DNA from: Myxococcales bacterium | Lineage (GTDB): Bacteria > Myxococcota > Myxococcia > Myxococcales > JAJYLH01 | Assembly: GCA_021787845.1 (NCBI GenBank) | Contig: JAJYLH010000004.1 | Span: 1 to 64,000, forward strand | Reading direction: 5' to 3' | DNA: 64,000 nt | Shown here: one piece after another, positions 1-64,000 of the stretch | How positions within the stretch are numbered: the first letter of the stretch is position 1 | Layout of the letters: every line of letters begins with the position of its first letter | Notes under the pieces: model-generated | What the model was told of the DNA's origin: nothing | The model's input: only the letters and a program-made list of their open reading frames with translations | Database searches by the model: none | Program-made: the position numbers and the translations under genes

Positions 1-228
1 GCTGTGCCGAGCCCTCACGGCCCTTCGAGGGCCGGGCACGAGGGCGGTGGCAACGAGCGAGGTCCGTGGGCCCGGCCGCCTCAGGGCGAGCGGGAACGAC
101 AACCTGAGATGTCTGGATACCCAGCCAACCAACAGGCGGCAGACAGCCTGCTTTCCTGATATCCGTTGACGCGGCGCGGCGAGAGAACTAGTATGCACGG
201 TGGAAGCGCGAGGTGGTAGACGACGTGC

Positions 229-555
229 GTGGGGCAACTGACCGGCTTGATCAGGGCGATCGCGGCGTTGGTTTCTGCGCTTGGGCCGTGGTGGACGCTG
301 GTTGTTCTTCTTCTACTTATAGCGTATCATCAGCTTCGGGAGTGGCAGAAGAGCAAGCGGGAAAACGCGATCGCGAACGAGAAGGAAGCGCAAATTCAGC
401 GGCTCGCCGATGACAACCGCTGGATGAGGCGCGTCTTGATGAAAAAGGCGATGGGGTTGAGCGACGCGGAGATCCACGCGCTCGCCGACCAGGGGCCAGC
501 CCGGCCGCTGTTGGCGACAACCGATGCCGATCTGGCGCCAGAGGATGAAACGTGA
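229..555 (+). CDS. Small single-pass membrane protein, hypothetical
   Basis: The 108-residue product starts at GTG. A hydrophobic segment at about residues 6-33 is followed by a charged, probably helical stretch (QLREWQKSKRENAIANEKEA, residues 35-54), so it looks like an N-terminally anchored protein with a short cytoplasmic coiled-coil region. The stop overlaps the GTG of the next gene (GTGA), which points to a translationally coupled pair. The family was not recognised. The A+T content is slightly higher than in the neighbouring housekeeping genes, which may hint at acquired DNA but is weak evidence. Confidence 0.6.
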   Translation: MGQLTGLIRAIAALVSALGPWWTLVVLLLLIAYHQLREWQKSKRENAIANEKEAQIQRLADDNRWMRRVLMKKAMGLSDAEIHALADQGPARPLLATTDADLAPEDET

Positions 556-1097
556 CGAGCGCCGAATCGATGGCGTTTTTGCTGCTATGCGTGGGCGTTT
601 ACGTCATCGCCTGCGACGTACTGAGGGCCGGCCCAATGCGCAGCCTTCGCGATCGCCTACGGCGAGAGATGAACAGGAACAGGTTCGGTGAACTGCGCAC
701 CGATCTGGTGCGGAAGGCAATCGACGGAGAGATCGATCCTCGCTCCGAACTCTTTCTGCCGCTCTATCGTGGGCTGACGGCGCTGATGCGGAATCCCCAG
801 GAGCTTGAGGCTGTCGCCCGCATCACGCTCATGCTGCCCGCCCCGGGCAGAAGAACCGCAAGACGCCCAACACGGTCCGAAGGTCTCATCGCGCGTGAGT
901 TCGCGCGCCGCATCGACCTGCTTTGTCGCGATTATTTCCGGTCGTACTCGTGGATGGCGTGGGTGGCCGACCGGCTCGACAAGCACGAGTTGCCCCTCTG
1001 GATTCGAGTACCATCGCTGCGAGCGCGGGAAGAGCGAGCGCGCACCCTCGTCGCCGCTCGCGAACGACTCGAGCAGACCGCCAATGAGGCAGCGTAG
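552..1097 (+). CDS. Hypothetical membrane-anchored protein
   Basis: The 181-residue product starts at a GTG that overlaps the preceding stop codon. Residues 5-24 (MAFLLLCVGVYVIACDVLRA) form one membrane helix. The remainder is basic and rich in Arg and Leu, with no catalytic motif I can name. The size, GTGA coupling and topology suggest it works with the small membrane protein upstream, but no function can be given. Nothing recognisable flanks the pair on the left. Confidence 0.6.
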   Translation: MTSAESMAFLLLCVGVYVIACDVLRAGPMRSLRDRLRREMNRNRFGELRTDLVRKAIDGEIDPRSELFLPLYRGLTALMRNPQELEAVARITLMLPAPGRRTARRPTRSEGLIAREFARRIDLLCRDYFRSYSWMAWVADRLDKHELPLWIRVPSLRAREERARTLVAARERLEQTANEAA

Positions 1098-1131
1098 AAT
1101 CCGGTCCGGGCATCATCGCAATTGGTGAACG

Positions 1132-1323
1132 CTAGCGCTTCCGCTTACTGACGGGCGTTGCCATCGCTGGGCACTTGGGCTTCTGCTCGGCTTTCGGGGC
1201 TGCCTTCTTCGGAACGGCTGACGGCGGCGTCCCGAGCGCGCGACGGACCGCCGGCTCGAAACGCTGCTCGGTCTCGTCGGCGGAGGGCGGTGGAACTGGC
1301 GGGCTCTTCGGTAGAGCAGCCAC
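1132..1323 (-). CDS. Small basic Pro/Ala/Lys-rich ORF downstream of prfB
   Basis: This 63-residue ORF begins 14 bases after the prfB stop on the same strand. Its C-terminal half is very basic (KKAAPKAEQKPK, VSKRKR) and its N-terminal half is Pro-rich, which is compatible with a disordered nucleic-acid-binding tail protein. No family was recognised. Position and codon pattern make it plausible, but short GC-rich frames are often open by chance. Confidence 0.35.
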   Translation of the reverse strand: MAALPKSPPVPPPSADETEQRFEPAVRRALGTPPSAVPKKAAPKAEQKPKCPAMATPVSKRKR

Positions 1324-1337
1324 TGGAAATCGATCGG

Positions 1338-2448
1338 CTAGGGCTCGTCGGCGACCGGCCGGTCCTTGCGGCGCACCCCCAACAGGTACGGCTCGATGAA
1401 CTGGTCGAGCTCGCCGTCGAGGACAGCGTCAGCGCCGCTGGTCTCCACGCCGCTGCGCAGGTCCTTGACCATCCGGTACGGGTGCAGGACGTAGTTGCGA
1501 ATCTGCGAGCCGAAGGAGTTGTCCATCTTCGACGCCTCGACCGCATCTCGCAGCGCTTCCCGCTTGCGCTTCTCCAGCTCGTAGAGGCGCGAGCGGAGGA
1601 TCTTCCAGGCGAGGTCGCGGTTGGCGTGCTGCGAACGCTCGTTCTGGATGGCGACCACGATGTTGGTCGGCAGGTGGGTCAGCCGGATGGCGCTCGAGGT
1701 CTTGTTGACCTTCTGCCCTCCCGCCCCACTGGAGCGGTACACGTCCTCGCGCACGTCGGCCGGGTTGATGTCGACCTCGATCGCGTCCTCGATTTCCGGC
1801 AGCACCCAGACGCTCGCGAACGAGGTCTGCCGCCTCGCGTTCGAGTCGAAGGGGGAGATGCGCACCAGCCGGTGGACACCGCTCTCGCCCTTCAGGTAGC
1901 CGTAGGCGTCCTCGCCCCGCACGACGAGCGACGCGCTCTTGATGCCCGCCTCCTCGCCGACCTGCCAGTCCCCCTCCTGCACCCTCCAGCCGCGCCGCTC
2001 GCAGTAGCGCACGTACATCCGGTAGAGCATCTGGCACCAGTCCATCGACTCGGTGCCGCCCGCGCCGCTGTTGAGCTCGAGGATGGCGTTCGCGTGGTCC
2101 TTCGGCTCGCAGAGCATCCGTTCCAGCTCGAGCCGGCGGATACCGGAAGCGGCTTTGGAGAGCGCGGCCGCCGCTTCCTTCTCGAACGAGGCGTCGAGCT
2201 CCGACAGCTCCAGCGCCGCCTCGGCCTCGTCGAGCTGCGCCGCTTCCTTCTCGAGCGCCGAAATCGTCAGCTCGTGACGGGACTTTTCGCGCAGGAGCGC
2301 CTGGGCCGTCGCCGGCTCGCTCCAGAAGTCCGGCTCGGTCGAGCGGTTCTCGATTTCGGCGATGCGGTGGCGCTTTTCTTCCAGGTCAAAGATGCCCCCG
2401 GAGGGCATCCAACCGGCCGCGCAGGTCGAGCAGCGTCTCGTTCGACAT
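1338..2448 (-). CDS. prfB: Peptide chain release factor 2, with programmed +1 frameshift
   Basis: RF2 releases finished polypeptides at UGA and UAA codons. The zero frame starts at ATG 2448 (MSNETLLDLRGR), runs 20 codons and meets an in-frame UGA at 2388-2386. A +1 shift at CTT TGA C continues the protein as DLEEKRHRI and gives about 369 residues, the normal RF2 length. The SPF anticodon-like motif lies near residue 199 and the universal GGQ motif (SSGAGGQKVNKT) near residue 245, matching their expected positions. A caller ignoring the shift would start at 2408 and lose the N-terminus. Upstream lie a hypothetical gene and ybeY on the same strand. Confidence 0.97.
2385..2400 (-). promoter_or_regulatory. 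RF2 autoregulatory +1 frameshift site
   Basis: On the coding strand the site reads CGGGGGCATCTTTGAC. It comprises an internal Shine-Dalgarno-like GGGGG, a 3-base spacer, the slippery CTT codon and the UGA stop followed by C. This is the classic RF2 sensor: when RF2 is scarce the ribosome slips forward one base on CTT and makes full-length RF2, and when RF2 is plentiful it terminates. All elements of the known signal are present with correct spacing. Confidence 0.96.
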
Positions 2449-2625
2449 CGGAATGCCTTGGGTCCGCACGCCTCAGACGACCGACCTTCGCGCGGCGCGC
2501 ATCGACGAACGCGGAACCGGTAAGGGACCTACGGACGCGCGTCCACTCTTTGCGTCGCCGCCACCGGGCGCTGCGGGGACGAGACCGATGGCGCACGCCG
2601 AAAGAGCGGAAGCGCTCCCGCTGCT

Positions 2626-3183
2626 TCACGATCGGTTGAACCAGCGGCGGCTGTCGCCGGCGTTCTTCTTCTGGTCGTCGCTCGACAGGTCGACCACGAC
2701 GTTCGGGGCGTTCGCCGGAGCCGCCACCGGGGCCATCACCGGCGGGGGGTTGGTGTCGCGGCGCTTGGGGGTCAGGGTGAGCGCCTGCGCGGCCTCTTCC
2801 GGAGCGACGTCGCTCGAGGTCTTGGCGGCGGCGACCGGCGCCGGGGCGGGCGCCGGAGCGACGGCGACCGGCTGCGCTCCCGCTGGGCCGGACAGCGATT
2901 GCATCAGCCAGTCCCGGGCGGTGGCGGAAGCGGTCTTGCCGAGCTTGCCGCCCATCGCCTCCAGCTTCTGGTAGAAGTCGCCGGACACCTTGAAGCTGAT
3001 GGTCTTGGAGCTGCCGACCGCCTGCGAGAGAAGCTCCACCGCCTCGCCCAGCCGCCCGACGCCGGCGAAGTTCTTCTGCGCGATGGCCTGCGTGATGCGG
3101 CTCGCGAGCTCGTCGCTCGACAGCCACGCGCCGTCGAGGAGCAGCCGCTCGGTCTCCAGGTCGATTTCGAATGGGGTGCTCAT
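2626..3183 (-). CDS. Hypothetical protein with Ala/Pro-rich linker
   Basis: The 185-residue product has no signal peptide. Residues 1-95 look like a compact alpha-helical domain (ELASRITQAIAQKNFAGVGR, then a KTISFKVSGDFYQKLEAMGG segment). An Ala/Pro-rich disordered linker (residues about 100-165) and a short basic tail ending in RRWFNRS follow. The ATG overlaps the ybeY stop by 4 bases, with AAGGAG five bases upstream. The family was not recognised. Location between ybeY and prfB suggests a translation or housekeeping context only by association. Confidence 0.7.
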   Translation of the reverse strand: MSTPFEIDLETERLLLDGAWLSSDELASRITQAIAQKNFAGVGRLGEAVELLSQAVGSSKTISFKVSGDFYQKLEAMGGKLGKTASATARDWLMQSLSGPAGAQPVAVAPAPAPAPVAAAKTSSDVAPEEAAQALTLTPKRRDTNPPPVMAPVAAPANAPNVVVDLSSDDQKKNAGDSRRWFNRS

Positions 3184-3725
3184 GTCGACTCCTTCTCAGG
3201 GGCGCGCCGGGCGTCCGGCGCTTTTCGCGGGCGCCGCGAAAGCGGACCACGCTGGAAGACGAGGTCTTTCGGATGGCCGAGCGCCTGGCCGACGAGGCCG
3301 ACGCGGCCGAGCAGGTCGACCTCCGCGGCGGCCATCCTTCGGGCCTCGGAGGGGCGATGGTGGTCGTGGCCGGCGAGGTGGAGGAGGCCGTGGGCCAAGA
3401 GGCGCGAAAGCTCGTCCGACAGCGGCCGTCCTTCCCGCGCGGCCTCGCGCCAGGCGGTGTCGAGCGAAATCGCGACGTCGCCGGCGAGGCCGCTTCCCGG
3501 GTCCGGCGGGAACGAGAGGACGTCGGTCGCCCGGTCGATGCCCCGAAAACGGCGGTTCAACCGGCGGATGGCGCGGTCGGTGGTGACCAGGATCGACAGC
3601 TCGCCCGGCAGGAGCGCTTCTGAGAAGTCCGCGGCGCGCCGGCGCAGGACGCGCGCCGCCCAGGCACCGCGCGGGTGCTCGACGCGGACCGACACGCGCT
3701 CTGGCTGGATCTCCGGACGGACCAT
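3180..3725 (-). CDS. ybeY: Endoribonuclease YbeY (rRNA maturation factor)
   Basis: YbeY is a zinc-dependent endoribonuclease involved in 16S rRNA 3' processing and ribosome quality control. The metal-binding signature HGLLHLAGHDHH is present, preceded by RATDVLSFPPD, the conserved strand before the active site. I chose ATG 3725 (MVRPEIQPERVSV) because the family begins close to its first strand; ATG 3743 is an alternative six codons upstream, and neither has a strong Shine-Dalgarno. The product is 181 residues, a little longer than usual because of a basic C-terminal tail. The stop overlaps the next gene (ATGA). nadD diverges from it. Confidence 0.93.
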   Translation of the reverse strand: MVRPEIQPERVSVRVEHPRGAWAARVLRRRAADFSEALLPGELSILVTTDRAIRRLNRRFRGIDRATDVLSFPPDPGSGLAGDVAISLDTAWREAAREGRPLSDELSRLLAHGLLHLAGHDHHRPSEARRMAAAEVDLLGRVGLVGQALGHPKDLVFQRGPLSRRPRKAPDARRAPEKEST

Positions 3726-3857
3726 CTTGGCGCGGGCGAGCATAGCAGGCTCGCCGGCGTCGCGGGAGGCCACCGAAACCTTCGGCGATCCGCCCGCGCG
3801 CATGCTAGGAACCCGGCCGACGGGGAGCCCCGAGGGGCCGCGAGAGGATGCCGCAGG

Positions 3858-4436
3858 ATGCGCGTCGCGCTGTTCGGGGGCTCGTTCAACCCGCCGCACG
3901 TCGGGCATCTGCTCGCGGCGACCTACGCGCGCGCGGTGGCGGGCGTCGAGGCGCTCTGGCTGATGCCGGCCTGGCGGCACCCTTTCGGCAAGCCGCTCGC
4001 GCCCTTCGGGGACCGGGTGGCGCTGTGCGAGGCGATGGCGGGCCTCGTCGCCGATGCGAGCGTCTCCCGAGTCGAGGAGGAGCTGGGCGGCGAGGGGCGG
4101 ACCATCCACGCCGTCCAGCGCTTGCGCACCCGCTATCCGGAGCACGCGTTCCGGCTGGTGGTCGGGGCGGACATCCTCGCCGAGTCGCCGAGGTGGACCG
4201 CTTTCGAGGAGCTCGTGGAGCTCTCGCCGCTCATCGTCGTCGGCCGCGCCGGCCACCCGATGCCGGAGGAGCCGCCGCCGGGGCTGGGAACGCCGCTCTA
4301 CCTTGCGCAGGTGCGGATGCCGGCCGTTTCCAGCACCGAGGTTCGCCGCCGCCTTGCCGCGGGGGAAGACGCGACCGCCCTCGTGCCCGCCGTGGTGCTG
4401 GAGGAGATTCGGCGGCGGCACCTTTACGGAACGTGA
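3858..4436 (+). CDS. nadD: Nicotinate-nucleotide adenylyltransferase
   Basis: NadD adenylates nicotinate mononucleotide with ATP to form deamido-NAD, a late step of NAD synthesis in the cytoplasm. The nucleotidyltransferase signature GGSFNPPHVGH lies at residues 8-18 and the C-terminal SSTEVRRRL (ISSTxIR type) is present. The 192-residue length fits the family. The ATG at 3858 is set by the family's start at MRVALFGG; the frame is open for 61 further codons upstream but that part is not family-like. It is divergent from ybeY and followed nine bases later by a CCGATCGG palindrome. Confidence 0.95.
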   Translation: MRVALFGGSFNPPHVGHLLAATYARAVAGVEALWLMPAWRHPFGKPLAPFGDRVALCEAMAGLVADASVSRVEEELGGEGRTIHAVQRLRTRYPEHAFRLVVGADILAESPRWTAFEELVELSPLIVVGRAGHPMPEEPPPGLGTPLYLAQVRMPAVSSTEVRRRLAAGEDATALVPAVVLEEIRRRHLYGT

Positions 4437-4444
4437 TCGGCCAA

Positions 4445-4462
4445 GACCGATCGGTCCGATCG
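4445..4462. terminator. R-family CCGATCGG palindrome after nadD
   Basis: GACCGATCGGTC is a perfect 12-base palindrome followed by CGATCG, starting nine bases after the nadD stop. The same motif recurs just downstream of two other genes (47290 and 61974). No U-tract follows, so a terminator or mRNA 3'-end role is inferred from position only. Confidence 0.45.
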
Positions 4463-4688
4463 CTCGGCTGCGCTTCCCGCACAACCGATCGCGCGCTCGC
4501 GGGCCTCGGGCCAATCGGGGAGCGGCGGCCGGCCAGCAAAGGCAGCGGCCTCGCCGACGCTCGCCGGAGCACCGGCCGGCATGCCCGGCTCCATCGTCTC
4601 GGCCGGTGCGTCAACCCGACGGGCATGGTCTAGACTGCCGGCCTCGCGCCCGCGCGGGCGTTCTCCGAGGGAGCATTCCGCAAAGACC

Positions 4689-5909
4689 GTGCGCCGACCA
4701 CCGCTCATCCCATCGCTCGGCCTGGCCGCCCTCGTTTCGCTCGTCATCCTGGTCGCCGGCTGCCATCGGCGCCCAGCACCGCAGCCGGTCAGCAAACCGG
4801 CCCCGCCGCCCGCGCCCCAGCCCTCCGCCCGGCCGTACGTCACCCACGCGACCTGCCCGCTTCCGGTCGCGGTCGTCGCCGCCCAGCGCAACTGCGACGA
4901 CGAGAAGGCGAACGATGCCCTGATCGACGCTTCCCTCGACGCCTTCGACCGGACCTACGACGCCGGCCACTACGCGGTCGCGCTCGCCTGCGCCGAAGAA
5001 GCGGCGCGCGACGACCCGGGCGAGGCGGCCGCCCACATCGACCGCGCGCAGGCGCTCGACGCGCTCGGACATCCGGCGCAGGCGCGCGACGCCTACGACC
5101 GCGCGCTCGCCCTCGACCCGGACGACCCCGACGCGCTCGAGGCGAACGCCGACTTCCTCTGGCGCCGCGGGACCGACGACGCCCTGGAGGCCGCCGCCCT
5201 CGAGGCGAGCCGGGGCGCCAAGGACGCGACCGACCCGACCCAGGTCGCCGAGCTCTTGGTCCTCGAGGCCAAGGCGCTCAACGACTTGGGGCAGCCGGAC
5301 GGGGCTCTCAAGGCGAGCGGGAGCGCTCTCGCCGCCGAGCACGACGACGCCGACGCGACGATCGAACGGGCGGTGGCGCTCTTCGAGCTGGACCGGTTCG
5401 ACGACGCGAGGCCGGCGCTCGCTCAGGCGCGCCGCGCGGCACCGAAGAGCGCCAAGGCCGCCTACTACGCGGCGCTGTTCGCCGAGCGGGAGGGGCACGA
5501 GAGCACCGCGGCCGGCCTGTTCCGGCTCGCCGCGAAGATCGATCCCGGCGACTACCCGCTCGCCCTCGACGTCAGCCGCCAAGCCTTCGGCGCCCTCGTC
5601 GCCGAGGAGATCCGGCGCTTACCGAAAGCGAAGCAGCAGGCATTGGCGTCCACCGATTTCTCCTGGACCGAAATCCCCTCGACGGCGGTGCTCCTCTCGG
5701 GCGACCCGGTGCTCTCGCCGGAGATCGTCGGCGTCTACCGGCCCGGGGCGCCCGGCCACCCCGATGCGATAATGCTCTACAGAAAGAACTTACTCCGGCT
5801 GTGCGGTAGCGTCGCCGAGCTGCACCGGCAGGTCCACCTGACGCTCTTGCACGAGCTCGGCCACCTCGCCGGGCTGGACGACGCCGAGCTGCGCGATCGG
5901 GGGCTCTAG
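4689..5909 (+). CDS. Lipoprotein with TPR region and C-terminal zincin-like metallopeptidase
   Basis: The 406-residue product (GTG 4689) has an N-terminal hydrophobic segment ending in the lipobox LVAGC, so it is probably lipid-anchored. Residues about 60-330 are Ala/Asp/Leu-rich helical repeats typical of TPRs (for example ARDAYDRALALDPDDPDALE). The C-terminus carries HELGHLAGLDD (from about residue 388) preceded by a YRKNLLRLC strand, matching the minimal zinc-peptidase family with an HExxHxxGxxD motif. The start was chosen to place the signal peptide at the N-terminus; the frame extends 36 codons further upstream, but a GAGGGAG lies before the GTG. Substrate unknown. Confidence 0.8.
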   Translation: MRRPPLIPSLGLAALVSLVILVAGCHRRPAPQPVSKPAPPPAPQPSARPYVTHATCPLPVAVVAAQRNCDDEKANDALIDASLDAFDRTYDAGHYAVALACAEEAARDDPGEAAAHIDRAQALDALGHPAQARDAYDRALALDPDDPDALEANADFLWRRGTDDALEAAALEASRGAKDATDPTQVAELLVLEAKALNDLGQPDGALKASGSALAAEHDDADATIERAVALFELDRFDDARPALAQARRAAPKSAKAAYYAALFAEREGHESTAAGLFRLAAKIDPGDYPLALDVSRQAFGALVAEEIRRLPKAKQQALASTDFSWTEIPSTAVLLSGDPVLSPEIVGVYRPGAPGHPDAIMLYRKNLLRLCGSVAELHRQVHLTLLHELGHLAGLDDAELRDRGL

Positions 5910-6022
5910 CGGCGCCGTCCGGGCGCCTCGGGGCGAAACCGGCGACAAGCCTGCTATCATTCGTCGTTTTCGTTCGCCGGAGGGGTTCCCGAAGCCGGTT
6001 TCCCCAGGCTCAAGGAGCGGCG

Positions 6023-9000
6023 GTGGTGACGGGTCTCAGATTCCCCTGGCGAGTGGCGGCGCTGCTCCTGCTGGTGGGCGGGAGCGCTCTCGTTGGAGGG
6101 TGCGCCCAGCCCTGCAACGGCGAGTGCCCGGCCGGAACCCAGTGCGACCCGACGACCTTGACCTGCGGGCCGGTCCCGGGCGACGCCGGGCTCGGGAACT
6201 GCACGAAGGACAGCGACTGCAGCGCCTCGACCGGCAAGCCCAAGTGCGAGACCGATTCCGGCACCTGCGTCGCGTGCTTGCAAGACTCGGACTGCCCGAG
6301 CGGCGACAGGTGCGAGCCTTCCCAGCACGCCTGCGTCCAGGGGAACTGCCAGGCCAACGCCGACTGCAAGGACGCCGCCAAGCCGTTTTGCAACGCCGAC
6401 GGCAACTGCGTCGCCTGCCTCGTCGACGCCGACTGCCCCTCGACCGGCGGCGTGCGCCGCACCTGCGACCGCATCCAGAACGTCTGCACCGACAATCCCT
6501 GCCAGGCCGACGCCGACTGCGCGGTCGACCCGAGCGGGCACAGGTGCGACCTGACGAACGGCACCTGCGTTCAGTGCCTCTCCGACCTCGACTGCAACCT
6601 GACGACCCCCCGGTGCGACGACGCCGGCCAGTGCGTCGCCTGCCTCGACGACTTCGACTGCGACACGGGGCAGGTCTGCGACACCTCGACCAACACGTGC
6701 CAGGCCTCCGGCTGCGCGACCGACCAGGATTGCGCCCCGCAGGTCTGCGATGCGTCCAGCGGGAAGTGCGTCGCGTGCGTCCACGACAGCGACTGCGTCT
6801 TCGGCGGCACCTGCCAGAAGAACGCGTGCGCCGCGCCACCAAGCTGCGGCGCCGACTCGGACTGCCCCACCCCCGACTTCTGCCAGGGCGGCGCCTGCAT
6901 CGCGTGCCGCACCAGTGCCGACTGCCGCGCGGGCCTCGCCTGCAGCGGCGGAACGTGCGTCGAGGGTCCGGCCTGCCAGAGCCCCACCGAATGCCTCGCC
7001 GGGCGCACCTGCGTCAGCGGCGCCTGCGCCGACGCCGCCTGCGCGCCCGCCGCCAACGACTCGCCGAGCCAAGCGCTACCGCTCTCACCGGGCCTCATCA
7101 CCCAGACGCTCTGCCCGAACGACGAGAACGACTTCGAGCTCGCCCTGCCGGCCGGCGCGGGCGCCCGGGCGACGGTCCTGTTCAACCCGGTCCAGGGCAC
7201 GCCGACGCTGACCCTGGTTCCGGGACCGACCGCAGTCGGCGCGCCGGTGACCGGCAGCGGCGCCATTCCCGGCCGGGTCTCGGCGACCATCGAAAGCGCC
7301 CCGGCCGGCTCGAAAGCGCTCCTCGTTCGCGTCGCCGGTGGGGACGGCAGGACCGCTCTCGCCTACCAGCTCGACACCGAGGTGGAGCCGGGTGGCCTGT
7401 GCGCCGACGACGACCGGGAGCCGGACGACACGCAGACAGAAGCGCCGCTCGTCACTCCGGGCACCTATCCGGGCATCCTCTGTCCGGGGGACCTCGACTG
7501 GCTGGCGGTGGACGTGCCCCAAGGGGACCATGTGGTGGCGACGCTCAGCCTGGGTGGACAAGCGGCCGTCGGCTCGGCGTCGGTGGAGATCTACAGCCTC
7601 CAGAGCGACGGGACGCTCCACCGCGACGTGTACGGGTTCACCAGCGCGGTCGACCCCAGCGCCGCTCCCACGGGGGGAGAGCGCTTCTGGGTCCTGGTGC
7701 GAAACCAGGTCCCCGACAAGCTGACCTACACCCTGACCGTCGAGACCCGGCCGATGCCGCCGGCCAACGACGCCTGTAGCTCACCGGCAGCGCTGCAGCA
7801 GAACGCGACGACCTCGGGAACCACCGAGGGAGCCTCGCACGACGGCACCGGAAGCTGCGGCGGTGCTGGCGCCGACGTCTTCTATTCGCTGACCCTGGCC
7901 GAAGCCTCGACGGTACACCTCGACCTGGCCGCGAGCTCGCCGGCGGCGCTCTCGCTATCCACCTCGTGCGATCCAGCGACGCAGATCACCTGCGCCGACG
8001 CCGGGACGGCGGAGCACCTGGCGTTCGACGCGCTCCAGGCGGGCACCTACCTCGTCCGGGTGGTCACCGACACCGCCGGGCAGGAGGGCAAGTTCGGCCT
8101 CGCGGTGCGCGTCGACCCGGCGCCGGCGCCGCCGGCTGGAGAAACCTGCGATTCGGCCGAGCCGCTCACGGTCTCCAACGGGGTCGCGCTGGCGAGTGGA
8201 AACCTCGCCTTGGCGACCGACAACTACCCGGCGACTTGCGGCACCAACGGCGGCGACGCGGTCTACTCGCTTTCGCTCGCCGCAGCCCAGCACGTGAAGA
8301 TTTCGCTCGATGGCTTCCCGGGGTCCTCGGTTTCGCTGGTTCCCGCGAGCGGGTGCGCGACCGCGTCGGGCGCGTACTGTGCGGCAGCGGTGACGGTTGG
8401 CGTGAGCACTACCGCTGTGCTGGATCGCTACGCATTGCCGGCGGGAGACTGGGACGTGGTGGTCGACGGCGGGAGCGAGGTGGCCGGCGGCTTCAGCTTC
8501 GAGCTCGACCTGTCGGACCCCATCTACCCGCCGCCGAACGACACCTGCCGGAGCGCGATCGATCTGGCGGCGACCCAGACCGGCGACACCGGTGGCGGCA
8601 CCGATGATTATTCGCCCACCTGCGGCGCTGCCGGTCAGTCGGCGCCGGACGAGGTGTTCCACTTGAGCCTGGCGACTGATTCCGAGGTCAAGCTCGCGCT
8701 GTCGGCGGACTTCGACGCGGCGCTGGCGATCACCGGCGGTCCGTGCGGCACCGGCGCGTCGCTCGGGTGCCAGAACGGGCCGGACGCGAGCCTCGACCTG
8801 CCCGACGTGCCCGCTGGCGACTACTACGTCTGGGTCGACGGCTACTCGACCGGGGCGGGGACCTTCACCCTCACCTCGTCGACCGGCCCAGCGGTAGCGG
8901 TGCCGGTAAACGACACCTGTGCCGCCGCCCAGCAGGTCGACCTCTCCACCGGCTCGGCGACCGTCACCGGCAACACGCTCAACGCGTCGGACGACGTCCA

Positions 9001-9322
9001 TCCGTCGTCGTGCCTGGACGGGAACACGCCACCCAACACGCTTTCGCTGGCCGGGCCGGACGTGACCTACGCGGTCGACGTCCCGCCGGGAAAGACGCTC
9101 GACGCGGTGCTGACGCCCAGCGGATACGACGGCGCGCTCTACGCGCTCTCGAGCTGCGACCAGAGCACCTGCCTCGCCGGGGCGGACGACTGGAGCGGCG
9201 GCCCGCAGACGATCGACGTCGCCAACCCGCCGACGGCCGCGGAGACCACCGTCTACGTCGTCGTCGATTCCTACAGCATGAGCGCGAAGGGACCATTCTC
9301 GCTCACGCTGACGCTGAAGTGA
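6023..9322 (+). CDS. Large Cys-rich lipoprotein with PPC-like beta domains
   Basis: The 1099-residue product has a signal peptide with lipobox ALVGGC. Residues about 30-345 hold roughly a dozen short cysteine repeats of the form GxCVxCLxDxDC, with four to six Cys per repeat. From about residue 345 onwards come repeated beta domains beginning with PxNDxC and containing GxYxGxxCPGDxDW or GxYxVxVDG, resembling bacterial pre-peptidase C-terminal (PPC) domains without an attached protease. It is probably a surface adhesion or matrix protein. It is the first gene of a lipoprotein series reaching 12416. Paired Cys counts suggest disulfide-rich folding outside the cytoplasm. Confidence 0.8.
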   Translation: MVTGLRFPWRVAALLLLVGGSALVGGCAQPCNGECPAGTQCDPTTLTCGPVPGDAGLGNCTKDSDCSASTGKPKCETDSGTCVACLQDSDCPSGDRCEPSQHACVQGNCQANADCKDAAKPFCNADGNCVACLVDADCPSTGGVRRTCDRIQNVCTDNPCQADADCAVDPSGHRCDLTNGTCVQCLSDLDCNLTTPRCDDAGQCVACLDDFDCDTGQVCDTSTNTCQASGCATDQDCAPQVCDASSGKCVACVHDSDCVFGGTCQKNACAAPPSCGADSDCPTPDFCQGGACIACRTSADCRAGLACSGGTCVEGPACQSPTECLAGRTCVSGACADAACAPAANDSPSQALPLSPGLITQTLCPNDENDFELALPAGAGARATVLFNPVQGTPTLTLVPGPTAVGAPVTGSGAIPGRVSATIESAPAGSKALLVRVAGGDGRTALAYQLDTEVEPGGLCADDDREPDDTQTEAPLVTPGTYPGILCPGDLDWLAVDVPQGDHVVATLSLGGQAAVGSASVEIYSLQSDGTLHRDVYGFTSAVDPSAAPTGGERFWVLVRNQVPDKLTYTLTVETRPMPPANDACSSPAALQQNATTSGTTEGASHDGTGSCGGAGADVFYSLTLAEASTVHLDLAASSPAALSLSTSCDPATQITCADAGTAEHLAFDALQAGTYLVRVVTDTAGQEGKFGLAVRVDPAPAPPAGETCDSAEPLTVSNGVALASGNLALATDNYPATCGTNGGDAVYSLSLAAAQHVKISLDGFPGSSVSLVPASGCATASGAYCAAAVTVGVSTTAVLDRYALPAGDWDVVVDGGSEVAGGFSFELDLSDPIYPPPNDTCRSAIDLAATQTGDTGGGTDDYSPTCGAAGQSAPDEVFHLSLATDSEVKLALSADFDAALAITGGPCGTGASLGCQNGPDASLDLPDVPAGDYYVWVDGYSTGAGTFTLTSSTGPAVAVPVNDTCAAAQQVDLSTGSATVTGNTLNASDDVHPSSCLDGNTPPNTLSLAGPDVTYAVDVPPGKTLDAVLTPSGYDGALYALSSCDQSTCLAGADDWSGGPQTIDVANPPTAAETTVYVVVDSYSMSAKGPFSLTLTLK

Positions 9323-9382
9323 TCGCGGGCTCGCTGTTCTCCGGGGACACCTCGCCTCGGGGGTAGCAGGAGGCCAACTGCC

Positions 9383-10555
9383 ATGCGGCTTCCCTTTCGG
9401 ACAGCATGGCTCGTCGCCGCCGGGGCGGCGGCCGCGCTCGGAGCGTGCGCGTCGAGCGGCCCGGGCACCTGCGCGTACCAGAACGACGGCGTCTGCGACG
9501 AGCCCCGCAACTGCCCCCTCGGCACCGACGACGCCGACTGCGCCAAGGTCTGCGCGAAGAACCCCGACCTCGCGCCGATCGCCTGCGAATACCGCGGAGC
9601 ACCGACACCGCCGTCGCTCCCCTTGCCGCAGCCGGCGGCCAACGGTTCGCACGGCGCCGGCGGCGCGCGCGGAACCTGGGACGGCAGCATCCAGGCGCTC
9701 GGCCCCGACCATCAGACGATGGTCGACCGCTACTATCGCGTCTACGTGCCGCGCCGCTACGACCCCTCGCAGCCGACGCCGGTGATCTACCTGATGATCG
9801 GCTTCGCCACGCCGCTGTACGGCCTGCCGAGCTACACCGAGATGGAGCGCACCGCCGACCTGAACGGCTTCATCGTCGTCTACCTGGAAGCGATGCGGCG
9901 CGACTTCGGGACGCCGCTGGGCGAAGTGTGGGATTGGAGCGTCTATGCCGACGGCACCTGCGCTGTCCCTGGGGCTCCCCCACAGGTGCAGACCTGCCAA
10001 GCGGCAGGGCTCGCGGGGAGCTCTTGCGCCACGGATAGCGACTGCGCTTCCGGCCTCACCTGCGAGCCGACCTACGAGTGGCTCCCGGCCGGCGACTGGA
10101 GCGCCGACCCCGAGGTCGACTTCGTCCGCCGCCTGACCGCGCACCTGGAGGCGCTCTACAACGTCGACCGGACCCGGGTGTACGTCGGCGGCCATTCGCG
10201 CGGCGCCGGCGAGTCCATCATCCTCGCCTTCGAGCTGCCGGACCTCGTCGCCGGCTTCGTCGAGGAGAGCGGGTTCGTCCACATCGACGGCTTCGACCAG
10301 CAAATCGCCGAGTTCGCGAAGACGCACGCGCAGAAGGTCCACGGCGTCATCGTCCACGGCACCATCGACAACAACGTGGACTTCTGCGAGGCGGAGGACT
10401 TCGTCAGCACCTTGAACCAGGCGGGTTACGTCGAGGGAAAGGACTACCTGTTCTTCCCGCTCTTGATCGGCCACCGCTGGCAGAGCTGGCTCAACCAGGA
10501 GGTGTGGGATTTCCTCTACGCCCATCCGCTCGACCTGTCGCGGGTGACGCCATGA
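9383..10555 (+). CDS. Lipoprotein alpha/beta-hydrolase, polyhydroxybutyrate-depolymerase/LpqC-like
   Basis: The 390-residue product has lipobox ALGAC and a short Cys-rich segment (residues 28-60) before a secreted esterase domain. The nucleophile elbow GHSRG places Ser at about residue 272, the acid is probably within GTIDNNVD (about 326-333), and GHRWQ (about 363) supplies the His. A small Cys-rich insert (CATDSDCASGLTC, about 215-227) sits within the fold. The family cleaves polyesters or feruloyl-type esters; the substrate here is unknown. Its stop overlaps the next start (ATGA). Confidence 0.8.
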   Translation: MRLPFRTAWLVAAGAAAALGACASSGPGTCAYQNDGVCDEPRNCPLGTDDADCAKVCAKNPDLAPIACEYRGAPTPPSLPLPQPAANGSHGAGGARGTWDGSIQALGPDHQTMVDRYYRVYVPRRYDPSQPTPVIYLMIGFATPLYGLPSYTEMERTADLNGFIVVYLEAMRRDFGTPLGEVWDWSVYADGTCAVPGAPPQVQTCQAAGLAGSSCATDSDCASGLTCEPTYEWLPAGDWSADPEVDFVRRLTAHLEALYNVDRTRVYVGGHSRGAGESIILAFELPDLVAGFVEESGFVHIDGFDQQIAEFAKTHAQKVHGVIVHGTIDNNVDFCEAEDFVSTLNQAGYVEGKDYLFFPLLIGHRWQSWLNQEVWDFLYAHPLDLSRVTP

Positions 10556-11397
10556 AGGTACCGGTCGTGCTCCTCGTCGGCGCCGTGCTCGGCTGCACCC
10601 CTTCCGCCAAGTTGCCCGCACGTCCAGCGCTCGCGCCCGACTCGGTGGCGCTGTTCCCGGCCGAGGAGTTCGAGGAGGGCATCGACGCGGGCACGCAGTC
10701 GCCGAACGGCGCGAGCGGCTGGTGGGTCAACGAGGAGCCGGAGCACCGGGTGATGCTGAGCACCTTCCGCCTGGAGAAGAACGAGGTGACGGTCGCGCAG
10801 TACGCCGAGTTCCTCCGCTGGGCAGGAGGGCTCGGGCACTACTCGTCGCTGATGCCGATCGCCGTCGGTCCGACCCAGGATGACTTCGCGCCGAAGCCCG
10901 GGATGGCCGACCGGCCGATGAACGACGTCACCTGGTACGACGCGCGGGCCTACTGCCTCTGGATGGGGGGCGACCTACCGACGGAAGCGCAATGGGAATA
11001 TGCCGCCAAGGGCGCTTCTGGCCGGCAGTACCCCTGGGGCTCGGCGGCACCGGACTGCCAGCACGCCGTCTTCTATCCCGGAGGCGAGACTCTCTGCTCT
11101 CCGGCGCCGGAGCCGGTGGACAGCCATCCGAAAGGCGACACGCCCGAAGGGCTGCACGACATGGCCGGGAACGTCGCCGACTGGGTGCTCGACCACTACG
11201 GCTGGTATCCCGGCACGGATGGCGGGACCGTTCCCGTGGAGCAGGACCCCAGCGGCCCGGACGGGGGAACCCTGCGGGTGGTCCGCGGCGGCGGGTACCG
11301 CGACGTCGAACGGTCCCTGCGCACCACCAACCGCTGGGGAGCCGATCCGGCGCTGCGCTCGGACGGCGTGGGGTTTCGATGCGCCTATTCTGGATAG
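10552..11397 (+). CDS. Formylglycine-generating-enzyme-fold lipoprotein, probably non-catalytic
   Basis: The 281-residue product starts at an ATG overlapping the esterase stop, with lipobox VLGC near residue 15. The FGE/SUMF1 fold is shown by EVTVAQYAEFLRW, MNDVTWYDARAYCLWMGG, LPTEAQWEYAAKG, GLHDMAGNVADWV and RVVRGGGYRD ... GFRCAYSG. True FGE has a Cys pair after the RGGS segment; here that stretch (GGGYRDVERSLRTTNRW) has none, so oxidation of sulfatase cysteines is unlikely and a binding or scaffold role is more plausible. The gene is coupled to both neighbours. Confidence 0.85.
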   Translation: MKVPVVLLVGAVLGCTPSAKLPARPALAPDSVALFPAEEFEEGIDAGTQSPNGASGWWVNEEPEHRVMLSTFRLEKNEVTVAQYAEFLRWAGGLGHYSSLMPIAVGPTQDDFAPKPGMADRPMNDVTWYDARAYCLWMGGDLPTEAQWEYAAKGASGRQYPWGSAAPDCQHAVFYPGGETLCSPAPEPVDSHPKGDTPEGLHDMAGNVADWVLDHYGWYPGTDGGTVPVEQDPSGPDGGTLRVVRGGGYRDVERSLRTTNRWGADPALRSDGVGFRCAYSG

Positions 11398-12416
11398 CGG
11401 CGCTGGCGCTCATGTCCAGCGCTTGCGGTGCCGGTCCCCTGCCCGCCGCCTTCGGGCCCTACCACGCCGGGGTGGATGGCGGGAGCGCTCCTGAGACCCA
11501 GCTTCCCTCGATCGTCGCCGGCGGGTTCGAGACGCCCTTCGGCATCGCGCTCGCCGGCCAGACCCTCTATCTGACCGACCGGGCGGCAGGGGAGTTGCTC
11601 AGCGTACCGCTCGCGGGCGGGACCCCGAAGGTCGTGGCCGACGACCTGGGCGACCCGACCTGGCTCGCGACCGCCGGGACGAATCTGTTCCTGGTCGACG
11701 CAGCCGGCCGGCGGGTCCTGCGCGCGACCCCAGCGGGAGTGGTCACGGCCATCGGCAGCGGTCTCGTGGTGCCAGGGCGGATCGTCGCTGGTGGCGGACG
11801 AATCTTCTGGCTCGACCAGGGCACCAGCGGCGGTTTGGGCGTTATCTACTCCGCTCCGGATGATGGCAGCGGTTCCGCTCTGCTCGCCGGGCTCGTCTTC
11901 CCGCAGGACATCGCCTACCTGGGCGGCAAGCTCTACATCTCGGAGCGCGGGCGCCTCGTGAGCTGCACGTCGGGCGCGGTCTACGGCAGCGACCGGCCGC
12001 GGGTTTCCGTGATCCCGGCCACCGGCGGCACCCCGACCGTCCTCTACACCGCGGCGAAATGGGAAGACGGCTACCCCGCGGGGCTCGCGGTCGATGCCGA
12101 GGGCCAGGACGTCTACTTCACCCAGCCGCAGTTCTGTAGCGGAGCGGGAGCGGTGGCGAAGGTCGCGGTCTCCGACGGCACCGCGACCCTCTTGAGCGAC
12201 GCGCCGCCGGGCGCGAGGCGCATCGAGGTCGGTGACGCCGATGCGGTTTTCGCGAGCGGACAGAACCTGTCGATCACGCCCATCGGCGGCGGTCCGTACC
12301 AGGACATCGCGGTGATGACCGCGGTCGGCGACTTCCTCATCACCCACGGCCGGCTCTACTGGACCGACCAACTCGCGGGCGAGGTGCTGTCGATGCCGCT
12401 GCCGGGCGAGTCCTGA
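11379..12416 (+). CDS. Beta-propeller lipoprotein
   Basis: The 345-residue product starts inside the 3' end of the FGE-fold gene (19-base overlap). It has the lipobox SSAC and then repeating blades of the type LAGQTLYLTDRAAGELLSVP, GTNLFLVDAAGRRVLRATP, GGRIFWLDQG and HGRLYWTDQLAGEVLSMP, which resemble NHL/YWTD propeller repeats. Propellers of this kind bind ligands or partner proteins. It is the last gene of the lipoprotein run and converges on atpF. Confidence 0.75.
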   Translation: MRLFWIAALALMSSACGAGPLPAAFGPYHAGVDGGSAPETQLPSIVAGGFETPFGIALAGQTLYLTDRAAGELLSVPLAGGTPKVVADDLGDPTWLATAGTNLFLVDAAGRRVLRATPAGVVTAIGSGLVVPGRIVAGGGRIFWLDQGTSGGLGVIYSAPDDGSGSALLAGLVFPQDIAYLGGKLYISERGRLVSCTSGAVYGSDRPRVSVIPATGGTPTVLYTAAKWEDGYPAGLAVDAEGQDVYFTQPQFCSGAGAVAKVAVSDGTATLLSDAPPGARRIEVGDADAVFASGQNLSITPIGGGPYQDIAVMTAVGDFLITHGRLYWTDQLAGEVLSMPLPGES

Positions 12417-12475
12417 GGGCGGCGGCCGGGCGAGGCGCGAAGGAAGGCGCGGGCGACGTGAGAGCGGCCCGCCGG

Positions 12476-13015
12476 TCACGCGATCTTCTGCTGGGCGGCC
12501 GGCTCCTGCTCGATGCTGGCGATGAACTCCTGCGCGAGCGTGCGCTGGGTCTGGTCGTCCATCCCGAGCTTGACGATGTTCGAGGCGGCGGCGAGCGCGA
12601 GGTCCACGGCAGCGCTGCGGACCTCCGCCAGGGCCTTGCGCTTCTCTTCCTCGATGGTATGGCGAGCCGCGATGACGAGCTGCTCGGCTTCGCTCTTGGC
12701 CTTCTCCATCAGCTCGACCTTGGCCGCGTCCACCTCGGCCCGATTCTTGCGGACCATCTCCGCCGCTTCGGCCCGGGCCTCGCCGGCCGCCTTCTTCTGC
12801 TCCTCGAGCAGCTTCTCCGCCTGCTCCCGCTCGAGCCGCGCCTGGTCGACCGAGTCCTGAATCGACTTCTCCCGCTCGTCGATGATCTTCATCAGCGGGC
12901 CCCATACCTTCCAGCCGAGGAAGATCACCACCAGGAGAAACGTGACGGTGGTCCAGATGAGCAGGCCCGGCTCGGCCTGGATGAGATCGCTTGCGAGCAC
13001 GATGGCGGTCGACAT
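12476..13015 (-). CDS. atpF: ATP synthase subunit b
   Basis: Subunit b forms the peripheral stalk that holds F1 against the membrane sector. A single N-terminal membrane helix (PGLLIWTTVTFLLVVIFLGW, about residues 17-36) is followed by a long charged coiled coil (AEKLLEEQKKAAGEARAEA and onward), as expected. I chose ATG 13015 (MSTAIVLAS) because TTGGAG lies five bases before it; the frame extends 16 codons upstream without support. The product is 179 residues. It is the last gene of the F0 cluster; no delta, alpha, gamma, beta or epsilon gene follows, so F1 must be encoded elsewhere. Confidence 0.93.
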   Translation of the reverse strand: MSTAIVLASDLIQAEPGLLIWTTVTFLLVVIFLGWKVWGPLMKIIDEREKSIQDSVDQARLEREQAEKLLEEQKKAAGEARAEAAEMVRKNRAEVDAAKVELMEKAKSEAEQLVIAARHTIEEEKRKALAEVRSAAVDLALAAASNIVKLGMDDQTQRTLAQEFIASIEQEPAAQQKIA

Positions 13016-13179
13016 GACGGCTCCAAGAGAAGAGATCGAGACGCCCGGGATCGCGCGCGACACAGCCGGGCTCGCTCAGGTCTAGCGCACTTGCTCGGCG
13101 CAAGCGCAAGAGGCGCTTGCCTTGCCGCACGGCCGGGGACGAGCCGCGTGCCCGTCCCCGGCCTCGAGGTTCGGACCGG

Positions 13180-13455
13180 TTACTTGGTCCAGAGCAGGAT
13201 GCCGACGACCCCGCCGAGGAGCGCGACGCCTTCGATCATGGCGGCGGTGATGAGCATGTTCACCCGGATGTCGCCGCTGGAGGCCGGCTGCCGGGCGATG
13301 GCGTTCATCGCGTCGGCGCCCACCTTGCCGATGCCGATGCCGGCGCCGATGGCCGCGAGGCCCGCGCCGATGCCGGCGCCGAGATAGCTCAGGCCCAACC
13401 CCCAGCCGAGGTCCGTGGCCGCGGCCGCCAACAAGGTTGCGAGTGCGAGATGCAT
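13180..13455 (-). CDS. atpE: ATP synthase subunit c
   Basis: Subunit c forms the rotor ring. The 91-residue product starts at ATG 13455 (MHLALATLL) and has two membrane helices joined by the conserved polar loop IARQP. The glycine-rich first helix reads AAIGAGIGIG. The carboxylate in helix 2 is the Glu of MIEGVALLGG. The Na+-binding residues known from Na+-driven enzymes (Gln in helix 1, Ser or Thr after the Glu) are Ile and Gly here, which argues for proton coupling. The N-terminal residues LALATLLAAAA may act as a leader-like segment. Confidence 0.95.
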   Translation of the reverse strand: MHLALATLLAAAATDLGWGLGLSYLGAGIGAGLAAIGAGIGIGKVGADAMNAIARQPASSGDIRVNMLITAAMIEGVALLGGVVGILLWTK

Positions 13456-13684
13456 GGTCTTGGTTCCCTTCGTCTTCCCGCGGTCGGCGCCCAGGACCTC
13501 CCCGGTCCCTCCCTCGCGCGAGCGAGGCGGCATCCGGCGCCGCTCAAGCTGTGAGGAAGCCCTGCCTTTGGACCTCCACCGAAGCCGGACCCCTGTCCGA
13601 CCCTCGTGCCCGGCTCCGTGGTGCCGCCGGGCCGTGCCTCCGGTCGCTCGAAGGAGCGAGTCCGGGTGAAAGCCGCTCGCCTCG

Positions 13685-14497
13685 CTAGTGCTCGGACGCG
13701 CTCAACCCGATGAAGAGCGAGGTCAACATGGTGAAGATGTAGGCCTGCAGCAGGCAGATGAAGATTTCCAGGAGGAGCAGCGCCAAGGCGAGCGCCAGCG
13801 CCGGAATCGCCACGCCCAGAGCGTGAATGATGAAGATGAGGCCGATGATGAAGTAGATGCCGACGTGGCCCGCGAGCATGTTGGCGAAGAGACGGACCAT
13901 CAGGGCGAAGGGCTTGGTGAAGATGCCGAGGATCTCCACCAGCAGCATCAGGGGGTAGATCCACCCGGGAATCCCGGGCGGGACGAGGCTCTTGAAGAAG
14001 CCGGCGACCCCTTTGCTGCGGATGCCGGCCAGCTGGATCATGAGGAACGCAACCGCAGCGAGGACGAAGGTCACGTTCATGTTGCTGGTCGGCGTCGAGC
14101 CCGCGGGAAAGAGCCCCGAGAGGTTCATCACCGTGATGAAGAAGAAGGTCGAGGCGAGGTAGGGGACGTAGCGGGCGGCGTCGTGCTCGATGGTCTGCCC
14201 CGCGATTTCGTCACGGACGAAGAGGAAGAGCATCTCGACCGTGTTCTGCAGCCTGCCCCTCGGCACCGCTCCCCTTCGGCGCATCGAGGCCCAGAGCACC
14301 GCGACCAGCACCACGGCGCTCAACATCACCATCAAGGCCATACGCGTCGGGGTGAAGTCGATGCCGTGCCAGGCCCAGGTGCCCAGGAGGTGGTGGACGT
14401 TTCCCGATTCCCAGTCGTAGTTGTCCGCGAGGTGGTGGAGCAGGGTCTGGGCGGGATTTTCGGTGGCCGCTTCCGCGGCGACGAGCAGCTCCAGCAT
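13685..14497 (-). CDS. atpB: ATP synthase subunit a
   Basis: Subunit a provides the proton half-channels beside the c ring. The 270-residue product has five or six membrane helices and the essential Arg in FALMVRLFANMLAGH. The N-terminal region contains NVHHLLGTWAWHG, and helices near the C-terminus (ALALALALLLLEIFICLLQA) carry the Glu and Gln typical of the family. It lies between the atpI-like gene (5 bases upstream) and atpE. Confidence 0.95.
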   Translation of the reverse strand: MLELLVAAEAATENPAQTLLHHLADNYDWESGNVHHLLGTWAWHGIDFTPTRMALMVMLSAVVLVAVLWASMRRRGAVPRGRLQNTVEMLFLFVRDEIAGQTIEHDAARYVPYLASTFFFITVMNLSGLFPAGSTPTSNMNVTFVLAAVAFLMIQLAGIRSKGVAGFFKSLVPPGIPGWIYPLMLLVEILGIFTKPFALMVRLFANMLAGHVGIYFIIGLIFIIHALGVAIPALALALALLLLEIFICLLQAYIFTMLTSLFIGLSASEH

Positions 14498-14502
14498 GGC
14501 GT

Positions 14503-14910
14503 TTAGCTCTCGGGGACCCCATCGAGCGAGCCGGCGCGCAAGACCGCCGCCTCCAGCGCGATGTAGCCGAAGAAAATCGGGAAGAACGCGACCACGAACC
14601 CGAGCGGGGCGGCGTGGAGGATCCGAAGGGTCATCAGGAGCCCGACCCCGACCAGGAGCGCGCGGACCGCGAACGAGCCGACCATCGCCACGATCGCCGC
14701 CTGGAGCGGCCGTCCGAGGGACCGGGCGACGAAGAGAAGTCCGATGAGCCCCCCCGCGGTGCTGGCCACCACCCCGGCGGCGAGGCCATCGCGCCAGGGT
14801 CCGCGGACGAGCAGCGCCAGCGCGAAGAGCGCGGCGCCGGCGGCGAGCCCCGCGCCCAACGCGACGCCGACCGGCAGCCCTTTCTTCTTGGCGGGAGCGG
14901 TGCCGATCAT
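14503..14910 (-). CDS. AtpI-like membrane protein of the ATP synthase cluster
   Basis: The 135-residue product has four hydrophobic segments (VGVALGAGLAAGAALFALAL, GVVASTAGGLIGLLFV, AAIVAMVGSFAVRALLVGVG and VVAFFPIFFGYIALEAAVL). Size, topology and location directly before atpB match AtpI-type proteins, which help assemble the c ring or move Mg2+/Ca2+. Its ATG overlaps the stop of the AtpZ-like gene (ATGA). Sequence identity to AtpI is too weak to be certain by eye. Confidence 0.7.
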   Translation of the reverse strand: MIGTAPAKKKGLPVGVALGAGLAAGAALFALALLVRGPWRDGLAAGVVASTAGGLIGLLFVARSLGRPLQAAIVAMVGSFAVRALLVGVGLLMTLRILHAAPLGFVVAFFPIFFGYIALEAAVLRAGSLDGVPES

Positions 14911-15197
14911 CGCTTGCGGTCCTCGTCTCCTCGGTGGCGCCGGTCGAGCGCCAGAACCACTTTCAGAAAAGCCCAGAGCCCGGTCGCGAAACCGAGCAGG
15001 CACCCGGTCAGGAGCAGCCAGGGGCTGGTCCCGAAGTGGCGGTCGGCCCAGAAACCGGCGAACGTGAGCAGCGCGATCGAGCCGAAGAACTGGAACGTCG
15101 CCTCGATGTACGGCTGTGCTTCGCGGTAGGCGCGGCCGACGTTCCCCAGCTTTCCGGCCGGCTTCTTCCCGGTCCTGGGAGCCTTCGACTCGTCCAT
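14907..15197 (-). CDS. AtpZ/AtpI family F0F1-ATPase accessory subunit
   Basis: The 96-residue product has two membrane helices (FQFFGSIALLTFAGFWADRH, then LLLTGCLLGFATGLWAFLKV). The pattern GFWADRHFGTSPW followed by a second helix containing GxxxG matches the small AtpZ-type proteins that precede atpI in many operons. ATG 15197 has CAGGGAAG upstream. It is the first gene of the F0 cluster. Confidence 0.8.
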   Translation of the reverse strand: MDESKAPRTGKKPAGKLGNVGRAYREAQPYIEATFQFFGSIALLTFAGFWADRHFGTSPWLLLTGCLLGFATGLWAFLKVVLALDRRHRGDEDRKR

Positions 15198-15333
15198 CCG
15201 CTTCCCTGGGGACGCCCCGACCGTCCACGGGCCTGTCCCGAGGGCGAGGGCGTCTACCATCCGGCGCGCGCTCCCGTCAACACACGGGGGAATCGAATTC
15301 CTTGATGGCGACGCCTCGCTAGACTCGCGCCGG

Positions 15334-16101
15334 ATGCGCCTGTCCACCCTCACCACCGGGACCGGTCCAAAGCGGACGGTCCTCGTCCACGGCCTGCTCG
15401 GCTCCGGGCGAAGTCTCTCCGGGCTCGCCCGCGCCTGGTCCGCGCGCGACCCGTCGCGCACGTTCCTCCTGCCGGATCTCGCCGGCCACGGCAGCTCGGG
15501 ACCGCTGCCGCCTGGCGTCACCCTTCGAGATCTCGCGCGCGACGTTCGCGAGACCTGCGGCGACGCGCCGTTCGACCTCGTCGGCCATTCGTTGGGCGGC
15601 CGGGTGGCGCTCGCGCTCCTCGGCGATTCTCCTCGGACGGTCCGCACCCTGACGCTCCTCGACATCGCTCCCGGACCCCTCGGACCGGAGGTTGGCGAGA
15701 GCGCTACCGTCCTCGACCTGCTCGCGGCGGCTCCGGCGACGGTGCCCGACCGCGAATCGATGCGCCGCTACCTGGGCCAGGGCGGGCTCGACGCGCGCCT
15801 CGTCGAGTGGCTCTTGACCAACCTGAAGCCGAGCGCAGCGGACTACGTCTGGCGGGTCGATGCGAAGGCGCTGCGCGAGGCGGCTCCCCGCACCAACGCG
15901 GAGGATCTGTGGCCGGTGGTCGAAGCGCACGACAAGCCGATCCGGTGCATCCGCGGCGGCCGCTCGCCCTACGTCGGCGCTGCCGATGTGCGCCGGCTCG
16001 AACGGGCCGGCTGCCCCGTCGCGACGATCGACGACGCCGGCCACTTCTTGCATGTCGACGCTCTCGGCCGCCTGGTCGAGCTCCTGGCCGGGGCGCCCTG
16101 A
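15334..16101 (+). CDS. Alpha/beta-fold hydrolase (YbfF-like esterase)
   Basis: The 255-residue cytoplasmic protein has an oxyanion-hole motif VHGLLGSG near residue 18, PDLAGHG near residue 48, the nucleophile elbow VGHSLGG near residue 84, and a C-terminal catalytic His in DDAGHFLHVD. This arrangement matches the YbfF/MhpC group of small esterases. Substrate unknown. It is divergent from the ATP synthase genes. Confidence 0.85.
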   Translation: MRLSTLTTGTGPKRTVLVHGLLGSGRSLSGLARAWSARDPSRTFLLPDLAGHGSSGPLPPGVTLRDLARDVRETCGDAPFDLVGHSLGGRVALALLGDSPRTVRTLTLLDIAPGPLGPEVGESATVLDLLAAAPATVPDRESMRRYLGQGGLDARLVEWLLTNLKPSAADYVWRVDAKALREAAPRTNAEDLWPVVEAHDKPIRCIRGGRSPYVGAADVRRLERAGCPVATIDDAGHFLHVDALGRLVELLAGAP

Positions 16102-16253
16102 AATCGGCTCGGGGCCGTGGCGGACTCGATGCGGCGCCGCCGCGCTGCGGGGGATGAACCCGAAGGTCGCCGGGGGTCCCGTCGGCCGGGTCTTCAGGAC
16201 GCCTGGGCGGTGCCCGTCCAGTGCAACTATCCTTGGCGAGGAGGTCTTGGCCT

Positions 16254-17582
16254 TTGCGTTTCGCGAACCGCAGCGATGCCGGACGCTTGCTGGCCCAGGA
16301 GCTGGAAGGCAGGTCCTTCGTTCGCCCGCTCGTGCTCGGGCTGCCGCGCGGCGGCGTGCAGGTCGCCTTCGAGGTCGCCCGGGCGCTGGGCGCGCCGCTG
16401 GACGTCTTCGTCGTGCGCAAGCTCGGCGCCCCGGGTCAACGGGAGCTGGGGCTGGGCGCGGTCGCCGAAACCGGCGAGCGCACCGTCAACCAGCCGCTCA
16501 TCGATTCGGTCGGGGCGACCCCGCAGGAGCTCGACGCCATCGCCCGCCGCGAGCTGGCGGAGGTCCGCCGGCGCGTCGAGCAGTACCGCAACGGCCGGCC
16601 GGCACCGGTCGTGAAGGGGCGCACGGTGCTGGTGGTCGACGACGGCATCGCCACCGGCGGCACCTCGGCGGCCGCCTTGACCGCGTTGCGGGCTTCAGGG
16701 CCGGAGCGAATCATTCTCGCGGTACCCGTCGCCGCTCCCGCTTCCCTGGAGCGGCTCCGCCCCCTGGCCGACGAGGTCGTCTGCCTGGCGTCACCCCCGG
16801 ACCTCTTCGCCATCGGCGAGTGGTACGACGATTTCGGGCAGCTCTCCGACGACATGGTGGTCGCCCTGCTCGAGCGCGCCCGGACCCCGGCCGCCTGGGA
16901 CCCGCCGTTCGAACGGGCGGTGCGAGTCCAGGCTGGCGCCTCGCTCGACGCGGACCTGGCGGTGCCACGCGGCGCGACGGGGCTCGTCGTCTTCGCGCAC
17001 GGCTCGGGCTCCAGCCGGCGAAGCCCGCGAAACCGCGCGGTGGCGCGAGCGCTCTTCGACCGCGGGCTCGCGACGCTCCTCTTCGACCTGTTGACCCGCC
17101 AGGAGGCGATCGAGGACGAAGTGGACGCGCACCTGCGCTTCGACATCGACCTGTTGAGCGAGCGGCTGGTGCGCACGCTGGACTGGGCTGCGCGGCAGCC
17201 GGAGCTTTCGGGCCTGGGGGTCGGCTGCTTCGGGGCCTCGACCGGCGCGGCGGCGGCGCTCTTGGCGGCGGCCGAGCGGCCCCAGCTCGTACGGGCGGTG
17301 GTCTCGCGGGGCGGGCGCCCCGACCTCGCGGCCTGGGCTCTGGAGAGCGTGCGCGCGCCGACGCTGCTGGTCGTGGGCGGCCTCGACGTCGACGTGCTGG
17401 AGAAGAACCGCCGCGCGCTCTCCATGCTCGCCGGGCCCGCGCAGCTCGAGGTGGTGGCGGGCGCCGGACACCTCTTCGAAGAGCACGGCGCCCTCGACCG
17501 GGTCGCCGAACTCGCCGCGGCCTGGTTCTCCCGGTTCCTGCCTCTGCACGGGGAAGCGGAAGCGGAGCTGCCTGGCCCTTGA
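16254..17582 (+). CDS. Phosphoribosyltransferase fused to dienelactone-hydrolase-like domain
   Basis: A perfect AGGAGG at 16239-16244 lies nine bases before TTG 16254 (LRFANRSDAGRLLA), so I place the start there rather than at the upstream GTG 16221. The product is 442 residues. Residues about 1-215 form a type I phosphoribosyltransferase domain with the PRPP loop VLVVDDGIATGGT. Residues about 230-435 form an alpha/beta hydrolase with FAHGSGSSRRSPRN, a nucleophile region CFGASTGAAAA and AGHLFEE near the end. Such two-domain proteins are known from stress-associated loci, but their reaction is unsettled. The hydrolase elbow GASTG has the GxSxG form. Confidence 0.88.
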   Translation: MRFANRSDAGRLLAQELEGRSFVRPLVLGLPRGGVQVAFEVARALGAPLDVFVVRKLGAPGQRELGLGAVAETGERTVNQPLIDSVGATPQELDAIARRELAEVRRRVEQYRNGRPAPVVKGRTVLVVDDGIATGGTSAAALTALRASGPERIILAVPVAAPASLERLRPLADEVVCLASPPDLFAIGEWYDDFGQLSDDMVVALLERARTPAAWDPPFERAVRVQAGASLDADLAVPRGATGLVVFAHGSGSSRRSPRNRAVARALFDRGLATLLFDLLTRQEAIEDEVDAHLRFDIDLLSERLVRTLDWAARQPELSGLGVGCFGASTGAAAALLAAAERPQLVRAVVSRGGRPDLAAWALESVRAPTLLVVGGLDVDVLEKNRRALSMLAGPAQLEVVAGAGHLFEEHGALDRVAELAAAWFSRFLPLHGEAEAELPGP

Positions 17583-17687
17583 GCCAAGCGGAGTGCGGCA
17601 CCGCTGCCGGATAGCGTAGCGAGCCGCTCGCCTCTTGCTGCTCGAGCGACGGAACATCCTTCCGGGCTCGACAGTTGATCCGAGACC

Positions 17688-19088
17688 ATGGGGATCGGCA
17701 AGCCCGGACGGTGGATCTTCGCCTGCTTTCTCGTGGTGGTCGCGAGCTTCTTCGCGGTCGGCGCCTTCCACGAGTACTCGACCCGCGCGGTCGGCCGCGC
17801 CGCGCACGAGATCGCGACCGACGCGATGCCCAGCATCGAGCACCTGGCGGCGATGCAGAGCGACGCGCGCCATGCGCAGTACCTCCTGGACGCGTGGGTG
17901 GACTCCCAGACCGGCGGCCAGCCGCGCGATCGCGCCGAGCTCGAACAGGCGTTGGAGGCGCTCAAGGCTGAGCAGCGGGCCTACCTGCGGCTGCCCATGT
18001 CCGCCGCGGAGCTCGACCTCGCCGACGCGCTCGAGCGGGCGGACGACACGTTCCTGACCGCCGTCGACCGAGCGATGTCAGAGCAAGAGCTCGGTGCCCG
18101 CGCGCTCGCCCAACGGACGGCGGATTTCCAGGTCCGCCCGGCGGCGGATCGCCTCGCCGGCGCGACGGGGCGCGACATCGACTTCAACGCCCTCGCCGCC
18201 CGCAACCGGGCCGACGTCATCGAGCGCACCCGCCGGCACGGCATCGCGTCGAGGTGGCTGCTCGACGGGCTGTGCGCGGCGCTCGCGGTGGCGATGGCGC
18301 TCGTCTTGTGGCGCAGCTTGCGCAAGAGCCAGGAACTGCGCGAGGAGCACGCGCAGCTTCTGGAGCGGCGGGCCGAGGAGCTGGAATCGTTCAGCGGACG
18401 GGTCGCGCACGACATCCTGAGCCCGCTCGCCGCGGTGCGTCTGTCGCTCGCGCTCCTCGGCCGCGGCGCCGACCTGCGGGGGCGAGAGCTGGTCGAGCGC
18501 GGGCAGCGGGCGGTCTCGCGGGTGGAGCGGCTGACCGATGACCTGCTGGGGTTCGCCCGGGCGGGAGCGGCGCCGGTCCCCGGAAGTCGAGCGGATGCGG
18601 TGCCGGTGATCGATGGCGTTCTCGAGGAGCTCAGGCCGCTCGCGAACGAGGCGCAGGCCCTCTTGGCCTTCGCGCCGACCGCGAGCCGGCCCCAGGTCGC
18701 CTGCGCCGAGGGCATCTTGACGAGCCTGGTCTCGAACCTGGTGAAGAATGCGGTGAAGTACCTGGGCGACGCTCCGGCGCGGCGGGTGACGGTGCGGCTC
18801 GTCGAGCGCGGCGCGCGCGTGCGCGTCGAGGTGAGCGACACCGGTCCCGGGGTGCCGCCGGACCTGGTCGAGCGGATCTTCCTCCCGCACGTGCGCGGGC
18901 GCGCGACCGGCCAGCCGGGGCTCGGGCTCGGGCTCGCGACCGTCAAGCACCTCGCCGAGAGCCACGGCGGACAGGTCGGGCTCCTCACCCGGCTGGGGGA
19001 AGGGTCGACGTTCTGGTTCGAGCTGCCGCGCGCGGCGCCGATGGCGCTCGCGGACCGCTCGCCGCCACCGGGAATCTCGCTCCAGTGA
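17688..19088 (+). CDS. Sensor histidine kinase, orphan
   Basis: The 466-residue product has a membrane helix at residues 9-27, a sensor region rich in acidic helices (about 28-187), a second helix at about 190-208, and then the kinase core. The H-box SGRVAHDILSPLAAV puts the phospho-acceptor His at about residue 241. The N-box NLVKNAVKYL, the G1 box DTGPGVP and the G2 box GLGLGLATV are intact. No response regulator gene is adjacent, so the partner is unknown. Confidence 0.92.
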   Translation: MGIGKPGRWIFACFLVVVASFFAVGAFHEYSTRAVGRAAHEIATDAMPSIEHLAAMQSDARHAQYLLDAWVDSQTGGQPRDRAELEQALEALKAEQRAYLRLPMSAAELDLADALERADDTFLTAVDRAMSEQELGARALAQRTADFQVRPAADRLAGATGRDIDFNALAARNRADVIERTRRHGIASRWLLDGLCAALAVAMALVLWRSLRKSQELREEHAQLLERRAEELESFSGRVAHDILSPLAAVRLSLALLGRGADLRGRELVERGQRAVSRVERLTDDLLGFARAGAAPVPGSRADAVPVIDGVLEELRPLANEAQALLAFAPTASRPQVACAEGILTSLVSNLVKNAVKYLGDAPARRVTVRLVERGARVRVEVSDTGPGVPPDLVERIFLPHVRGRATGQPGLGLGLATVKHLAESHGGQVGLLTRLGEGSTFWFELPRAAPMALADRSPPPGISLQ

Positions 19089-19306
19089 GCGGTCGAAGGA
19101 GGCGCCCTTCCGATGCTGTCGGCGCGACCACGCCGGGACTGAACCGCGCTGGCGGCTCGCTCACGGTCGCCGTCCGGACTCGGACTCGGGCGTTGCCCGA
19201 GCCGACAGCGCCGACGGCCCATCCGCTCGGCGGTGGATCCGCACCGCGACCGTGAGGGCGCGTGAGCGACGCGCCTGGCGGGGGCGACCCGACCAGCGTT
19301 GCCGCT

Positions 19307-20011
19307 TCAGTCCGGCCCGAAAGGCCGCCAGGCGCCGTCCCGCTTGCGCTCGTGCGGGAGGTATTGGGCTTTGTAGGCGAGGTGCGGATTGTCCTCGACA
19401 TAGAGGCCGAGGTAGTACCAGCGAAAGCCGAGATCCCGGAACAGCTCGATTTCTCGGAGCACCGAGTACACCCCGAGCGAGCGCCGGCTCTCGTCCGGGT
19501 CGAAGGCGTGGTAGACGCTGGACACGCTCTTCTCGCCCAGGTCGAGGACGCTGAAGGCGACGAGCTTCCCCTCGGCGAGGTAGGCGACCTCTCGCGTCTG
19601 GACTCCGCTGTCGGCGTAGTAGGCTTGGAACGATTGCAGGTCGAGGTCGTCCTCGTCGCTCGAAAGCTCCCGTTCCTGCTTGTGCCGGTTGAACAGCGCG
19701 AGGTGCCGGTCGGTCGGCACGAGCGGCCGAAGCTGGACCTCGATGTCGGAAGCGTTCCGCCGGTAGACCCGCTGCTGCGACCTCGAGGGCCGGAAGCGGT
19801 CGATGGGCACCCGGATGGGCTCGCACTCCCGGCAGGAGGGGCACTGGGGACGATAGAACGTCGGCCCCGCCCGCCGGTCGCCCTGGTCCAGGAGCCGGTC
19901 CAGCTCCTCGGGTTCGATCAGGTGATCGGGGAGCCTCAGCGGCAGCCGTGCCGTCTGGCCGGACCGGTAGGCGCAAGCGTGCGGCTCATCGTGAATCACC
20001 ACGAACCGCAT
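19307..20011 (-). CDS. bpt: Aspartate/glutamate leucyltransferase (N-degron pathway)
   Basis: Bpt transfers leucine from Leu-tRNA to proteins with N-terminal Asp or Glu, marking them for ClpS/ClpAP degradation. The conserved zinc-ribbon-like motif FYRPQCPSCRECEPIRVP followed by DRFRPSRSQQRVYRRN identifies the family, and the C-terminal acyltransferase half contains GVYSVLREIELFRDLG and YYLGLYVEDNPHLAYK. The product is 234 residues from ATG 20011. An upstream GTG would add eight residues. It follows the giant lipoprotein gene on the same strand by about 100 bases, with no obvious functional link. Confidence 0.93.
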   Translation of the reverse strand: MRFVVIHDEPHACAYRSGQTARLPLRLPDHLIEPEELDRLLDQGDRRAGPTFYRPQCPSCRECEPIRVPIDRFRPSRSQQRVYRRNASDIEVQLRPLVPTDRHLALFNRHKQERELSSDEDDLDLQSFQAYYADSGVQTREVAYLAEGKLVAFSVLDLGEKSVSSVYHAFDPDESRRSLGVYSVLREIELFRDLGFRWYYLGLYVEDNPHLAYKAQYLPHERKRDGAWRPFGPD

Positions 20012-20117
20012 CGCGGCCTTGTCCTTTCCGGGCACCGAAGGGCCTCCCGAGAGGAGCCACCGAGCTCGCGGGCGGGCAAAGGATCTCCCTAGCCGGCCCG
20101 CCCCTTTGCGAAGAGCC

Positions 20118-23100
20118 CTACGTGCCGCCAGTCGAAAGCTTGACCTGGAAGCCGCGGGTGGAGCCGGTCTGCTGCCCGGTCGCCGGCGACAGCCACCAGC
20201 GCAGGGTGTTGCCCTGGTAGACCCCGGGGCCCTGGTAGCCCCACTGCGTCGTGCCGTCGTTGATGGTCGTCGAGGTGCCTTGCGGACCCGAGCCCGAGCT
20301 GGCGGAGGTGCCGTCGGCATTGCACACATAGGCGTTACTGAAGTTGCCGACCAGGTCGCCTGCCTTGTAGGCCGTCGACGTCTTCCAGGGCGCGACGAAG
20401 GTGAGCGTCCCGTCGGCGCTGACCGGAGCGGTGGTCGTCCACCCGTCCGCGGAGAGCCCGAACGTCAGGCCAGTCGCGGCGAGCGCGGCGCCCGCATCGA
20501 TGTTTCCGCTCGGCTGGAACGGAATCGGCCTGCCGACCGGAATCACCACCGCCTGCGCGGTCAGGAACGATCCGGTCGCGAGCGAGAGCACCGAAACCGA
20601 CCGGACCGTGTCGCCGTCGAGCGCCGTGGTCGCCGCGAGGGGCTTCGCCCAGGTGCCGTTGGGCGCCGCGTTGTTCAGGTCGTGGTTGTCGAGACGGATG
20701 CGGCCGTCACCGCCGCCCGGCAGCGCTCCCGAGGTGCCTCCGAAGGCTTGGAGCCGGCTGGCCACGCCCCCGAGGTCCAAGCTCTCGGCACGCAGGTAGA
20801 CGGTCCCGCCGGCGCCGCCGTAGCAGTAGCTCGGCGCGCCCAGGTTCCCGCTGTCGTCCCGACCCACGTTGCACAAGGCATTGCCGGAAGAATCGGTCGC
20901 GACGAGGCCGTTCGCCTGGATGCTGCCGCTGCCCGTCACCTTCAGCTCGGCGAAGGTGGCGAGGATGATCCCGCCGCCCGCCGCGCCGGCGAAGGACTGC
21001 TTCCAGAGCACCGTGCGGGCATCGCAGTAGTTGAACCAGGTGTCACCCGCGCAGGTCGAGCTGCACCAGGGACCAGGAGTGTTCGGCGACGAGCCATTGA
21101 CCCAGGGGCAGCCGGACGTGGTGCAGTCGATCGCGGTCGCCGTCGGATCGCAGGTCCACGGAGAGCCGCAGGCCCGCACCGAAGTCGACCACGACGGCGG
21201 GTTCGGGCTGCCGTCCCAACACGTCCCCGGGCTACTGCAACCGTAGATCTTGGAGCGGTCGCAATCGCTGGGCACCGTGTAGGTCGCAGCGGGGACATTC
21301 GCGGCCGACACGCCGTTTCCGTCGTAGCCATAGGACGTGCCGCTGTTGCAGCAGACAGCGGTGGCGGTCTTGCGATAGCACCCGTGGGACGCGTCGTAGC
21401 AGGACTCCGCCTCGCTCAGCGAGACCGATCCCGACCCGGCGCCGAGGAACAGGCTACCGAGCATCGCATCCCCGTACGTCGCGCCGGAGCCTTGCGGGTC
21501 GCTCGAGCCGCAACTGTCGGCGCCACGGGTCGCGTAGGAACCAGAAGCGCCGAAGAGGAGCTGATCGATCTGGTTGGGGTGGACAGATCCATCGTTGCTG
21601 CCGGGAGGGTTGCCTGTCGGTCCGTACTGCGCGGGATGCACGTCACCGCTGCCGCAGTAGGCGCCGCCGCCGGACGAGGTGCCGAGAGCGATGCTTGTTT
21701 TCAAGTCGCGCAGCCCTTCGGTGCCTTCGCCGGTCCAGCCGAGCGCGCCCGCGCCGACGTCGTTGCTCCAGTGCCAATCATTGCTCGGCCCTGGCGTCGG
21801 GGTCGTGTCGGTCGGCTTGCCCGCGCCGCGGTAGCCGTTGCCCGTCATCGTGATGGTGCCGCTCCCCGAGATGACGCTGAGGCTGTTGGTCGCGCTCCTC
21901 CCGTTCGCTTCGAAGACGAGCACGCCGCCGGTCGAGCTGCCGTCGGCGCTGTCGGGCCCAGCGAGCGGCGGCCCGGTCAGGGTGCCCTCGACGGTCACCT
22001 TCCGGTACTGCGGCACCCGGATGAAGCGCACCGACTGGCCGGCGAGGTCGTCCTGGGTGTTGCCCCCTTCGCCGAAGGTCCGGGTGATCGGCGCGGTGAG
22101 CTGGACCTGTCCGCCCTGGACACCCGCGACCGTCGCCGTCTCGTAGGCGCCGACGCTCGACACGTGGTTCAGGCCGCCCTGGATGTTGATGATCAGCACC
22201 CGGGTTCCCGGCGCGGCGAACGGCGCCGGGTCGGCGTCGATCGACACCCGGTCCCCGTCGATTTCCAAGACCCGCGCGCTCGCCATGTCGGGCCAGGCGC
22301 GGCCCGGCTGCACGTGCTGCGACAGGTCGACCGTCGTGTTGGCCGGAACGTCCAGGTCGCCGTCCCGCCCGTCGCCGGCGTCGAATGCGTTCAAGGTCAG
22401 CGTGCCCGTCTGCGTGTTCCACTGGGTGACGGGACCGCTCCCGTCCCTCGTGCGGGTGGTGGTGAAATCCTCGCCGACGTATCGGTCGGTGACCGACGCG
22501 TCGAAGGTGACCGAGAGCGCTCCCGAACAAGGCGCGTGGTCGCCGAGCTGCGCCTTGATCACCGACTGGACGGTCCCGCTCGCCAGGCTCGGCGCGCCGA
22601 TTTCGAAGTCGATGCGGTCGTCGACCACCTGAATCTGGAGCCCCGGCGCCGTCGGGTCGGCGTCGCCCGCGAGCAGCCTCGGCACCGCCGCCGGGTTCGA
22701 GGGCGAGTCGGCGGCGACGGTCACCATCGTCCCGTCCGGCACCGGCCGCCCGTCCGGCCCCACGAGCGGCGCGGAAACCACGAGGAAGGTCGATTGGCCG
22801 TCGGCGGGGAGGTTGCTCTTGGACACCACGGTGGGAATCGACAGGGAGATGGGCCCGCACTCGCCCAAGGCGTCGCAGCCGTCGCCCTGGCACGTGCCGA
22901 TGCAGCTCCCGAGCTTGGTGTAGCCGGTCGGCGGCCCCGCGACGCAGGTCTCCAGGTCGCCGCCGTTGCACCGGGTGGCGCCGACGTCGCAGGCGGCCGG
23001 CGGCGGCGCACAGGCGTCGGTGGAGCAGATCTCGCCGGTCGGGCACGCCTGGGGGTTGCCCCACTGGGTGCCGTCAGCGCTGCAGGTCTGCACCTGCCCA

Positions 23101-24377
23101 TCCGGAGTGCAGCGCGACAAGAGCGGGCTGCAGGTGTTGAAGGCGCAGTGGGCGGGGCTGCCGCCGTTGGCGCCGGCGACGCAGCCCGCGGCGCAGTACT
23201 GGTCGAAGACGAACCCCTGGCGGTTGGGCGCGCAGACCTGGAGGGCGGTGCCGGCCGCGCTGGGCGACGAAGCCGACGGATCGCAGCGGGTCTCGTTGGT
23301 GTTGCAGGCGGGCTGGGCACAACCGCTCCCGTCCGGCAGGCAGCCGTAGGCGCAGCTCGTCTGGGTCTGGGAGAGCCCGTCCGCCGAGCAGGTCAGGAGG
23401 ATGCCGGCCGAGCAGGTGGCTTGTCCCGCCTGGCAGATCGGGGCGACGCAGGAGGCGGTGTCGCTCCCGCCGGGACCGGTGCCGATGCTGAGCGTGCAGG
23501 TGCCGCTCCCGCTGTCGCCGGCGCAGCTCGTCGAATCCCAGGCGGTTCCGAGCGCGTTGCAGCGCTCGACGCTCTTGCCGTCGACGGAGCAGCGGGTGTC
23601 GCCCGCGTGGCAGGCCGCGTCCACGCACTCGGCGACCGAGCTGACGACGGAGCACTCGTGCGGGCAGGTGGTGACGACGGTCTCGGCGGAGCCGTCCGCC
23701 GCGCACTGGACGAGGCTCAGGCCGTCGCAGCGCAGGGCGTTCGGGGTGCAGGAGGTTTCGAGGCAGTTCGCGCTCTCCTTCGCTCCGGTCTGGCCGTTGT
23801 CGACGCAGTTCCCGTTGCAGGCCTGAGCGGTACCCCAGCCGCTCCCGTCGGACTTGCAGGCCTGGATGGTGCCGTCGGGAAGGCAACGCTGCTGGTAGGG
23901 AACACAGACGCCGGCGATGCAGGCGGCGGTGGTCGGGTCGCAGCCGTACTGGCACTTCTCCTTCGGCGCCCAGCCGGTGCCGTCGGCCTTGCAGACCATC
24001 ACCTCGTTCCCCTGGCACTGCATGAAGGACCCGGTGGCGCTGGGGCTCTTCGGGTCGCAGATCTGCGTGTGGCAGGCGACGGTGGTCGGGTCGCAGCCCG
24101 CGGCGCACTGGGTGGAGACAGTCCAGCCGGAGCCGTCGGACTTGCAGGTCTCGACGTTGGAGCCCTCGCACCGCTTGGCGCCGGAGGCGCACACCGGGAG
24201 GACGCCGCCGTCCGGGGACGCGACGCAGACCCCGTTCGCGCAGGTGAGGCCGGGGGCGCACGGCTTGGTCGCCGAGCAGGCCCCCCCGGCGCCGCTGTAG
24301 AGCGGGGGCGAGCTGCAGGCGAGCCCCGCGGCGAGGAGCATTCCGACGAGACCGAGCGAGAGAGTCCGAGAAGTCAC
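20118..24377 (-). CDS. Giant Cys-rich lipoprotein with Ig-like and Gly/Ser-rich domains
   Basis: The start is GTG 24377 with GGAGG five bases upstream; the product has 1419 residues. The signal peptide ends in lipobox GLAC. Residues about 30-500 are cysteine repeats of roughly 40-45 residues (patterns such as CxxGxxxxCxxDGxGWxxxxxC), about ten in number. A bacterial Ig-like domain follows (SNLPADGQSTFLVVSAPL and PVPDGTMVTVAADSPSNPA, about 510-600). The long C-terminal region is Gly/Ser/Asn-rich with beta character and contains more Cys clusters, and ends without a sortase or membrane anchor. It is probably a cell-surface or extracellular-matrix protein. Confidence 0.82.
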   Translation of the reverse strand: MTSRTLSLGLVGMLLAAGLACSSPPLYSGAGGACSATKPCAPGLTCANGVCVASPDGGVLPVCASGAKRCEGSNVETCKSDGSGWTVSTQCAAGCDPTTVACHTQICDPKSPSATGSFMQCQGNEVMVCKADGTGWAPKEKCQYGCDPTTAACIAGVCVPYQQRCLPDGTIQACKSDGSGWGTAQACNGNCVDNGQTGAKESANCLETSCTPNALRCDGLSLVQCAADGSAETVVTTCPHECSVVSSVAECVDAACHAGDTRCSVDGKSVERCNALGTAWDSTSCAGDSGSGTCTLSIGTGPGGSDTASCVAPICQAGQATCSAGILLTCSADGLSQTQTSCAYGCLPDGSGCAQPACNTNETRCDPSASSPSAAGTALQVCAPNRQGFVFDQYCAAGCVAGANGGSPAHCAFNTCSPLLSRCTPDGQVQTCSADGTQWGNPQACPTGEICSTDACAPPPAACDVGATRCNGGDLETCVAGPPTGYTKLGSCIGTCQGDGCDALGECGPISLSIPTVVSKSNLPADGQSTFLVVSAPLVGPDGRPVPDGTMVTVAADSPSNPAAVPRLLAGDADPTAPGLQIQVVDDRIDFEIGAPSLASGTVQSVIKAQLGDHAPCSGALSVTFDASVTDRYVGEDFTTTRTRDGSGPVTQWNTQTGTLTLNAFDAGDGRDGDLDVPANTTVDLSQHVQPGRAWPDMASARVLEIDGDRVSIDADPAPFAAPGTRVLIINIQGGLNHVSSVGAYETATVAGVQGGQVQLTAPITRTFGEGGNTQDDLAGQSVRFIRVPQYRKVTVEGTLTGPPLAGPDSADGSSTGGVLVFEANGRSATNSLSVISGSGTITMTGNGYRGAGKPTDTTPTPGPSNDWHWSNDVGAGALGWTGEGTEGLRDLKTSIALGTSSGGGAYCGSGDVHPAQYGPTGNPPGSNDGSVHPNQIDQLLFGASGSYATRGADSCGSSDPQGSGATYGDAMLGSLFLGAGSGSVSLSEAESCYDASHGCYRKTATAVCCNSGTSYGYDGNGVSAANVPAATYTVPSDCDRSKIYGCSSPGTCWDGSPNPPSWSTSVRACGSPWTCDPTATAIDCTTSGCPWVNGSSPNTPGPWCSSTCAGDTWFNYCDARTVLWKQSFAGAAGGGIILATFAELKVTGSGSIQANGLVATDSSGNALCNVGRDDSGNLGAPSYCYGGAGGTVYLRAESLDLGGVASRLQAFGGTSGALPGGGDGRIRLDNHDLNNAAPNGTWAKPLAATTALDGDTVRSVSVLSLATGSFLTAQAVVIPVGRPIPFQPSGNIDAGAALAATGLTFGLSADGWTTTAPVSADGTLTFVAPWKTSTAYKAGDLVGNFSNAYVCNADGTSASSGSGPQGTSTTINDGTTQWGYQGPGVYQGNTLRWWLSPATGQQTGSTRGFQVKLSTGGT

Positions 24378-25020
24378 AGCAACCTCCGACTCGCGGCGAT
24401 AGGGTGCCAAAGCCTTTCGGCGCCGCGAGGGCCGGGCACGGGGCGATCCGGAGCGTGGCGGATGGATCCGCTCCAAGGCATGAAAGGGTTTCAGAACCTC
24501 GCGGCGCGGTCAAGAGGGGAGGCGGTTCCACGGGCGGCGGTGCTCCGGCGGCAGGGAAAGACGCCCGCTGGCCGTCGGCTTCCGCTCTCGTGGCCGGGCG
24601 TCGTCGCCTGTGGAAGGCCATGCTGGTTTCACGGGCGAGGACGCTGCGAGGACGCCCGAGCCAGGGAGAAGAACCCGCGCTGAACCTGAACGAAGGCGAC
24701 GGCCCATCAAGGTAAAGTGGCGCGATGCTCGGCGGGACCCGGCTCGGGCAGCCCTCGGCAGAAGCCCTCATGCCACTCGAGAGGGCTCTCTCAGACCTCG
24801 CGAGAGACGTTCTCGTGATAGAGCAACGGACCGGCACGCCGGGCACGGACGACGGGCATCCCGCGACGCGGCCGGTGCGGCGGCTGGCGGCGGCGCCTGG
24901 TCCGGGCCTCGACGAGGGACGCGGCGAGCGAAAGCGACTCTTGCCGGGAGCTGCGCTGCCGCCCGCACGGCCAGTGAGACCGGTCACGCCCAGGCGATGG
25001 GCTTTCGCAGGAGGGAAGCG
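24378..25020. other. Gene-free stretch with a degraded M-family repeat
   Basis: This 643-base spacer lies between the divergent giant lipoprotein and thioesterase genes. Around 24589-24702 it resembles the M element at 49528 and its flank: both share GTGG-C-CGGGCGTC, then TTTCAC-GGCGAGGACGC, then CTGAACGAAG. I saw no credible gene. It must hold promoters for both neighbours, but none could be assigned with confidence. Confidence 0.4.
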
Positions 25021-25443
25021 GTGCGGTTCTTCGAAACGATCCAGGGGGTCTACTTCGACGACCTCGACGCCTTTCGCATCCTCCACAACTCGCGCTATCT
25101 GCTCTTGTTCGAGCGGGCCATCGGCGCGTTCTGGGAGCGGCTGGGCTGGAACCGGGGCGGGGCGGACAACCCGGACCAGCACCACCTGGTTCGCGAGAAC
25201 CGGGTCGAGTACCTGCGGCCGGTGGAGGGCGTGGGCGAGGTGCGGGTGCGCATCTGGGTGGAGAAGCTCGGGCGCTCGAGCCTGGTGTTCGGCTTTCGGA
25301 TGCTGCCGATGGAGGAGGACGTGGACTACGCGAGCGGCACCCGGGTGCTGGTGCGGGTCGACCCGGTGACGCGCCGGCCCGTGCCCTGGAGCGACGATCT
25401 GCGGGCGCGGCTCCAGCCGTACGTGCGCGAACCCAAGCCGTAG
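25021..25443 (+). CDS. 4HBT (hot-dog) acyl-CoA thioesterase, YbgC-like
   Basis: GTG 25021 has AGGAGG six bases before it, which fixes the start; the product is 140 residues. The hot-dog signature is visible as YFDDLDAFRILHNSRYLLLFERA with the acidic residue of the D-x-D-x-x-x-H-x-x-R type pattern, and VEYLRPV is the next strand. Such enzymes hydrolyse acyl-CoAs. The TAG stop is part of a TAGGATGG sequence that begins a T-family repeat region. Confidence 0.88.
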   Translation: MRFFETIQGVYFDDLDAFRILHNSRYLLLFERAIGAFWERLGWNRGGADNPDQHHLVRENRVEYLRPVEGVGEVRVRIWVEKLGRSSLVFGFRMLPMEEDVDYASGTRVLVRVDPVTRRPVPWSDDLRARLQPYVREPKP

Positions 25444-25540
25444 GATGGTGAAGTCGGTAGGATGGGTGGAGCGTCAGCGGAGCCCATCGGCGACGGCTGC
25501 AATCGTGGGGCGACGCAGGCGCTCCACCCATCCTGCGGCG
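25441..25540. repeat. T-family hairpin, copy 1
   Basis: AGGATGGGTGGAGCG at 25459-25473 is perfectly inverted at 25520-25534 (15-bp stem). A partial TAGGATGG at 25441 supplies the thioesterase stop codon. The element separates the thioesterase from eutB. Two further copies are at 50563 and 54103. Confidence 0.85.
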
Positions 25541-25566
25541 GCGTCGAACATCCTCGCGAGCGGTTC

Positions 25567-26940
25567 ATGAAGCTGTCGACCACCCTCTTCGGCGAGACGT
25601 TCACCTTCCCGTCGGTCAAGGACGTGCTGGCGAGGGCGAACGAGCCGCGGTCAGGCGACAAGCAGGCGGGCATCGCGGCGCGCTCGATGCGGGAGATGGC
25701 GGCCGCGAAGTGGGTGCTCGCGGGCCTCTCGCTCAAGGAGCTGCGGGAGAACCCTTCGGTCCCGTACGAAATCGACGAGGTGACCCGGGTCCAGGAGGAC
25801 GACCTCGACGAGGCCGCGTATCGGAAGGTGTGCGGCTTTTCCGTCGCCGACCTGCGGGAGTGGATCCTCGACGACCAGACGACCGGCGAGGAGATTCGGG
25901 AAGTCTCGCCCGGGCTCACCGCGGAGATGGGAAGCGGTGTCGCCAAGCTCATGAGCAACCTGGACCTCGTCCTCGCGGGGCGGAAGATCCGGGTGGTGGT
26001 CCACTGCAACAACACGCTGGGGCTGGCGGGGCGCCTGAGCTCGCGCCTGCAGCCGAACCACCCGCGCGACTCGGTGGAGGGCGTCCTCGCGGCGGTGAAG
26101 GACGGCCTCTCCTTCGGCAACGGCGACGCGGTCATCGGCGTCAACCCGGCGACCGGCTCGGTCCAGTCGACCGCGGACATCCTGAAGGGCGTGAAGGATT
26201 TCATGCGCTGCTTCCGGGTGCCGACGCAGAACTGCGTCCTCTCGCACCTCACGGTGCAGATGGAGGCCCTCAAGAGGGGTGCCCCTCTCGATTTGATGTT
26301 CCAGTCCATCGCCGGGAGCGAAGGCGCGAACCGGAACTTCGGGGTGACGGTGAAGCTCCTCGACGAGGCATGGGACATGGCGAAGCGCGAGGGCACGGCG
26401 CAGGGGCCGAACGTCATGTACTTCGAGACCGGCCAGGGCACCGCGCTCTCGGCGAACGCGCATCACGACACCGACCAGCTCACGATGGAGGCGCGCACCC
26501 ACGTCCTCGCCCGCCGCTACCGGCCGTTCCTCCTGAACAGCGTGGTGGGCTTCATCGGTCCCGAGTACCTGCGCGACGCGAAGGAGATCACCCGTGCCGG
26601 CCTCGAGGACCACTTCGTCGGCAAGCTCCTCGGCATCCCGATGGGCTGCGACGCCTGCTACACGAACCACGCGAACGCCGACCAGAACGACCAGGAGAAC
26701 CTGGAGATGCTCCTCGCGAGCGCCGGCGTGAACTACCTGATGGGCATCCCGATGGGCGACGACGTGATGCTCAACTACCAGACGACGAGCTTCCACAACA
26801 ACGCGGCGCTCCGGGAGCTGTACGGCCTCAAGCCGGCGCCGGAGTTCGAGAGGTGGATGGAGGAGCTCGGCCTCTGGCGCGGCGGGCACCTGACCAAGCG
26901 CGCCGGCGACCCGAGCCTGTTTTCGACGAGGGCGGCGTAG
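25567..26940 (+). CDS. eutB: Ethanolamine ammonia-lyase large subunit
   Basis: EutB with EutC forms the adenosylcobalamin-dependent enzyme that converts ethanolamine to acetaldehyde and ammonia. The 457-residue length matches the family (about 453). Conserved stretches include VVVHCNNTLGLAGRLSSRLQ, GDAVIGVNPATGSV, FQSIAGSEGANRNFG, FETGQGTALSANAHH and GIPMGCDACYTNHA. ATG 25567 was chosen since the family begins MKL.TT.FG. No cobalamin riboswitch was recognised upstream; that space is filled by the T-family hairpin. Confidence 0.97.
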   Translation: MKLSTTLFGETFTFPSVKDVLARANEPRSGDKQAGIAARSMREMAAAKWVLAGLSLKELRENPSVPYEIDEVTRVQEDDLDEAAYRKVCGFSVADLREWILDDQTTGEEIREVSPGLTAEMGSGVAKLMSNLDLVLAGRKIRVVVHCNNTLGLAGRLSSRLQPNHPRDSVEGVLAAVKDGLSFGNGDAVIGVNPATGSVQSTADILKGVKDFMRCFRVPTQNCVLSHLTVQMEALKRGAPLDLMFQSIAGSEGANRNFGVTVKLLDEAWDMAKREGTAQGPNVMYFETGQGTALSANAHHDTDQLTMEARTHVLARRYRPFLLNSVVGFIGPEYLRDAKEITRAGLEDHFVGKLLGIPMGCDACYTNHANADQNDQENLEMLLASAGVNYLMGIPMGDDVMLNYQTTSFHNNAALRELYGLKPAPEFERWMEELGLWRGGHLTKRAGDPSLFSTRAA

Positions 26941-26972
26941 AGCGGGTCGGTCCAGGTAGACTGCGGTCCTTT

Positions 26973-27140
26973 GCGCTCTCCCGCTCGTCCCTCGACTGCG
27001 CTCGGGATGAGCGGGAGAGCGCTCGGGATGAGCGGGAGAGCGCTCGGGATGAGCGGGAGAGCGCTCGAGATGAGCGGGAGAGCGCTCGAGATGAGCGGGA
27101 GAGCGCTCGAGATGAGCGCGAGAGCGCTCGGGATGAGCGG
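26973..27140. repeat. C-family hairpin with seven-fold 21-bp tandem amplification
   Basis: A hairpin with a perfect 14-bp stem (GCGCTCTCCCGCTC at 26973-26986, inverted at 27009-27022) encloses the core CTCGACTGCGCTC. From 27001 its right arm is repeated as 21-bp units (CTCGGGATGAGCGGGAGAGCG) starting at 27001, 27022, 27043, 27064, 27085 and 27106, with a partial seventh at 27127. Later units have CTCGAGATG. The array lies between eutB and eutC. Confidence 0.9.
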
Positions 27141-27173
27141 AGCTGGCCAGGGTGGGAGGCGCGGATAGCGAGG

Positions 27174-28085
27174 ATGGCGGAGATCGATCGCAGCCTGATC
27201 GAAGCGGCGGTGCGCGAAGCGCTGGGCGAGATCCTGGCGGAGCAGCCGATCCCCCGTCCGTTTCGCGGCGATGCGCCGGCGCCGGCGTGCGACCGTCCGT
27301 TTCGCGGCGATGCGCCGGCGCCGGCGTGCGACGACGGCGTCTGCCGGCCGCGGGGGAAACCGAAGGGGCGGCCGTTCGACGAGCGCGAGCTCGACCGGGT
27401 GACGCGGGCGACCCCGGCCCGGCTCGCGCAGGGCAGGACCGGTACCCGTTACCTGACGAGCGTCTACATCGGCCTGCGAGCCGAACACGCCATCGCGCTC
27501 GACGCGGTGCGCAGCGAGGTGCCGCCGGACCTGCCGGAGAAGCTCGGCTGCCTCTCGCTCCAGAGCCGCTGCCAGGACCGCGAAGAGTACCTGCTCTATC
27601 CCGATCACGGCCGGCGGCTCGACGACGAGAGCCGGGCGCGGCTGGAGAAAGAAGGAACGCGCGGCGCCGACGTGCAGCTCATCCTCGGCGACGGCCTGAC
27701 CGCGTGGGCGCTGGAGGAGAACGGCCCGCGGCTCGTGCCCGCCCTCATCGCTGCCCTGGAGCAGGAGCGCTTCAAGGTAGGCCGGCCGCTCTTCGTCAAG
27801 TTCGCGCGGGTCGGCGTCCAGGACGACATCGGGGTGCTCCTGGGCGCGAAGGCGACCGCGATTTTCGTGGGCGAGCGGCCGGGGCTCGGGACCGGCGACT
27901 CCGGGTCCCTCTACACCGCTTACGCTCCCCGCCTGAACCAGGACAACGCCGAGAAGGATTGCATCTCGAACATCCGACCCTTGGGGCTCCCTCCGGAAGA
28001 AGCGGCGAAGGAGTGCGCGACGCTCCTCCGGCGCACGTTCCAGGCGGGCGGCGGCGGCACCCGGCTCGTCCGGAGCGGCCTGTGA
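27174..28085 (+). CDS. eutC: Ethanolamine ammonia-lyase small subunit
   Basis: EutC is the small subunit of the B12-dependent lyase; its C-terminal part helps bind the cofactor. Family motifs are RTGTRYLTSVYIGLRAEHAI, DVQLILGDGLTAWALEENG, ARVGVQDDIG, FVGERPGLGTGDSGSLY and NAEKDCISNIRP. The product is 303 residues. The N-terminal extension, which targets the enzyme to microcompartments in enterics, here contains a 13-residue segment duplicated exactly (RPFRGDAPAPACD, twice; 39-bp repeat at about 27255-27332). It is coupled to eutL by a GTGA overlap. Confidence 0.96.
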   Translation: MAEIDRSLIEAAVREALGEILAEQPIPRPFRGDAPAPACDRPFRGDAPAPACDDGVCRPRGKPKGRPFDERELDRVTRATPARLAQGRTGTRYLTSVYIGLRAEHAIALDAVRSEVPPDLPEKLGCLSLQSRCQDREEYLLYPDHGRRLDDESRARLEKEGTRGADVQLILGDGLTAWALEENGPRLVPALIAALEQERFKVGRPLFVKFARVGVQDDIGVLLGAKATAIFVGERPGLGTGDSGSLYTAYAPRLNQDNAEKDCISNIRPLGLPPEEAAKECATLLRRTFQAGGGGTRLVRSGL

Positions 28086-28804
28086 CGCGCGCGCTCGGGC
28101 TCACCGTCGAGGAGGCGCCGCGGGACCTCGTTCCCCTGCCCTCGCGGATCCTCGCCTGCCGGCAGATCGATCACGTCGACGCCCAACTCGCGAAGGCCTA
28201 CGGGCTCGACCCCGAGAAGCACGCCTCGGCCGGGCTCGTCACCGGCGACTCCGACGACGCGATGTACGTCGCGCTCGATCAGGCGACCAAGTTCGCCGAC
28301 GTCGACGTGGTCTTCGGCCGCTCCTTCTACGCCGGCGCGCGGCACAGCTCGGGCCCGTTCTCCGGGGAGATTCTCGGCATCGTCGCCGGCGCGCACCCGG
28401 AGCACGTCGCCGAGGCGCTGTGGAAGATCCGCGAAGGGCTCCAGGAGGGCATCTGGTTCCACACCTTCCCCGGCGAGGGCCAGCCGTCGTTCTTCGCCTA
28501 CGTCCTTTCCGAGTCCGGCCGCTACCTCGCGCCGCAGGTCGGGCTTGAGCCGGGCGCGCCGATGGCGTATCTCATCGCGCCGCCGCTCGAGTCGGTGGTC
28601 GGGGTCGACGCCGCGCTCAAGGCCGCGCGCGTCACGCTCGTCAAGTCGATGCCGCCGCCCTCGGAGACGAACTTCGGCGGCGCGTGGTTGGCCGGAGAGC
28701 TGCCGGAGGTCGAGGCGGCGGCGGTGGCGTTCGTCGAAGCCATCCGAGACATCGCGAAGAGCCCGCTCGCGGCCTTGCGGCGGCCTTCGCGGCTGAGGCG
28801 CTAG
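28082..28804 (+). CDS. eutL: Ethanolamine microcompartment shell protein EutL
   Basis: EutL is a trimeric shell protein with two tandem BMC folds and a gated pore. The family is clear from TGDSDDAMYVALDQATKFAD, VVFGRSFYAGARHSSGPFSG, GAPMAYLIAPPLESVVGVDA and MPPPSETNFGGAWLAGE. At 240 residues it is about 20 longer than the enteric protein, mostly at the N-terminus. The start is the GTG overlapping the eutC stop. No other shell gene (eutK, eutM, eutN, eutS) lies in the window. Tight coupling to eutBC argues that the protein is made with the lyase. Confidence 0.95.
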   Translation: MTRALGLTVEEAPRDLVPLPSRILACRQIDHVDAQLAKAYGLDPEKHASAGLVTGDSDDAMYVALDQATKFADVDVVFGRSFYAGARHSSGPFSGEILGIVAGAHPEHVAEALWKIREGLQEGIWFHTFPGEGQPSFFAYVLSESGRYLAPQVGLEPGAPMAYLIAPPLESVVGVDAALKAARVTLVKSMPPPSETNFGGAWLAGELPEVEAAAVAFVEAIRDIAKSPLAALRRPSRLRR

Positions 28805-29758
28805 ATGCGTGCGCTCCTACTCGCCTGCACCGCCGCCGTGGCCTTGACGCAGGCGGGCTGCGCCAGCTTGGACCGCTTCCTGGGCTTCGAGGAAAAGACG
28901 TGCATCGGCCAGGCGGGGCCCTGCACGGCGGCGGAGAGCATCTCCATCGGCGGCGTCGTACGGACCTACCGCGTCCACCTGCCGGCCTCGCACGACGGCA
29001 AGAGCCCGCAACCGGCCATCGTCGTCCTCCACGGCCGGCTCGGCAGCGCCCGGTCGATGGAGCGGCTGACCCAGTTCCAACGGGCCTCGGACGCGCACGG
29101 CTTCGTCCTCATCGAGCCCGACGGCCTCTACCGGTCGTGGGCGGACCCGCGAGGGGTGACCCCGGCGTCCAAGCACCACGTCGACGACCTGCAATTTCTG
29201 ACCACGCTGATCGACCGGCTGCCCAAGCTCTACGCGGTCGACCGGCAGCAGGTCTCGGTCGCGGGGATGTCCAACGGCGCCTTCATGGCGACCGCCCTCG
29301 CCTGCCAGGATTCGCCGAAGGTCTCGGCGGTGGCGCTCGTCGCCGGGGGGTTCTCGGACCAGTCGCTCGCGTCGTGCCATCCGGCGAAACCGGTGGCGGT
29401 GCTGATGATCGAAGGCGACTCGGACCCTTTCGTTCCCTATGCCGGCGGCCCGATGGGCGACCGGGGCGTCGCGGTGGGAGCGATCGCCGGCTTCCACCGC
29501 TGGGCCGAGCTGGACGGCTGCAGCTCGCCGCAGACGTTCGACGAGTTCCCCGACGTCAGCCGCAAGGACGACTCGACGGCCTACCGCTTCACCCGCGGAG
29601 GCTGCGAGGGCGGCGTGCGCACGGAGCTCGTCACGGTCCAGGGCGGCGGCCACACCTGGCCCGGCGGGCCGCAATACCTGCCCGAGTCCATCGTCGGGCG
29701 CACCGACCGCGACTTCGACGCGACCGAGCTCATCTCCACCTTCCTCGCCGAGCCGTGA
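28805..29758 (+). CDS. Secreted lipoprotein esterase, LpqC/PHB-depolymerase family
   Basis: The ATG directly follows the eutL stop. The 317-residue product has lipobox QAGC near residue 19. The esterase fold is shown by AIVVLHGRLGSARSM, the nucleophile elbow GMSNG (about 158-162), the Asp in IEGDSDPFVPYAG, and the His in GGGHTWPGGP near residue 285. These enzymes cleave polyester or aromatic-ester linkages. Although adjacent to eutL, its role is likely extracellular and unrelated to ethanolamine. It is a distant paralogue of the esterase at 9383. Confidence 0.87.
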   Translation: MRALLLACTAAVALTQAGCASLDRFLGFEEKTCIGQAGPCTAAESISIGGVVRTYRVHLPASHDGKSPQPAIVVLHGRLGSARSMERLTQFQRASDAHGFVLIEPDGLYRSWADPRGVTPASKHHVDDLQFLTTLIDRLPKLYAVDRQQVSVAGMSNGAFMATALACQDSPKVSAVALVAGGFSDQSLASCHPAKPVAVLMIEGDSDPFVPYAGGPMGDRGVAVGAIAGFHRWAELDGCSSPQTFDEFPDVSRKDDSTAYRFTRGGCEGGVRTELVTVQGGGHTWPGGPQYLPESIVGRTDRDFDATELISTFLAEP

Positions 29759-29907
29759 ACGACCGGACCGCGGGAGAAATTCCGCTGGAGAACCCAGCCT
29801 GCGAAGCTGTGATCCGTAGTTCATCCCAGTAGCGAAGGGCCGAAAGGAGAGCATCGGAAGATTGGACTTCGGCCACGTCTGCAGAGATCGCGCCAAACAA
29901 TCACCGC

Positions 29908-32900
29908 TCAGGGGGACCTGACGAGCCGGAAACCGAGATCCGATGCGCACATTGTGGTACCGGTTGGCTGAAGGCGCGCTGCGGCCCGCAACATGATGGC
30001 ACTTGCGTCAAACGCGCCGCCACGAGCGACCCGGATTGAACCCGTCGACGAACCGGTTGGGTCGGTCACCGCCCCACTCGGATACGGTCCATACCAGTCC
30101 CACACCAGCTGCACTACGTTCCCGAGCATGTCGAACAGCCCCCACCCGTTCGGGGATTTGCCCCCTACCGGCTGAGGTCCACAATTTCCTTGGGGACCCC
30201 CTGACTGACAGGCCACGGCTCCCGAATAAGTCGCTTGGCTGTCCCCGCAGAACCACGCGATCGGATCAAGCACCGAGTTCGGCTCCGTGCAATCCATCGA
30301 GGGCGAGGTTCCGTAGTATGTTCCCGTCGTCGTTCCCGCCCGTGCTGCGTACTCCCACTCCGCTTCCGTTGGCAGCCGGTAGCCCGTGCAGGTCAGGCCG
30401 ACGAAATTCAAGCCTGTGCATGAGTAGCTCCCAGAACAGAAGCTTCCGGACCCACTTGGGCAGCCACCTCCCAACGTCCCGGTGCATCCCGTCAGTGTGT
30501 AGCACTGCTCCAAGCCTTCTTTCCGTGACAGCGCGTTCGCATATGTCACTGCATCCCACCACGAGACTTGCTCCACCGGGCAGTTGCCGCCACACGAATT
30601 GAAGTACGACGGGTTGGTTCCCATCAACCCTTGCCATTCGCCTTGGGTGACATCCGTCGCCTCCATGTAGAATCCATGGCTGATGGTCACCAGATGCTGT
30701 GTCTCATCGTTGCCACGTCCTGGCTCACTGGCCGGAGATCCCATCGTGAACGTTCCGGGCGGAATCCAAACATATCCGGCGGGCGCGCACCCGCCATTCG
30801 AACAGTGATCTCCGCTGATGCAGTCACTGTCCGCTTTGCACGAGGTCGGGCACGACTCCGACGAGCCGCTGCAAACGTATGGCGTGCAGCTCGGGTTCCC
30901 CGCGCTGCCGGCGCTGATGAGGCAATGTCCCTCTTGGCCGCTGACGTTGCAGACATCGCACGCGCCGGAGCACGAAAGGTCGCAGCAATAGCCATCCACG
31001 CAGTTGCCGCTCGAGCACTGACTCGCTGTGGTGCACTTCCCGCCGTCCGACTGTTTCGCAACGCAGGAGCTACCCGAGCAGTAGTTCCCGCCCGCGCAGT
31101 CGCTGTCCTTGCTGCACGACGTCGGACACGACGCCGACGAGCCGTTGCATGCGTATGGGCTGCAGCTCGGATTGCCCGCGCTCCCCGCGCGTGTCGGCGT
31201 GCACTTCCCAGCCGAGCCCGAGAGAGCACAAGTATCGCACGCACCGGAGCACGCCGTGTTGCAGCAGTAGCCAGCCACGCAGAAGCCGGTCGCGCACTGA
31301 TCTGCCGCCGCGCAGCTTTCGCCGTACGGCTGCTTCGCCTGGCACGAGCCGCCCGAGCAGTAGTCGCCGCTGGCGCAGTTGGAGTCGCTGTTGCAGGACA
31401 TCGGGCACGATGCCGACGAGCCGCTGCAAACGTATGGCGTGCAGCTCGGGTCCCCCGCGCTTCCAGCGCTCCGGGCGATGCACTGCCCGACCGACCCGCT
31501 GAGGTTGCACGCGCCACACGAACCGAAGCATGCCGTGTTGCAGCACACTCCATACGCGCAGAAGCCGCTGGAGCACTGATCTGCCGCCGTGCAGGCGACG
31601 CCATTCGACTTCTTTGCAACGCATGTGCTGCCACTGCAGTAGTCCACGCCGATGCAGCCGGCGTCCTGGCTACAGGACATCGGGCACGACATCGACCAGC
31701 CGCTGCAAACGTACGGGCTGCAGCTCGGGCTCCCCGCGCTGCCGGCGGAGACGTCGGTGCAAGTCCCGGCCCTGCCGCTCACGTTGCAGGCTGCGCACGG
31801 GCCATCGGAGCAGGCGGTGTCGCAGCACACGTCGCCGACGCAGTGACCGCTGGCGCACTCATCCGCGCTCGCGCAGGCCTGGCCGTTCGCCTTCTGCGCG
31901 ACGCACGAGCCGCCCGAGCAGTGGTCGCCGCTGGCGCAGTTGGAGTCGCTGCTGCAGGAGGTCGGGCACGACGCCGATGATCCGTCGCAAACATAGGCCC
32001 CGCAGCTCGGGCTTCCGGGGCTGCCGGCGCTCACCGCACTGCACTGGCCGACCGACCCGCCGAGGTTGCACGCGCCACACGAGCCGGAGCACGCCGTGTT
32101 ACAGCACACTCCATCCGCGCAGAAGCCGCTCGAGCACTGATTCGCCATCGTGCAGCTCTCGCGGTTCGACTTCTTCGCCACGCACGAGTTGCCCGAACAG
32201 TAGTCCCCGCTCACGCACTCGCCGTCGTCACTGCAAGACGTGGGGCAGGATGCGGACGCGCCGCCGCAAACGTAGGGCGCGCAACTCGGATGGCCTTCGC
32301 CGCCAGCGACGATGGCGCAGGTGCCCTGCTGCCCCGACACGTCACAAGCATCGCACGCGCCCGAGCACGACGTGTCGCAGCAGACGCCATCGACGCAGTT
32401 GCCGCTCGCGCACTCCCTCGCTGTGGTGCAACTCGTTCCGTTCGAGGCCTGCGCGACGCACTCGCCGTTCGCGCAGTACTTGCCGCTTGGGCAACTCGCG
32501 TCCGCGGCCGGGCCGTCGACCTGGCCGTCGCAGTCGTTGTCCTTGCCGTCGCACAGCTCAGGCGCCCCCGGATAGACCGTATGGTCCTGCGCCGCGCCGG
32601 GCGGGCAATTCGGGTCTGCCATCTCGAGGCAGTCGGGCCAGCCGTCACCGTCGCTGTCGAGGCAGGTCGCGACCCCACCTTCGCAGAACGCGTAGGGACT
32701 CATGTCCGCGCCGTGCGTCGCCGGATTGTCATTGCAATCGCTCTGCTCGCCGGCGACGCAACACCCTGGCTTCGAGCAGTCCTTTACGCCATCGCCGTCG
32801 GCGTCGCAGGCGGGGTCGGGCGCCGCGAGCTTCACCTCGACGAGCCCGGTCGTTCGAGTGTCGATGATGCCCGACCAGGCGGCGACGACCTTCTTTCCCG

Positions 32901-33228
32901 CGCTGTCGGTTCCGCGAACCAACGCGGACAGCTTTCGACCCGAGCTGCCCTGAGCGCGGACGACCTCCAGCACGAAGGGCGAGGTCGCCAGGTCGCGACC
33001 GGCCGTCGAGAAGTCTCCGGTGCTCGCGCCGCCGTTCGGGGGACCTGCGGGCCAAGCGTACGTCGAATCGCCGACCACGTTGCGCAGGCGCAGATGGAGT
33101 TCGGCGATGCCCGCGACGCCCGGCGCCGCGTGGATGTCGAGGTAGAGCGCGGTGTAGACATCGACCTTCTTCGGCGTGCATGCGGCGAGCAGCGAGGCGA
33201 CCAGCAGAGATCGAAGAACCCAGCGCAT
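29908..33228 (-). CDS. Giant Cys-rich lipoprotein ending in an FGE-fold domain
   Basis: ATG 33228 (MRWVLRSLL) has GGAGGG eight bases upstream; the product has 1106 residues with lipobox LLAAC. An N-terminal beta domain (about 20-150) is followed by DxDxDG repeats and a MopE-like LCDGKDNDCDGQVD motif (about 155-240). About nine CxxGxCVDGxCCDTxCSGxCxxC repeats run to about residue 830. The C-terminal FGE-like domain (GYVWIPPGTFTMGSP, LPTEAEWEYAARAG, GLFDMLGNVVQLV, RVARGGAFD) ends LGFRLVRSP. The segment after RGGAF lacks the catalytic Cys pair, so a binding role is more likely than catalysis. The base composition looks less GC-rich than its neighbours. Confidence 0.85.
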   Translation of the reverse strand: MRWVLRSLLVASLLAACTPKKVDVYTALYLDIHAAPGVAGIAELHLRLRNVVGDSTYAWPAGPPNGGASTGDFSTAGRDLATSPFVLEVVRAQGSSGRKLSALVRGTDSAGKKVVAAWSGIIDTRTTGLVEVKLAAPDPACDADGDGVKDCSKPGCCVAGEQSDCNDNPATHGADMSPYAFCEGGVATCLDSDGDGWPDCLEMADPNCPPGAAQDHTVYPGAPELCDGKDNDCDGQVDGPAADASCPSGKYCANGECVAQASNGTSCTTARECASGNCVDGVCCDTSCSGACDACDVSGQQGTCAIVAGGEGHPSCAPYVCGGASASCPTSCSDDGECVSGDYCSGNSCVAKKSNRESCTMANQCSSGFCADGVCCNTACSGSCGACNLGGSVGQCSAVSAGSPGSPSCGAYVCDGSSASCPTSCSSDSNCASGDHCSGGSCVAQKANGQACASADECASGHCVGDVCCDTACSDGPCAACNVSGRAGTCTDVSAGSAGSPSCSPYVCSGWSMSCPMSCSQDAGCIGVDYCSGSTCVAKKSNGVACTAADQCSSGFCAYGVCCNTACFGSCGACNLSGSVGQCIARSAGSAGDPSCTPYVCSGSSASCPMSCNSDSNCASGDYCSGGSCQAKQPYGESCAAADQCATGFCVAGYCCNTACSGACDTCALSGSAGKCTPTRAGSAGNPSCSPYACNGSSASCPTSCSKDSDCAGGNYCSGSSCVAKQSDGGKCTTASQCSSGNCVDGYCCDLSCSGACDVCNVSGQEGHCLISAGSAGNPSCTPYVCSGSSESCPTSCKADSDCISGDHCSNGGCAPAGYVWIPPGTFTMGSPASEPGRGNDETQHLVTISHGFYMEATDVTQGEWQGLMGTNPSYFNSCGGNCPVEQVSWWDAVTYANALSRKEGLEQCYTLTGCTGTLGGGCPSGSGSFCSGSYSCTGLNFVGLTCTGYRLPTEAEWEYAARAGTTTGTYYGTSPSMDCTEPNSVLDPIAWFCGDSQATYSGAVACQSGGPQGNCGPQPVGGKSPNGWGLFDMLGNVVQLVWDWYGPYPSGAVTDPTGSSTGSIRVARGGAFDASAIMLRAAARLQPTGTTMCASDLGFRLVRSP

Positions 33229-33407
33229 CAGGAAAACCCTCCGCATCCGGTCGATCGTGCAGACGAACGGCCGCATTCTGGCGCGTGCGGCGGAGAAGTC
33301 AAGCGGGTGTCGCACGCCGGCGGCGGGGCACCGAGACGAACCGGAGGACGCCCTCAGAGAGGTCTGAGGAACGCCCTCCGGCGTCGAGGTCGAGCGGAAC
33401 CAGCGCC

Positions 33408-36400
33408 CTACTGGGTCGGCCGAGTGCGCGGGCCGCCGAAGATCACGTACACGTCGCTCGTCGGGTAGACCTGTGAAACGAAGATGTCGGCGTAGCCGTC
33501 CCCGTTGAAGTCGCCGATGGCGATGCCCCGACCGAAATTGCTGCCGCTCGAGGGTCCGTCAATCACGGCTTCCGCTTCGCTCGGGTTGGAAGGCGTGGTC
33601 TCGGTCAGAGCGGTGCCGCCTCCGTAGAAGACGAAGACCGCACCGTTTCCACCGTCCGCACCCGGGGCACCCACGATCAGGTCTGGCTTGCCGTCACCAT
33701 CCAGGTCGCCCACGCCCACGGCGAAGCCGAAACTTTCGCCATCAAATTTGTCGGTGAAGACCTTGGTTCCGGAAGGCGGCGAAGACAGATCGATGCTCTG
33801 CGTTATCGGCAACGACACGAGGTAGACCGAGGAGGGGTTGTTTCCCCACGACCCGACCGGGACGATCAACCGTCTATCATGGGCCGTGGCGTTTCCGAAG
33901 TCGGCCACGATGGGCGCCGACCCTGGGGCGGGCTTCCCGATGGTCATGTCCGGCGCGCTCCAGAGCCGGTGCGTGTCCTGCGGGATGTTGCCGCCATAGA
34001 ACACGTCGGTGCCCCAGCCATCGTCCCACTCGGTGATGAAATCGTCCATGTAGTCGCCGTTCACGTCCCCCATCGAGGAGAACCGGAGGATGTTGCTGCT
34101 GCTCCAGGAGTTCGGGAAGTTGGGATACTCGCCGTCATCGACCCAGGTGGAAACCTCGCTTGCGGTTGGCGGATAGCCGACCGGGATGGTAACACCCTGC
34201 GGGTAGCCATTCTTGATTGGCGCTTGCTGCCAGGAACTGTTGCCCATGAGCACATACCCGGCCGAGTGGAATCTCTGGCGATGGTCCCATCCCCAAGAGG
34301 ACACGTAATTACTCCACACGAAGCCAAGCATGACGTCATTCACGCCGTTTCCACTGTAGTCACCAGAAACCAAGTCGCTAAAGCATTCGCCGTTCGGCGT
34401 ACCCCACGGTTGGCCAACGTCTTCGACGAGGTAATCAGCGTTGGCCCCCCCGTAACCCACATCGTTGAGGTTCGTGAGCGACGTCTTGTTGCGAAGTGCT
34501 GTGTTGCCCAGCTCGATGGCCACTCCGCCCTTGGTGTCGCTGGCGGTGCTGTCCTGGTAGCCTCCGAGGACAACGTCGTCGATGCCGTCTCCGTTGACGT
34601 CGCCGGCCGCGACCGAGACCACGGGCTCGCTATCGAAGCCGAGTTTGAGATCTCCATTGGGCAGCGTCCACGACACCGTGTCACGATTGCTCATCGATCT
34701 CCCCCAGACCACCGCCGCCGGCTGCCCAGCGAACAGCATGTCGGTCTTCCCGTCGCCATCGAAGTCTCCGATGGCCCAGCTTCGACCCGTGGTCGGATAG
34801 CCGGCGCAGTCGTAATTGCAGCCGCCGGTGAGCTGGCCGCACCCGAACGCCTCGTCGTAGGTCCCGCCGCCGGTGTTGCGGATGACCACCACGCGCGGTA
34901 TCTGGGTCTTGGTGTTGATGGTGCCGATGATTGGCGGCGGAATCGACTTGCAGATCCCGGCGATGCACTCCGAGTCGAGCATGCAGTCGGTATCCGTCGA
35001 GCAGGGCTGCCCATCGGGCGACCGGCAGGTGCCGCCGACGCAGGCCTGTCCTGCCGAGCAATCCGCGTTCGACTTGCAAGTCACTCCCGGCTTCGCCGCG
35101 CAGACGCCGGCCGCGCAGTCGTCCGCCGAGACGCAGTCCGCATCCATCGTGCAGGTCCCGCCCGTCGGCTCCTTGCAGACGTTGTTCTCGCAGGTCAGGC
35201 CCGTGAGGCAGTCGGCCGTGGTGGCGCAGGCGCCGCCCACCGGCTCCACGCAGACGTAGTCGACGCAGACCTTGTTCAGGCAACTGCCCTTGGCGCAGTC
35301 GGTGTCCACCGCGCACGCCGCCCCGCTGCCCTCGTTCACGCAATGGCCGTCCGCGCAGTCGGTGTCGTGGGTACAGGAGACTCCCGCGCCGGCCTGGCAG
35401 GTTCCGCTCTTGCAAACGTAGTTCGGCTGGCACTGGGTCGAATCCGTGCAGCTCCCGCCGACCGGCTCGCGGCAGGTGCCGTCGACGCAGGTCAAGGAGG
35501 CCCAGCAGGCGTCGGGGCCCGCGCAGGCGCCGCCGGGGCCCGCGCGACAGGTGCCCTGGTAACATTGGAGGCCCGTCGCGCAGTCGGCGCCCGAGGTGCA
35601 GGCGCCGCCGCTCGTCGCTTCGCACTTGCCGTTGTCGCAGGTCAAGCCGTTCGCGCAGTCGGTGTTGGTGGTGCAGGCGGTCCCCGTGCCGGCCTTGCAG
35701 GTTCCCGCATCGCAAGTCAGACCGGTGTCGCACTGATCGCTCGTCTGGCACTGGCCGCCGGCCGTGCTCACGCACTTGTCGAGCACGCACGCGAGACCGG
35801 TGCTGCAGTCGGCGTCGGCCACGCAGGCCGAGCCGAGGTTGCCCAGGCACTTGCCGTTCGTGCAGGTGAGCCCCGAGGCGCACGCGACCGTCGCGTTGCA
35901 GTCTCCGCCCGCGGTCGCGTCGCAGACGCCGTTCTCGCAGGTGTAGCCGGTCGTACACGGCGCGGTGGCCGAGCAGGGCGCGCCCCCCTCGCCCGAGCAG
36001 ATGTTGCCATGGCAGTCGACTCCCGGGACGCAGTCGGACACGCTCTGGCACGGCTGTCCGATGTTGCCGAGGCAGGTGCCGTTGACGCAGGTCGTGTCCG
36101 GCGCGCAGGCCACCGGAGGCGTGCTCGAGCTGGAGCAGGTGCCGCCCTGGTTCGCCGCGCAGGTTCCGTTGACGCAGGTGAACCCCGTCGAGCAGGAGAC
36201 CGTGGAGCTGCACGGCTCGCCGCCGGTCCCTTCGCAGATGTTGCCCTGGCAGGTGAACCCGGTCTCGCAGTCGGAGGTCTGCTGGCAGGCCGAGCCCATC
36301 GTGCCCTTGCAGATGCCGTTGACGCAGGCGAGCCCGGTCGCGCAGGGGATCTGCGGGTTCTGATCGGAGCAGGTGCCGCCGAGGTTCGCGGCGCACACGC

Positions 36401-38123
36401 CGTTCTCGCAGGTGAACCCGGTCGCGCACGGGGCCTGATCGTTGCACGGCTCGCCGCCCGTCCCTTCGCAGATGCCCCCGTGGCAGGTGAAGCCCGGCGC
36501 GCAGTCGGTGCTCTGCCCGCACGCGGCGCCCATCGCGCCCAGGCAGACGTTGTTGACGCAGGTCAAGGTCGACGCGCACGGCACCTGGGCGTTGCAAGTG
36601 CCTCCCAGGTTCGCGTGGCAGACGCCCGCGACGCAGGTGTAGCCCTGGGTGCAGGGGGCCGATTGACTGCACGGAGAGCCGCCCTGCCCCGAGCACTTGC
36701 CCGCGTAGCAGTCGTACCCGGGCGCGCAGTCGTCGGCGGTCTGGCAGGCGGTCCCGAGACCTCCCTTGCAGGTGCCGTTGACGCACGTCAACCCTTGCGC
36801 GCAGGAGACGTCGCTCCCGCAGGAGCCGCCCAGGGTCGCGACGCAGACCTGGTTCTCGCAGGTGAACCCGGAGGCGCAGGGCGCGGTGGGCGTGCACGGC
36901 CCGCCGCCCTTGCCCGAGCAGGTGCCACCGTAGCAGGCGAGACCCGGCGCGCAGTCGCCGTCCGTCTTGCACTGGGCGCCGAGCTGGCCGACGCAGGTGC
37001 CGTTGACGCAGGTGTAGCCAGTGACGCAGTTGAGCTGGGCGGAGCAGGTCCCGCCGGCGTTCACGTCGCAGATTCCGTTCTCGCAGGTGTAGCCGATCGC
37101 GCAAGGATCCTTGTCGGAGCAGGTCGAGCCGCCGTCGCCGCGGCACTGGGCGCCCTGACACTCGAAGCCGGGGGCGCAGTCGCTGTTCTGGTGGCAGGGA
37201 GAGCCCATGTCGCCCTGGCAGGTGCCGTTGACGCAGGTCAGCCCGGCCGCGCAGACCACCTGGCCGTTGCAGGTGCCGCCCAGGTTCGCGTCGCAGACGC
37301 CGGCCTCGCAGGTGAACCCGGTCGTGCAGGGGTTCTGGTCGCTGCAGCCAGACCCGCCCTCGCCCGCGCACTTGCCCGCGTGGCAGTCGTAGCCGGGGCC
37401 GCAGTCGGTGGCCGTCTGGCAGGGCGACCCGAGCTCGCCGCGGCAGGTGCCTTGGACGCAGGTCAATCCGGTCGCGCAGGACACCGTGTCGCTGCAGGCG
37501 CCGCCGACGTTGGAGTGGCAGACCCCGCCTTCGCAGGTCGACTCCGGCCCGCAGGGAACGGTGTCCGAGCACTGGGAGCCCGGCGCGCCGAGGCAGACCT
37601 TCGCGTGGCACTCGTAGCCCTGGGTGCAGTCCTTGTCGGTGCTGCACGTCGAGCCCGGCGTCGCGAGGCAGACGTTGTTGACGCAGTCGAGGTTCTTCGC
37701 GCACCGCTTGTCCTTGTCGTCGCAGGCGCCCTCCAAGCCGACCTTGCAGGCGCCGTCCTCGCACACGAGCCCCGGCGCGCACGCGATCTGGAGGTCGCCG
37801 CCGCAGGGAAGCGATGCTCCCGGCGCACAGACGCTGCTGACGCAGGTGTAGCCGGTCGCGCAGGGAATCTTGTCGTTGCAGGCCTGGGCCGCGGTCGCGA
37901 CGCAGGTGCCCGCCTCGCAGGTCGAGCCGGGCACGCAGGCGGCGACCTTGGTGTCGCAGGAGCTGCCCGGCAATGGCCGGCAGGTCCCCTGGTAGCACGT
38001 GTTTCCGGTGTCGCAGGCCGCTCCCTGGGTACAGCTCGCGCCGGCCCGGATGGGGGCTGTCGGCGAGCCGCAGGCGACGAGCAGCGCGGATACGCTGGCG
38101 AAGAGAACCGAGAGACGACGCAT
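33408..38123 (-). CDS. Giant Cys-rich lipoprotein with C-terminal FG-GAP repeats
   Basis: ATG 38123 has GGAGG six bases upstream; the product has 1571 residues, lipobox LLVAC. Residues about 25-1090 are some fifty short Cys repeats of about 21 residues (CxxGxxCxNGxCxxxxGxxC), organised in a higher-order repeat in which GYTCENGVC, LTCVNGTC and YDCHAGKC types alternate. The C-terminal 450 residues hold FG-GAP/VCBS-like calcium-binding repeats (FDGDGKTDMLFAG, GDVNGDGIDDVVLGG, GDLDGDGKPDLIVGAPGADG, GDFNGDGYADIFVSQ) as in integrin-type propellers. It is probably a large surface protein. The two domains differ in composition, the 3' third being less GC-rich. Confidence 0.85.
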   Translation of the reverse strand: MRRLSVLFASVSALLVACGSPTAPIRAGASCTQGAACDTGNTCYQGTCRPLPGSSCDTKVAACVPGSTCEAGTCVATAAQACNDKIPCATGYTCVSSVCAPGASLPCGGDLQIACAPGLVCEDGACKVGLEGACDDKDKRCAKNLDCVNNVCLATPGSTCSTDKDCTQGYECHAKVCLGAPGSQCSDTVPCGPESTCEGGVCHSNVGGACSDTVSCATGLTCVQGTCRGELGSPCQTATDCGPGYDCHAGKCAGEGGSGCSDQNPCTTGFTCEAGVCDANLGGTCNGQVVCAAGLTCVNGTCQGDMGSPCHQNSDCAPGFECQGAQCRGDGGSTCSDKDPCAIGYTCENGICDVNAGGTCSAQLNCVTGYTCVNGTCVGQLGAQCKTDGDCAPGLACYGGTCSGKGGGPCTPTAPCASGFTCENQVCVATLGGSCGSDVSCAQGLTCVNGTCKGGLGTACQTADDCAPGYDCYAGKCSGQGGSPCSQSAPCTQGYTCVAGVCHANLGGTCNAQVPCASTLTCVNNVCLGAMGAACGQSTDCAPGFTCHGGICEGTGGEPCNDQAPCATGFTCENGVCAANLGGTCSDQNPQIPCATGLACVNGICKGTMGSACQQTSDCETGFTCQGNICEGTGGEPCSSTVSCSTGFTCVNGTCAANQGGTCSSSSTPPVACAPDTTCVNGTCLGNIGQPCQSVSDCVPGVDCHGNICSGEGGAPCSATAPCTTGYTCENGVCDATAGGDCNATVACASGLTCTNGKCLGNLGSACVADADCSTGLACVLDKCVSTAGGQCQTSDQCDTGLTCDAGTCKAGTGTACTTNTDCANGLTCDNGKCEATSGGACTSGADCATGLQCYQGTCRAGPGGACAGPDACWASLTCVDGTCREPVGGSCTDSTQCQPNYVCKSGTCQAGAGVSCTHDTDCADGHCVNEGSGAACAVDTDCAKGSCLNKVCVDYVCVEPVGGACATTADCLTGLTCENNVCKEPTGGTCTMDADCVSADDCAAGVCAAKPGVTCKSNADCSAGQACVGGTCRSPDGQPCSTDTDCMLDSECIAGICKSIPPPIIGTINTKTQIPRVVVIRNTGGGTYDEAFGCGQLTGGCNYDCAGYPTTGRSWAIGDFDGDGKTDMLFAGQPAAVVWGRSMSNRDTVSWTLPNGDLKLGFDSEPVVSVAAGDVNGDGIDDVVLGGYQDSTASDTKGGVAIELGNTALRNKTSLTNLNDVGYGGANADYLVEDVGQPWGTPNGECFSDLVSGDYSGNGVNDVMLGFVWSNYVSSWGWDHRQRFHSAGYVLMGNSSWQQAPIKNGYPQGVTIPVGYPPTASEVSTWVDDGEYPNFPNSWSSSNILRFSSMGDVNGDYMDDFITEWDDGWGTDVFYGGNIPQDTHRLWSAPDMTIGKPAPGSAPIVADFGNATAHDRRLIVPVGSWGNNPSSVYLVSLPITQSIDLSSPPSGTKVFTDKFDGESFGFAVGVGDLDGDGKPDLIVGAPGADGGNGAVFVFYGGGTALTETTPSNPSEAEAVIDGPSSGSNFGRGIAIGDFNGDGYADIFVSQVYPTSDVYVIFGGPRTRPTQ

Positions 38124-38349
38124 GGATGACCTCCGCCTGGGGGGCGAGAAAAATCGCGTGTGAGGTTTCCCACGATTTCGCCGGACGGTCAAGCGCCATC
38201 TCGAAGTCAAGCGGTGGGAGGATGTTGGCGGGCGCTGGCCTTCGGGACAGGCGAGCGCGACGGCGCGAAGGCGAGCGCCCTCCGCGCGACGCTGGCGTCC
38301 CGGGTCGATCGGCTGGACCGCTTCCGGTCCTCGTCGTTAGGATGCCGTC

Positions 38350-38946
38350 GTGCCCAAGCCGTACGATCCGCGCGACGCGTTCTACCGGAGAGCGAAAGCC
38401 CAGCAGCTCCGCGCGCGGTCGGCGTTCAAGATCGAGGAGATTCAGCAGCGCTTCCGCCTGGCGCGGCCGGGCGGCGCGGTGGTCGACCTCGGCGCGGCGC
38501 CGGGCGGCTTCCTCCAGATCCTGGCGCGCGCGGTCGGTCCCGCGGGGCGCGTGGTCGGCGTCGATGTGGCGCCGATTCGCGCGCTCGGGGGCGTCGTCGA
38601 GACGATTCAGGCCGACGTGATGGCGCCCGACCTCGAGGCGCGGCTGCGGGAGAAGCTTCAGCGGCCGAACGCGGACCTGGTGGCGAGCGACCTCGCGCCG
38701 AAGACCACGGGCATCCGGCAGGCGGACGAGGCGAAGAGCCTGGCGCTGGCGAGGCGGGCGCTGGACCTGGCACGAGCGCTCCTGCACCCCGGCGGGCACT
38801 TCGTCGCCAAGGTCTTCATGGGCGGTGAGTTCGACGCCTTCTTCGCCGCGGTGAAGGGAGCGTTCGAGGAGGCCCGGGTCGTGCGCCCGGAAGCGACGCG
38901 CGCGCGCTCGCGCGAGGTGTACGTCGTCGGGCTGCGGCGGCGGTGA
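38350..38946 (+). CDS. rlmE: 23S rRNA 2'-O-ribose methyltransferase RlmE/FtsJ
   Basis: RlmE methylates U2552 of 23S rRNA using SAM. The 198-residue product has RSAFKIEEI (catalytic Lys), the SAM-binding loop VVDLGAAPGGFLQ, VASDLAPKTTG (catalytic Asp), FVAKVFMGGEF (Lys) and SREVYVVGLR (Glu), giving the K-D-K-E tetrad. The start is GTG 38350. It is divergent from the giant lipoprotein gene. Confidence 0.94.
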   Translation: MPKPYDPRDAFYRRAKAQQLRARSAFKIEEIQQRFRLARPGGAVVDLGAAPGGFLQILARAVGPAGRVVGVDVAPIRALGGVVETIQADVMAPDLEARLREKLQRPNADLVASDLAPKTTGIRQADEAKSLALARRALDLARALLHPGGHFVAKVFMGGEFDAFFAAVKGAFEEARVVRPEATRARSREVYVVGLRRR

Positions 38947-39321
38947 GCCAGGGGGTCGCCTCGCCCGCGCGGCTTGGTAGATCCATGCCCATCCCGTGAC
39001 ACACTTGGAGCCGGACACGCGAGTGTCCGGGTGCAGGCACCGCGTTCGGTGGGTCTCCGCCGTCGCGCCGCGACGACAGCGAATCCGCCCTGTATCGCTC
39101 GGGAGGGCCGCGATGTCCGTGCCTCACCCGGACACTCACGTGTCCGGCTCCGATTTTGGCGCATCCGCGCACAGATTCTGTCGGAGAGCCCGCATCCGAG
39201 TTTGCCCTCGCCTGCGTCCAAGGCTTGCGCGCCCGCGCCTCGAACCGGCAGGATGGCGTTCCCGCTCATCCCGAGCGCAGTCGAGGGACGAGCGGCTTCG
39301 CGGGTGTTCGCCGGAGCGTTC
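38947..39321. other. Spacer with two H-family hairpins and one C-family hairpin
   Basis: This 375-base stretch holds H hairpins at 39005-39040 and 39127-39151 in opposite orientation (GGAGCCGGACAC... and ...GTGTCCGGCTCC). A C hairpin at 39261-39296 lies only 25 bases before the ATG of the ABC binding-protein gene and ends next to its Shine-Dalgarno (GGAG). No gene was seen. The last hairpin could affect translation initiation. Confidence 0.7.
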
Positions 39322-41901
39322 ATGCGCCGTGCTGGCCTCATCGCGCTCGTCCTCGCGGGGTCGGCGTGTCGGTGCGGCTCGACCGGCGTGTGCGGCCCCC
39401 GCGGCGACGAAGTCCGCATCGCGCTCGCGACCTTGCCCAACACGCTGGACTGGAGCGCTTCCAGCCAGTCGTCGGCGCCCAACTATCCGGTCATCCACGC
39501 GATGATGCGGGGCTTGACCGCTCTCGGTCGGCACGACGAGGTGGTGCCCGCGCTCGCGGCGAGCTGGGAGGTGACGACGGTCGGTGCGCCGCCCCGGCAG
39601 GTCTACACGTTCCATCTGCGCCGCGACCTCGTCTGGAGCGACGGGAAGACGCCGCTGACCGCGGAGGACTTCGTCTTCGGCTGGCGGCGCGCGCTCCTCG
39701 GGAACGAACCGGAAACGATGCTGGACATCGCCGGCGCGCGCGCGGTGCTGGAGGCCCGGTCGAGCCGGGTCGCGCCAGCCGCGGTTCACGCGCGCATCGC
39801 CCAGGCGCTGACCCACTTCGCCGTGAAGGCGCTCGACGCGCACACGCTCCAGGTGACCTTGCGCTCGCCGAAGAGCTACTTCCTCGCGCGGGTCGCCTAC
39901 GTCTACCCGTTCTTCCCCGAGCCGAGCGCGGACCTCCTCGGCCGCACGCCGGAAGAGATCCGCCGCTACTTCAACAGCCCGTCGCACGGCCGGCCGCTGG
40001 TCCTGGGCGCGTTCCGGGTGGTGCGCTGGGATCGCCTCGGCCGGACGGTGCGGCTCGAGGAAAACCCGTTCGACCACGACGTTCCGGCGCGCGGGCGGGT
40101 GAAGAGCCTCCTGCTCGTCCAGGCGGCGCTGAGCCCGATTCTCTACGATCATTGCCGCATCGACTTCGCCCTGATGGATGACCCGTCGATGCTCGCGTCG
40201 CCGCCGCCCGACCTGCGGCATACCGATCTCCTCTCGACCTACTGGCTCGGCATGAACACGACGCTGGTGCCGCTGCCGCTGCGACAGGCCATCGCCCATG
40301 CCATCGACCGCCAGGCGCTGATGAAGGGACTGCTCCCGCAGGTGCGCCTCGCGACGACCTACCTGCCGCCCGGGATGCCCGGCGCGCCCGACGCGAGCGA
40401 CCCGCAACTGAAGACGTACCCGAGGTACGATCCTGGGCTCGCAAAGGGTCTACTGGCTTCACCGGGAGAGTCTGCGGTGCCATCATCACCCGCGAGCCCC
40501 GAGCGGAGCCCGACGGTTCTCGGTCCGGCGCAGTCGAAGGGCGGGGCTCGAGACGCTCTTCCAACGCCGCCCTTCGACTCCGCTCAGGGCACGCGGGACA
40601 TCGACCAGGCTCATTCCCGAGCGGCGAGCTTGCCCGCGGCCTACCATGGCCAACCCCTGACCCTGCTCGTGCGCGACTCGAACACGTTCCTGCCGGAAGT
40701 GGCCATCGCGGAGGGCATTCGCGAGCAGCTCGAGGCGGTGGGCATCGACGTGCGCGTACAGGAGACTTCGAACTTCACGAACGACATCCAGGACGCCGGC
40801 GGGCGGGTGGTCGTGCCTCTCTTCTTGAAGCGCGTCGGAGCGGACTATGCGCATCCGCAGACGATGCTCACGCCGTTCCAGGCGAACGGGGTCAACTACA
40901 CGGACTTCGCCAAGCTCGACGGCGGCAAGGAAGAGGCGAAGCTCGACGCCCTCCTCGACGCGGGCGCGGCGACGACCGATCCCGCGGCGATGCGACGCAT
41001 CTACGGCGAGGCCGACGCGCTCCTCGTGCGCGACGATGTCGTGATGGTGCCGCTCTTCTATCCCGATCGCTACTACCGCATCCGACCGTGGCTCGCCGGG
41101 CTCGGCGTCGACTCGTTCAACTTCCTCACCCTGCGCTCGATGCACTTCGTCAAGTCGGAACCCAAGCCGCTCGGCTTTGGAGGCCGTCCCTTCGAACCGC
41201 GCGTGGAGCATCCGGCGTTCTGGGCCGGATGCGGAGCAAGCGGCTCCCGCGGAAGGCGCCTGGATCATCCATGCAGGAACCGGGTGCTCAACGGACTCTT
41301 TGCGTGGGACGCCGCGATCGGGGAAGCCGGACACGTGAGTGTCCGGGTACAGGCACAGCGTCCGAGGAATCTAGGTGGTGATGCCGGACCGCTGGTCCGG
41401 CAGGTGGGCCAGCGGTCCATCACCACTGAGTCGGTTACGGTCCCTGCCTGTACCCGGACACTCGCGTGTCCGGCTCCAACGACCCGACCGTCATGCGCGC
41501 GAGCCTGCGCGTCGAGCATCTGTACCCGGACACTCGCGTGTCCGGCTCCAACGACCCGACCGTCATGCGCGCGAGCCTGCGCGTCGAGCATCTGTACCCG
41601 GACACTCGCGTGTCCGGCTCCAACGACCCGAGCGTCATGCGCGCGAGCCTGCGCGTCGAGCATCTGTACCCGGACGCTCGCGTGTCCGGCTCCAACGACC
41701 CGACCGTCATGCGCGCGAGCCTGCGCGTCGAGCATCTGTACCCGGACGCTCGCGGGTCCGGCTCCAACGACCCGACCGTCATGCGCGCGAGCCTGCGCGT
41801 CGAGCATCTGTACCCAGACGCTCGCGTGTCCGGCTCCAACCACCGCCGACATCAACCGGTTGGGCGTGGCTCTATGCGCTGCCCCGGCGGCCTTGCGATG
41901 A
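39322..41901 (+). CDS. ABC peptide-transporter substrate-binding lipoprotein, repeat-expanded
   Basis: The 859-residue frame starts at ATG 39322 (GGAG five bases upstream), lipobox GSAC. Residues about 25-620 are an OppA-type (SBP family 5) protein: IALATLPNTLDWSASSQ, LRRDLVWSDGKTPLTAEDF, LRQAIAHAIDRQALMKG, VPLFYPDRYYRIRPW. Two parts are foreign: residues about 380-435 contain C-family repeat sequence, and from about residue 625 the frame runs through an H hairpin, another palindrome and a 24-codon tandem array. It nonetheless reaches a TGA overlapping the permease ATG (ATGA), so the reading frame appears preserved. Typical OppA proteins are about 540 residues. The partner ATPase gene is absent here. 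Confidence 0.85.
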   Translation: MRRAGLIALVLAGSACRCGSTGVCGPRGDEVRIALATLPNTLDWSASSQSSAPNYPVIHAMMRGLTALGRHDEVVPALAASWEVTTVGAPPRQVYTFHLRRDLVWSDGKTPLTAEDFVFGWRRALLGNEPETMLDIAGARAVLEARSSRVAPAAVHARIAQALTHFAVKALDAHTLQVTLRSPKSYFLARVAYVYPFFPEPSADLLGRTPEEIRRYFNSPSHGRPLVLGAFRVVRWDRLGRTVRLEENPFDHDVPARGRVKSLLLVQAALSPILYDHCRIDFALMDDPSMLASPPPDLRHTDLLSTYWLGMNTTLVPLPLRQAIAHAIDRQALMKGLLPQVRLATTYLPPGMPGAPDASDPQLKTYPRYDPGLAKGLLASPGESAVPSSPASPERSPTVLGPAQSKGGARDALPTPPFDSAQGTRDIDQAHSRAASLPAAYHGQPLTLLVRDSNTFLPEVAIAEGIREQLEAVGIDVRVQETSNFTNDIQDAGGRVVVPLFLKRVGADYAHPQTMLTPFQANGVNYTDFAKLDGGKEEAKLDALLDAGAATTDPAAMRRIYGEADALLVRDDVVMVPLFYPDRYYRIRPWLAGLGVDSFNFLTLRSMHFVKSEPKPLGFGGRPFEPRVEHPAFWAGCGASGSRGRRLDHPCRNRVLNGLFAWDAAIGEAGHVSVRVQAQRPRNLGGDAGPLVRQVGQRSITTESVTVPACTRTLACPAPTTRPSCARACASSICTRTLACPAPTTRPSCARACASSICTRTLACPAPTTRASCARACASSICTRTLACPAPTTRPSCARACASSICTRTLAGPAPTTRPSCARACASSICTQTLACPAPTTADINRLGVALCAAPAALR
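40467..40625. repeat. Repeat-derived insertion inside the binding-protein gene
   Basis: A stretch containing GCAGTCGAAGGGCGGG and, inverted, GCCCTTCGACTCCGCTCAGGG interrupts an otherwise family-like protein between LAKGLLA and YHGQPLTLLVRD. It encodes about 50 low-complexity residues (ESAVPSSPASPERS, for instance) in frame. It is a variant C-family element. Confidence 0.6.
41324..41426. repeat. H hairpin and a second long palindrome within the ABC gene 3' end
   Basis: GCCGGACACGTGAGTGTCCGG at about 41326-41345 is an H hairpin. At 41375-41426, GTGGTGAT and GGACCGCTGG are inverted as CCAGCGGTCC and ATCACCAC, an 18-bp stem with a 3-base bulge. Both lie in the open frame of the binding-protein gene. 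Confidence 0.8.
41449..41840. repeat. 72-bp tandem array carrying H hairpins
   Basis: Units start at 41449, 41521, 41593, 41665 and 41737, with a partial sixth at 41809. Each begins TGTACCCGGACACTCGCG, then GTGTCCGGCTCC, and is nearly identical to its neighbours. Differences include CAC to CGC in the left stem of later units and C to G in the fifth. The period is exactly 24 codons, so the frame is kept; the translated unit starts CTRTLACPAPTTRPSC. Confidence 0.95.
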
Positions 41902-42809
41902 GGCGTTTCCTCCTCCGGCTCGTCCGCGACCTGGCGCTGATACCGCTCATCGGCATCGTGTCCTATGAGATCATCGCGCACCTGCCGATCCGCCGCGACA
42001 CCGGTTCCAAGGTGATGATCTCCCAGGCGGTGCAACAGGACACGGCGCATCGACTCTGCCTCGATCGATGGGACGGGTTCCTCTGTCCCTGGCGGAACCT
42101 CCTCGAAGGCAAGTCGCTGGCGAGCGACACCTCGGTCGACACGTACGACGCCCGTCAAATCGCGAGCGCGGCGATGGGCAGCGCGCGCATCGGCGGCATG
42201 GCGCTTCTGTTGGCGTTGGTCCTCGCGCTGGCGTTCGCGTTCGCGCGCGTCGTCTTCGAGCGCTCCCCCGCCGACGAAGCGCTGGACCTCTGGCCGACGC
42301 TGGTCTACGCGACGCCGTCGTTCATCTTCGCGATGCTCGTCGCGGCCTACACCGGCGTCTCCTACGGCGATGACAAGCGCGCGTTCGAACCCATCGCGGC
42401 GCTGGTCGTGGCGCTCGGTCCCGGCACCTTCCTCGGTGTGGTCCTGCACGACGCGCTCAAAGCGGAGTCGCTCAAGCCGTACGTGCAGACCGCCCTCGCC
42501 AAGGGGCGCTCGCGGCTCTCGGCGCACTTACGCCATGCGCTACCGAACGCGATTCCCACGATGCTCGACGCGCTGCCGCCGGTGGCGACGGCGATGCTCG
42601 CCGGGTCGTTCGTGGCGGAGAAGCTGTTCAACGTGACCTATCTCGGCTTCATGTACGTCGAGGCCGCGCGCGACCGCGAGCTACAGGTGGTGGTGGTGAC
42701 GACCACGATCTTTGCTTCGATCCTGGTTCTGGTCTCGCTGGCGGTCGACCTCGCGCGTCTGATCATCGACCCCCTGGCGCGGCGGCGCGCGTTCGAGGGC
42801 GACCGGTGA
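41898..42809 (+). CDS. ABC peptide-transporter permease (DppB/OppB-like)
   Basis: The 303-residue inner-membrane protein starts at an ATG overlapping the binding-protein stop. It has an N-terminal membrane helix (about 8-27), a periplasmic segment with two Cys (CLDRWDGFLCPWRN), and then a permease domain with several helices. The EAA-type loop is PYVQTALAKGRSRLSAHLRHALPNA. The C-terminal helices include the FVAEKLFNVTYLGFMYVEAA stretch typical of DppB. It ends in a GTGA overlap with the next permease. Confidence 0.87.
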   Translation: MRRFLLRLVRDLALIPLIGIVSYEIIAHLPIRRDTGSKVMISQAVQQDTAHRLCLDRWDGFLCPWRNLLEGKSLASDTSVDTYDARQIASAAMGSARIGGMALLLALVLALAFAFARVVFERSPADEALDLWPTLVYATPSFIFAMLVAAYTGVSYGDDKRAFEPIAALVVALGPGTFLGVVLHDALKAESLKPYVQTALAKGRSRLSAHLRHALPNAIPTMLDALPPVATAMLAGSFVAEKLFNVTYLGFMYVEAARDRELQVVVVTTTIFASILVLVSLAVDLARLIIDPLARRRAFEGDR

Positions 42810-43627
42810 CCGCAAAGACCAAAGGCCGCATCGGCGGATGGTCGCTGATCGCGCTGGTTGCGCTGAGCCTCGGCTACCCGCTTCTGGCGCGCGTTCCCTC
42901 CGTGCCAGCCTGCCCACTGGGATCCGATCCGAGCTTCCCCGCGGCGTCGATCTGTGCGCGCACCTTCGGCGGCATGTGGCGATCGATTCTGATCGGACTG
43001 TCGGCCGGCCTCGGGTCGTGCGCCATCGCGCTCTTCCTTGCGCTCTTCGCGCGGCGCTTGCGCGGCGTGACCGACACCCTCGTCGCCAAGTCGGCGGATC
43101 TCTTCTTCGCCCTGCCCGACATCCTGGTGCTCATCGCCATCGGGTTCGTCGTGAACGTGCTCAACACCCAAGGCGGCCGGCACATCTCCCCGATGATGGC
43201 GATGATCGTTTCCCTGACGGCGGTCGGCTGGGCGGCGCCGGCGAGGCAAATCCAGAACCGCCTGCGCTCGCTCGAAGGCCAGGAGTTCGTGCTCGCGTCG
43301 GAAGCGCTGGGGGCGACGCGCACGCGCATCTTGATTCAGCACCTCCTGCCGGCCGCGCGCGAGTTCGTCTTCGCGATCTTCCTCCTCCGCGTGCCCGCCG
43401 TGATCCTTGCCGAGTCGACGGTCAGCTTCCTCGGCTTCGGCCTCCCCGCCGACCAACCGTCGCTCGGCGCGTTCCTCGGAACCAACTACGACAAGCTGAT
43501 GTACTCCGGCGAGATGCACGTCGTCCTGCCCGCCTGGATTCTGCTCGGCCTCGTCGTGCTCTCGTTCCAATGGACCGGCCAGGCCGTGCTGGCGCGGAGC
43601 GGAACTCGTCAGGGTCCGGGTTCATGA
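42806..43627 (+). CDS. ABC peptide-transporter permease (DppC/OppC-like)
   Basis: The 273-residue inner-membrane protein is coupled to the preceding permease by GTGA. The EAA loop is EFVLASEALGATRTRILIQH LLPAA, and the DppC-like end includes ILAESTVSFLGFGLPADQPS and a final helix (LVVLSFQWTGQAVL). A periplasmic Cys pair (PACPL, ICART) is present near the N-terminus. The next sequence is a repeat array and no ATP-binding subunit gene follows, so the ATPase must be supplied elsewhere. Confidence 0.88.
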   Translation: MTAKTKGRIGGWSLIALVALSLGYPLLARVPSVPACPLGSDPSFPAASICARTFGGMWRSILIGLSAGLGSCAIALFLALFARRLRGVTDTLVAKSADLFFALPDILVLIAIGFVVNVLNTQGGRHISPMMAMIVSLTAVGWAAPARQIQNRLRSLEGQEFVLASEALGATRTRILIQHLLPAAREFVFAIFLLRVPAVILAESTVSFLGFGLPADQPSLGAFLGTNYDKLMYSGEMHVVLPAWILLGLVVLSFQWTGQAVLARSGTRQGPGS

Positions 43628-43650
43628 ACGGCCGCGGGCCGTGCGCGGTC

Positions 43651-44236
43651 GATCGCCCCTGGCGAGGGTCCCGCCGGCTCGCCAGGGGCCGTTGATCACC
43701 CCCGGCGAGACCTCCGCCGGCTCGCCAGGGGCCGTTGATCACCCCCGGCGAGACCTCCGCCGGCTCGCCAGGGGCCGTTGATCACCCCCGGGGAGCCAAC
43801 CATCGTCAACTTTCCACCATCGATCACCCCCGGCGAGACCTCCGCCGTCTCGCCAGGGGCCGTTGATCGCCCCCAGCGAGCCAACCATCGTCAACTTTCC
43901 ATCATCGATCGCCCCCGGGGAGCCAACCATCGTCAACTTTCCATCATCGATCACCCCCGGCGAGACCTCCGCCGGCTCGCCAGGGGCCGTTGATCGCCCC
44001 CGGCGAGCCAACCATCGTCAACTTTCCATCATCGATCGCCCCCGGGGAGCCAACCATCGTCAACTTTCCATCATCGATCACCCCCGGCGAGACCTCCGCC
44101 GGCTCGCCAGGGGCCGTTGATCACCCCCGGCGAGCCAACCATCGTCAACTTTCCATCATTGATCGCCCCTGGCTAGACCTCCGCCGGCTCGCCAGGGGCC
44201 GTTGATCACCCCCGGCGAGACCTCCGCCGTCTCGCC
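43651..44236. repeat. Two-unit tandem array (43-bp A and 42-bp B units)
   Basis: Fourteen units all begin GATCRCCCCYGGCGAG or a close variant. A units (43 bp) continue with ACCTCCGCCGGCTCGCC; B units (42 bp) continue with CCAACCATCGTCAACTTTCC. Starts are A 43651, A 43694, A 43737, B 43780, A 43822, B 43865, B 43907, A 43949, B 43992, B 44034, A 44076, B 44119, A 44161, and partial A 44204. A units can form a CCCC-GGCGAG/CTCGCC-GGGG hairpin. The array fills most of the 838-base gap between the permease and the next gene. Confidence 0.93.
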
Positions 44237-44465
44237 GTCGCCGGCCTCGACCCCGAGGCTCCCCGGGGAGCGCCCTCGTCGCGCCCGAGAAACGCCGCTT
44301 GCATTTTCCAAATCTCTCGTGGTACAAGGCCTTTCGAGCCCAACGAGCCGCGGCGGACGTACGGTTCCGCCCCGGCGCCGCCACTCGGCGCGATTCCGCG
44401 TGGGCTCGAACCGGCCGCGGCGGCTCGTCCGCCGGAACCTGGGCCGGAGAAAGGAGCCCGACAAC

Positions 44466-45392
44466 ATGCCGCGAAGGAAATCCCTCCCGCCGACCGAGGC
44501 GCCCCAGGAGGTGGCGCCGACTGCGCCCGACCCCGCGCCGGTCGACGCGGAGACGCCCCCGGAGTCGGAGCAGGACTACAACCGGTTCCTGCCCGCGGCG
44601 TTGGCGATGAGCTCGGAACACGTCAAGCCCTATACGGCCGACATGAAGCTCATCCAGCACAACACCCAGACTGGCGTGGAGAGCGTCTCACCGTACCTCG
44701 CGCGGCTGAAGAACGAGGCGGCCGGCATCGACCAGACCCACATCACCGAGCTGCCCAGCCTGGTGCAGGGTCTGGACTTCGCGGTGGGCGTCGTGGAGCG
44801 TTACGCGTCCCCGCCCACTGGAACCGCCGCCGAGATCAAGGAGATGACCGGCCTGCGGACGCTGCTCTTGACCGTGGCCGACGGGTTGGTGCTCGCGGGC
44901 ATCTTCCCGGCCAACAAGGTGCAGCCGATGCATCGGAGCATTGGCCCCACCAAGTTCGCCGGGGATTGCGTGTCGCTGGCATCGCTCTTCAGCAGCAAGA
45001 AGTTCGCGCAACAGATCGAAGGCAAGTCCGCGGTCACCCCGGAGAAGCTCCAGAGGGCGGCAAAGCTCGGAGCGAAGCTGAAGACCAAGGTGCGGCCCAA
45101 GAACGCGAAGAAGCAACGGGTCTCGCCGGAGCTGGCGCAGGCCCGCGACCGTCGCGACCGGCTCTGGACCCTGACCGAAGACTACCAGGAGGACGTCTGG
45201 AAGGCGGGCGCCTATCTCTTCGGGCGCAGTCTGGTGGAGGAGAAGGTGCCGCCCCTGACGGCGCATGTGATCCAGAAGCCGAAGCCGCAGCAGCCGCCGC
45301 TGCCGCCGTCTGAAGACCAGAATCCGCCCGCCACGGCGGCGGACGGAAAGGCGGCTGGCGCCGCGAAGCCCAAGGCCCGCAAGAAGTCCTGA
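44466..45392 (+). CDS. Hypothetical protein, helical with Lys/Ala/Pro-rich tail
   Basis: ATG 44466 follows AAGGAG. The 308-residue product has a Pro/Ala-rich start (residues 5-35), a central helical domain (about 40-230; MKLIQHNTQTGVESVSPYLA, LRTLLLTVADGLVLAGIFPA), a very basic segment (KLGAKLKTKVRPKNAKKQR) and a disordered end (QKPKPQQPPLPPSEDQ, KAAGAAKPKARKKS). There is no signal peptide. The family was not recognised. The charged tail could contact DNA, RNA or membranes, but this is not shown. Confidence 0.75.
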   Translation: MPRRKSLPPTEAPQEVAPTAPDPAPVDAETPPESEQDYNRFLPAALAMSSEHVKPYTADMKLIQHNTQTGVESVSPYLARLKNEAAGIDQTHITELPSLVQGLDFAVGVVERYASPPTGTAAEIKEMTGLRTLLLTVADGLVLAGIFPANKVQPMHRSIGPTKFAGDCVSLASLFSSKKFAQQIEGKSAVTPEKLQRAAKLGAKLKTKVRPKNAKKQRVSPELAQARDRRDRLWTLTEDYQEDVWKAGAYLFGRSLVEEKVPPLTAHVIQKPKPQQPPLPPSEDQNPPATAADGKAAGAAKPKARKKS

Positions 45393-45932
45393 ACGACCGA
45401 ACGAGGAGCCCTCCCGGCGAGCCCGGGGCACGCCGGGAGGGAGCTCCGCTTCCCAACGCCTTCAGGAGCTCCAACCAAACCCGATCGTCGGCGGCGCGCC
45501 TCCCTCCCCGACCCTCCCCCGCAAGAGCACGGGAGACGGGCTTTGCTGTGCCTGCGCAAAGGCAGTCTAGTTCTCCCTCTCCTTGGCATCCCATGGAGCC
45601 GGACAGGACACGTGAGTGTCCGGGTCTTCCGCGAGGCTGTGCCTGTACCCGGACACTGACGTGTCCGGCTCCATGTGCGCTGTGCCTGTACCCGGACACT
45701 CACGTGTCCGGCTCCAAGTGACGCCAAGGAGAGTCAGGAAAAGATCGCCCATCTGCCTATGAGGCGTGTCACTGCTGTCCAAGACACGCCGCGTCGGAGA
45801 TTTCCGCTCATCCCGAGCGCAGTCGAGGGATGGGCGCCCCCCGCGAAGAACCGCTCGTTCCTCGACTGCGCTCGGAATGAGCGGTTCTTCGCGTGGGCAC
45901 GGAATCTGTTTTGGACAGGCGTGATGCCCAGG
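45393..45932. other. Gene-free spacer rich in H and C hairpins
   Basis: This 540-base stretch between convergent genes contains three H hairpins (45596-45622, 45637-45672, 45680-45715) and two C hairpins (about 45805-45835 and 45842-45893). The second C copy has a perfect 15-bp stem CGCGAAGAACCGCTC/GAGCGGTTCTTCGCG. CTGTCCAAGACACG at about 45776 and TGTTTTGGACAG at 45907 form imperfect inverted ends around the C pair. No gene was seen. Confidence 0.8.
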
Positions 45933-47111
45933 CTACCCTTTGGGTTTCCCCTCGTCGTCGAGCTCGAGGAGCCTGGCCCGGCGGATGGCGTCGTTGCCGA
46001 ACCGTTCGCGGAGGCGATCGACCGCGGCGTTGAGGCGGTCGCGTTTGTCGTCCCGTTGGGCGAAAAGCTCCGGCGCCGGCGGCGGGCCGAGGTTGTGGGC
46101 GCTGACGCCGCAGAGGCGAATCGGTTTCGGTGGCGGGTGCGTTTCGAGCAGACCGCGCGCCGCGGCGAAGAGGACCCCGCCGTCGCTGGTCGGCCGCTCC
46201 AGAGTCGTCTGCCGGGTCACCAGCTTGAAGTCCGCGAGCTTGTATTTCAGAGTCACGCCGCTCGCGGCGAGCCCGTGTCTCCTCAGCCTCGACGCGACCC
46301 GCTCCGCCTGGCCGAGCAGGTAGGTTTCGATGGTCTCCAGGTCTTCGAGGTCTTCTTCGAAGGTCTCCTCGGCGCCGAGGCTCTTGGCTTCGTGATCGCT
46401 GACGACGGGCCGCTCGTCCTCGCCGCGGGCGAGCGCCTGGAGCGGCTCGAAATCGTGCCCGAGCGCGAACCGCAGCCGGTCGGCCGGCGCACGCCGCAGG
46501 TCGCCGATGGTCCGGATGCGCACCGACTTGAGGAGAGCCTCGGTCTTCGGTCCGACGCCCCAGAGCCGGCCGATGGGCAGCGGGTCGAGCATCGCCTGGA
46601 CGCCGCCCGGATGGACCTCGAGCTGGCCGTCGGGCTTGGCGAGGTCGGTCAGAATCTTCGCCACGAACTTGACCGGCGCGAGGCCCGCGCTCGCCGCGAG
46701 CCCGATGCGCTCGCGCACCTCCGCGCGCAGCCGGCGGACCGCGTCCATCGGTGGCCCGAGGAGCGCCTGCGTGCCGGTCAGGTCGAGAAACGCCTCGTCG
46801 AGCGACAGGCCCTCGACGAGCGGCGAGTAGCGGTGCAGGACCTCGAAGAACTGCTCGCTGACTTCGGCGTAGTGGCGCATCCGCGGCCGGACGACGACGA
46901 GCTCGGGGCACGCCCGCATCGCCCGCGCCATCGGCATCGCGCTGTGGATGCCGTACTTGCGCGCCTCGTAGCTCGCTGCGGTCACGACGCCGCGGGTCGG
47001 GTGCCCGCCGACCACCACCGGCTTTCCCGCGAGCGAGGGGTCGTCGCGGATCTCCACCGACGCGAAGAAGGCGTCGAGGTCCACGTGCGCGATGACCCGG
47101 CCGGCCGGCAC
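45933..47111 (-). CDS. dinB: DNA polymerase IV (Y-family translesion polymerase)
   Basis: DinB copies damaged templates with low fidelity. The catalytic motifs HVDLDAFFASVE near residue 8 and YSPLVEGLSLDEAFLDLTG (Asp-Glu pair) are present. The helix-hairpin-helix region IGRLWGVGPKTEALLKSVRI and the little-finger domain complete the 392-residue protein. GTG 47111 (VPAGRVIAHVD) was chosen because the family starts just before HVDLDAFF; the frame stays open upstream without family resemblance. No LexA box was recognised. Confidence 0.94.
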   Translation of the reverse strand: MPAGRVIAHVDLDAFFASVEIRDDPSLAGKPVVVGGHPTRGVVTAASYEARKYGIHSAMPMARAMRACPELVVVRPRMRHYAEVSEQFFEVLHRYSPLVEGLSLDEAFLDLTGTQALLGPPMDAVRRLRAEVRERIGLAASAGLAPVKFVAKILTDLAKPDGQLEVHPGGVQAMLDPLPIGRLWGVGPKTEALLKSVRIRTIGDLRRAPADRLRFALGHDFEPLQALARGEDERPVVSDHEAKSLGAEETFEEDLEDLETIETYLLGQAERVASRLRRHGLAASGVTLKYKLADFKLVTRQTTLERPTSDGGVLFAAARGLLETHPPPKPIRLCGVSAHNLGPPPAPELFAQRDDKRDRLNAAVDRLRERFGNDAIRRARLLELDDEGKPKG

Positions 47112-47289
47112 CCGTCCAGTATCGCGCACCTCGCGCCGGCGCGTGGCAAGAGGCGTTACGACTTGGAGGCGGTCGCCGAGGCGGGCGCCGCGAACGGTAG
47201 GCCGCTGGGAAGTCCTTCGCCCGCCACCCGACACGGCTCCGGTCCCGGCTCGGCCACCTCGACTGCGGACCCGTTCACCGTGCCGAAGG

Positions 47290-47328
47290 CCGATCGGACC
47301 GATCCGACCGATCGGTCCGATCGGTCAT
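47290..47328. terminator. R-family CCGATCGG palindrome cluster after the PilZ gene
   Basis: GATCGGACCGATC and GATCGGTCCGATC form a perfect 13-bp inverted repeat with a short loop, 41 bases downstream of the stop of the minus-strand PilZ gene. No U-tract is evident; a transcription-end role is inferred. Confidence 0.5.
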
Positions 47329-47368
47329 CGGCGACTCCGGCATTGCGGGGCGAGGCGGCAGCGCGCCG

Positions 47369-47737
47369 TCAGCGCTCGGAGACCATGGGAGCGATGGTGG
47401 CCAGCCCCGGCACCGCCAGCAAGTAGCGATAGAACGCCTCGTCCGCGCGGGTGATGGCGACCCCGAGCATGTTCGGCTGCCGAATCGCCGGCGCGCCGCG
47501 CATCGCCCAGATGATGCGGCCTCCCAGGAGACAAACGCCCTCGCCGGGAAGGTGCAGCTCCAGGTTCACCGGGGTTCCCGGCCAGTGCAGGGACGACCCG
47601 GCGATCGCGAGGCCCTGCGACGACAGGTTCGTGGTGAACCCACTTCCCAGCAACGGGTAGTTCTGGCCGTAGCGAAGGGCGATGCGCTTGCGTACCCGAA
47701 GCGCCCGGCTGATCCGTGCATGAAGCGGCGGGCTCAT
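47369..47737 (-). CDS. PilZ domain protein (probable c-di-GMP receptor)
   Basis: The 122-residue product starts at ATG 47737 (MSPPLHARISRALRVRKR). PilZ features are the basic N-terminal RxxxR region (RVRKRIALRYG), NLSSQGLAIAG (of the D/NxSxxG type) and the strands VNLELHLPGEGVCLLGGRIIW. PilZ proteins bind cyclic di-GMP and control motility, polysaccharide or gene expression. It is a stand-alone domain with no effector attached. A CCGATCGG palindrome follows the stop. Confidence 0.8.
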   Translation of the reverse strand: MSPPLHARISRALRVRKRIALRYGQNYPLLGSGFTTNLSSQGLAIAGSSLHWPGTPVNLELHLPGEGVCLLGGRIIWAMRGAPAIRQPNMLGVAITRADEAFYRYLLAVPGLATIAPMVSER

Positions 47738-48357
47738 CGGGCGCCGCCTTCCGCATGGGGCGTGCAGGCCCTGCACCTGTTCGACCAGACCATCGCGTCC
47801 CTCGACCCGGTTCCCGCCGATCGGACCGCCACCCTCGGCGCTCCGATCCGACCAGGTAGTCACTCGGATTCCGCCTGCACCCGCCCGATGCGTAGAGAAA
47901 TGTTCGGGTCGAGGGAAGCGAGCGCTCTTTGCGAGCGGACTCGAAGGACGGGCGCCCGCGGGGGCCATCTCCGCCCGCCCTTCGAGTCCGGCCGACCAAG
48001 TGCCGTCGGCCTCCCCTCGGGGTGAGCGGAGATGGCCTGCTGAAATTGTTTTGGACAGCCGTGGCGCGCGGCGATGCGCTGAACGGGAGCGTTCCCGGCG
48101 CCGGACGGTCCGGCTCATGAGGTGCGACCTCGCCGGGGGCGACGCGGTTCCCGAAGGCCCTGCCGCTCCCTTCGGTCGGGTCGAGCTGCGGCGGCCGTCG
48201 AGGTCGGCTTCGAACGCCCGCCCCGCCCGGCGCCGGGCCGTCGCCGCGGCCGGATCACGAAAGGCCGTGCCAGCCCGCGTTTCCAGGCGTTGCGGTCGCT
48301 CTTGCACCCGCCGCGGCATGTGGTAGGATGCCGCCACTCCCTGAGTTGGAGGAGACC
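47738..48357. other. Gene-free spacer with one long C-family palindrome
   Basis: This 620-base stretch lies between divergent genes. GGCCATCTCCGC at 47963-47974 is perfectly inverted at 48026-48037 and encloses a C-like core (CCCTTCGAGTCCGGC ... CCTCGGGGTGAGC). TGTTTTGGACAG at 48047 matches the sequence at 45907 next to another C element. No convincing gene is present. Confidence 0.7.
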
Positions 48358-49389
48358 ATGGCTGAGAACAACGGGAAGCGACCGCCCTTCGACCCGTACG
48401 AGGCACCGACCATCATCGAGCAGGCTCCCATCGCCGGAGCGCAACTGCCGCCGCCCGAGCCCGAGCCGGCGGGCACGCCCGCGAAACCGAAGGACATCGG
48501 CGCGCTGCTCGGCGACGCCTTCAACCTCTACAAGAACAACTTCGTCGCGTTCCTCCTGGTCGCGCTGGTCGGGATGGGGCCCGTCGCGGTGATCGCCAGC
48601 GGCATCCACGTGATCGGCGCGGGCATCGGCCGGTCGGCGCCCGCGGCGATGCAGGTGGACGCCGGCCGCCTGCAGAAGCTCCAGGCCGAGATGCAGGAGG
48701 CGGCCGCCGCGCACGACTTCGACAAGGTGCGCAGCATCGAGCAGGAGGAAATGCAGCTCAGCGTGCACGCGATCCGCGGGAGCGTCGGCTTCCTGGCCTG
48801 GCTGGCTGGGATGGCCCTCCTCACTTTGCTCGTCATCCCGCTGTGGATGCTCGCGTTCTTCCTGACGCAGGCGGCGATCACCGCGCTCTCGGTCGACCGC
48901 GCGCGGCAAGGGAAGATGACCTGGCAAGGCGCCTGGGGCGCGGTGTTCAAGCGGCTCGGCAGCCTCGTCGGGGTCTCGGCCCTCGTCGCCATCGGCATCG
49001 GCGTCGGCAGTCTCCTCTGCGTCCTGCCGGGGCTGGTGTTCGCGTTCTTCACCTGCTTCGCGCTGCTCGCCGTCTACGTCGAGAAGAAGGACACCATCGC
49101 CGCCATCAAGCGCTCCTTCGAGCTCGCGAAGACCGACCCCTTGCGCACGCTCGTGGTGCTCGTCGTCTTCGGGCTCCTGACCTTCGTCGCGCAGCTCATC
49201 CTCGGCCTCTTGATCCCGAGCGGCTTGATCTTCTTCCACTCGCTCGCGGGCTCCGTCGGCTCCATCGTCATCACGCCGTTCGGGCTCATCGGCCTGACGC
49301 TCTTGTATCAGGACATCCGGCGCACCAAGCTGAACGAGAGCGACGCCCAGCTCCAGGCGGAAGCGAACGACCTGCTGCCTGGAACCTGA
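48358..49389 (+). CDS. Multi-pass membrane protein, hypothetical
   Basis: ATG 48358 is preceded by TTGGAGGAG. The 343-residue product has a disordered Pro-rich start (residues 1-45), then about five to six membrane helices (FVAFLLVALVGMGPVAVIAS, FLAWLAGMALLTLLVIPLWM, ALVAIGIGVGSLLCVLPGLV and others). A KKDTIAAIKRSFELAKTDP amphipathic segment lies between helices. Architecture and the AIKRSFELAK-type loop recall YciC/DUF-type glycerophosphodiesterase-like membrane domains. Function unknown. Confidence 0.78.
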   Translation: MAENNGKRPPFDPYEAPTIIEQAPIAGAQLPPPEPEPAGTPAKPKDIGALLGDAFNLYKNNFVAFLLVALVGMGPVAVIASGIHVIGAGIGRSAPAAMQVDAGRLQKLQAEMQEAAAAHDFDKVRSIEQEEMQLSVHAIRGSVGFLAWLAGMALLTLLVIPLWMLAFFLTQAAITALSVDRARQGKMTWQGAWGAVFKRLGSLVGVSALVAIGIGVGSLLCVLPGLVFAFFTCFALLAVYVEKKDTIAAIKRSFELAKTDPLRTLVVLVVFGLLTFVAQLILGLLIPSGLIFFHSLAGSVGSIVITPFGLIGLTLLYQDIRRTKLNESDAQLQAEANDLLPGT

Positions 49390-49452
49390 CGGCGCGAGAG
49401 CGAGCAGCACCCGCCCTCCCGTCGATCGTCGCACGCCTATCCGGTCGATTCC

Positions 49453-49520
49453 CTTGGAGCCGGACACGTCAGTGTCCGGGCTCGCTCCTGACGTCGTGCC
49501 CGACCCGGACACTGGCCTGA
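49453..49520. repeat. H-family hairpin plus half copy
   Basis: TTGGAGCCGGACACGTCAG then TGTCCGG at 49454-49480 is an H hairpin; CCGGACACTGG at 49504-49515 is a half copy. They lie downstream of the membrane protein gene, just before M element copy 1. Confidence 0.8.
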
Positions 49521-49527
49521 AGGGGTA

Positions 49528-49634
49528 TTAATCGTTGCGAAAGTATCTGCACCTCGCATCATCAGTCGTGGCACGGGCGTCCCCGCCCGTGTAGCCTTCG
49601 TTCTGGCTTTCACAGGCGAGGACGCCTGTGCCAC
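49528..49634. mobile_element. MITE-like M element, copy 1 (right end missing)
   Basis: The sequence begins TTAATCGTTGCGAAAGTA and contains the hairpins ACGGGCGTCCCCGCCCGT and ACAGGCGAGGACGCCTGT. Over 107 bases it matches copy 2 at 52361 with a single difference (TTCTGG versus TTGTGG). The right inverted repeat found in copy 2 is absent here. Confidence 0.85.
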
Positions 49635-49729
49635 AGGAAAATGGGAGCCGGGCTCCAACCTGAACGAAGCCGATACCCCCCTCTGGCCTGTCCGCCTCCA
49701 ACGCCGGTGTCGACCGGACAGGCTGACGT

Positions 49730-50212
49730 CTACTCCTCGGACGGCCAGTTCTCGGCGACCTTGCGCAAGAGCCTGGCGTGCGCCGCGTCCTGCCGGGCGA
49801 GCTCCGCGTAGAAGCTCGTGATGGTCGGGTCCGCCTTCGGCGCGAGCGCGTGCGCGTGCGCGGAGCACATGCGCTCCTCGAGCTCGGCCGCCATCAGGCA
49901 CGCTTCCCGGAACGTCAGGTGCTCGCGACCGCTCCCGAGGCGCTTCATCAGAGCCTTGGCGTCGGCGAGGTCCTCCTTGACCTCCGCGGGGTCGAAGGCG
50001 ATGGGCCCGACGTGGCGGGGATCCTTCGCGATCTGGTTGCGCAGCATCCGCAACCGCAGCTCGTGCTGCTCCTCCTCCGCCGCCAGCCCGGCGAAGAGCC
50101 GGTACGCCTCGGGGTCGTAGGAGAACATATCCGCGAGCGCAATGTAGATCTCCGAGGCGGTCTGCTCCACCTCTTCGGCTTGCATCAGCCTGTCGTAGGT
50201 TGTCGGTGGCAT
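49730..50212 (-). CDS. Ferritin-like / rubrerythrin-type diiron protein
   Basis: The 160-residue product starts at ATG 50212. Four-helix-bundle metal motifs are visible: EVEQTASEIYIALAD (first Glu), LAAEEEQHELRLRML (E-x-x-H type), AAELEERMCSAHAHAL and ARQDAAHARLLRKV. This pattern (E ... ExxH ... E ... DxxH) fits ferritin-like diiron proteins. There is no C-terminal rubredoxin domain, so electron transfer as in rubrerythrin needs a partner. It may handle peroxide or iron. Confidence 0.75.
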   Translation of the reverse strand: MPPTTYDRLMQAEEVEQTASEIYIALADMFSYDPEAYRLFAGLAAEEEQHELRLRMLRNQIAKDPRHVGPIAFDPAEVKEDLADAKALMKRLGSGREHLTFREACLMAAELEERMCSAHAHALAPKADPTITSFYAELARQDAAHARLLRKVAENWPSEE

Positions 50213-50983
50213 GGATTCCTGGGTCTGGTGCGAGGAGTTGGTTGGCCCCCGTGGTAGAGCGAAGTCCACTCGTCGTTGGTGCTCGGCCTCTTTCGATGCC
50301 ACTGCCGCCTCCGGTCGAACGGGTTGACGAGCCAGCGTCGCGTCGATCTCGAACGTCAACATGAGATGCCGAACGGTCGAGGCCGCTTCGAGACGGAGCC
50401 CAGGGACGCGCCCCGCAGAAACCAGGGGCGAGGGAGCGGAGATTCCCCTTCGTAGCAAGCCGCATCGCCTGCCGGGGGATCCCCGGGCGTCGGTCAAGAG
50501 CGCCGGCGCCAGGAGAGCGAGCGTTCCCCTCCGCGGCCGGACGCCAATCGGTCGATGTGGGCTCGTAGGATGGGTGGAGCGCAGCGCAGCCCATCGTTTG
50601 CGGCTGTCGACATGGGTTCCGCTCCGCTTCACCCATCCTACGATTCTGGTTGCGGGCGTAGGAGGGTGTGGCCTCAAAGCAGATGCAAGCACAGGCCAGA
50701 ACCGCTCATCCTGAGCGCAGTCGAAGGACGGAGCGGATCGTGTGGAGCGCACCGATGTTTTGGCTACACCCTCTAAGAGCCCGGAACGGAATTAACTGAG
50801 CAAGTTCGTGTTACCGCTCATCCCGAGCGCAGTCGAGGGATGAGCGGTAGCGCCCGGGACCGCTCGCCCTTCGACTGCGCTCAGGGTGAGCGGCCCCGGG
50901 CTCCACGACTTGCCCAATTAATTCGGGTGCGGCTCCTAAGCGAGCCCCGAGCCTCGACGGCCAATCTGCGCTACCCTCCTTCC
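50213..50983. other. Gene-free spacer with T and C hairpins
   Basis: This 771-base stretch lies between divergent genes. A T hairpin runs 50563-50643 (TCGTAGGATGGGTGGAGCG, inverted with one mismatch). C hairpins are at 50702-50736, 50812-50849 (arms TACCGCTCATCCC/GGGATGAGCGGTA) and 50853-50900 (CCGGG-CCGCTC/GAGCGG-CCCGG). No gene was recognised; the promoters of the flanking genes must lie here. Confidence 0.8.
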
Positions 50984-51715
50984 ATGCCGACCCGCTCCGG
51001 CCTCACGCTTCCTCCCGCGCTGCGAACCCTGAACCGCGAAGTGATCTCGTGCGAGAAGTGCCCGCGCCTGCGAACCTACTGTCGAAGGGTGGCGCAGGAC
51101 AAGCGCGCCGCCTTCCGCGACTGGACCTACTGGGGCCGGCCGGTGCCGGGGTTCGGCGACCCCGACGCGCGGCTGTTCGTCGTCGGCCTCGCGCCGGCCG
51201 CGCATGGCGCCAACCGGACCGGCCGCATCTTCACCGGCGACCGTTCGGGCGACTTCCTCTTCGAGGCCCTCCATCGCGTCGGGCTCGCCAACCAACCGAC
51301 GAGCACCCATCGCGACGACGGCCTCGAGCTGACCGACGTCTACGTCGCCGCCGCCGTCCGTTGCGCGCCGCCGGGGAACAAGCCATTACCCGAGGAGCTC
51401 GACCACTGCCGCCCCTATCTCGAGCGCGAGCTCGGCATCCTGCGCCAGGTCCGAGTCTTCATCACGCTGGGGAAGATCGGTCACGACGCGCTCGTGCGAT
51501 CGTTCGTCCGCCTCGGCCTCGTCGAGCCCGGACGCAAGATGCCTTTCGCCCACGGCGCCGTCCACGAGCTGCCGCCCCCCTGGAAGGCCGTCGTCTGTAG
51601 CTATCACGTGAGCCAGCAGAACACTTTTACCGGCAAGCTCACGCCCGCGATGTTCGACGCCATCCTCGAACGCGCGCGGCGGATCGCCGGCGGCGAGTCG
51701 GGCGCCTCGGCTTGA
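50984..51715 (+). CDS. Uracil-DNA glycosylase, family 5 (UDGb)
   Basis: The enzyme removes deaminated bases from DNA. The 243-residue product has Cys residues for a [4Fe-4S] cluster (CEKCPRLRTYC near residue 19, and further Cys around 122 and 138), the active-site motif GLAPAAHGANRTGRIFTGD with no Asn/Asp/Gln catalytic residue in the family 5 style, and the C-terminal SYHVSQQNTFTGKL. UDGb enzymes act on uracil, hypoxanthine and xanthine. ATG 50984 was chosen by family length. It is followed by an AraC-type gene on the same strand. Confidence 0.9.
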   Translation: MPTRSGLTLPPALRTLNREVISCEKCPRLRTYCRRVAQDKRAAFRDWTYWGRPVPGFGDPDARLFVVGLAPAAHGANRTGRIFTGDRSGDFLFEALHRVGLANQPTSTHRDDGLELTDVYVAAAVRCAPPGNKPLPEELDHCRPYLERELGILRQVRVFITLGKIGHDALVRSFVRLGLVEPGRKMPFAHGAVHELPPPWKAVVCSYHVSQQNTFTGKLTPAMFDAILERARRIAGGESGASA

Positions 51716-51775
51716 CGGTAGCCGTGACCGGCGCCTAGAGTCGCGCCCGATGCAACGCCTTGTCGCCAGGAGCGC

Positions 51776-52249
51776 GTGAGCCAGGACCCCGAGCTGTTGC
51801 GGCGCCTGTTGCGCGCGAAGGACCGGATGGACGCCGCCTCGAACGAGGAGTGGCCCGTCCGGCGGCTCGCGCGCGTCAGCGGCGTTTCCGCAGCCCACTT
51901 CGCGCGCTCGTTCCGGGACGCCTTCGGCGTTCCGCCTCACCGGTATCTGCTCACCCGCCGCATCGAGCGCGCGACGGCGCTCTTGCGTGAAACCGATCTC
52001 GCGATCACGGACATCGCCTTCCAGACCGGATGGAGTAGCCTCGGCACGTTCGGCCGCACGTTCCACGACGTCACGGGCCGGAGCCCGAGCGCCACCCGGG
52101 CGCGCGAGCGGGCGGCTGCGCACGAGCCCGAACGCGTGCCCGCCTGCTTCGTCAGCGCCGCGCATCGGCCGGACCTCAGAGTCGCGGTTTCGCAGAAGCG
52201 GCGGCAGGAGGCCGCGGTCATCACGACGCCGGACGACGAGGTCGCCTGA
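51776..52249 (+). CDS. AraC-family transcriptional regulator, DNA-binding domain with short tail
   Basis: GTG 51776 is preceded by CCAGGAG. The 157-residue product is mostly the two helix-turn-helix motifs of AraC: VRRLARVSGVSAAHFARSFR and ITDIAFQTGWSSLGTFGRTF, with the linker PHRYLLTRRIERATALL. There is no N-terminal effector domain; a C-terminal tail of about 50 residues is unclassified and contains CFVSAAHRPD. It may respond through the tail or act constitutively. Confidence 0.85.
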   Translation: MSQDPELLRRLLRAKDRMDAASNEEWPVRRLARVSGVSAAHFARSFRDAFGVPPHRYLLTRRIERATALLRETDLAITDIAFQTGWSSLGTFGRTFHDVTGRSPSATRARERAAAHEPERVPACFVSAAHRPDLRVAVSQKRRQEAAVITTPDDEVA

Positions 52250-52360
52250 GCCCGGTGGCCGCCGTGGATACGCGAGGTGTCCGTCCGTCACCGATCGGTT
52301 CCCGATCGCCGCGCGACGGGCATCCGCAGGCGCCGGATGTGACCAGGTCTCGGCTTTTTG

Positions 52361-52502
52361 TTAATCGTTGCGAAAGTATCTGCACCTCGCATCATCAGTC
52401 GTGGCACGGGCGTCCCCGCCCGTGTAGCCTTCGTTGTGGCTTTCACAGGCGAGGACGCCTGTGCCACGAGACTCCGACTGCGACTACTTTCGCAACGACT
52501 AA
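52361..52502. mobile_element. MITE-like M element, copy 2 (complete)
   Basis: The 142-bp element has terminal inverted repeats TTAATCGTTGCGAAAGTA (52361-52378) and TACTTTCGCAACGACTAA (52485-52502), 17 of 18 matching. It holds two internal hairpins and no coding sequence. The right end contains the TAG stop of the protease gene at 52499-52501. Target duplication could not be fixed with certainty. Confidence 0.85.
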
Positions 52503-53878
52503 TACGCGAGCTTCTGGCGCCGCCGGCGCAGCACGAAGCCGACGAGCAGCACCAGCAGGAGCTCCGGGGCGGCGGCGGACCCGGTGGAGTCGCAGCCGAA
52601 GAGGCCCGCCGCGACGCACGTCGGCCGGCCGCTCTTCATCTCGCACTTGTTGCCCGAGCCGCACGACTTCGCGCTGACGACCGCGCCGTCGTGGCACTGG
52701 CCGGTCGAGGTCGAGTCGGCGCAAACATTGGCGTCGCCCGTCGCCGGGCAGACCTTCGGCACGCAATGGACTTCGCCGACTTCCGAGCAGTCTTCGCTCG
52801 CGCCGCAGGTGGTGGTCGAGAGCTGTCCGCTCGCGTCGCAGACCAGGACCTGGCCCGCGGTCGTCCCGCATTTCTGAGAGGCTGCCGGCACGTCGGTCGC
52901 CGAGGCGACGCACTCCTTGGACACGCAGCGCGCCCCCGCCGCGCCCGCGCCGACGGTCGAGCAGTAGCCGATGTTCGAGCAGTCCGTCCAAGCGGTGTAG
53001 GCGCCGCCGGAGCAGCTCACGAGCGTCCGCGAGTCCGCGCAGAGACCGACGTTGCCCGAAGCGGGACAGCTCTGGCCGCCGGCGTCGTACTTCGCGATGT
53101 ACGGGTCGATGAACGGCACCGCGTAGACGTCGACTCGCGTGTCCGCGCCGCTGTACTGGCACCCCTGGTCGCCGAACGAGGTGATGCCCGCGAGCACCGT
53201 CTGACCGCCGACGTTCAGGAAGCCCGCGCCGCCCGAGTCGCCCTCGCAGGTGTTGACCTGCGAGTTCCCCGACATGACGAAGTTCGGATCGATGGCGCTG
53301 ACCGTCGTCGTCCCCTGGCGCTTGGTGCCCGCCGATTGACCTTGCGTGTCGCTCCCGGAATCGACGCCGTAACCGACGATGCGGAAGCTCTCGCCGACCT
53401 CGCTGCTGCCGAGCGGCGTGTGGTTCATCCGAAGCGGCGTGATCGTCGTCGGCGTCGAGAGGACGACCACCCCGACGTCGTGGCCGTTCTCCAAGTTGTT
53501 CATGCTCCACTCTTGGTCGTACGCGGTCTCCTGGACGCCGATCCATTTCCGGGAGTCGTTGCCTTCGGCGCTGAAGAGGCTGGCGCCGGTGAAGACGCCG
53601 AACTGCGCGTTGGCGCCGATGGTCTGCGGCGCCACGCAGTGGGCAGCGGTCAGGATGACGTGCGGCGAGACCACCTCGCCCGAGCAGAGCCCGCCCGACC
53701 CGTTGCCGGCCTGCGCCGCGACCAGCACCACCGCCGGGTCGCCGGTGTCGGCGGTCCCGCCGATGATCGGCTGGTCGAGCGACTTGAGGCCGCTCGTCGA
53801 AAACGGCGGCGTGGTCGGGCCGCAAGCGGCGAGGAGGACGACGAAGACAAGGCTGAGGGACGACGCGAGGGCACGCAT
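52499..53878 (-). CDS. Trypsin-like serine protease with MYXO-CTERM tail
   Basis: The 459-residue product (ATG 53878, MRALASSLS) has a signal peptide with lipobox-like VLLAAC, an IIGG activation-type start (PIIGGTADTGDP), and the catalytic triad TAAHC (His), NGHDVGVVVL (Asp) and CEGDSGG (Ser). A Cys-rich region follows (about 275-420). The tail FGCDSTG, a hydrophobic helix (LLLVLLVGFVL) and RRRR is the MYXO-CTERM sorting signal used in myxobacteria for envelope anchoring. The Cys in the N-terminal peptide could mean lipidation too. The stop is within the M element. Confidence 0.9.
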   Translation of the reverse strand: MRALASSLSLVFVVLLAACGPTTPPFSTSGLKSLDQPIIGGTADTGDPAVVLVAAQAGNGSGGLCSGEVVSPHVILTAAHCVAPQTIGANAQFGVFTGASLFSAEGNDSRKWIGVQETAYDQEWSMNNLENGHDVGVVVLSTPTTITPLRMNHTPLGSSEVGESFRIVGYGVDSGSDTQGQSAGTKRQGTTTVSAIDPNFVMSGNSQVNTCEGDSGGAGFLNVGGQTVLAGITSFGDQGCQYSGADTRVDVYAVPFIDPYIAKYDAGGQSCPASGNVGLCADSRTLVSCSGGAYTAWTDCSNIGYCSTVGAGAAGARCVSKECVASATDVPAASQKCGTTAGQVLVCDASGQLSTTTCGASEDCSEVGEVHCVPKVCPATGDANVCADSTSTGQCHDGAVVSAKSCGSGNKCEMKSGRPTCVAAGLFGCDSTGSAAAPELLLVLLVGFVLRRRRQKLAY

Positions 53879-54030
53879 GGCGCGCGAGAGAGTAAGGGCG
53901 CCCGAAATCGGCGCCATCGGACGACCGACGTATCGCCGCCAGCGTCACACTGGGGCAAACTGAGCAGCCCTCGTGTACCCTGGGCGCTCACGCCTGTCCG
54001 GAGGGGCAGACGCAAGACCGGCGCCGGTTT

Positions 54031-54180
54031 TGAGTCGGTTACGGTCCCTGCCTGTATCCGGACACTCGGCTCCAAGTTCGGCCCAAAGCCCAGCCCCAAG
54101 AAGGTAGGATGGGGGGAGCGGAGCGCAGCCCATCGTTCGCGGCCGTCTGATGGGCTCCGCTTTCGCTCCACCCATCCTAC
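54031..54180. repeat. Truncated H element and T-family hairpin after pyrC
   Basis: At 54031-54067 the sequence GAGTCGGTTACGGTCCCTGC onward matches that preceding the 72-bp array (41428-41464), with the H hairpin truncated. At 54103-54180 a T hairpin (GTAGGATGGGGGGAGCG, inverted as CGCTCCACCCATCCTAC) has one mismatch. Its right end contains the pyrC TAG stop at 54177-54179. Confidence 0.85.
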
Positions 54181-55484
54181 AGCTCGAACCGCACGCGGCC
54201 GCCGACGAAGGTGCGCACGACCCGGCCGGAGAACTCCCAGCCGTCGAAGGGCGAGTTGTGGCTCTTCGAGGAGGACTTCTTGGCGTCGAACTTCCACCGC
54301 GCCTCGGGATCGATGAGCGTCAGGTCGGCCGGAGCCCCGACGGTGAGCGTGCCCGCGTCGAGCTGGAACGCCCGCGCGGGGCCGCTCGTCAGGAGCTCGA
54401 TGGCGCGGGTGAGCTTGAGCTCGCCGCGCTGGACCGCGCGCAGGGTGAGGGCGAAAGCGGTCTCGAGGCCGACGATGCCGCTCGCCGCCTTGTCGAACTC
54501 CAGCTCCTTGTCGACGGTCGCGTGCGGCGCGTGGTCGGTGGCGATGGCGTCGAGGGTACCATCCTGGAGCGCCTCGACGATGGCCCGCCGGTCCGCTTCC
54601 GGCCGCAAGGGCGGCATCATCTTCGCGTTCGTGTCGTAGCCCTTCACCGCCTCGTCGGTCAGCGTCAGATGGTGCGGCGTCGCCTCGGCGGTCACCTTCA
54701 CGCCGCGCGACTTCGCCTCGCGAATCGCCCGGACGCTGCCGGCGGTCGACACGTGCATCACGTGCAGGTGCGCGCCGGTCAGCTCCGCGAGCACCAGGTC
54801 GCGGCGGATCATCACCTCTTCCGCCGCGCCGGGAACGCCGCGCAGCCCCAGCCGCACCGAGACCTCGCCCTCGTGCATCGAGCCGCCGGCGAGCCCGAGG
54901 TCCTCCTCGTGCGCGACGATGGGCCGGCCGACGAGCCTCGAGTATTCGAGCGCGCGCCGCATGACCCCCGCGTTCGCCACGGGCCGGCCGTCGTCGGTGA
55001 AGCAGACCGCGCCCGCTTCCGCGAGGTCGACCAGCTCCGTCAGGCCCTCGCCCTTCTGGCCGAGCGTGATCGTCGCCGCCGGCAGCACCCGCGCGAGGTC
55101 CGCCTCTTCGCCCTTCTTCTTCACGAACCGGACGAGCGCCGCGTTGTCGATGGGCGGCCTGGTGTTCGCGATGGCGACGATGGTCGTGTAGCCGCCCGCG
55201 ACCGCGGCCTTCGCGCCCGTCGCGATGGTCTCCTTGTGCTCCTCGCCGGGCTCGCGCAGGTGGGCGTGCAGGTCGACGAAACCGGGCAAGAGCCACAGGC
55301 CGCGCGCGTCGATGCGTTCGATCCGCTCGCCCCGAACGCCGTCGAAGGACGGCAGCGCACCCGGCGACTCGACGCCCGCGATGCGCCCGTCGCGAACGAG
55401 CACCGTCCGCTCGCCGTCGATGCCGTTCGCCGGATCGATCACCCGCGCGCCGACGATCGCGAAGAGCCCCGCGTGGCCGCTCAT
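54177..55484 (-). CDS. pyrC: Dihydroorotase
   Basis: PyrC closes carbamoyl-aspartate to dihydroorotate in pyrimidine synthesis. The 435-residue class I enzyme has the metal-binding [10 protein letters not shown], the HGxN-equivalent region VMHVSTAGS and the catalytic ATDHAPH. It starts with [12 protein letters not shown] and overlaps the pyrB stop (ATGA). In class I enzymes PyrC often forms a complex with PyrB, consistent with the coupling. The stop codon is in a T hairpin. Confidence 0.96.
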
Positions 55485-56419
55485 CCGTGCTCCTCGGCGT
55501 GGCCGGCGGCGACGAGGTAGAGGACCGCCATCCGCACGGCGACGCCGTTCTCGACCTGCGGGAGGATGACGCTACGCGGCCCGTCGGCGACTTCCGGCGA
55601 CAGCTCGACGCCGCGGTTGACCGGCCCCGGATGCAGGATCAGCGCGTCCGGCTTCAGCCACTCGAGCTGCTCCAGCCCCAGCCCGAACGTCCGCGAGTAC
55701 TCCCGGCTCGACGGCAGGAACTGCCCGTCCATCCGCTCGTTCTGCACCCTGAGCATCATCACCGCGTCGGCGCCCTCGACCGCGCGCCGCAAGCTCGTCG
55801 CGAGCGTCACCCCGAGCGATGCGAGCTCGGGGGGCAGGAGCGTCGGCGGTCCGCAGAAGGTCACCCGGGCGCCGAGAGCGGTGAGGCCGAACGCGTCCGA
55901 CCGCGCGACCCGCGAGTGCAGCACGTCGCCGACGATGGTCACCCGCTTGCCGTCGAGCGCGCCCCAGCGTTCCCGGAGCGTCAGCGCGTCGAGGAGCCCT
56001 TGCGTCGGGTGCTCGTGCTGCCCGTCGCCGGCGTTGACCACCGCCGCCCGGGTGTGCCTCGACACCAGCGCTGCCGCTCCGCTGGAGGCGTGCCGGATGA
56101 CGATGACGTCCGGGTGCATCGCGTCCAGGTTCTTCGCGGTGTCGACCAGCGTCTCGCCCTTCGTCACCGACGAGCCCGTCTGGCTGATGGAGTAGGTGTC
56201 CGCGCTCAGCACCTTCGCCGCGACCTCGAACGACATCCGGGTGCGCGTCGAGCTCTCGAAAAAGAGGTTCACCACCGCCTTGCCGCGCAGGGTCGGGACC
56301 TTCTTCACGCTGCGCCGAAGGACCTCGCGCATCGTCAGCGCGGTGTCGAGCAGGTGCTCGATCGCCTCGCGCGAAAGGCCCTCCAACCCGAGGAGGTGCC
56401 GCTCAGCGAGAGCCGTCAC
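55481..56419 (-). CDS. pyrB: Aspartate carbamoyltransferase catalytic chain
   Basis: PyrB joins carbamoyl phosphate and aspartate. GTG 56419 overlaps the pyrR stop; the product is 312 residues. Carbamoyl phosphate-binding motif [13 protein letters not shown], the HASSGAAAL and [14 protein letters not shown] segments and [10 protein letters not shown] are all present. No pyrI regulatory chain follows; pyrC does instead. Confidence 0.96.
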
Positions 56420-56955
56420 CTGAGGCTCCGGACGAGGACCAGCTCGTCGTCGGGATGTCCGTCCTCGACGAGCCGGAGCTCCAAGCGTTCGCCGCGGGCG
56501 GCCTCGACGACGAGCGGCGCCACATCCGGCACGATGGGGAGCTCCCGATGGGGGCTTTGCGCGAGCACCGCGAGCCACAGCCGCTGCGGCCGGCCGAAAT
56601 CGAGCACCGCGTCCATCGCCGCGCGCGCGGTGCGGCCGGTCCAGAAGACGTCGTCCAGGATCACCACCTGCCGGCCGTCGAGGGGAAACTCGATCTCGGT
56701 CGGCCCCGATTCCGGGCGCGGCAGGGCGAGGTGCGCGTCGTCGCGGTAGAGCGCGATGTCCACCGCACCCCGGTCGATGCGCATCCCCCGCGCTTGCAGG
56801 TCGGCGGCCACCCGCCCCGCGAGAGCGATGCCGCCTCGCCTCACGCCGACGAGCGCCGCGTCGGGCGCGCCCGCGAGCGCACGATGGATGCCGTCGCACA
56901 ATTCGCCCACGAGCGCCCGGACTTCCGCGGGGCCGCGCAGTCGCTGGGTGGTCAC
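56416..56955 (-). CDS. pyrR: PyrR bifunctional regulator / uracil phosphoribosyltransferase
   Basis: PyrR senses UMP/UTP and in many bacteria controls pyr mRNA by attenuation; it also has weak uracil phosphoribosyltransferase activity. The PRPP loop [17 protein letters not shown] and the segment [14 protein letters not shown] identify the family. The product is 179 residues from GTG 56955, which overlaps the upstream stop. No PyrR binding loop was recognised in the short spacers nearby, so its regulatory role here is open. Confidence 0.92.
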
Positions 56956-57401
56956 AGGTCGCCCGGCTTGATGGCCGACAGGTCGTCGTGCAGGAAGTGA
57001 TGGAAGCGAAGCACCCGCGCTTTCTTCGTGAACGGGTAGACGAAGCTGCGGTCGTAGCTCAGGTCGATGTTCACCGCCGGCGGCTCCTGGTCGAAGGTGA
57101 TGGTCCAGTCGTCGCTCGAATAGTCGAACGGCTCCGTGATCACCGCGCCGTCGGCTCCGATCGTCTGATCGGTCAGGTTCAGGCCCTTGAAACCCTGCTT
57201 GAGCGCGGCGTCGACCGCGTCCTCGCTGCGTTCCTCGTACGCTTTGTTCCCAGCCCGGCGCATCACCTCGACGACTTGGTAGTCCTGCAGATAGATGGGG
57301 ACGAAGATCCACCCGAAATAGCCGGCCGCGACGACGGCGGCGAGGAGGAAGACCTTGACGAAGTTGATCTTGCCGCCTTCGCCCCGTTCGACCGGCATCA
57401 T
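56952..57401 (-). CDS. Hypothetical membrane-anchored protein in lepB-pyr operon
   Basis: The 149-residue product has a membrane helix at about residues 14-33 ([20 protein letters not shown]) and an external domain of about 110 residues containing a possible immunity or pilus-like beta fold ([34 protein letters not shown]). Not recognised. It is coupled to pyrR by GTGA and lies 42 bases after lepB-2. Confidence 0.75.
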
Positions 57402-57443
57402 CCGTCGCCTCCGCCGGCAGACGAATATCAGACCTCGCCCAAG

Positions 57444-58097
57444 CTAGCGAACCGGCGCGAAGACGCGCGACCAGCGGAAGCCTCGGGGGCCGAAGGAGAA
57501 CGCCACGCGCGACACGCGGCCGACGAGGCGCCCGACCGGCACCGGGCCGAAGGACTTCAGGCGGCTGTCGTAGGAAGCGTCGCGGTTGTCGCCGAGAACG
57601 AAGAGGCAGCCCTTCGGCACGACGAACGGGCCCTGGTCCGCCTCCTTTGCCGCGCGCCGGTGCGCGACGCGCCAGGCGCGGTGCGCGAAGCGCTCCTCGA
57701 ACAGCTCGACCTCGTGGATGAACGAGGAAGTGCGCACCGGCTCGCCGGACGAGTCGAGGTCGACCTCCGCGAGCGGTTCGCGAACTACAGGTGCGCCGTC
57801 GATGAGCAGGACCCCTCCCGAGAGCTTCACCGTGTCGCCGGGCAGCCCGACCACCCGCTTGATGTAGAGCACGTGGTCCAGGTCGAAGACGACGACGTCG
57901 CCGACGCGCGGCAGCTCGTGCCGGTAGGCGAGCTTGTCGACGAGGACGTTGTCGCCGGCGAAGAGCGTTGGCGCCATCGAGGTGGACGCGACGCGGGCGA
58001 AGCCGAAGACGAAGACGCGCAGGACGACGACGGCGAGCCCGGCGGCGACGAGCGGGACGACGAGGCGTGTGAGGAGCCGGCGCTCGGACGCGCTCAT
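57444..58097 (-). CDS. lepB: Signal peptidase I, second copy
   Basis: The 217-residue membrane protease cleaves Sec and Tat signal peptides. N-terminal helix residues 12-30; catalytic Ser in ASTSMAPTLFAGD, catalytic Lys in LYIKRVVGLPGD, and box E GDNRDASYDSR. It is coupled to the first lepB by ATGA. Having both dyad residues, it should be active. Confidence 0.93.
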   Translation of the reverse strand: MSASERRLLTRLVVPLVAAGLAVVVLRVFVFGFARVASTSMAPTLFAGDNVLVDKLAYRHELPRVGDVVVFDLDHVLYIKRVVGLPGDTVKLSGGVLLIDGAPVVREPLAEVDLDSSGEPVRTSSFIHEVELFEERFAHRAWRVAHRRAAKEADQGPFVVPKGCLFVLGDNRDASYDSRLKSFGPVPVGRLVGRVSRVAFSFGPRGFRWSRVFAPVR

Positions 58098-59329
58098 TGC
58101 AGGAGCTTGAACGTGCGGGAGAAGCGCACGCCGTGCGGTCCGCCGAGCGAGAGCCAGATGATGTCCGCGCGGCCCTTGATGTAGCTGAGCGGCACCTGCC
58201 CGAAGGAGGGACCGCCCCGAATCAGCGGGAAGCGTGAGTCCTCGGAGTCGTCGCGGTTGTCGCCCATCACGAAGACGTGCCCCGGCTGGACAGTCCAGGT
58301 GCCTTCGCTGAACGGGCTCCAGTAGGGTCCCTGCCGGGCGTCTTCGGTTTCTTGCGCGACGTGGTTGACCCGGCCGACGCGCTCCTCGAACTGGTCGTAT
58401 TTCTGGAAGGGTCCGGCGCGCGTGTCGCTCGCCGAGTCGCCGTCGCCGTTGAGCCGGACTCCCTTCTTCAGCCAGTGCCATTCGAGGGGCTGGCAACTCG
58501 TGCCGCCCGGGCAGACCGTGACGTGCCGGTCCTGGACGATCACTTTGTCGCCGGGGAGCCCGATCACCCGCTTGATGATGTCGTCGCCGGACGGGTCGGC
58601 GGGGTTGTTGAAGACGACGATGTCGCCCCGCTTCGGCGCGCGCTGGAAGAACTTCAGGTCGGTGAAGGGGATGCTCAGGCCGTAGACGAACTTGTTGACG
58701 AAGAGGTGGTCGCCGACGAGGAGCGTCGGCACCATCGAGGCCGACGGAATCTGGAACGCCTCGTAGAAGAAGGCGCGGATAAAGAGCGCCACCACCACCG
58801 CGCCGCCGATCTGCTCCGTGTACTCGCGGACCGCGCTCTTGCGGGTCAGGACCTTGTCGGCCAGCTCGTCCAGCTTCTTCGCCGCGAATTCGAGGGCCGC
58901 GAGGTCGGTGCCCGGCAGCGCCTGTTCCAGCGTCCGCGAGGCGTCCTCGAGCTTCTGCTTCGTCCCCTCGCCGATCCAGGTCCGCTGCTTCTTGGCGGCG
59001 GCCCTCACGCCCTTCAGGAGCCGATGCGCTTGCCGGCGGGCGCGCCGGAGGGCGTCACGCTCGCGCAGGCCCGGCAAGTAGCGCGGGAGCAGGTAGAGCG
59101 CGACGCAACCGGCGAGAAACGACAGCCACCCCGCCCGCGGCTCGGCGTGCGCCAGGAAGAGCCCGAAGAGGATGCCGGCGGCGACCGCGACCGCCGCGAG
59201 CGCCAACAGCGACAGGCCCATCGGCGGAAGGGCTTTCACCTCGCCGCCAGGCCTCTCGTCCGGCAGATCCACTGTCCCCAACCGGCGGCGCTTCGCCTCG
59301 ACGCTCACCTTGCCTCCGCCCTTCGACAC
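58094..59329 (-). CDS. lepB: Signal peptidase I with extended N-terminal membrane region, first copy
   Basis: The 411-residue product has two N-terminal membrane helices (about 38-85), a charged helical region, a third helix near residue 180 and then the peptidase: catalytic Ser in PSASMVPTLLVGD, catalytic Lys in DIIKRVIGLPGDKV, and VMGDNRDDSEDSR. It is much longer than usual (about 300). GTG 59329 is used; GTG 59308 (VSVEAKRRR) with GGAGG close by is an alternative. Confidence 0.93.
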   Translation of the reverse strand: MSKGGGKVSVEAKRRRLGTVDLPDERPGGEVKALPPMGLSLLALAAVAVAAGILFGLFLAHAEPRAGWLSFLAGCVALYLLPRYLPGLRERDALRRARRQAHRLLKGVRAAAKKQRTWIGEGTKQKLEDASRTLEQALPGTDLAALEFAAKKLDELADKVLTRKSAVREYTEQIGGAVVVALFIRAFFYEAFQIPSASMVPTLLVGDHLFVNKFVYGLSIPFTDLKFFQRAPKRGDIVVFNNPADPSGDDIIKRVIGLPGDKVIVQDRHVTVCPGGTSCQPLEWHWLKKGVRLNGDGDSASDTRAGPFQKYDQFEERVGRVNHVAQETEDARQGPYWSPFSEGTWTVQPGHVFVMGDNRDDSEDSRFPLIRGGPSFGQVPLSYIKGRADIIWLSLGGPHGVRFSRTFKLLQ

Positions 59330-59335
59330 CTTGGG

Positions 59336-59818
59336 TCAAGCCGCCCTTCGTCGCAACATCCCGGCACCGATGAGGCACGCCGCGCTCAACACCACCAGGC
59401 CGAGCGACCGGCTGGCGTCGAGCGCGAGGGGCAGACCTTTCAAGACGATGTAACCGACGGCGCCGAACGCCGCCGTCTCCAGCGCCAGCGCCGGCCACGC
59501 TCTCCACTTCGCGCGGGCGGCGAGGAACAGAAGCCCGACCTTCACCGCCATGAACGCGGCGATCCAGCCGAGCAAGAGGCTCACCGGGAGCCGATGACCG
59601 GTCGTCACCATCGCGCCGATGGCGAGCGCGATGAGGCCGCCCAGGAACAACAGCCGGCTCGACCAGCGATCCCATCGCTCGACCCGCTCCAGGTCGGCCG
59701 ACTTCGCGGCGGGCGCGGATGGCTCGGTCGCGCCAGGCGCCCCCTCGGGGGCCCCCTTCGCGGGCTCCGGCTGCGGTGCCGCCTGGCTCTCGGGTGGATG
59801 GGTTTCGGTTTCCGGCAT
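59336..59818 (-). CDS. Small membrane protein, hypothetical
   Basis: The 160-residue product starts with a Pro/Glu/Ala-rich disordered region (residues 1-45) and continues with four membrane helices (LLFLGGLIALAIGAMVTTG, VSLLLGWIAAFMAVKVGLLF, WPALALETAAFGAVGYIVL, LGLVVLSAACLIGAGML). It lies six bases before lepB-1 on the same strand. Not recognised. Likely accessory to the signal peptidase cluster by position only. Confidence 0.7.
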   Translation of the reverse strand: MPETETHPPESQAAPQPEPAKGAPEGAPGATEPSAPAAKSADLERVERWDRWSSRLLFLGGLIALAIGAMVTTGHRLPVSLLLGWIAAFMAVKVGLLFLAARAKWRAWPALALETAAFGAVGYIVLKGLPLALDASRSLGLVVLSAACLIGAGMLRRRAA

Positions 59819-59873
59819 CGCTTCTGCTCGCTGTCCAATCTCGCCTGTCGCTGTCCGATCCCGCCTGGTCAGA

Positions 59874-59988
59874 AATGCCGCTCATCGTGAGCGCGGTCGA
59901 AGGATGAGCGCCACCGCGACCTCCCGCTCGCCCTTCGACGAAGTTCATCCTGAGCTTGCCGAAGGGCTCAGGGTGGCCGGGAGGTCGC
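59874..59988. repeat. C-family hairpins upstream of the lepB cluster
   Basis: A C copy at 59878-59912 is followed by a longer palindrome with perfect arms GCGACCTCCC (59916-59925) and GGGAGGTCGC (59979-59988). Its interior holds TTCGACGAAGTTCATCCTGA, an inverted pair in its own right. It sits between lepA and the membrane gene. Confidence 0.8.
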
Positions 59989-60027
59989 TGCGCGGTGCGA
60001 ATCGCTCGCGCGCGCGAACGACCGTTT

Positions 60028-61833
<1,806 letters not shown>

Positions 61834-61973
61834 GAACCGTCCTCGCGCAAAGGATGAGGGCCTGCCCGCCTCGGAGGCGAAAACGGGCACGCGGATATAA
61901 CACCTCGCCCCGACAGCGCGCCCGAAAGATCATCGCGGGGCGCCTTTGGAGCGAAGCCCGCGAGCTTGCGAAC

Positions 61974-62015
61974 GATCGGACCGATCGGTCCGATCCGACC
62001 GATCGGTCCGATCGG
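61974..62015. terminator. R-family CCGATCGG palindrome after the epimerase gene
   Basis: GATCGGACCGATCGGTCC and GACCGATCGGTCCGATC form a long inverted repeat 21 bases beyond the minus-strand epimerase stop at 62036. It is related to the palindromes at 4445 and 47290. No U-tract is present. Confidence 0.5.
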
Positions 62016-62035
62016 CGCGAAAGCCGCCCGGAGCC

Positions 62036-62965
62036 TCAGACCTTCGTGCGAAAGTACGCGATCGTCCGGGCGAGACCCTCCTCGAGACCGGTTCTGGGCT
62101 CCCAGCCGAGCAGCGCCTTCGCCCGCCCGATGTCCGGCCGCCGCTGCCTGGGGTCGTCCTGCGGCAAGGGCAGATACTTGGTCGCGCTCGACGAGCCGAC
62201 CGCCTGCCGCACCGCGTCCGCGAACGCGTTCATCGTCCGCTCGATGGGGTTCCCCAGGTTGACCGGGAGGTGGTCGCCGCGGTCGTAGAGCGCGAGGAGC
62301 CCCTCCACCAGGTCGTCGACGTAGCAGAACGACCGCGTCTGGCTCCCGTCGCCGAAGACCGTCAGCGGCTCGCCCCGCAAGGCCTGGCTGATGAACGCCG
62401 GCACCACCCGCCCGTCGAGAAGGCTCATCCTCGGCCCGTAGGTGTTGAAGATGCGGGCGATGCGCGTGTCCACCCCGAGACCGCTATAGGCCACCGTCAG
62501 CGCTTCCGCATAGCGCTTGCTCTCGTCGTAGCAGCTCCGGGGCCCGACACTGTTCACGTGGCCCCAGTAGGTCTCCTTCTGCGGGTGCTCCAGCGGGTCG
62601 CCGTAGACCTCGCTCGTCGAGGAGACGAGAAACCGGGCCCCGTCCGCCCGCGCGCGCTCGAGCGCGTGCCGCGTTCCCTCCGCGCCGACCCGCAACGTCT
62701 CCACCGGGTGGGCGAGGTAGTGCACCGGCGAGGCGAGCGACGCGAGGTGGAAGACGCCCGTGAACCGTCCGGGGACCGGCAGCCCTTCCGTGCAGTCGGC
62801 CTCGAGGAAGCTAAAACCGCTCCTCCCGACCAGGTGCGCAACCTTTTCCCGGGACCCGGTGATCAGGTTGTCGAGGCAGACCACCTCTCCCCGCTCGAGC
62901 AACCGCTCGCAAAGATGCGAGCCGATGAAGCCGGCGCCGCCGGTGACGAGAAAGCGTTCGCTCAT
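62036..62965 (-). CDS. UDP-glucuronate decarboxylase / UDP-xylose synthase-like SDR
   Basis: The extended SDR fold has the NAD motif VTGGAGFIGSHL. Catalytic residues are Ser/Thr in VSSTSEVYGDPLEHPQKE and Tyr-Lys in CYDESKRYAE. The HLASLASPVHYLAHPVET and YVDDLVEGL stretches match UXS-type enzymes, which turn UDP-glucuronate into UDP-xylose for polysaccharides. 309 residues. dTDP-glucose dehydratase-like activity is a lesser alternative. Confidence 0.88.
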   Translation of the reverse strand: MSERFLVTGGAGFIGSHLCERLLERGEVVCLDNLITGSREKVAHLVGRSGFSFLEADCTEGLPVPGRFTGVFHLASLASPVHYLAHPVETLRVGAEGTRHALERARADGARFLVSSTSEVYGDPLEHPQKETYWGHVNSVGPRSCYDESKRYAEALTVAYSGLGVDTRIARIFNTYGPRMSLLDGRVVPAFISQALRGEPLTVFGDGSQTRSFCYVDDLVEGLLALYDRGDHLPVNLGNPIERTMNAFADAVRQAVGSSSATKYLPLPQDDPRQRRPDIGRAKALLGWEPRTGLEEGLARTIAYFRTKV

Positions 62966-63172
62966 CTGTTCTTCGCTCGCTTCGCCCGAGTCGAGTGCGG
63001 GCAGGCGCGCCGCGCTTCCCCTCGGAGGCCGAGCACCCTAAGAAACTGTTCGGTCGCGTGTCAATCTCGGACGGGGCCCGCCGATGAGCGACTTCGCGGA
63101 GCTCTCGTGCGTCGAAGGATGGACGGCGGGGCCGACGCTCCCGTAAGATGCGCCGCCTTGTTGGGGAGTTCG

Positions 63173-63844
63173 ATGAGCCGAATGCTCTCTCGCGCCGCCT
63201 GCGCCGTGTGCGCCGTCCTCGCCGCCTGCGCCTCTTCGACCCCGACCGTGCGGCACGACCAGAACGCCGGTCCCCAGCCGGAGGCGGTCTCCGTCTCCGA
63301 GGCCGCCGCCCAGGCGAACCAGATGTCCCCCGGCAAGCCCGGGCCCGGGGAGGAAGTGCAGGCCGTCGACCTGAACGGCGACGGCAAACCGGACGAATAT
63401 AATTTCTATTCGAAGGGCACGCTGGGCAAGGACGGCCAGCCGAAAGAGGGGGCCGACGGAACGATGCCGCATCCCCTCCGGCGGGAGATCGACCTGAACG
63501 GCGACGGCAAGATCGACATGTGGCAGTGGTTCGACCGCGACGGGCACCTGGAGAGGGAAGCCTACGACCTGGACTTCGACGGCAAGGTGGACTTGGTCGT
63601 GTACTACGAAAAGGGTGTCGTCATCCGTAAGGAGGTCTTCCACCGCTTCTCGGACAAGCCCGACGAGTACAAGTACTACGAGGGCGGGAAGCTCGTCCGG
63701 GTCGAATACGACCGCAACCACGACGGGCACATCGACGAGTGGGAGTACTGGGAAGACGGCAAGATCGACCGCATCGGCTACGACGACAACGGCGACGGCA
63801 CCGTCGACCGCTGGGTCAAGGCCAAATCGGAAGCGCAGCAGTAG
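63173..63844 (+). CDS. Small lipoprotein with DxNxDG calcium-binding-like repeats
   Basis: ATG 63173 follows GGGGAG. The 223-residue product has lipobox VLAAC and then repeats built on DLNGDGKPDEYNF, DLNGDGKIDMWQWFDRDG, DLDFDGKVDLVVYYE, DRNHDGHIDEWEYWEDGKID and DDNGDGTVDRW. These resemble EF-hand or thrombospondin type 3 calcium loops. It is exported and probably calcium-stabilised. Function unknown. It is divergent from the epimerase gene. Confidence 0.82.
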   Translation: MSRMLSRAACAVCAVLAACASSTPTVRHDQNAGPQPEAVSVSEAAAQANQMSPGKPGPGEEVQAVDLNGDGKPDEYNFYSKGTLGKDGQPKEGADGTMPHPLRREIDLNGDGKIDMWQWFDRDGHLEREAYDLDFDGKVDLVVYYEKGVVIRKEVFHRFSDKPDEYKYYEGGKLVRVEYDRNHDGHIDEWEYWEDGKIDRIGYDDNGDGTVDRWVKAKSEAQQ

Positions 63845-63910
63845 AGCGAAAGCGCTACCGGTTCCATCGAAGCGCCAGGACCCTCGCCGAAAACGTCGCT
63901 CAGGCTTCCG

Positions 63911-63934
63911 TTGGAGCCGGACACGTGAGTGTCC
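63911..63934. repeat. H-family hairpin near right edge
   Basis: TTGGAGCCGGACACGTGAG then TGTCC; stem GGACAC/GTGTCC. Its right arm is shorter than usual. It lies 66 bases after the lipoprotein gene stop. Confidence 0.75.
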
Positions 63935-64000
63935 TCAGTGGGGCACGGCCAGCGCCGTTCGTCGGCTCGCCGTTTCGGCGGTCATGGCGATTCGAGGCGC

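What the first reader, a model, noticed from the sequence alone, without database searches (positions are those of the whole stretch)
25567..28804. Minimal ethanolamine set: eutB-eutC-eutL without the rest of the microcompartment
EutL is a BMC shell protein, and here it is translationally coupled (GTGA) to EutC, but no other shell protein, reactivase eutA, acetaldehyde dehydrogenase or permease lies nearby. Either the remaining parts are elsewhere, or EutL works in a reduced assembly or an alternative role with the lyase. A shell trimer made only with the lyase would be unusual.
Basis: partly seen in the sequence, partly recalled or inferred. Interest (0 to 1): 0.62.

Follow-up and report, generated by a model that had tools for sequence, protein, structure and literature searches.

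The report
Ethanolamine add-on for a bacterial microcompartment
The three ethanolamine genes look alone only locally: the same genome holds, in three other places, the shell and aldehyde enzyme of a known type of bacterial protein organelle, so they are most likely a plug-in that lets that organelle also use ethanolamine, an arrangement already described in 2021.

Summary
In detail: eutB (25567-26940), eutC (27174-28085) and eutL (28082-28804, GTGA overlap) are real, and no other shell gene, EutA or aldehyde dehydrogenase was found in the window. "Without the rest of the microcompartment" fails for the genome. Elsewhere lie BMC-H, BMC-Tdp, one BMC-P and an EutE/PduP-type aldehyde dehydrogenase (same contig, 165 kb away), a BMC-T (C61), and two BMC-P plus a class II aldolase (C36): a consolidated Haliangium ochraceum-type (HO) BMC. 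Sutter et al. 2021 already describe satellite "EUT modules" of HO BMCs.

New here: EutL occurs in 34 of 195 phylum genomes, and 33 of the 34 also carry BMC-P. EutC has an N-terminal encapsulation-peptide-like extension in 10 of 10 BMC-bearing relatives and in none of 4 BMC-free eutBC genomes. EutA is absent, although the 2021 description names it. EutL of this clade ends in a conserved Arg-rich tail gained once. Best reading: EutBC is targeted into the HO shell by the EutC peptide, EutL supplies a matching shell tile, and the shared aldehyde dehydrogenase takes the acetaldehyde. One genome (G109) carries EutL with no other shell gene found. A variant of a known kind.

The parts
25567..26940 (+). 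eutB, ethanolamine ammonia-lyase large subunit (457 aa)
   Evidence: Pfam EutB 656 bits; PDB 2qez E 7e-173, 3abo E 6e-164, aligned over nearly the whole length
26998..27140 (.). tandem repeat, 21-bp unit x 6.8, in the eutB-eutC gap; role unknown
   Evidence: Tandem Repeats Finder, 96% matches
27174..28085 (+). eutC, ethanolamine ammonia-lyase small subunit (303 aa)
   Evidence: Pfam EutC 224 bits; 3abo_B E 1.8e-46
27174..27245 (+). encapsulation-peptide-like N-terminal segment of EutC (residues 1-24)
   Evidence: the core motif starts after 79 residues here, after 61-89 in 10 of 10 BMC genomes, after 14-23 in 4 of 4 BMC-free eutBC genomes; hydrophobic moment of the 10 as a group 1 of 2000 shuffles, but this sequence alone is not significant (2954 of 5000)
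27246..27410 (+). linker between EutC peptide and core; holds an exact 39-bp (13-aa) duplication at 27254-27332
28082..28804 (+). eutL, EutL-type tandem BMC shell protein (240 aa), GTG start overlapping the eutC stop by 4 nt
   Evidence: PRK15405 231 bits over cut-off 198; EutL structures in PDB, E about 1e-48; model pLDDT 93.1
28772..28801 (+). clade-specific Arg-rich C-terminal tail of EutL (last 10 residues)
   Evidence: 37 of 80 GTDB EutL rows and the window have the longer end; 2 changes on the tree, 0 of 500 shuffles as low; predicted ordered, block mean pLDDT 89

Best explanation
The three genes are a satellite EUT module of a Haliangium-type (HO) bacterial microcompartment whose other parts lie at three other places in the same genome. 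EutB and EutC make adenosylcobalamin-dependent ethanolamine ammonia-lyase. An N-terminal peptide on EutC, joined by a long linker, targets the lyase into the HO shell. EutL, translated with EutC through the GTGA overlap, adds a gated trimeric tile to that shell. Acetaldehyde made inside goes to the shared EutE/PduP-type aldehyde dehydrogenase, which also carries an encapsulation-peptide-like N terminus. Ethanolamine would so be a second substrate of an organelle whose own signature enzyme is probably the class II aldolase. Shown by sequence: the genes, the scattered shell set, the aldehyde dehydrogenase, the EutC extension and its link with BMC genomes, and an adenosyltransferase. Inferred: co-assembly, targeting, gating and substrate.
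For: (1) Same genome: BMC-H, BMC-Tdp and BMC-P whose best natural PDB matches belong to the 5v74/5djb shell set (molecule names HO-5815 and HO-5816 shown, that they are H. ochraceum is recalled), BMC-T at C61, two BMC-P with a class II aldolase at C36, aldehyde dehydrogenase PRK15398 644 bits over cut-off 403, cobalamin adenosyltransferase 204 bits. (2) Phylum: EutL in 34 of 195 genomes, BMC-P in 73 of 195, both in 33; Fisher P 7e-16 without correction for relatedness; 32 of the 34 have a strong BMC-H match. (3) All 14 genomes with EutC above 220 bits among 99 relatives: the 10 with BMC genes have EutL and the EutC extension, the 4 without BMC genes have neither. (4) Literature, passages only: EUT modules of HO BMCs (PMC8217296); EutC residues 2-19 needed to place EutBC, and EutL needed for shell-cargo association, in Salmonella (PMC12487888).
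Against: No EutA, no PduL phosphotransacylase and no EutQ found in this genome, so cofactor recycling, lyase reactivation and the known shell-cargo adaptor are unaccounted for. The window's EutC peptide alone does not pass the hydrophobic-moment test. The genes lie 165 kb from the main locus; common regulation was not shown, and Rfam finds no riboswitch in the window. G109 has EutL and no other shell gene found. Not every HO-like genome has the module: G001, G008, G026, G029 and G067, 5 of the 15 genomes with strong BMC-H matches, have no EutC.
Confidence: 0.85

Rival explanations
1. EutL works with the lyase alone, in a reduced assembly or a non-shell role such as a cofactor-binding trimer.
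For: Nearest neighbours contain no shell gene; 69 of 80 GTDB loci have no other shell or AldDH gene in the flank held (many flanks cut by contig ends). G109 has EutL as its only BMC-domain match and no BMC-P.
Against: 33 of 34 EutL genomes in the phylum carry BMC-P, 32 of 34 BMC-H. Among the 14 genomes compared the EutC extension is seen only where BMC genes exist. G109 is a 92% complete MAG, so absence is weak evidence.
Confidence: 0.05
2. EutBC works free in the cytosol, as in BMC-less species, and EutL is a decaying passenger.
For: BMC-less eutBC exists in 4 genomes of the same order; Acinetobacter EutBC works with no metabolosome and no EutA (PMC9426561, passages).
Against: EutL is intact and conserved (72% mean column identity in 10 rows), and joined to eutC by an overlap or a gap of at most 1 nt in 9 of 10 loci. 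The 4 BMC-free EutC lack both the extension and EutL.
Confidence: 0.05
3. The BMC's real substrate is ethanolamine, the aldolase being the side activity; that is, a dispersed EUT3-like BMC.
For: Integrated loci exist: L122 (Bdellovibrionota) has eutBCL next to BMC-H, BMC-P, AldDH, BMC-T and BMC-Tdp; L131 and L128 have EutL near HO-like shell genes.
Against: 40 of 73 BMC-P genomes of the phylum have no EutL, and the own aldolase overlaps the end of the second BMC-P gene and has a peptide-like C-terminal end (that end does not pass the moment test alone), so ethanolamine looks optional.
Confidence: 0.05

Closest known systems
Satellite 'EUT modules' of HO, SPU3 and SPU6 BMCs (Sutter et al. 2021, PMC8217296, passages)
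   Same: EutB, EutC and an EutL-type BMC-Tsp encoded away from the main BMC locus, in a genome with an HO-type BMC
   Different: no EutA, which the paper names as part of the module; EutL of this clade carries an Arg-rich C-terminal tail, not looked up in print beyond the listings
[quoted passage not shown]
   Same: one BMC-H, BMC-Tdp, BMC-P triplet, AldDH, satellite of two BMC-P plus aldolase
   Different: only one BMC-Tdp and one other BMC-T found besides EutL (H. ochraceum has three BMC-T, PMC4207490 passage); AldDH tree position not tested
Classical EUT1 operon of Salmonella and E. coli
   Same: EutB, EutC with N-terminal peptide, EutL
   Different: no EutA, EutQ or PduL found; the other shell genes are of HO type and elsewhere
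BMC-less short eut operons (Acinetobacter, Pseudomonas; PMC9426561, PMC5821096, passages)
   Same: EutBC; Acinetobacter has no EutA either
   Different: those have no shell genes; in the four BMC-less genomes of this order EutC lacks the extension

Membership tests
EUT module (satellite of HO/SPU BMC) | EutB and EutC present | tested here: met
EUT module (satellite of HO/SPU BMC) | EutL-type BMC-Tsp shell protein | tested here: met
   one curated cut-off missed (TIGR04502, 241 of 300), PRK15405 passed
EUT module (satellite of HO/SPU BMC) | distal from a main locus with BMC-H and BMC-P in the same genome | tested here: met
   main locus at about C92:190.8-193.9 kb, module at 25.6-28.8 kb
EUT module (satellite of HO/SPU BMC) | EutA present (named with EutB/C in the 2021 text) | tested here: not met
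   own hits are two FtsA proteins; in 19 genomes only partial hits, the longest about 117 of 475 positions; EutA in 6 of 80 EutL loci, all Propionibacteriaceae. Hence filed as a variant
HO-type BMC | BMC-P triplet | tested here: met
   three BMC-P
HO-type BMC | HO-like BMC-Tdp and BMC-H | tested here: met
   best natural PDB matches 5v74 (HO-5816) and 5djb
HO-type BMC | acylating aldehyde dehydrogenase at the main locus | tested here: met
   PRK15398 644 bits
HO-type BMC | AldDH groups with HO/SPU5/SPU7 in a tree | not tested
   no reference set of AldDH at hand
HO-type BMC | shell assembles in the cell | not testable with these tools
   needs microscopy or purification
EUT1-type BMC | contiguous operon with EutA, EutQ and the eut shell genes | tested here: not met

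The most novel reading that the evidence does not exclude
The module is a self-contained cartridge that re-purposes a foreign shell: EutC brings its own targeting peptide, and this clade's EutL gained once a conserved Arg-rich C-terminal tail that keys the tile into HO-type shells or holds the lyase beneath it, doing without EutA and, here, without EutQ.
Probability: 0.25. Interest if true: 0.5.

Novelty: new variant of a known kind. Interest (0 to 1): 0.3.

Why it matters
The HO shell is a main structural model of BMC shells, yet its natural function is called enigmatic (PMC8217296, passage). A module that pairs a known substrate enzyme with a shell tile, and whose presence tracks the shell across a phylum, gives a testable native cargo and a natural example of adding a new substrate to an existing organelle. 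The EutL tail is a small, concrete handle on how a tile is matched to a shell.

Tried and rejected
Rejected: EutA-family hits in the own genome (C131, C128) are two FtsA proteins. Rejected: a PduL phosphotransacylase (none); EutQ in the own genome (none; 4 of 10 module genomes have a match). Rejected: conservation of the thioesterase and esterase next to the module (no tblastn hit at 1e-5 in 14 loci from relatives). Rejected: genes between the module genes in wide-gap loci as part of the system: the 7 loci inspected held no EutA. Led nowhere: the hydrophobic-moment test on the window's EutC peptide alone; only the group of 10 passes. The aldolase C-terminal segment also does not pass alone (2297 of 5000). 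Rfam: no match in the window.

Rows dropped before counts: the phylum search was asked for 400 genomes and returned 195. The EutC/BMC comparison used all 14 genomes above 220 bits; the other 31 of the 45 EutC-positive genomes score about 90-108 bits and were not inspected except one (L090, 30-34% identity); three more of them were in the BMC search along with others. One search examined 34 of the 99 genomes, chosen by me (all 14, plus 20 others). In one search, 90 loci encoded a relative and 80 were kept by the tool. The moment test covered 3 of the 4 BMC-free EutC.

Full report
Observation. eutB (25567-26940), eutC (27174-28085) and eutL (28082-28804) are present as described. eutL starts with GTG inside the eutC stop codon (GTGA). 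EutL passes one of two curated EutL models (PRK15405 231 bits over 198; TIGR04502 241 below 300), and it matches four distinct PDB sequences, three named EutL and one 'Microcompartments protein'. EutB and EutC match solved ethanolamine ammonia-lyases. In the window no other BMC domain, no BMC-P, no EutA, no EutH and no aldehyde dehydrogenase was found.

The rest of the genome. G000 (6.24 Mb, 153 contigs, 98% complete) holds BMC-domain genes elsewhere. On the same contig, C92, about 165 kb downstream on the other strand, lie a sigma-54/FHA regulator, a 214-aa BMC-Tdp, a 97-aa BMC-H, a 96-aa BMC-P and a 492-aa aldehyde dehydrogenase of the EutE/PduP kind. On C61 a 188-aa tandem BMC-T is the only shell gene in the 20 kb read. 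On C36 two BMC-P genes and a class II aldolase follow each other, the aldolase ending in a peptide-like stretch. The best natural PDB matches of the Tdp, H and P1 proteins are entries of the shell set 5v74/5djb, whose molecule names include HO-5815 and HO-5816; that these are H. ochraceum is recalled. The two C36 BMC-P proteins are more distant from all solved ones, and the C61 protein is about as close to PduT-like chains as to 5dih. [quoted passage not shown]

Already in print. Sutter et al. 2021 state that some satellite loci of HO, SPU3 and SPU6 BMCs resemble EUT modules made of EutA/B/C and an EutL-type BMC-Tsp, and suggest that they extend the main BMC to ethanolamine (PMC8217296, passages; supplement not seen). 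Axen et al. 2014 defined satellite loci and listed the H. ochraceum locus among metabolosomes with an incomplete core (PMC4207490, passages).

How tight is the link to the shell? In the 195 genomes that a phylum search returned, EutL occurs in 34 and BMC-P in 73; reading the two tables together, 33 of the 34 EutL genomes have BMC-P. The Fisher P value of 7e-16 ignores relatedness. 32 of the 34 also have a strong BMC-H match; G157 has BMC-P and BMC-T but no BMC-H found. The clear exception is G109 (92% complete): EutL is its only BMC match and it has no BMC-P. Among 80 GTDB loci from a scan with the EutL alignment (90 found, 80 kept) 66 have B, C and L, 73 have C and L, and 11 have other shell or AldDH genes in the flank held: eight Propionibacteriaceae or Propionibacterium-like plus L122, L128 and L131. 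L122 carries eutBCL beside a whole HO-like shell and AldDH.

Internal control for targeting. Of 99 genomes searched for EutC, 14 score above 220 bits. Ten have BMC genes, four do not. All ten have EutL, and an EutC with 61-89 residues ahead of the core motif; the four have no EutL and 14-23 residues (the G062 start was chosen as the GTG that does not overlap eutB). As a group the ten N-terminal segments have a hydrophobic moment reached by 1 of 2000 shuffles; individually most do not stand out, the window's among them (2954 of 5000). The genome's AldDH N terminus does (49 of 5000). In Salmonella, deleting EutC residues 2-19 leaves EutB cytosolic, and EutL and EutQ are needed for shell-cargo association (PMC12487888, passages). 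Encapsulation peptides are short helices joined by a disordered linker (PMC12339742, passages).

Differences from the described module. EutA is missing: the two EutA-family hits of G000 are FtsA proteins, the other hits among 19 genomes are partial, and a full EutA (L154, 531 bits) used as query finds relatives only in six Propionibacteriaceae loci among 106 stretches. EutC and EutL overlap by 4 nt in 6 of 10 loci and by 1 nt in 2, with gaps of 1 and 81 nt in the others. EutL of this clade is up to ten residues longer at the C terminus than other EutL, with a conserved R-P-x-R-x-R-R-like end: 37 of 80 GTDB rows plus the window. On an 81-row tree the label needs 2 changes, no shuffle of 500 as few, best read as one gain and one loss (L138). 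The model of the window EutL (mean pLDDT 93.1) places the last ten residues with mean 89. The tail's function is unknown.

Mechanism. Shown: genes, shell set, AldDH, adenosyltransferase, co-occurrence, EutC extension. Inferred: EutBC enters the HO shell through the EutC peptide; EutL joins the shell as a gated tile; acetaldehyde is taken by the AldDH. Reactivation of the lyase without EutA is open; Acinetobacter EutBC manages without it (PMC9426561, passages).

Verdict. An EutA-less variant of a known arrangement. It is a fair catch from raw sequence, but the puzzle is solved by the rest of the genome and by a 2021 catalogue. The tail of EutL and the G109 exception are what remains open.

Noticed in passing
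28772-28801; L101-L136, L139 and others: Conserved Arg-rich C-terminal tail on EutL, present in 37 of 80 GTDB rows plus the window, best read as gained once on the tree; function unknown.
   Followed up: partly
26998-27140: 21-bp tandem repeat, 6.8 copies, between eutB and eutC.
   Followed up: partly
27254-27332: Exact 39-bp duplication inside the eutC linker, in frame (13 aa), so linker length may vary by slippage.
   Followed up: no
L185 (G109:C127): EutBCL in a 92% complete MAG of the same phylum but not the same class, with no other BMC-domain or BMC-P match. L104 appears to be the same contig (same length 49691 and position); its EutL is 70% identical to the window's, so transfer or misbinning is possible.
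   Followed up: partly
L086 1-8956 (G096:C215); L110, L111, L121: In some Archangium-like genomes eutB is not found next to eutC; in G096 about 8 kb of unrelated genes separate a eutB 3' end from eutC.
   Followed up: no
20118-24476, 29908-33315 and 33408-38210, - strand: Three very large open frames flank the module; the second has FGE-sulfatase and DUF7107 domains, the third EB-module, DUF7107 and FG-GAP repeats, the first no Pfam match.
   Followed up: partly
L090 and the other EutC hits of about 90-108 bits: A second, distant EutB/EutC-like pair (30-34% identity in L090) in many genomes of the order.
   Followed up: no
L007 6829-7767, - strand: A metallo-beta-lactamase-fold protein directly behind the AldDH of the HO main locus.
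   Followed up: no

Follow-up and report, generated by a model that had tools for sequence, protein, structure and literature searches.

REP repeats within the reading frame of an oppA-like gene, ahead of its overlap with a permease gene

How does a gene for a solute-binding protein come to end in some 235 codons of repeats and still stop exactly where the next gene begins? In the window – 64,000 nucleotides of a Myxococcales genome, the whole stretch of DNA analysed – an oppA-like gene (SBP_bac_5, PF00496, E=1.5e-42) occupies positions 39322..41901 of the + strand, opening with ATG at 39322 and running to its first stop, TGA at 41899-41901. As read from its sequence, the protein has a signal-like N-terminus with a Cys at its end. 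Two ABC permease genes (BPD_transp_1) follow on the same strand, at 41898..42809 (Pfam E=7.6e-15) and 42806..43627 (Pfam E=1.5e-15), each overlapping its upstream neighbour. A first-pass annotation of this locus had offered two accounts of the repeats: either the protein carries a Cys/Ala/Pro-rich repetitive tail, or the repeats occupy an older intercistronic space and the coupling to the permease is accidental. That annotation did not recognise that the repeat unit is a REP spread through the genome, with a RAYT-like gene linked to it.

The structure that had been described is there. TRF returned 5.5 copies of a 72-bp unit at 41448-41844, with 97% matches and 0 indels; beyond the conserved C-terminus (~41190) the oppA frame meets no stop for ~235 codons, a stretch that takes in a hairpin element, then an inverted pair of REPs, then the 5.5 units; and the oppA stop and the permease start overlap in an ATGA at 41898-41901 (+ strand), a geometry found also in orthologues. 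Foreign DNA begins at 41194, ahead of the tandem array. Its first component (41194..41281, +) is the left half of a ~160-bp element with terminal inverted repeats (GAACCGCGCGTGGAGC ends) and a hairpin, GCATCCGGC...GCCGGATGC, of which dispersed copies lie on contigs C68, C30 (2), C141, C8 (2) and C4. Next comes a BIME-like inverted REP pair (41323..41477, without strand), a module recognised from its size class and its fold and found again at C81, C133, C6, C16, C10 and others: a – copy at 41323-41352 and a + copy at 41448-41477 stand around an internal long palindrome. In the array itself (+) each unit joins a 30-bp REP to a 42-bp spacer, giving six directly oriented REPs in all. The first two units do not differ; from units 3-5, together with the last half-unit, come four different substitutions, and no stop results from any of them. 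A second foreign stretch lies further upstream in oppA, at 40462..40650 (+): an in-frame insertion of ~63 codons whose hairpin (CGCAGTCGAAGGGCGG...CCGCCCTTCGACTCCGC) belongs to a different family of repeats. The insertion has partial matches elsewhere in the genome, is opposite a gap in 16/16 orthologues, and is non-coding-like in codon score and in GC by codon position.

What can be learned from the open frame requires some care. It is true, as had been pointed out, that the period is a multiple of three and that changes between units create no stop; but the unit is stop-free in all three forward frames, so that the openness of the array is uninformative. The 254 bp preceding the array are also open, solely in the oppA frame, and over the whole stretch the oppA frame is the only one to remain open, the other two forward frames being stopped at 41336/41372 and 41379/41427. 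The chance that a given frame stays open was 0.09 with element-wise shuffles and 0.013 when the whole stretch was shuffled. Multiplying the former by the one-third chance of a frame-preserving length gives a joint value of ~3%, which is suggestive of selection and falls short of proof.

A central issue is the identity of the repeated unit. The array's 30-nt hairpin, CTGTACCCGGACACTCRCGTGTCCGGCTCC, is one copy of a REP family that is dispersed throughout the genome: a strict pattern gave 82 and 84 matches on the two genome strands (some sites matching on both) against 0 for a reversed-pattern control, and the same pattern gave none across a further 144 genomes from the order. The 30-nt consensus was not encountered in a scan of GTDB species contigs, a set that may lack the window's own genome, and a search for relatives from the same family gave this genome only. 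Across 61 stretches of sequence (583 kb) – mostly picked around REP matches, so that densities are not genome averages – there were 158 copies with <=6 mismatches, compared to 0 in shuffled DNA. Within this sample neighbours <200 bp apart show a marked bias toward the head-to-head ('-+') arrangement, with 52 such pairs against 2 of the opposite ('+-') kind, and the spacings of the '-+' pairs are mostly discrete (40-44, 90-92, 114-115, 122-125 and 142). Several loci elsewhere also have head-to-tail arrays, at different spacings (51, 61 and 43 bp), and a pattern search combined with pair analysis placed an additional inverted REP pair upstream of our gene, at 39007..39151 (without strand). The family is thus a 20-40 nt imperfect palindrome present in >100 copies, mostly extragenic, lying chiefly between convergent or same-strand genes, and arranged in inverted pairs, and its organisation is that of the REP/BIME architecture (PMC2817692, PMC3733652). 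No GTAG or CGTC tag lies beside the stem, the consensus being CTGTAC-stem-CTCC on one strand and GGAG-stem-GTACAG on the other. An Rfam scan of 39000-46000 returned nothing above cut-off; two sub-threshold matches, to Acido-Lenti-1 (19.8 bits, cut-off 37) and to MIR8788 (29.3, cut-off 124), were rejected.

The state of the locus before the repeats arrived can be judged from 16 syntenic oppA-permease-permease operons, a comparison that the first-pass annotation had called for. OppA finishes 0-16 residues past a shared FNFLxLRxLR (FNFLTLR) block in all 16, a position equivalent to ~41150-41195 in the window, and the repeat tail is missing from every one; the native C-terminal residues of our protein are therefore probably encoded at 41149..41193 (+), near the peptide FNFLTLRSMHFVK/KPLGFGGRPF. 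The permease begins at -4 (ATGA/GTGA) in 6/16 and at +3 in another 6/16; gaps of 85-348 bp separate the genes in 3/16, and the remaining, distant operon has an ATGA at the stop. These operons contradict the notion that the coupling is accidental and the space between the cistrons an older one, as they mostly join the end of OppA directly to the permease (-4 or +3 in 12-13/16). Since orthologous permeases begin at once after the OppA stop, the ATGA of the window is most simply an inherited junction, with ancestral coupling, and the repeats are most simply seen as having entered upstream of the inherited oppA stop, in frame. Against this, the gaps of 85-348 bp in 3/16 orthologues mean that a spacer could have been present before insertion. 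One orthologue (L063 2719-3068) has its own oppA-permease gap of ~348 bp, and a same-genus relative is joined at +3.

The same comparison speaks to the possibility that the array is an artefact of assembly, either a chimeric join or a wrong copy number. The genome is a draft of 153 contigs, with repeats at several contig ends, and the copy number of the array is for this reason uncertain; yet the flanks belong to one syntenic operon common to the orthologues, the units carry private substitutions, and the likelier error would be one of copy number and not of presence. We regard an artefact as highly improbable.

Our favoured explanation, which we hold with considerable confidence, sees in the array a REP/BIME cluster, amplified in tandem, that inserted at the 3′ end of oppA, before the inherited ATGA, and has oppA read through it with the coupling to the permease retained. 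The original REP copies would have been spread by the RAYT-like transposase discussed below, now probably inactive, and the 72-bp unit would then have been multiplied via slippage, or via recombination between direct REPs. Because the net length of the insert kept the frame and no stop arose in the oppA frame, the gene would read through to the ancestral ATGA; and because oppA still ends there, translational coupling would be kept. Selection may have retained the frame, given that out-of-frame versions would uncouple the permease. Under this explanation the ribosome would translate the tail, adding ~235 junk-like amino acids to OppA, although transcription may instead end within the hairpins, or a frameshift may take the place of tail translation.

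If the tail is translated, is it an evolved domain? A codon score trained on 51 ORFs has a median of 0.40 per codon in genes (5-95% -0.17 to 0.65) and of -0.57 in shifted frames (-1.0 to -0.20). Read in the oppA frame, the inverted-pair module scores -0.21 per codon, the internal insertion -0.20 and the 72-bp unit -0.43, the last being below the 5% quantile of coding sequence and within the off-frame range; GC by codon position in the tail (0.51/0.91/0.68) is likewise unlike that of genes. A selected Cys/Ala/Pro-rich domain of OppA, serving for example in surface anchoring or in metal/redox binding, would fit a stretch of 235 codons open in the oppA frame only, a signal-like start that ends in Cys, and a period that is a multiple of three and supplies most 24-residue units with four Cys each. 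These features have to be set against the absence of the tail from 16/16 orthologues, its derivation from a dispersed non-coding repeat, its codon score and base composition, and the fact that just 1/4 of the differences between units is silent; such a domain is, in our estimation, very unlikely. With non-coding-like codon usage in the oppA frame and orthologues that do without it, the tail lacks the look of an evolved domain. Thus of the two options first put forward, the capture in frame is formally right, and the evolved repetitive domain finds no support in the orthologues, in the dispersed non-coding nature of the repeats or in the codons. A bolder version would have the secreted binding protein put the REP array to use as a C-terminal domain, translated and variable in copy number: tails would measure n x 24 residues in strains with n units, and the transit of ribosomes through the hairpins would set the OppA:permease ratio via the retained ATGA coupling. 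This, too, we think very unlikely.

One observation is not predicted by in-frame capture. In the frame of the permease (LYPDTRVSGSNDPTVMRASLRVEH) the 72-bp unit resembles coding sequence and scores 0.28 per codon; among non-coding 72-mers, ~0.5% attain this value in a forward frame. Translation of the array in the permease frame might, then, extend the permease at its N-terminus, from near a GTG at 41466, and a 447-codon open frame does span array and permease. Yet the ~20 codons leading from the array to the ATG at 41898 are non-coding-like in the permease frame (-0.43), and the orthologous permeases align from this same ATG and have no extension, leaving this reading highly improbable. A further thought concerns the 42-bp spacer, of which the genome holds no second copy at <=3 mismatches outside this array: it may be a captured piece of some other gene.

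The repeats could also matter mainly as RNA. Predicted folding is strong: -14.4 kcal/mol for the hairpin (z -3.3), -71.2 for the inverted-pair module (z -4.8), and a z of -7.8 for the 751-nt region. The stabilising structure in the malE-malF intergenic region of E. coli is a REP. In those E. coli ABC operons whose messages decay differentially, stabilisation always falls to the binding-protein gene, malE being protected by an intergenic 3′ structure (PMC5927463). Here too hairpins lie between the binding-protein and permease genes of an ABC operon, and by analogy with that precedent hairpins at the junction might protect the oppA message from 3′-5′ decay and reduce permease output. The parallel has its limits, in that the E. 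coli structure is intergenic and untranslated, whereas ours is inside the oppA frame, where ribosomes would traverse the hairpins, and is known from position and predicted fold; moreover, REPs stand at many unrelated gene ends, so that the position need not be selected. That the array acts chiefly as RNA is therefore possible but doubtful. The two ideas are compatible: alongside in-frame capture, RNA hairpins may additionally favour expression of the binding protein over the permease, as at malE-malF.

The question of how the REPs were dispersed leads to a gene on contig C84 (L012 7078-7914, minus strand) encoding a RAYT-like Y1 HUH transposase. The gene is flanked by hairpins of the same REP family in inverted orientation, two '-' on one side and four '+' on the other, and loci encoding relatives of its protein have shared flanking inverted repeats in 41/53 cases, as against 7/53 control windows. 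Almost all of the 80 relatives listed come from Planctomycetota records. The HUH motif is present (H86-V-H88), both His being invariant in 52 relatives; however, His146 stands where 52/52 relatives have Tyr – a column that, from its position, is presumably that of the catalytic Tyr – and Ala replaces an invariant Asn before the HUH motif. With these two replacements the transposase is probably inactive, and if it is dead the REP family may be orphaned. We use the term RAYT-like because the protein scores below the cut-offs of both the curated RAYT model NCBIfam NF047646 (17.7 bits, cut-off 80) and Pfam Y1_Tnp (21.7, cut-off 23); a search of PDB sequences gave no match. The linkage has a counterpoint, namely that the repeats around this gene, as read, bear no GTAG-type tag and that its product is far under the curated cut-off. 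The same genome contains, on contig C24 (L013 3246-3710), a canonical RAYT above the NF047646 cut-off, whose GTAG-tagged flanking repeats are a different REP family.

Seen beside the known REP/BIME and RAYT (TnpA_REP) systems (PMC2817692, PMC3733652, PMC8266576), ours shares a short, high-copy, extragenic palindrome, inverted pairs, restriction to a species, head-to-tail arrays with locus-specific spacers and a Y1 HUH transposase gene between inverted repeats. It departs from them in having GGAG/GTAC beside the stem in place of a GTAG/CGTC tag, in a transposase that is a WTTYGTWLPGD-type relative with His for the presumed catalytic Tyr, and in an array that lies inside a reading frame. The genome therefore adds a REP family lacking the usual tag and tied to a little-known transposase type.

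Read-through of REPs is not confined to oppA. The 84 REP clusters were classed as same-strand (45), convergent (14), divergent (6) or undecided (19), and of 73 approaches of a gene to a REP, 67 stop before the REP (median 92 bp), 3 stop on a TGA inside it and 3 read through. Besides oppA, the last are a 1936-codon acyl-CoA carboxylase ORF with an in-frame REP pair (C82:14053-14123; L103 4054-4124) and a short ORF without clear identity (C86). The carboxylase pair separates the biotinyl domain from the biotin-carboxylase C-terminal domain, and precisely there the otherwise contiguous alignment with a homologue shows a gap of 58 residues: this pair is a second case, after oppA, of an intragenic in-frame REP that orthologues do not have. 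Because these three alone read through among the 73 approaches, in-frame capture is rare but repeated here. Rickettsia palindromic elements are in-frame palindromic insertions in unrelated conserved genes (PMC10969869), and the likeness extends to the acyl-CoA carboxylase; unlike them, only ~2-3/84 clusters are in frame here and the remainder are extragenic, so that location within genes is not frequent.

In-frame REPs as such are known. A survey of GTAG/CGTC REPs found REPs and REP dimers in frame within conserved ORFs, slightly >10% of intragenic REPs being at the ORF end, and the clusters reported as large encode 43-82 aa (PMC3733652). What is new at oppA is the size (~235 aa), the mixing of two or more families of repeats, and a translationally coupled junction that keeps its ATGA. 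With translation of the tail taken as probable from the open frame, oppA would exemplify, at unusual length, the conversion of REPs into coding sequence: non-coding mobile palindromes would be caught in this transition where the ancestral state is clear. The locus also suggests a constraint on REP persistence, the frame having to hold so that the downstream permease stays coupled, and it carries a caution, as gene callers will report captured REP clusters as long repetitive 'domains'.

Other repeats are present in the surroundings. Directly after the second permease, at 43649-44219, is a second tandem array with 85/127-bp units (TCGATCGCCCCCGGCGAG...). The neighbour of the oppA operon on the other side, at 33408-38210 on the minus strand, is an ORF of 1600 codons that has numerous Cys-rich repeats (EB, DUF7107 and Dickkopf_N matches) and an FG-GAP end. 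Further off, at 26998-27140, a 21-bp unit is repeated 6.8 times (GCGCTCGGGATGAGCGGGAGA), with a partial match to the hairpin just upstream of oppA (39260-39295).
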